From NCBI GenBank assembly GCA_027021085.1, contig JALUVB010000303.1, positions 1 to 5,153 of the forward strand: a stretch of DNA of 5,153 nucleotides, given 5' to 3'. Positions 1 through 5,153 of the stretch are shown here, one piece after another (position 1 is the stretch's first letter; every line of letters starts with the position of its first letter). Below the pieces are notes generated by a model, which did not search any database, had not been told where the DNA came from, and saw nothing but the letters and a program-made list of their open reading frames with translations. Position numbers and translations under genes: made by a program. Source of the stretch: a bacterium. GTDB lineage: Bacteria > CAIJMQ01 > JAADFP01.

Positions 1-236
1 CCCAGGGCTTCGTCTATTATAATTTCCGGTGGGTCAGGGTGTTCGGTGTAGTAGATACGTTCCCGCGCGGATATTATCCCCAGGCAAAAAAGCAGAAAGA
101 TTACAGCTATTTCCCAGTAGATTCTTGCCCCGGTAAATAGAATAAAAAGAACTCCCCATAAGCCGCCGAGAATAGAGGGATATACGGGAAAATAGCCGGT
201 ATAAAATAACGTTCCTACGAATTCCCATTTTTTCAC
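1..236 (-). CDS. pgpA: Phosphatidylglycerophosphatase A (PgpA), partial, 3' end beyond left edge
   Basis: Inner-membrane phosphatase that converts phosphatidylglycerophosphate to phosphatidylglycerol, the last step of that phospholipid pathway. The first 78 codons are present. The recognisable signature is DPPEIIIDEALG at residues 68-79, matching the DPxEIVxDExxG acidic motif of PgpA that supplies metal-binding and catalytic residues. The N-terminal part (GTLFYTGYFPVYPSILGG, residues 8-25) aligns by eye with the family's G-x-G-x-x-P-x-x-P-G-T-x-G block, but reads P-S-I where PGT is usual. Two hydrophobic stretches, about residues 21-36 and 42-56, fit membrane helices. The GTG start at 236-234 overlaps the rimO stop codon in a GTGA four-base overlap and is preceded by GGAAGGAAG at 251-243, so the start is well supported and translation is probably coupled to rimO. 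An overlapping reading frame starting at 243 has no such motif. Identity is fairly sure; the catalytic C-terminal remainder cannot be checked. Confidence 0.86.
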   Translation of the reverse strand, partial: MKKWEFVGTLFYTGYFPVYPSILGGLWGVLFILFTGARIYWEIAVIFLLFCLGIISARERIYYTEHPDPPEIIIDEAL

Positions 237-1504
237 AGGACACTTCCTTCCAGGTTGTAGGGCGTAACTTTATCTATAAATACAGGGATAATCTCTCCTA
301 TTGTAGCATTTCCTCTGATTAGCACTTTTTGGTCTATTTCAGGAGCATCAAATTCGCTTCTTCCTATAAAGCCCTTTTCGCTCTTTTCTTCTACCAATAC
401 CTTGACTTGCTGGTTTAATTTTCCCAGGTTTTTCTTATAGCTAATTTCTTTTTGCAACCTATAAACCTCTTCCTGTCGGATTCTTTTTTCTTCTTCGCTT
501 ACCTGGGGTTCCATTTCCGCTGCAGGAGTCCCTTCTTCCCGGGAAAAACAGAACACGCCCAGGCGCTCAAATTGCGCCTCTTGCAAAAATTCCAGCAGTT
601 CTTTAAACTCTTTTTCCCCTTCCCCCGGAAAGCCTACTATAATCGAGGTTCTTATGGCAATCTGGGGGATTTCCTTTCTTAGATATTGCAATTTATAAAT
701 AAGTTCTTCCTTATTTATCCTTCTGTTCATCTTTTCAAGGATTTTTTTATTGCAGTGCTGAATGGGAAGGTCAATGTACTTTGTTACTTTTGGTATTCTT
801 GCCATACTTTCCACTATTCTCTCATCCAGGTGGGCAGGGTGAACATACATAATCCTTATCCACTCTAATCCCTCTATACGGGATAACTCTTGCAGGAGTT
901 CTGGTAACACAGGTTTTCCGTAAATATCCTTACCGTATACTGCTGTATCCTGGGATACCAGTATCAACTCTTTAATCCCGCAGGCGGTTAAAACTGTTGC
1001 TTCAGCCAGGAGTGTCTCTTTCCTGTAACTCATAAATTTTCCTCGCAGTCGGGGAATAATACAATAAGAACAGAAATTATCACATCCCTCCCCTATTTTT
1101 AGGTATTCCCAGAAAGGAGAGGTAGAAACAAAACGCGGCAGAACTGCTTCCGCTCTCTGGGTGTTCCAGTAAAAGCCAGGCTTATTTAGTAAGGAGGCAA
1201 CCTTATCCAGGTCGCCCGGGCCTAAGCTCCCGTACAATCCTGAGAATTTCTCTCGCAATGCCTTCCCATAGTAAACAGGCAGACATCCGGCTACGATTAT
1301 TCTTTTACCATCCTCTATAAATTGAGCTATAGCTTGTTCCGATTCTTTGCGTGCTTCTTTCAGGAATGCGCAGGTATTAACTATGATAAAGTCAGCATTC
1401 TCCGGTGAGGTTATCTCCCACCCTTTTTCCAAAAGTTTTCCCAGCATTTTTTCTGAATCCACCCTGTTTTTAGGGCATCCCAGAGAGATACAGCTTATTT
1501 TCAT
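233..1504 (-). CDS. rimO: Ribosomal protein S12 methylthiotransferase RimO
   Basis: Cytoplasmic radical SAM enzyme that adds a methylthio group to the conserved aspartate of ribosomal protein S12. The 423-residue product has the full family layout. The N-terminal methylthiotransferase domain carries three cluster cysteines: C10 in GCPKNRVDSE (the RimO form; MiaB has GCQMN), C45 in NTCAF and C74 in AGCLP. The radical SAM core has the CxxxCxxC triad C141, C145 and C148 in GCDNFCSYCIIPRLRG, and DLPIQHCNKKILEKMNR near residues 245-261. A C-terminal TRAM domain (about 360-423) contains GRSEFDAPEID, typical of RimO. The ATG at 1504 is preferred because homology begins there (MKISCISLGCPKN). An in-frame TTG at 1570 would add 22 unconserved residues and has no ribosome binding site. 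The ATG itself also lacks a Shine-Dalgarno sequence. It is first gene of an operon with pgpA, divergent from the HAMP gene. All key residues are present and the length is normal. Confidence 0.96.
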   Translation of the reverse strand: MKISCISLGCPKNRVDSEKMLGKLLEKGWEITSPENADFIIVNTCAFLKEARKESEQAIAQFIEDGKRIIVAGCLPVYYGKALREKFSGLYGSLGPGDLDKVASLLNKPGFYWNTQRAEAVLPRFVSTSPFWEYLKIGEGCDNFCSYCIIPRLRGKFMSYRKETLLAEATVLTACGIKELILVSQDTAVYGKDIYGKPVLPELLQELSRIEGLEWIRIMYVHPAHLDERIVESMARIPKVTKYIDLPIQHCNKKILEKMNRRINKEELIYKLQYLRKEIPQIAIRTSIIVGFPGEGEKEFKELLEFLQEAQFERLGVFCFSREEGTPAAEMEPQVSEEEKRIRQEEVYRLQKEISYKKNLGKLNQQVKVLVEEKSEKGFIGRSEFDAPEIDQKVLIRGNATIGEIIPVFIDKVTPYNLEGSVL

Positions 1505-1521
1505 GGGAAAGATTATCCCAT
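1503..1521. promoter_or_regulatory. Inverted repeat over the rimO -10 box and start codon (possible operator)
   Basis: ATGGGA (1503-1508) and TCCCAT (1516-1521) form a perfect 6-bp inverted repeat with a 7-base spacer. One arm contains the rimO ATG and the other overlaps the predicted -10 box. A dimeric regulator bound here would block transcription. A chance match is also possible because the arms are short. Confidence 0.25.
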
Positions 1522-1540
1522 ATCTAATGCAAGGTTGCAA
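1512..1540 (-). promoter_or_regulatory. Sigma-70-type promoter of rimO (near-leaderless)
   Basis: On the minus strand TTGCAA (1540-1535) and GATAAT (1517-1512) are separated by exactly 17 bases, a good -35/-10 pair. Only seven bases lie between the -10 box and the rimO ATG, so transcription would begin at or just before the start codon. This agrees with the absence of a Shine-Dalgarno sequence. The assignment is inferred from consensus only. Confidence 0.5.
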
Positions 1541-1710
1541 AAGTACACAGTGGGGGTTAAAATAGGACAAGGAGGGTGATTAAGCCCCAGCGAATCTGCC
1601 TTGAAAATAATGGGAAAATATCAATCATCAAGCTCAAAATTCAACAAAACGAAGGGAAATTGTTTTTTGTCCCGAAATCTAATGAAATTGGGCATATATT
1701 TTGCTTAAAA

Positions 1711-1715
1711 GGAGG
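1711..1715 (+). promoter_or_regulatory. Ribosome binding site of the HAMP gene
   Basis: GGAGG at 1711-1715 lies five bases before the ATG at 1721. It fixes this start against the overlapping frame that begins at 1576. Confidence 0.85.
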
Positions 1716-1720
1716 CCAAG

Positions 1721-2275
1721 ATGAGAAAAAGAAAAAAATTACTGGTTTATCCCCCTGTGCAGTGGAGATTAATAGTGTGGTGGGTAATTCTACTTTCTAT
1801 ATTTACTGCAAGCATAAGCTGGCTTATTTTCTATTTAAGCTGGTCTTCTGCGCTGGAATGGAGCACAACAACCGGCGCCCAGACCAACCTTACTGAAATA
1901 TTCAATAAACTTACCGATGTGGTAATTATATCTCTCATAGGGTCTGTGCTTTTGAGCGCGTTAGTGGGGACCATTGTGGGATTATTTATAACCCACAGAA
2001 TAGTAGGGCCTATATATCGGCTCAAATCAGTATTGCGGGAGATGAAAGAAGGAAAAACCGTGGAAGAAATTAAGTTGAGAAAGAGCGACGAATTTCATGA
2101 TTTAGCAGAAGAGTTTAATTCTCTTCTCCAAAGTTTTACCGGCCTTAAGAAAGCTGTAGAAGAAGCAAGGGGGAAAATAGAAGAATTCTCCGGGAAAGAA
2201 AAGATAGAGAAAAGCGATTTGGAAAATATTTTGCAAATCTTAGAAGGAGGAGTAAAAAATGAGAAAGAGAAGTAA
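1721..2275 (+). CDS. Small two-helix membrane protein with a HAMP domain and no output domain
   Basis: The 184-residue product starts with a basic segment (MRKRKK), then a transmembrane helix at about 17-40, a short external loop of about 26 residues, a second helix at about 67-91, and a cytoplasmic HAMP domain at about 92-140. HAMP features seen are the conserved proline in VGPIYRLK (P97), the amphipathic helix through about 110, and the SDEFHDLAEEFN block (D123-E124) that opens the second helix. The tail (140-184) is charged and likely coiled coil. HAMP domains pass conformational signals from membrane helices to kinase or chemotaxis modules, yet no such module follows here. The protein may therefore act through a separate partner or as a scaffold. 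It overlaps the downstream prepilin gene by 17 bases, so the two are almost surely co-translated. The external loop is too small to be a ligand-binding domain. The HAMP call is sound; the specific role is unknown. Confidence 0.85.
   Translation: MRKRKKLLVYPPVQWRLIVWWVILLSIFTASISWLIFYLSWSSALEWSTTTGAQTNLTEIFNKLTDVVIISLIGSVLLSALVGTIVGLFITHRIVGPIYRLKSVLREMKEGKTVEEIKLRKSDEFHDLAEEFNSLLQSFTGLKKAVEEARGKIEEFSGKEKIEKSDLENILQILEGGVKNEKEK
2244..2252 (+). promoter_or_regulatory. Ribosome binding site of the prepilin gene, inside the HAMP gene
   Basis: AAGGAGGAG at 2244-2252 lies within the last codons of the HAMP gene. Its GGAGG core ends eight bases before the ATG at 2259. The strong site shows that the overlapping downstream start is genuine. 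Confidence 0.85.
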
Positions 2276-3476
2276 GAGGAAAGGGTTTACTCTTATTGAG
2301 CTAACGGTAGTAATTGGTATTATTATACTTCTCACGGGGATAGGGTTACTATCGTACAAAGCTCTTCTGGATAAGACCCGAAAAATAGCTTGCGATACGA
2401 ACCTGAGGGCTATAAACCTTGCTCTCAACATGTATCTTAACGATTACGGGAGATTCCCCTCTACTGGCAGCGACCTGGTAAGGGCATTATCTGAATATAA
2501 TATTTCACCTTCACAGTTCCATTGCGTTGAGGATCCGGTAAAAAATCATAACACCTATTTATCTTTTTACTTACAGCGTTCTACCCGTCCGGATAACCTG
2601 GCTTTTGTATTAGGATGTCCATACCATTCCAGGGGTGAAAAGTCCCTGGCACTCTTGTACGGAGATGAGCCAAAAGAACTGGAGAATCTCAAAGTAACTT
2701 TAAACGGCTCACCGACAAAATTTGGTCAAAGTATGAGCTTGCGGAGAGGGGACGAAATTGATTATCAGCTTAAAGATGGTAATACATTTGCCACAGTCAA
2801 CGTTACACAAAACATAGACGACGCCGCGATAATAGCTGCATTTTCTCTCCCCAGTGGAAAGCCCTACGGGATACTGAAAATAAACGATGAAGGAGCAGTT
2901 GATGTCCAGGTAAGAACAGGCTCACGTTTCGAGGTGGCTACCCCCTCCACAATTGCAGGGGTGCAGGGAACACGTTTTACTGTAACGGTAAGCATAGAAG
3001 ATGATGATTATGTTACTACCATTGATGTAACAGAAGGTACAGTAGTAGCCACTACTTTCCCGGAGACAATCAAGGCCTTAAAAGATTCGACAGAGATAAG
3101 AAAGATAAAATTCCCCATAGAGGCAGGTCATACAGGAACAGTGAGAAGAAGAATTCCTTACTATGTTCCCCATCGGATAAAAATAGTTCCTCGCTATATC
3201 CGCTTAAAAGTAGGCCAGACAGTGAAATTTGAGGTAATAGGATACGACAAGGACGGACAAAGCAGGAAAATGGGCATGGATGATGACGATAATAAAAAGG
3301 GTCACCATGAGGATAATGAGGTGGAAGGAGAAGTAGAGTGGACACTTTTCCCCTACTTGTGGCCATCGGGAAGACTTGACGATGATGGTAACTATACTGC
3401 TATACGGCGTGGGGTGGACAAGATAAGAGCCAAGGTTGGTCCACGTAAAGCCTATGCCTATATATTTGTGCGTTAA
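2259..3476 (+). CDS. Prepilin-type protein with GspG-like stalk, FecR-like domain and Ig-like domain
   Basis: The 405-residue product begins with a class III (prepilin) signal: basic leader MRKRSKRKG, cleavage expected after G9, then FTLIEL with glutamate at +5 (E14) and a hydrophobic helix to about residue 31. Residues 45-80 (ALNMYLNDYGRFPSTGSDL) resemble the major pseudopilin GspG. C89 and C120, in FHCVEDP and LGCPYH, could form a disulfide. Residues about 160-265 look like a FecR beta domain, ending in ATPSTIAGVQGTRFTV (227-242) and a DVTEGTVV strand. Residues about 305-405 resemble a bacterial Ig-like (Big_2-type) domain, with VGQTVKFEVIGYDKDG, VEWTL, DDDGNYTA and a final beta strand. Its middle carries an Asp/His-rich loop at 341-353. 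Expected location is the periplasm or cell surface after prepilin peptidase processing. A typical GspG is about 140 residues, so about 250 residues are added. The prepilin call is certain, the FecR and Ig calls are likely, and the biological role is unknown. Confidence 0.9.
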   Translation: MRKRSKRKGFTLIELTVVIGIIILLTGIGLLSYKALLDKTRKIACDTNLRAINLALNMYLNDYGRFPSTGSDLVRALSEYNISPSQFHCVEDPVKNHNTYLSFYLQRSTRPDNLAFVLGCPYHSRGEKSLALLYGDEPKELENLKVTLNGSPTKFGQSMSLRRGDEIDYQLKDGNTFATVNVTQNIDDAAIIAAFSLPSGKPYGILKINDEGAVDVQVRTGSRFEVATPSTIAGVQGTRFTVTVSIEDDDYVTTIDVTEGTVVATTFPETIKALKDSTEIRKIKFPIEAGHTGTVRRRIPYYVPHRIKIVPRYIRLKVGQTVKFEVIGYDKDGQSRKMGMDDDDNKKGHHEDNEVEGEVEWTLFPYLWPSGRLDDDGNYTAIRRGVDKIRAKVGPRKAYAYIFVR

Positions 3477-3489
3477 ATAAAGAGCTTTT

Positions 3490-3548
3490 CTGCTGGGATG
3501 CCCCTATCTTCCAGGGAGAGAGGTAAAGGCGTCCCGGCAGGTTCTTTT
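3490..3548 (+). terminator. Probable terminator of the HAMP-prepilin pair
   Basis: CTGCTGGGATGCC (3490-3502) pairs fully with GGCGTCCCGGCAG (3528-3540), counting two G-U pairs, giving a 13-bp stem that begins 13 bases after the prepilin stop codon. Inside it CCTATCT and AGAGAGG extend the hairpin with one mismatch. GTTCTTTT follows at 3541-3548, a T-rich but imperfect tail. It could equally be a repeated palindromic element that also stops transcription. Confidence 0.55.
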
Positions 3549-3588
3549 ATCTCTGCAGAATCCATTCCATCACATGTAAAGTCAAGAT

Positions 3589-3658
3589 TTTTGCTTTTTT
3601 TCCCTCTTCCATACCTGAATATTTTCCTTGAGAAGGGGAAAAACATAAAGAAGCAAAA
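3589..3658. repeat. Long imperfect inverted repeat
   Basis: TTTTGCTT (3589-3596) pairs with AAGCAAAA (3651-3658). Inside this, TTTTTCCC (3597-3604) and CTTC (3606-3609) pair with GAAGGGGAAAAA (3632-3643) with one bulged base. A 7-base bulge (3644-3650) separates the two helices and the loop is 22 bases. There is no T-run after the stem on either strand, so it does not look like a simple intrinsic terminator. Confidence 0.45.
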
Positions 3659-3677
3659 GGAGCCTAACAGAGGGAAG

Positions 3678-3695
3678 GAGAGAATTGTTTCTCTC
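3678..3695. repeat. Short hairpin
   Basis: GAGAGAA (3678-3684) and TTCTCTC (3689-3695) form a perfect 7-bp stem with a four-base loop TTGT. No function is assigned. Confidence 0.4.
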
Positions 3696-3765
3696 GCTAT
3701 TGCTTGGAATTGGGGGACAGGCAAAGAAGGGACCAGCATACTGAGTTACCATTCACTGTTCTCCC

Positions 3766-3799
3766 AGTCTATAGTCTATGGTCTATAGTCTATAGTCTT
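3766..3799. repeat. Tandem 7-bp repeat AGTCTAT, nearly five copies
   Basis: Copies lie at 3766-3772, 3773-3779, 3780-3786 (GGTCTAT, one change), 3787-3793 and a partial copy from 3794. The array is intergenic and ends about 35 bases upstream of the -10 box of the radical SAM gene. The array is directly visible; whether its length varies is not known. Confidence 0.9.
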
Positions 3800-3831
3800 C
3801 CCTATTATCTTCCCCCACTCTTAAAAGGTTA

Positions 3832-3840
3832 TGATATAAT
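3832..3840 (+). promoter_or_regulatory. Extended -10 promoter of the radical SAM gene
   Basis: TGATATAAT at 3832-3840 is a perfect extended -10 (TG, one base, TATAAT). No -35 box is present at the usual distance (CCCCCA there), which extended -10 promoters tolerate. Transcription would start near 3847, leaving a leader of only about 12 bases before the ATG at 3859. Confidence 0.55.
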
Positions 3841-3858
3841 CTGTAAAGAATTTAGACA

Positions 3859-5153
3859 ATGAATAGTAAAAAAGTTATACTCATTTCTTACTCTGGTTAT
3901 CCTTTCTCTCCTACTAACTTTCTTCCGGACAACGGCCTGGCCAATCTTGCGGGGTCTTTGCTCGCAGAAGGATATAAGGTAAAAATACTTGATTATAATA
4001 CACCTCAATTAGTAAAAAGATTATTTCCTCCTGAGCTTTCTAAAAAGTTCGTTCCCTTCATTAAAAAAGTTTTTGAAAGAAACAGGGTAAGCATGATAGA
4101 TGGGTGGAAATTATTGCAGTGGGAACAGAGATTAAGAAGTCATTGGGACAAGGAAGCAATAAATATCGGTAAAGAACTTTGCCAGATGATTGAGAAGGAA
4201 AACCCTCTATTTATCGGGTTTAAATTGTGGAATGGCGACGGGTACACGGGAACAGTTACCCTGTCTAAGGTAGTTAAGAAATATTTTCCTCAATTGCCTA
4301 TTATCGGAGGGGGGCCGCATGTTGATATTTTCCGGGAATATATTTTGAAAACTTCACCCTATTTTGATATTCTGGTTTACGGAGAAGGTGAACATACCCT
4401 CCCTTTACTTGCGCATTACTTTTCTTCAGGGAAAGGCTCTTTACAAAATATTCCCAATATTATTTTCCGGAACAATGGTAGCTTTACACTTACCCCCCAG
4501 GAATGGGTGAAAAATTTAGATAATCTCCCCTATCCTGTGTATGACCCGGATGTATATCTTTCCATGCAAGGAGATGACAAAAAGATAAAAATGTTTGTAA
4601 TAGATGAGAGTAGAGGCTGCAGCAATAGGTGCTTTTTCTGCATACATCCGGTTAAAAGCGGAAAATTACGGCTGAAATCGCCTGAAAGAGTCGTAGGAGA
4701 ATTAAAAAGACTGAAGGATAAGTTTAATGCCAGGATTTTCCGCTATGCCGGCTCTGCCACTCCCCTGAAAATCCTAAGAAAGATAGCAGAAAATATAATA
4801 AAAGAGCATCTGGATATAGAATATACCACTTTTGGACATACGCGCGGAGGAAACCTGGCAGATTTCAAAATTCTTAAGGATTCTGGATGTTATGCCATGT
4901 TTTTTGGAATAGAGTCAGGAAACCAGGAAATTCTGGATAAAGTAATGAACAAAAACATAAAAGTGGAAAGTATCAAAAATGCACTCATTCAGGCTAAAAA
5001 AGCAGGCATACTGGTAGCCGGAAGCCTTATTTATCCCTCTCCGGGTGAGAATAAAGAAACTACAAGACAGACTCTCCAGCTTCTGAAAGAAACCATGCCC
5101 GATTCTGCTCCCGTGCAATTCCCCTTATTAACCCCGGGTACTACATGGGGCAA
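3859..5153 (+). CDS. B12-binding-type radical SAM enzyme, partial, 3' end beyond right edge
   Basis: The first 431 codons are present. The N-terminal part (about 1-190) is a Rossmann-like cobalamin-binding-type domain: beta strand KKVILISYSG, helix DNGLANLAGSLLAEGY, then IIGGGPHVDIF (148-158) and ILVYGEGEHTLPLL (171-184). These are hallmarks of the BchE-like class of radical SAM proteins, many of which lack the DxHxxG cobalamin motif, as here. Between the first strands and the GGGPH block lies a predominantly helical stretch at about 50-115. The radical SAM core starts with CxxxCxxC in RGCSNRCFFCIHP (C254, C258, C261), the ligands of the 4Fe-4S cluster, and continues through FFGIESGNQEILDKVMNK (348-365). 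The ATG at 3859 is certain to be the earliest possible start, since an in-frame TAG lies at 3853-3855. There is no clear ribosome binding site. Such enzymes methylate or rearrange diverse lipids, peptides or cofactors; the substrate here cannot be told. Confidence 0.88.
   Translation, partial: MNSKKVILISYSGYPFSPTNFLPDNGLANLAGSLLAEGYKVKILDYNTPQLVKRLFPPELSKKFVPFIKKVFERNRVSMIDGWKLLQWEQRLRSHWDKEAINIGKELCQMIEKENPLFIGFKLWNGDGYTGTVTLSKVVKKYFPQLPIIGGGPHVDIFREYILKTSPYFDILVYGEGEHTLPLLAHYFSSGKGSLQNIPNIIFRNNGSFTLTPQEWVKNLDNLPYPVYDPDVYLSMQGDDKKIKMFVIDESRGCSNRCFFCIHPVKSGKLRLKSPERVVGELKRLKDKFNARIFRYAGSATPLKILRKIAENIIKEHLDIEYTTFGHTRGGNLADFKILKDSGCYAMFFGIESGNQEILDKVMNKNIKVESIKNALIQAKKAGILVAGSLIYPSPGENKETTRQTLQLLKETMPDSAPVQFPLLTPGTTWG

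Follow-up and report, generated by a model that had tools for sequence, protein, structure and literature searches.

A predicted prepilin carrying FecR and Ig-like domains beside a HAMP-only gene in Calescibacterota

RESULTS

A three-part prepilin overlaps a HAMP-only gene

A 405 aa modular prepilin, encoded at positions 2259–3476 of the window, very probably combines a prepilin N-terminus, a FecR domain, and a Big_2-like Ig domain, and its gene overlaps by 17 bp that of a small HAMP-only protein. The window is the whole stretch of DNA that was analyzed (5,153 nucleotides, contig C303). It belongs to a genome of 1.93 Mb in 307 contigs from an uncultured bacterium of the candidate phylum Calescibacterota. 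The prepilin with its parts, its ribosome binding site, and the partner gene lie on the plus strand. The prepilin was recognized from its open reading frame, its match to the Pfam N_methyl family, and a relative of the same architecture in a second genome (G002:C25).

The protein begins with MRKRSKRKGFTLIELTVV, a textbook prepilin start. The type III (prepilin) leader covers aa 1–9 (2259–2285) and reads MRKRSKRKG^FTLIE, with the glutamate at mature position 5; N_methyl matched aa 4–28 (E = 2.9e-5, 23.9 bits against a cut-off of 21.2). Predicted cleavage before F10 would yield a mature pilin of 396 aa and 44.4 kDa. The pilin N-terminal helix was assigned to aa 10–63 (2286–2447) from a hydrophobic stretch and a helix predicted at aa 12–63. 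A ribosome binding site, AAGGAGG (2244–2250), sits within the upstream partner gene.

FecR and Ig-like domains

The FecR domain, all-beta and PupR CJM-like, was assigned to aa 144–298 (2688–3152). Pfam FecR (PF04773) matched aa 210–262 with profile positions 46–96 of 97 (E = 4.3e-6, 27.5 bits against a gathering cut-off of 24); the first half of the domain had no Pfam match and is visible in the predicted structure. The prepilin was modeled by AlphaFold2 on a two-sequence alignment, and the best of five models (mean pLDDT 66; the others about 50) was used. By region, the model is best for FecR (pLDDT approximately 58–93 over aa 150–298), fair for the Ig part (55–81 over most of aa 306–404 outside an insert at aa 339–361), and poor for the insert and for aa 88–142 of the head. 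In this model, aa 144–298 superimposed on the PupR CJM subdomain (6ovk) with Z 12.5 and 2.5 Å over 117 residues, and on BDI_1681 (4m0n) with Z 12.0 (VIA-align 2).

The FecR part was also similar to the NCBIfam Lsa33 model (E = 2.4e-4). Lsa33 is a Leptospira FecR-domain protein that binds laminin and plasminogen (PMC3444417). Both proteins thus have a FecR domain, in Lsa33 within a surface binding protein, but Lsa33 stands alone, uses lipoprotein-type export, and has no pilin part. The likeness is that of FecR domains generally and is no proof of adhesion.

The Big_2-type Ig-like domain was placed at aa 302–405 (3162–3473) by its fold match to LigA and by Foldseek. The modeled segment matched LigA (8gyr) with Z 12.8 and 1.6 Å over 83 residues and Big_2-CBM56 with Z 11.4, besides additional Big_2 domains and Ig domains of S-layers (VIA-align 2); against LigB (2mog), the Foldseek TMt was 0.69. 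When the Ig part alone was searched against Pfam, no Ig family, Big_2 (PF02368) included, matched up to E = 10, and the domain is therefore named Big_2-like by fold only. Modeled alone without an alignment, it reached a pLDDT of 38, so the Ig fold rests on the two-sequence model. Viral structure matches were Ig folds of tail proteins, which are uninformative on origin. The model predicts two separate domains that each match a different fitting family with Z > 11, which is beyond chance. Big_2-type domains are common among adhesins and S-layers. LigA and LigB of Leptospira are likewise surface binding proteins with a Big_2-type Ig domain, but they are separate proteins without a pilin part. An acidic, His- and Lys-rich insert, DDDDNKKGHHEDNEVEGE, lies within the Ig domain (aa 339–361, 3274–3342) and is missing in the relative; it is possibly a metal-binding loop.

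These results bear out the domain order proposed from the letters alone in the first-pass annotation, with N_methyl and FecR above their Pfam cut-offs and the Ig part recognized by predicted fold. Of the two families that it named for the grafted part, PF04773 was recovered and PF02368 was not, while structure prediction returned a FecR and an Ig fold and not one unrelated fold. The part beyond the pilin is indeed present, although its size is approximately 260 aa (145–405) and not the proposed value of about 250.

A pilin head closer in sequence to DUF1559/H-X9-DG pilins than to GspG

The small head between helix and FecR domain (aa 64–144, 2448–2690) was assigned from hhalign and alignment, and it is poorly modeled. 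Its stretch after the helix, up to aa 91, aligned with an H-X9-DG/DUF1559 pilin encoded on contig C257 of the same genome (hhalign E = 6e-8, 33% identity), and cysteines 89 and 120 were also present in the relative. The similarity to the C257 pilin extends as far as the FxC(P)xD motif. Both genes have a homologous HAMP neighbor; however, the C257 pilin has a complete H-X9-DG end and neither a FecR nor an Ig domain. In the window protein, a CPYH...LLYGD stretch recalls the H-X9-DG end by eye only, and the NCBIfam model of this C-terminal motif (TIGR04294) was not matched.

The stalk had earlier been typed as GspG. The GspG equivalog scored 36.4 bits against a cut-off of 88.85, T2SSG scored 14.1 against 21 bits (E = 0.049), and no type II secretion gene adjoins the prepilin. 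By sequence, the head appears nearer to DUF1559/H-X9-DG pilins than to GspG, and the GspG label is traced to the generic similarity of N-terminal helices.

One relative retains the gene pair

The phylum-wide search took in seven genomes. G002 belongs to another genus of the same family of Calescibacterota, and its pilin was 52% identical over the full length with the same three parts, as had been hoped for from a homologue search. It scored slightly under both cut-offs, with 20.1 bits for N_methyl and 21.0 bits for FecR, and the FecR part reached 24 bits when searched with its neighbors. The HAMP protein of this locus was 47% identical to that of the window. Both loci share the gene order pgpA(−), rimO(−), HAMP(+), prepilin-FecR-Ig(+), and the downstream genes differ: a B12 radical SAM gene in the window and phosphoglycerate mutase in the relative. 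The suggested adjacency to type II secretion genes was not borne out at either locus, and no filament gene adjoins the pair in the window. No signaling gene was found beside the pair in either genome.

The other family is represented by four genomes (G003–G006); no such protein was detected in them at E 1e-15, and their rimO neighborhoods carried no prepilin. Absence from G001 is uninformative because rimO is also missing from its 86% complete assembly. A contig scan across genomes gave no match with the prepilin as a single query and only the G002 relative with the two-sequence alignment; a search of plasmids gave no match, and a literature search for pili in Calescibacterota found no paper. 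Between the prepilin and the radical SAM gene of the window, there is a tandem repeat of AGTCTAT (4.7 copies, 3766–3798).

HAMP-only genes recur beside prepilins

The partner gene (1721–2275), overlooked in the first-pass annotation, encodes 184 aa with two predicted transmembrane helices, a HAMP domain, and a C-terminal coiled stretch. The HAMP domain scored 24.5 bits against a cut-off of 25, and the HAMP part of a WalK-type kinase was matched at 3.5e-10; profile searches revealed no output domain beyond HAMP. In the source genome, all three loci with close HAMP-only paralogues (window, C257, and C22) adjoin prepilin genes, and so do all four homologues in related genomes (two in G001 and two in G002). 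The C257 pair is convergent with 2 bp between the genes, and the C22 pair forms one operon with a 4 bp overlap; the C22-type copies reach no HAMP model and are HAMP-like through homology only. The chance of adjacency at three of three loci was approximately 5e-6 under a simple model (16 prepilin clusters, about 1900 genes) that counts paralogues as independent; this assumption does not hold, since the pairs may have co-duplicated. Co-duplication would itself mean that the pair was kept as a unit. As other HAMP-only genes accompany pilins without FecR, the pairing is not about FecR. A literature search for HAMP with pseudopilins returned nothing relevant. The HAMP protein is probably a helper or a sensor of the modular pilin.

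The other pairs differ in their pilins. At C22 (L079, 1067–2283 of G000:C22; L080 in G001:C159), the gene of a GspG-type prepilin with an extra beta-rich module of approximately 120 aa shares 4 bp with that of a HAMP-like two-helix protein. At C257 (L055, 1296–2341 of G000:C257; also L054 and L081), an H-X9-DG-type prepilin is convergent with a HAMP-only gene, and this arrangement is kept in three genomes with a 2 bp gap or a 4 bp overlap.

DISCUSSION

We consider it moderately likely that the protein is a trimodular minor type IV pilin that would display its FecR-Ig module on a filament for binding. This reading draws on the analogy with PilB of Streptococcus sanguinis, which adheres through a vWA module grafted on its small pilin part and is expected by the authors to sit at the tip (PMC8179133). 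Both proteins carry a bulky module on a small pilin module, in PilB an effector displayed on the filament; PilB differs in its vWA module and monoderm host, and a HAMP partner is not named for it in the part of that source consulted. The source genome has 27 N_methyl prepilin genes in 16 clusters, one prepilin peptidase match, four secretins, and seven T2SSE-type ATPase matches; thus, processing and assembly of the pilin are possible. The prepilin peptidase would cut before F10, and the helix would enter one of the type IV filaments of the genome, either a pilus or a pseudopilus. The FecR and Ig domains would then face outward, probably at the tip, and bind a surface, a polymer, or a partner protein. 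As a dedicated accessory, the small HAMP protein would remain in the inner membrane, where it may either hold the bulky pilin and hand it over or read its state.

Alternatively, the protein may serve as an envelope sensor, with the pilin mainly in the inner membrane or the state of the filament read there, and with ligand binding or tension passed through the HAMP helices to a cytoplasmic partner. The 17 bp overlap, the recurrence of HAMP-only genes beside prepilins in operons or convergent pairs, and the operon shared by the second FecR protein of the genome with a CHASE2 kinase are consistent with this. However, the HAMP protein lacks an output domain, no signaling gene adjoins it in either genome, and other HAMP-only genes pair with pilins without FecR, so that we regard this reading as possible but rather unlikely. 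A broader version is more doubtful still, namely that prepilin and HAMP-only protein form a recurrent two-gene module in which the HAMP protein would sense the membrane-bound or filament-bound pilin and the grafts (FecR-Ig in the window, a different beta module at C22, and none at C257) would tune one signaling design.

A structural pseudopilin of type II secretion, whose extra domains recognize an exported protein, would agree with the several T2SSE-type ATPases and secretins and with the generic N-terminal similarity to GspG. It is nonetheless improbable, as the gene lies outside any secretion cluster, the head is not GspG-like, and the size is far over that of usual pseudopilins. Docking to a secretin, in which the FecR domain would bind an N0/STN-like domain and gate or center the filament, is suggested by analogy: the domain has a CJM-type fold, the genome encodes secretins, and the PupR regulator binds the STN-family domain of the PupB transducer. 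But PupR needs both CJM and a C-terminal STN subdomain for this binding (PMC7186176), whereas the prepilin has CJM only, followed by Ig, which makes docking highly improbable. A classical FecR-type anti-sigma regulator of a TonB-dependent transducer has practically no chance of being correct, since only the FecR match favors it, no sigma or transducer gene adjoins the prepilin, and the one TonB-barrel match of the genome lies on another contig. Its anatomy rules out such a regulator: the CJM-type fold is shared with PupR/FecR proteins, but only nine residues precede a pilin helix that takes the place of a single-pass anchor, there is no cytoplasmic anti-sigma domain, and instead of an STN subdomain after CJM, aa 302–405 are predicted to fold as a Big_2-like Ig domain.

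The minor pilin reading places the protein within a known class. Raynaud et al. (2021) report over 1,200 modular pilins in 264 architectures and place pilin-IPR006860 among the 15 most frequent, without a clear function (PMC8179133). As IPR006860 is FecR, that is PF04773 (PMC5498481), the pilin-FecR fusion was already known in databases, and the surprise implied by the first-pass annotation falls away. The window protein has the prepilin N-terminus and the C-terminal non-pilin graft of this class, for which FecR is a frequent graft in that source, and its extra C-terminal domains are not pilus-specific (FecR above cut-off; FecR and Big_2-like folds). It differs from the pilin-IPR006860 entry, as far as that source describes it, in having a Big_2-like Ig domain after FecR and a gene paired with a HAMP-only gene. 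This added domain and the HAMP pairing appear to be the new part, within known modular pilins and not as a new kind of system, and the HAMP partner is the less expected part of the locus.

With this locus, the modular pilins gain a three-part example from a candidate phylum whose genomes are few. FecR is a frequent graft on pilins but is not known to have a function there, and a ligand for the window protein would inform the whole class. HAMP-only proteins beside prepilins offer a testable lead on a pilin partner; if the pairing reflects contact, subunits of type IV filaments would be linked directly to a signaling helix.

The genome encodes one other FecR protein (locus L057, 4564–9325 of G000:C43; L082 and L083), which is conserved in G001 and G002. 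It has an N-terminal hydrophobic anchor, FecR, and at the C-terminus a T2SSG (GspG-head) domain, but no pilin helix. Its gene is followed by a CHASE2-Ser/Thr kinase gene and an FHA-GAF-histidine kinase gene. With the window prepilin, FecR and GspG-type parts have been joined twice in this genome, differently each time.
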